6,942 bases of DNA from Prevotella sp. (GTDB lineage: Bacteria; Bacteroidota; Bacteroidia; Bacteroidales; Bacteroidaceae). The translations under genes were made by a program, and so were the position numbers. Below are positions 1-6,942 of the stretch, piece by piece (the first letter of the stretch is position 1; each line of letters begins with the position of its first letter). The stretch spans positions 1-6,942 of the forward strand of contig JAJQAI010000110.1 in NCBI GenBank assembly GCA_021203915.1, given 5' to 3'. Under the pieces are notes generated by a model, which was given only the letters and a program-made list of their open reading frames with translations, searched no databases and was not told where the DNA came from.

Positions 1-88
1 ATTATATAGTTAACCCTCTCTTTTTTTGATACTTAAAAACCTTTCTAGCTTTATACATCAATAGAAAAAGCCGTCTAAAGTCAAACTA

Positions 89-976
89 CTATAGACCAAG
101 ATAACCTATTTGCTCTTCTAAAGCTTTTTGGGTTTCTTTAGTGGCTGGAACAAGAGGCAGGCGAAGACGGTTTTCTATCATTCCCATTCCACTTAGCATT
201 GCCTTTATGCCCGATGGATTACCATCATTAAAAAGTAACTCATAAAGATATGAAAGCCTCTGGTGTATTTCACGAGCCTCTTTGATTTTCCCATCTAATG
301 CAAAGTGTATCATTGAAGAAAACTGCTTAGGAAGAGCATTACCTATAACGGATATAGCACCTACAGCCCCAGAGGCTATCATCGGAAAAGTCATTGCATC
401 ATCACCACTTATAACATCAAAGCCCTCTGGCTTATTCTTTACAACCTCATCCACCTGATCTAGCCAGCTACCTGCTTCTTTTATACCAACAATATTACTA
501 CATTCTCTAGCCAAACGTAAGGTTGTTTCTGCTTTAATATTAACACCCGTTCTTCCTGGAACATTATAAAGAACAATAGGAAGTTTTGATGCTTTAGAAA
601 TGGCTTTAAAATGCTCGTAAAGTCCTTCTTGGGAAGGTTTATTGTAGTATGGACAAACACTTAGGATTCCATCAACTTGAGAAAAGTCGCCACTTTGAAG
701 TTCATCTATTACGGCTGATGTGTTAAAGCCACCACAACCAACCAAAATAGGAAGACGGTGATTAACCTTTTGTACCACCAAGTCTTTTATTTGTTTTTTC
801 TCTTCTAAAGTTAATGTGGGCGTTTCACCAGTAGTGGCTAAAATGCAAAAAAAGTCAGCTCCACCTATCAACTGATAGTCTATTAATTTCTCTAAAGCTA
901 CAAAGTCAACGCTACCGTCTTTAGTAAAAGGGGTTACAAGAGCAATTCCCAATCCCTTAAAAATATTATGGTTCAT
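89..976 (-). CDS. dapA: 4-hydroxy-tetrahydrodipicolinate synthase
   Basis: This enzyme condenses pyruvate with aspartate-4-semialdehyde, the first committed step of the diaminopimelate/lysine pathway, and acts in the cytosol as a class I aldolase of the TIM-barrel DHDPS/NAL family. At 295 aa it is full length (E. coli DapA is 292). The catalytic set is visible: the TTGE motif with Thr48/Thr49, Tyr111 in CPYYNKPSQEG, Tyr137 in LYNVPGRTG, Arg142 for the substrate carboxylate, and the Schiff-base lysine Lys166 in GIKEAG. Spacing agrees with E. coli Thr44/45, Tyr107, Tyr133, Arg138 and Lys161. The usual G before TTGE is Ala47 here, a mild variation. The ATG lies about 20 nt below the predicted transcription start of a consensus promoter (1003-1034), which supports this start and independent transcription. 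DHDPS relatives such as N-acetylneuraminate lyase are unlikely given the GRTG and TTGE motifs. Confidence 0.96.
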   Translation of the reverse strand: MNHNIFKGLGIALVTPFTKDGSVDFVALEKLIDYQLIGGADFFCILATTGETPTLTLEEKKQIKDLVVQKVNHRLPILVGCGGFNTSAVIDELQSGDFSQVDGILSVCPYYNKPSQEGLYEHFKAISKASKLPIVLYNVPGRTGVNIKAETTLRLARECSNIVGIKEAGSWLDQVDEVVKNKPEGFDVISGDDAMTFPMIASGAVGAISVIGNALPKQFSSMIHFALDGKIKEAREIHQRLSYLYELLFNDGNPSGIKAMLSGMGMIENRLRLPLVPATKETQKALEEQIGYLGL

Positions 977-1002
977 GAAAATTTTATATCGATAATATAG
1001 TG

Positions 1003-1034
1003 CAAAATTAACGATTTTTTCTTAGGCTGGCAAA
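1003..1034 (-). promoter_or_regulatory. Bacteroidota-type promoter of dapA
   Basis: On the minus strand a -33 TTTG (1034-1031) is separated by exactly 20 bp from a -7 element TAATTTTG (1010-1003), an exact match to the Bacteroides sigma-factor consensus TTTG/TAnnTTTG. Transcription would begin near 996, leaving a leader of about 20 nt before the dapA ATG at 976. The assignment rests on consensus and position only. Confidence 0.8.
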
Positions 1035-1037
1035 ATA

Positions 1038-1067
1038 AAGCACTTTTAATAAAATGTCTTAGTGCTT
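1038..1067 (-). terminator. possible terminator hairpin after the DUF2442 gene
   Basis: AAGCACT (1067-1061 on the minus strand) pairs with AGTGCTT (1044-1038), giving a 7-bp stem with a 16-nt loop, followed by TATTTTG. It lies about 55 nt beyond the DUF2442 stop codon and directly upstream of the dapA -33 box, so it could insulate dapA from the module. The long loop and short T tract make it weak. A perfect palindrome AAAAGGCCTTTT at 1083-1094 lies nearer the stop codon and might contribute. Confidence 0.35.
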
Positions 1068-1122
1068 CTTATGGTAGGAGGGAAAAGGCCTTTTAGGCTT
1101 GAGCCCCCTATGCTTATATCTC

Positions 1123-1530
1123 TTAAATAGAAACGTCTTGCAACTCTTTTCCAATTAAACGAAGTTCATTTAGGATATGTTCTTCTCTTTTCTTTGAAGG
1201 CTTCTTCGTACCATTAGCGTATGCCGCAAGGAGACTTTGTTGTACACCCAATCGACGAGCTACTGCCGACATATTTAGCTCTGGATGAGATAGCAAAACC
1301 TTTGAGATGCCATGAGGTTCGGGTTCATCATAGAAAAAACTATCAAAACTAACGTCCTCATCTAACGCTTCCCATCTAATGCCAAATGCATTTATCTTAT
1401 AACTGGCACGTTGCTTGTCAGTAGCATACCTTAAACGGGGATAGTATAGTAGCGACTGCCACAAAGTTTGACCCTCGTTAGTTAGCCCATAAAGCCTACC
1501 ACCTTCAAACCAAATCTTTTCTATCTTCAT
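1123..1530 (-). CDS. DUF2442 protein with C-terminal helix-turn-helix
   Basis: A 135-aa protein with two parts. Residues 1-68 form a DUF2442 domain, seen in the opening MKIEKIWFEGGRLYGLT, the LWQSLLYYPRL stretch at 23-33, and GIRWEALDEDVSFDSFF at 50-66. Residues about 83-112 form an XRE-like helix-turn-helix (LNMSAVARRLGVQQSLLAAY, then NGTKKPS). This fused arrangement is common in Bacteroidota. DUF2442 genes are often found beside DUF4160 genes in small toxin-antitoxin-like pairs, and here the DUF4160 reading frame ends 18 nt upstream. The helix-turn-helix makes this the likely DNA-binding partner and autorepressor, with the inverted repeat at 1821-1838 as the obvious candidate operator. The gene appears intact although its partner is frameshifted. 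Family assignment is confident; the antitoxin and repressor roles are inferred from context. Confidence 0.88.
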   Translation of the reverse strand: MKIEKIWFEGGRLYGLTNEGQTLWQSLLYYPRLRYATDKQRASYKINAFGIRWEALDEDVSFDSFFYDEPEPHGISKVLLSHPELNMSAVARRLGVQQSLLAAYANGTKKPSKKREEHILNELRLIGKELQDVSI

Positions 1531-1548
1531 CGTTATCTTAATTTTAGG

Positions 1549-1784
1549 TTAGTTGCCATGTATTTTAATCCATTCTTTAAGGATATTTTCCATATTTTCT
1601 TCGATGATAGACTCAGCCAACTTGAGATCCTTAGACTTTATCCAAAATTCTCAAGTAGTCTTATCTCTTTCTCAATAACAAACTTTGCTGACCCATCAGC
1701 GCTAACAACATGTATGTGTGGAGGTTGATGGTCACGAGTATAAATGTAGAATTTCAATCCAAATAATCTTAATATCTCAGGCAT
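1549..1784 (-). pseudogene. frameshifted DUF4160 gene
   Basis: Translation from the ATG at 1784 gives 48 residues typical of the start of DUF4160 proteins: MPEILRLFGLKFYIYTRDH, then QPPHIHV at residues 20-26, and ends with LLENFG and a stop at 1640-1638. The family's C-terminal part (IKSKDLKLAESIIEENMENI, then LKEWIKIHGN, stop at 1551-1549) continues in the -1 frame without a gap. Restoring one base near 1641 (for example GGATAAAG read as GGAATAAAG) gives an uninterrupted protein of 78 aa, a normal length for the family. No canonical X-XXY-YYZ slippery heptamer is present at the junction, so a one-base deletion or a sequencing error is more likely than programmed frameshifting. The gene sits under its own promoter and is followed 18 nt later by the DUF2442 gene. 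A toxin role for DUF4160 is a prediction from gene pairing, not something visible here. Confidence 0.85.
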
Positions 1785-1812
1785 AATGTTATGATTTAAT
1801 TAATTGACAATG

Positions 1813-1844
1813 CAAATATAGGATATAATTTTATATCCTGCAAA
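1813..1844 (-). promoter_or_regulatory. promoter of the DUF4160/DUF2442 module
   Basis: Minus-strand TTTG (-33, 1844-1841), a 20-bp spacer, then TATATTTG (-7, 1820-1813) match the Bacteroides consensus exactly with the same spacing as the dapA promoter. The predicted start is near 1806, about 22 nt before the DUF4160 ATG. The spacer is nearly filled by a perfect inverted repeat. The nonamer TGCAAATAT (plus strand) occurs at both ends, 1811-1819 and 1839-1847, overlapping the -7 and -33 boxes as a direct repeat. Confidence 0.82.
1821..1838. promoter_or_regulatory. inverted-repeat operator candidate in the promoter spacer
   Basis: The plus-strand sequence GGATATAATTTTATATCC consists of 8-bp arms (GGATATAA and TTATATCC) around a 2-bp centre. 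It directly abuts the -7 box and ends 2 bp from the -33 box, so a bound dimer would block RNA polymerase. The downstream DUF2442 protein carries a helix-turn-helix and is the natural candidate ligand, as in autoregulated toxin-antitoxin operons. Binding is inferred; the symmetry and position are directly visible. Confidence 0.65.
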
Positions 1845-1944
1845 TATTTTAATCATTTTTATGAGAATATTTACAAGAAAGCTCTAGTAACGTTACAAAG
1901 GAAACTACAAATTTTTTTAAATCTCTTTTAAATCTATAATATCA

Positions 1945-2862
1945 TCAACTAGAGCCAATATATAGGAATATTAGTCCTAGCAGAACAAGAACAAGGTCCA
2001 CAACCTTACTCTTAAGATTCTTTTCATGAAACAGCAGTGCTCCAAACAAGAAAGATACTACAACGCTACCACGTCTAATCATAGATACTACGCTTATCAT
2101 AGCATCGGGGAAACTTAAAGCATAGAAATAAACAAAATCAGCAGCAGAAAGGAAAATACTTATTCCTATAATAGCCCAATCCCAACGAAATCGAGTAGAC
2201 TCTCCTTTTTTGGGTAACCACAAAATAAATAGCATTACACCCATCATAAAACATTGATAGATATTATACCAACTCTGAACCACCATATGATCAAGACCAA
2301 CTCCGCCTGATTCTCTTGGTGCTAATATATACCTATCATAAAGACCACTTAAGGCTCCCAAAAGAGCAGCTATAACAATGGAATATATCCATTTATCACG
2401 CTTAAAGTCAATACCTTCCTTTTTACCACTACGGCTAAGTAAATAAAATGATGCTATTGCTAGGACGACACCTATCCACTGATAAAGGTTAAGCCTTTCT
2501 CCAAAGACCAAAAATGCTCCAACAAGCACCATTACAGGACGAGTAGCATTAATAGGTCCAACAATAGTTAGTGGTAAGTGCTTCATACCAATATAGCCAA
2601 AAAGCCATGAGGAAAGTACTATAATGCTTTTAAGCACTATATATTTATGCACATCCCATCCACCACTTTCAACATGAAAGATTGTACCATCTAATATATC
2701 AGTATTAGCAGATAATATGATAAGGGGTAAAAAGATTAAAGATGAGAAAAGGGTATTAAGAAAAAGTACAGGTATAACAGCATTACTCTCTAAGGCCTTC
2801 TTTTTGAAGGAATCATAACAACCTAGCAAGGCAGATGAGAAAAATGCTAATACTAACCACAT
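1945..2862 (-). CDS. EamA-family (DMT superfamily) transporter
   Basis: A 305-aa inner-membrane protein with the ten-helix, duplicated-EamA layout of drug/metabolite transporters. Hydrophobic segments lie at roughly 2-17, 29-50, 73-93, 97-119 and 122-143 (first EamA repeat), then after a charged loop (SGKKEGIDFKRDK, about 145-157) at 158-176, 191-217, 228-248, 255-278 and 285-304 (second repeat). The end of helix 3 through helix 5, with VGPINATRPVMVLVGAFLVF followed by GERLNLYQWIG, is the most family-like stretch, and the second repeat has the equivalent LLFHEKNL. The substrate cannot be read from sequence; members export amino acids, nucleobases or other metabolites. The ATG lies 52 nt after the truA stop with no promoter seen between them, so co-transcription with truA is likely. 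No convincing terminator follows it. Confidence 0.9.
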   Translation of the reverse strand: MWLVLAFFSSALLGCYDSFKKKALESNAVIPVLFLNTLFSSLIFLPLIILSANTDILDGTIFHVESGGWDVHKYIVLKSIIVLSSWLFGYIGMKHLPLTIVGPINATRPVMVLVGAFLVFGERLNLYQWIGVVLAIASFYLLSRSGKKEGIDFKRDKWIYSIVIAALLGALSGLYDRYILAPRESGGVGLDHMVVQSWYNIYQCFMMGVMLFILWLPKKGESTRFRWDWAIIGISIFLSAADFVYFYALSFPDAMISVVSMIRRGSVVVSFLFGALLFHEKNLKSKVVDLVLVLLGLIFLYIGSS

Positions 2863-2914
2863 AAAAAACTTTTACCCTTATTTTTTAGTGCTACAGTTTG
2901 ACTCGTTAATAAAT

Positions 2915-3652
2915 TTAGAAATCGTATTTAATATCTTCTAAAAATAGCGCATTAGCAGGCATACTTTCTCCTGCCATAGAGCGGTTCTTACTAGTAATTA
3001 CACCATTAAATTCCTCTATGCTCATACGCTCACGACCCACTTCAAAAAGAGTACCCACAATGGCTCTTACCATGTTTCTTAAAAAACGATCGGCAGTTAT
3101 TCTAAAATGCCAAGAATTTTCATCATCTCTTACCCATTGGGCCTCCTTAACATGACAAATCATTGTTTTGGCAGAAGAATTACTCTTACAAAAGGAAGAA
3201 AAGTCTTCGTTAGAAAGTAAAACCTTTGCTGCCTGGTTCATCTTTTCAAAATCAAGATTATAGGGAGATTCAAAAGAATAAGCCCGTTTAAATGGGTCTT
3301 TTTGAAGATGAACATAGTAATGGTAAGTTCTTTCTTTAGCACTAAAACGAGCGTGAAGATCTTCCACCACTGGTATTACCTTATCTATTGATATATCTTT
3401 AGGAAGAAGTCTGTTTAGCTTATATGTAAGTTGGGAGGTATCTATTTCCCTTTCTATATCAAAATGAGCTACCATCCTTCGAGCATGAACACCAGTATCA
3501 GTGCGACCTGCCCCAACAATATTAACATCTTCGGAAAGAAGTATACTTAAGGCCTTTTCTATTTCCTCTTGGATAGACGAGGAGTTAGGTTGACTTTGCC
3601 AACCATGATAATGGGTTCCATCATATTTTAAAAAGATAAAATACCTATTCAT
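2915..3652 (-). CDS. truA: tRNA pseudouridine(38-40) synthase TruA
   Basis: This enzyme isomerises uridines 38-40 of the tRNA anticodon arm to pseudouridine and works as a cytosolic homodimer. The 245-aa protein is of normal bacterial length. The family motifs appear in order: KYDGTHYHGWQ at 9-19, the catalytic loop GAGRTDTGVHA at 47-57 with nucleophile Asp52, HARFSAKERTYHYYV at 100-114 with the conserved Tyr110, and FLRNMVRAIVG at 190-200 (RNA-binding and dimer core). The C-terminal APAxGL-type motif reads PANALFLEDIKY, with Asn and Ala replacing the common Gly-Leu, a small divergence. The gene lies 66 nt below the stop of the unknown cassette gene and probably has its own promoter, marked by the -7 element at 3685-3692. 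A perfect hairpin touches its start codon. The transporter gene follows 52 nt downstream. Confidence 0.96.
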   Translation of the reverse strand: MNRYFIFLKYDGTHYHGWQSQPNSSSIQEEIEKALSILLSEDVNIVGAGRTDTGVHARRMVAHFDIEREIDTSQLTYKLNRLLPKDISIDKVIPVVEDLHARFSAKERTYHYYVHLQKDPFKRAYSFESPYNLDFEKMNQAAKVLLSNEDFSSFCKSNSSAKTMICHVKEAQWVRDDENSWHFRITADRFLRNMVRAIVGTLFEVGRERMSIEEFNGVITSKNRSMAGESMPANALFLEDIKYDF

Positions 3653-3671
3653 CTATTTGTTATTCAAATAG
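3653..3671 (-). promoter_or_regulatory. hairpin abutting the truA start codon
   Basis: On the minus strand CTATTTG and CAAATAG form a perfect 7-bp stem around the 5-nt loop AATAA, and the stem's last base is immediately followed by the truA ATG. No T tract follows, so it is not a classical terminator for the upstream cassette. In the transcript it would cover most of the short leader and could limit ribosome access; as DNA it could also be a protein-binding site. Only the symmetry and position are observed. Confidence 0.45.
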
Positions 3672-3684
3672 TTTTAAGACATGG

Positions 3685-3692
3685 CAAAATTA
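3685..3692 (-). promoter_or_regulatory. -7 promoter element upstream of truA
   Basis: TAATTTTG on the minus strand is an exact TAnnTTTG match and is identical to the dapA -7 box. No TTTG occurs 19-21 bp upstream (the spot reads about GATATG), so the promoter is partial. Transcription would start near 3678, leaving about 26 nt of leader that contains the hairpin at 3653-3671. Confidence 0.5.
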
Positions 3693-3718
3693 CCTTAAAA
3701 TAGACATTTAGCATATCA

Positions 3719-4594
3719 CTATCTATCATAAAGTTTACGGGCATCATCTGCAGCTTGAGGGAAAACCAATTCATTAAGCCAAGCTTTAACTTTTTCTGGA
3801 ACCCTATTTGCATCCTCCTCATCCAAATGGAAAGCATGAAACGTACAAGAGCCTTTGTTTTCTAGTCTAAACTCAATATACTGCCCATACTTATCATCAT
3901 AAAAATAAAGAGCCCTCGAATCTTCTCCAACTGCCTTAGCAAGCATCTTAGCAGCTTGCTGTCTGCTACACATTAAAACTGATACTTTTTCTCCCTTATT
4001 CGTTGGAGTTGCACCTTTACCATACTCTCCATGCTTAGGATTCAATTTAAAATTTCTTTTAGGTCTTCTATTATTCTCAAACCAATTAGCTACATCACGT
4101 ATCTCTAAATCCCGTACTTCGATTTCATATTCTTTTCCATCACAATTAGTTGAAATAGAGCCTTTGTTACACTTAATAGCGTTGCAATTAATCAACAAGT
4201 ACGTATTATCTTTTGCCAAGATTATCCGCTCTGTCATTTCACACAAAGTGTCATTTTCTATGGGGCTTGTGTAATATGTATAATTTTTCTGTGATACTTG
4301 TTTAGGATTTTTACGCCAATTTTCTCCCCATTTGACCATAGCGTCTTGAAAAATATGGTTTTCTAGCATTGGATAGTCTTCGTCAGTTTTTGATACGTCT
4401 AAGAATGCTTTTATATTTTCCTCATCATAATACCTTGCTTGACTTTCTATTTCAACAAATAATGTGACCTCTGTTATACTTTTAGCGATATTTCTTAGGG
4501 TATTAGGTCCATCTTCCCTATCTCGAATATAGAAAGGCTGCGAAGTAACATCTTTTCTTTTAGGTAGTAACAAAAAAAGTTCACTTTTAGACAT
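3719..4594 (-). CDS. protein of unknown family, third gene of the DUF262/AAA cassette
   Basis: I do not recognise this 291-aa soluble protein; it has no signal peptide or membrane segment. It appears to have two parts. Residues 1-175 are mixed, with an N-terminal hydrophobic strand (ELFLLLP), a region of three cysteines spaced C137-x4-C142-x8-C151, and charged strands (EYEIEVRDLEIRD). A basic linker, NNRRPKRNFKLNPKHGEYGKG at 174-194, leads to a compact C-terminal domain of about 195-275 containing SVLMCSRQQAAKMLAKAVG, YFYDDKYGQYIEFRL and FHAFHLDEED. His188, His253 and His256 are the only histidines after residue 180 and could be functional, but this is a guess. The ATG lies 2 nt after the ATPase stop, which implies translational coupling and a shared task. 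It could be the effector or the substrate adaptor of the cassette; no named domain supports either choice. Confidence 0.85.
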   Translation of the reverse strand: MSKSELFLLLPKRKDVTSQPFYIRDREDGPNTLRNIAKSITEVTLFVEIESQARYYDEENIKAFLDVSKTDEDYPMLENHIFQDAMVKWGENWRKNPKQVSQKNYTYYTSPIENDTLCEMTERIILAKDNTYLLINCNAIKCNKGSISTNCDGKEYEIEVRDLEIRDVANWFENNRRPKRNFKLNPKHGEYGKGATPTNKGEKVSVLMCSRQQAAKMLAKAVGEDSRALYFYDDKYGQYIEFRLENKGSCTFHAFHLDEEDANRVPEKVKAWLNELVFPQAADDARKLYDR

Positions 4595-4596
4595 GT

Positions 4597-5730
4597 CTAA
4601 AAACCAGCTAATATTTTATAGTCTATAATTATTTGGTCAAAGAAGCCCTTTGGCGCTTTTTTTAAACGACCTGTTTGAGTGGCTTCTAAACAAATAGGTT
4701 TGGCTATGTGATTTTTCTCATCTCTTTCAAAGTAGTAGATTGACAACATCTCTGGTGTAATACAACCTTTGTTAAGAGCAACAAGACTTCCATTTACAAT
4801 ATGGTCACTATGCGTCTCAACTATAACCTGAACGCCATTCTTAGCTACCATGGCCATCAACTTTGCTAATTCTGCTTGGCCATAAGGATGGAGATGAGCT
4901 TCTGGATTTTCTATGACGATTAATGCTCCAGGCTTAGCAGATAACAATGCAACTATCACAGGCAAAGTATATGATATACCATACCCTATATTTTCACCAC
5001 TTAGGTCTTTTAGACCTTTTTGGCCCTCAATACCATTGTAATCATATATTACTAAAAATGAATTATCATCTTGGCTTTTCTGAACCTTAAATGTAATATT
5101 TGGACTTATTCGTTGTTCCCAATATATAGTCTGACTCATCAAGCTTAAATCTGTTTCCTTACCATTAGTATAGTCCTTTATTACATTTTCACTACCAAAA
5201 TTAAAGAGGTAAGAAGCAACAAGTTCCCCTTGTCCATAATTTAAAGATATTTGCTTTTTAGTTACGACCTCATAAGAATCATTGGGAAATCTACTTCTAC
5301 CTCCCCAGCGATTAACGCTTATATATTGAAAATCACTATTAAATAAAGATAGAGATTCTAAATTTTTGTCAGATACATTTTCGCTATAGAATTTCTTTTC
5401 CAAAAAAGTATTTCCAAAATTTGAAAGCTCAGCATTAAACTGGAATGAAAACTTTTCATCGTGTTCATCAATTATATTAAACTCTATTTCCCCAATATCA
5501 GCAAATCTATAAAGAGCATCATTCCCTGTCCCAATAGAACAAAGAGGATAATTTAGATCCAAGCCCTCCATTAATCTTCCTTTACGGAGAGATTGGCGAA
5601 GTAACAATAACGCTTGAATTATGCTCGTTTTACCGCTACTATTAGTTCCTGTCAATACCGTTAGATTACTTAAGTCTATCTCCGTATTCTGATGACATTT
5701 AAAATTTTTAATAATTAGCTTCTTAATCAT
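4597..5730 (-). CDS. AAA ATPase, DUF3696-type (SMC/ABC-like)
   Basis: A 377-aa ATPase of the single-chain, OLD/RecF-like AAA group. The N-terminus MIKKLIIKNFKCHQNTEIDL is typical of SMC/RecF-like proteins. Walker A is GTNSSGKTS at 28-36. Residues 239-257 (GLKDLSGENIGYGISYTLP) occupy the signature-motif position, ALIVIENPEAHLHP at 269-282 is the Walker B region, and VIVETHSDHIVNG at 302-314 is the switch/D-loop stretch seen in these ATPases. The C-terminal GRLKKAPKGFFDQ at 354-366 matches the end of DUF3696 proteins. There is no TOPRIM or other nuclease domain after the ATPase, unlike Gabija GajA or OLD nucleases, so any nucleic-acid cleavage must come from a partner. The gene starts 12 nt after the DUF262 gene and ends 2 nt before the unknown gene. 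It is probably the ATP-dependent sensor or switch of the cassette, by analogy with other defence ATPases. Confidence 0.92.
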   Translation of the reverse strand: MIKKLIIKNFKCHQNTEIDLSNLTVLTGTNSSGKTSIIQALLLLRQSLRKGRLMEGLDLNYPLCSIGTGNDALYRFADIGEIEFNIIDEHDEKFSFQFNAELSNFGNTFLEKKFYSENVSDKNLESLSLFNSDFQYISVNRWGGRSRFPNDSYEVVTKKQISLNYGQGELVASYLFNFGSENVIKDYTNGKETDLSLMSQTIYWEQRISPNITFKVQKSQDDNSFLVIYDYNGIEGQKGLKDLSGENIGYGISYTLPVIVALLSAKPGALIVIENPEAHLHPYGQAELAKLMAMVAKNGVQVIVETHSDHIVNGSLVALNKGCITPEMLSIYYFERDEKNHIAKPICLEATQTGRLKKAPKGFFDQIIIDYKILAGF

Positions 5731-5742
5731 ATATACCTTTGT

Positions 5743-6873
5743 TTAGTCAAGAACATCATGTAGAACATTGTTAAAAGTAGAAAACCTTTTCTTTACAGAA
5801 TCTTTCGTTGCTGTACCAGTAGTAAATGAGTTATAGTATGATGTATTGTTTTTCATTTCATAAATAAGGCGCTCTTTAAAAACTTCTTTTCTTTTTAACA
5901 AAATCTTTGCTTCATCTTCCGATAGTCTTGAAAAGTTGACTGAAATAACTTCAAAATAAGCCTTGTTTAAACTTCTTTTTTTATCAGACTTGCTTTTCCT
6001 TATTCTAAAAGCATCGTCTTCAAAAATTTTACTTGCAAGCTCCATGGCTTTAATGAAATCAACCTTCATACCGCTTAATACATTATCGTCATATTGTCCA
6101 TACTTGATTTTTTTCATATTAATATTAATAAAATTATCAAGGTCTGGTATGTTATACTCTTTATAGCTTGTTAGATAGAAAGAAACAAAACGAGAAACAA
6201 AGTCCATGTCTTTTTTCCTTTTAGTCGGAATCTTATATGAAGTGGCTTTTAGAAATGATTCTTCCTTGGAAAGTTCTTTTACTATATCTATTGCTTTGCC
6301 GACATAGATAGCATTTCTAATTTCTTGAGGTAATAAAGTTATTCCGCCTGTATTCAATCTTTCAAACAAAATATACTTCACATCCTCTGGGGTTCCTCTT
6401 TCAAGAACGTTAACCGTAACAGGAAGTGTTCTAACATCTCTTTGATCCTCAAAAGAAAGATCATCATATTTTTTTCCTTCAAATTTTTCTGATAGAAATT
6501 CTAGGTTTTCCAAAGACAACGTTTTATCAACACAAAAGTTGCGTATAGCACAACATCTTTGAAGACCATCGATTATCCTCCATTCCTTTTTATTAACTTC
6601 TTCAAAATAGAAAGCAGGAAGACGTAAACCTATTAATATTGATTCAATTAAACGACTTTGTTGGGTATTATCCCATAGATTTTGCTCACGCTGATAATCA
6701 GCCCCAAAATTTATAACATTTTGTTCTATTTTATCAATAAATTCTCCCATATTCATAGGAGGCGTACTTAGACGAATATCATTGGGAGAAAATGGCACTA
6801 TCTTTTTTTCACAATCCATCTTTTCTTCCTTTTCTATATAATCTGATACTATTGATAACGTTTCTTCTTTCAT
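5743..6873 (-). CDS. DUF262 (GmrS-N/ParB-like fold) protein without HNH domain
   Basis: This 376-aa protein opens with a variable tail of about 35 residues followed by a DUF262 domain. Visible motifs are ADYQREQNLW at 58-67, SRLIESILIGLRLPAFYF at 73-90, the nucleotide-site motif IIDGLQRCCAI at 100-110 (DGLQR in place of the more usual DGQQR), and FERLNTGG with LPQEIRNA at 170-188. The C-terminal half (about 210-376) is helical and charged, ending in TGTATKDSVKKRFSTFNNVL, and shows no DUF1524/HNH nuclease motif. DUF262 domains act as NTP-dependent modules in GmrSD and in SspE. In-frame codons above the ATG reach a stop within about 25 nt, so this start is secure; an inverted repeat sits directly before it. 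It is the first gene of the cassette in this window, although the promoter was not found and could lie beyond the end. The reading frame looks more A/T-rich than dapA. Confidence 0.92.
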   Translation of the reverse strand: MKEETLSIVSDYIEKEEKMDCEKKIVPFSPNDIRLSTPPMNMGEFIDKIEQNVINFGADYQREQNLWDNTQQSRLIESILIGLRLPAFYFEEVNKKEWRIIDGLQRCCAIRNFCVDKTLSLENLEFLSEKFEGKKYDDLSFEDQRDVRTLPVTVNVLERGTPEDVKYILFERLNTGGITLLPQEIRNAIYVGKAIDIVKELSKEESFLKATSYKIPTKRKKDMDFVSRFVSFYLTSYKEYNIPDLDNFININMKKIKYGQYDDNVLSGMKVDFIKAMELASKIFEDDAFRIRKSKSDKKRSLNKAYFEVISVNFSRLSEDEAKILLKRKEVFKERLIYEMKNNTSYYNSFTTGTATKDSVKKRFSTFNNVLHDVLD

Positions 6874-6874
6874 A

Positions 6875-6895
6875 TTAAAGTTGACATGACTTTAA
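6875..6895 (-). promoter_or_regulatory. inverted repeat just upstream of the DUF262 gene
   Basis: TTAAAGT (6875-6881) and ACTTTAA (6889-6895) form a perfect 7-bp inverted repeat with a 7-nt centre, ending 1 nt before the DUF262 start codon at 6873. It could be an operator for cassette control or a leader hairpin masking the start. No consensus TTTG/TAnnTTTG promoter is visible in the 69 nt available upstream, so transcription may start beyond the window. Confidence 0.35.
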
Positions 6896-6942
6896 AGTGC
6901 ATTAGTTTAACTAGAGCAAAGGTTAATAGTGCTATTAATTAC

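Follow-up and report, generated by a model that had tools for sequence, protein, structure and literature searches.

Three CDSs at positions 3719–6873 of a Prevotella sp. contig, all on the minus strand in the ORF listing, encode proteins that the PADLOC profiles NsnA, NsnB and NsnC match over nearly their full length, and by this profile match the cassette is therefore the described system Menshen (NsnABC), the reading of a new system being ruled out since all three genes are matched. The interpretation we favour, and consider fairly probable, is a Menshen system in which NsnC is an effector with a BECR-fold RNase domain, gated by NsnA and NsnB, with abortive infection as the outcome. The three genes probably form a defence cassette. 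What was already known is Menshen as such, and what is added here is a concrete, model-based effector prediction for NsnC.

Gene layout and assignment to Menshen

The window, i.e. the whole stretch of 6,942 nt that was analysed, comes from a draft genome of 1.64 Mb in 336 contigs with a completeness of 71.7%. The contig edge is located 69 nt upstream of NsnA (376 aa, 5743–6873, minus strand), which is followed after 12 nt by NsnB (377 aa, 4597–5730, minus strand) and, after another 2 nt, by NsnC (291 aa, 3719–4594, minus strand), giving the operon order A-B-C. Downstream of the trio and on the same strand are truA (2915–3652) and the gene of an EamA transporter (1945–2862), and beyond the latter a small DUF2442 gene and then dapA. 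Among ORFs of at least 60 aa, the interval from NsnA to truA contains, besides the trio, only one of 67 aa, antisense within NsnA. The G+C content of the trio is 0.31–0.35, slightly below the 0.36–0.40 of the neighbours, a difference too slight to prove acquisition.

NsnA is covered by its PADLOC profile from residue 13 to 375 of 376 (1.1e-113), and contains a ParB/Srx-like DUF262 domain (Pfam GmrSD_N, 7.6e-18), while the DUF1524 nuclease domain was found by Pfam neither in NsnA nor in any other of the seven window proteins. The motif IDGLQR (6556–6573, minus strand) is intact, and DGxQR is described as the NTP-pocket motif of DUF262 in the accessible part of PMC10952713. A PDB sequence search with NsnA gave nothing informative, and in the viral contigs scanned with it no relative was confirmed. 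NsnB is an OLD/ABC-type ATPase with a C-terminal DUF3696 domain (Pfam AAA_15 8.6e-32, AAA_21, SMC_N, DUF3696 9e-9), and the PADLOC profile spans residues 1–375 of 377 (5.7e-101), with weaker matches to the GajA, Old and AriA profiles. The Walker A motif GTNSSGKT (residues 28–35, 5626–5649, minus strand) is intact, as are the motifs IENPEAHLHP and ETHSDH, and no Toprim or other nuclease domain was detected in NsnB by Pfam. The third protein has no match in Pfam or NCBIfam, and is named NsnC by PADLOC (PDLC03909, 3.6e-59, residues 20–275 of 291).

These results bear on a preliminary description of the same DNA, which had reported three minus-strand genes separated by 12 and 2 nt, a DUF262 protein lacking a nuclease and an SMC-like DUF3696 ATPase, all of which are borne out. 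Its third protein of no recognised family remains so in Pfam and NCBIfam, but not in PADLOC-DB. The claim that the trio matches no named system, and with it the novelty, did not hold, as the PADLOC profiles place the set in Menshen, and the layout is also that of ptuXYZ.

Nsn is presumably the gene prefix of Menshen, a system reportedly treated by Millman et al. in 2022; Li et al. 2025 is said to be a Menshen paper as well, and the most likely place for a classification of NsnC types. The Nsn gene names are printed together with Menshen in no paper among the matches listed, and Menshen is not mentioned in the available part of PMC10568477. According to the accessible part of PMC10952713, Menshen has a DUF262 gene, and its loss abolishes phage resistance. 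The present locus resembles Menshen in all three profiles and in the three-gene operon A-B-C, but its NsnC is of the PDLC03909 type, other than that of the three plasmid NsnC proteins considered below.

Predicted structure and active site of NsnC

Relatives of NsnC were sought in a database of 5.8 billion proteins, where 88 further sequences, including some fragments, match at E ≤ 1e-3. Alignment A1 contains 80 of these 89 NsnC proteins, nine being left out because of their short length or, for one, a fusion; A2 consists of 19 chosen, diverse rows, down to 24% identity, and A3 of 46 chosen rows, some partial. A protein search with the domain alone gave seven proteins, of which five are already in A1, one (P0064) had been left out of A1 and one (P0090) is new. 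The NsnC profile matched two of 395 genomes of the class, namely the window's own and one other, where the match (1.5e-6) covers profile positions 142–275 only. No NsnC match was found in 72,556 plasmid records (tblastn, E 0.01) or in PHROGs (E 0.01), and PDB sequence searches were uninformative.

The AlphaFold2 model of the full protein has a mean pLDDT of 88.8 and divides NsnC into two domains. Residues 1–167 (4094–4594, minus strand) form an alpha/beta domain that is Rossmannoid and perhaps PIN-like, PIN and other Rossmannoid folds scoring alike, and we assign to it a putative structural or docking role. Residues 168–280 (3755–4093, minus strand; pLDDT 83.3 when modelled separately) constitute the predicted BECR-fold RNase domain, with a CdiA-CT complex (5t87), YxiD (9v8i), RelE, HigB and ParE as the best structural neighbours, all at weak scores. 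These matches are weak but consistent and suggest a BECR fold for the modelled domain. With the whole NsnC model, Foldseek gave no match with E ≤ 0.001, the top rows being thioredoxin reductases of low probability and 5t87 appearing at rank 33, and a fold search of BFVD likewise gave none with E ≤ 0.001. Neither 5t87 nor its organism is mentioned in the available part of PMC9086364.

Conservation is higher in this domain than before it, with a mean in A2 of 0.59 for residues 168–280 vs 0.43; for the 80 closer relatives in A1 the values are 0.72 and 0.67, a small difference. A2 has 15 invariant positions, including N185, P186, K187, H188, G189, E190, D233, H253 and H256. The motif NPKHGE (4025–4042, minus strand), with the predicted catalytic residues K187, H188 and E190, is thus present in 19/19 rows, and P186 to E190 are invariant also in the 46 rows of A3. 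The putative catalytic histidines H253 and H256 of the motif HAFH (3827–3838, minus strand) are found in 19/19 rows of A2 and in at least 90% of those in A3.

In the tRNase YxiD, which has a BECR fold, activity is lost on mutation of K446, H447, H521, K524 or H528 (PMC12700104, accessible part). With these mutant data and the invariant residues of NsnC, the two proteins can be said to share a KH pair with two histidines further along the chain, so that on sequence the site of YxiD resembles the KH...HxxH arrangement. Compared by sequence spacing, the two later histidines are located 65 and 68 residues past H188 in NsnC vs 74 and 81 past H447 in YxiD. The KH and HxxH residues are accordingly our candidates for the catalytic site, and RNA is the predicted target. 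Of the two roles suggested earlier for the third protein, effector or adaptor, that of effector fits the predicted RNase-like domain.

Co-occurrence and genomic location

When the NsnC alignment was used to scan genome contigs, 11 loci were obtained, from Butyricimonas, other Bacteroidales, Capnocytophaga, a Cytophagales bacterium, Candidatus Magnetominusculus and a Nitrospirae bacterium. NsnB adjoins NsnC in 10 and NsnA is present in 9 of the 11, the misses being at contig ends (L025 starts at a contig end, and L029 starts 231 nt before NsnB). The gap between NsnB and NsnC is 1–3 nt in nine of ten loci and 78 nt in L031, gaps in L027, L032 and L033 being counted from the furthest upstream in-frame ATG; the gene order in L027 is B-C-A. 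With 88 other matching proteins and the trio recurring as a unit, NsnC and the trio are not due to chance, and the co-occurrence asked about in the preliminary description is confirmed. The flanks were checked with 10 ORFs chosen by eye across nine loci, and the resulting 4/9 is a lower bound that carries no statistic.

NsnA matches at E ≤ 1e-3 were found in 15 of 60 genomes including the window's own, most of them weak. Outside the window NsnA and NsnB occur together in L003, L004 (the start of NsnB only), L005 and L017, in three genomes from other families of the order. In L019, from the same genus, a distant NsnB is located beside a weak NsnA match that was seen only in the genome search with NsnA. 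These loci reach only about 1.5 kb to each side. Among plasmids, NsnB matches 51 of 72,556 records (tblastn), and in 26 of these the match covers at least 80% of the query. Four of the plasmid loci were opened, and three contain a DUF262 gene, an ATPase gene and a third gene, the product of which matches other NsnC profiles; in the fourth, from Nostoc, no DUF262 neighbour is annotated. These third proteins of other NsnC types support an A-B pair that stays constant while C varies, in a thin profile comparison of three rows.

In five relatives the region around truA was inspected. The truA-EamA pair is kept in 5/5, with dapA nearby in three, and the gene upstream of truA differs by eye; the trio gave no tblastn match at this site in any of the five. 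The trio looks acquired.

Proposed mode of action and related systems

NsnB and NsnA would likely sense the infection and gate NsnC. The gating by NsnB is drawn from AriA of PARIS, and by this analogy NsnB would hold NsnC inactive until infection leads to its release or activation, while NsnA may serve, through the DGxQR pocket, as an NTP-dependent second sensor or licence. The C-terminal domain of NsnC would then cut tRNA or other RNA, and the infected cell would be arrested before the phages mature. In PARIS, a phage protein is recognised by AriA, an OLD-type ATPase, which then switches on an effector that cuts tRNA (PMC12839542, accessible part). Common to both would be that infection is aborted by an effector which cuts RNA and is controlled by an OLD-type ATPase, the NsnC side being predicted, but the present locus encodes a DUF262 protein and lacks the Toprim protein AriB, and the NsnB profile fits far better (5.7e-101) than that of AriA (1.4e-33). 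Should NsnC prove to be an RNase kept in check by the ATPase, Menshen would work like PARIS with a different toxin. Naming a likely effector also makes Menshen testable, with defined residues, an assay (tRNA cleavage) and a protein expected to be toxic alone.

An assignment to PARIS itself was rejected, as Pfam detects no Toprim in NsnB or NsnC and none of the AriB profiles in PADLOC matches NsnC. Gabija was set aside with neither a Toprim in NsnB nor a helicase in any of the seven window proteins by Pfam, on a contig that ends 69 nt upstream of NsnA, and Septu with no HNH protein (PtuB) among the same seven and NsnC matching only NsnC profiles in PADLOC. Type IV restriction of the GmrSD, BrxU or SspE kind was likewise rejected, DUF1524 being absent and GmrSD_N the only such domain in NsnA.

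Menshen might instead act by DNA damage, with the OLD-type NsnB or NsnA working on DNA and NsnC as an adaptor or DNase. According to the accessible part of PMC10952713, the partner in Menshen is predicted to be an OLD nuclease, and one Menshen component has an OLD-family Toprim. The weaker matches of NsnB to the GajA, Old and AriA profiles point the same way, but with Pfam detecting neither a Toprim nor another nuclease domain in NsnB, nor DUF1524 in NsnA, and with the invariant KH and HxxH residues of the 19 relatives located in NsnC, we regard this as improbable. The absence of the DUF1524 nuclease also argues against a modification-dependent restriction, where NsnA, like GmrSD or SspE, would recognise phage DNA that is modified, leaving its cleavage to NsnB/NsnC. 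NsnA does have the DUF262 domain and the DGxQR motif that occur together in GmrSD, BrxU and SspE (PMC10952713, accessible part), but the fold predicted for the effector is one of RNase-type toxins, and this explanation is more doubtful still.

Very little weight is given to a module that serves stability or resembles a toxin-antitoxin pair, with NsnB as the antitoxin and phage defence incidental. Such a module would agree with the 51 plasmid records matching NsnB and with the resemblance of the NsnC C-terminal model to polymorphic and toxin-antitoxin toxins, but Menshen resistance is abolished without the DUF262 gene (PMC10952713, accessible part), and the trio adjoins truA in the window and not plasmid genes. 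It would be equally surprising if PIN-type nuclease activity resided in the N-terminal alpha/beta domain of NsnC, with the C-terminal domain serving for binding alone.

The favoured RNase reading can be extended to a wider one, held more tentatively and with slightly less than even confidence, in which Menshen is a fixed sensing chassis of NsnA and NsnB loaded with unrelated RNA-cutting toxins, the present NsnC type being a tRNase of the polymorphic-toxin type (KH...HxxH, CdiA-CT/YxiD-like) restrained by an ATPase and not by an immunity protein, and ptuXYZ being the same system. Residues 168–280 are predicted to share the fold of the YxiD and CdiA-CT toxins (9v8i, 5t87), but those are delivered to rival cells and come with an immunity protein, whereas NsnC is encoded in an operon with an ATPase.

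In the ptuXYZ operon, described in 2025, the DUF262 protein has no DUF1524 and the ATPase resembles PtuA, while the third protein combines a PIN-like domain devoid of catalytic residues with a YoeB-related BECR domain (PMC11980606, accessible part). The name Menshen is absent from the main text of that paper, and ptuXYZ is found in no other relevant paper among the matches listed. Both systems have a DUF262 protein without DUF1524 and a P-loop ATPase, and to the PIN-like and BECR-fold domains of the third ptuXYZ protein would correspond here an alpha/beta domain that is perhaps PIN-like and a candidate BECR-fold domain, but PtuZ is YoeB-related, whereas the C-terminal domain of NsnC has NPKHGE...HxxH and the CdiA-CT complex and YxiD as best structures. 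Since the layout of ptuXYZ is the same as that of NsnABC here, the two names probably cover one system, as compared by layout and published description, and the Menshen and ptuXYZ literatures may describe one operon.

Variants of NsnC

Five short relatives of the predicted effector NsnC (P0065, P0066, P0070, P0086 and P0087), 175–194 aa in length, start within the N-terminal domain and retain the C-terminal domain whole; this could reflect truncation of the gene, a late start or an effector built of one domain. The plasmid-borne NsnC proteins P0096–P0098 (loci L071, L073 and L074) have a common C-terminal pattern, H-x-K...RLH...G, that is absent from the NsnC of the window, and these proteins are perhaps of the YoeB-like type that the ptuXYZ paper describes (PMC11980606).

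Gene order and neighbours of Menshen in other genomes

The operon genes in a Porphyromonadaceae genome (L027:6816-9994) are in the order NsnB-NsnC-NsnA and not A-B-C. At another locus (L026:404-6721) NsnA is preceded by a type I restriction HsdR gene; with a distance of about 100 nt from the end of that gene to NsnA, Menshen may there be located within a restriction operon.

The DUF2442 gene and its upstream frame

The DUF2442 protein, with a weak C-terminal match to a helix-turn-helix, is encoded at 1123-1530 on the minus strand, between dapA and EamA. Its gene looks inserted, because dapA and EamA are 94–191 nt apart in the three relatives that have both genes (L066, L067 and L068). Upstream of it, at about 1545-1784 on the minus strand, a short frame resembles the beginning of a DUF4160-type protein; the frame then reaches a stop and the open text continues in a different frame, and it is probably a broken partner gene.
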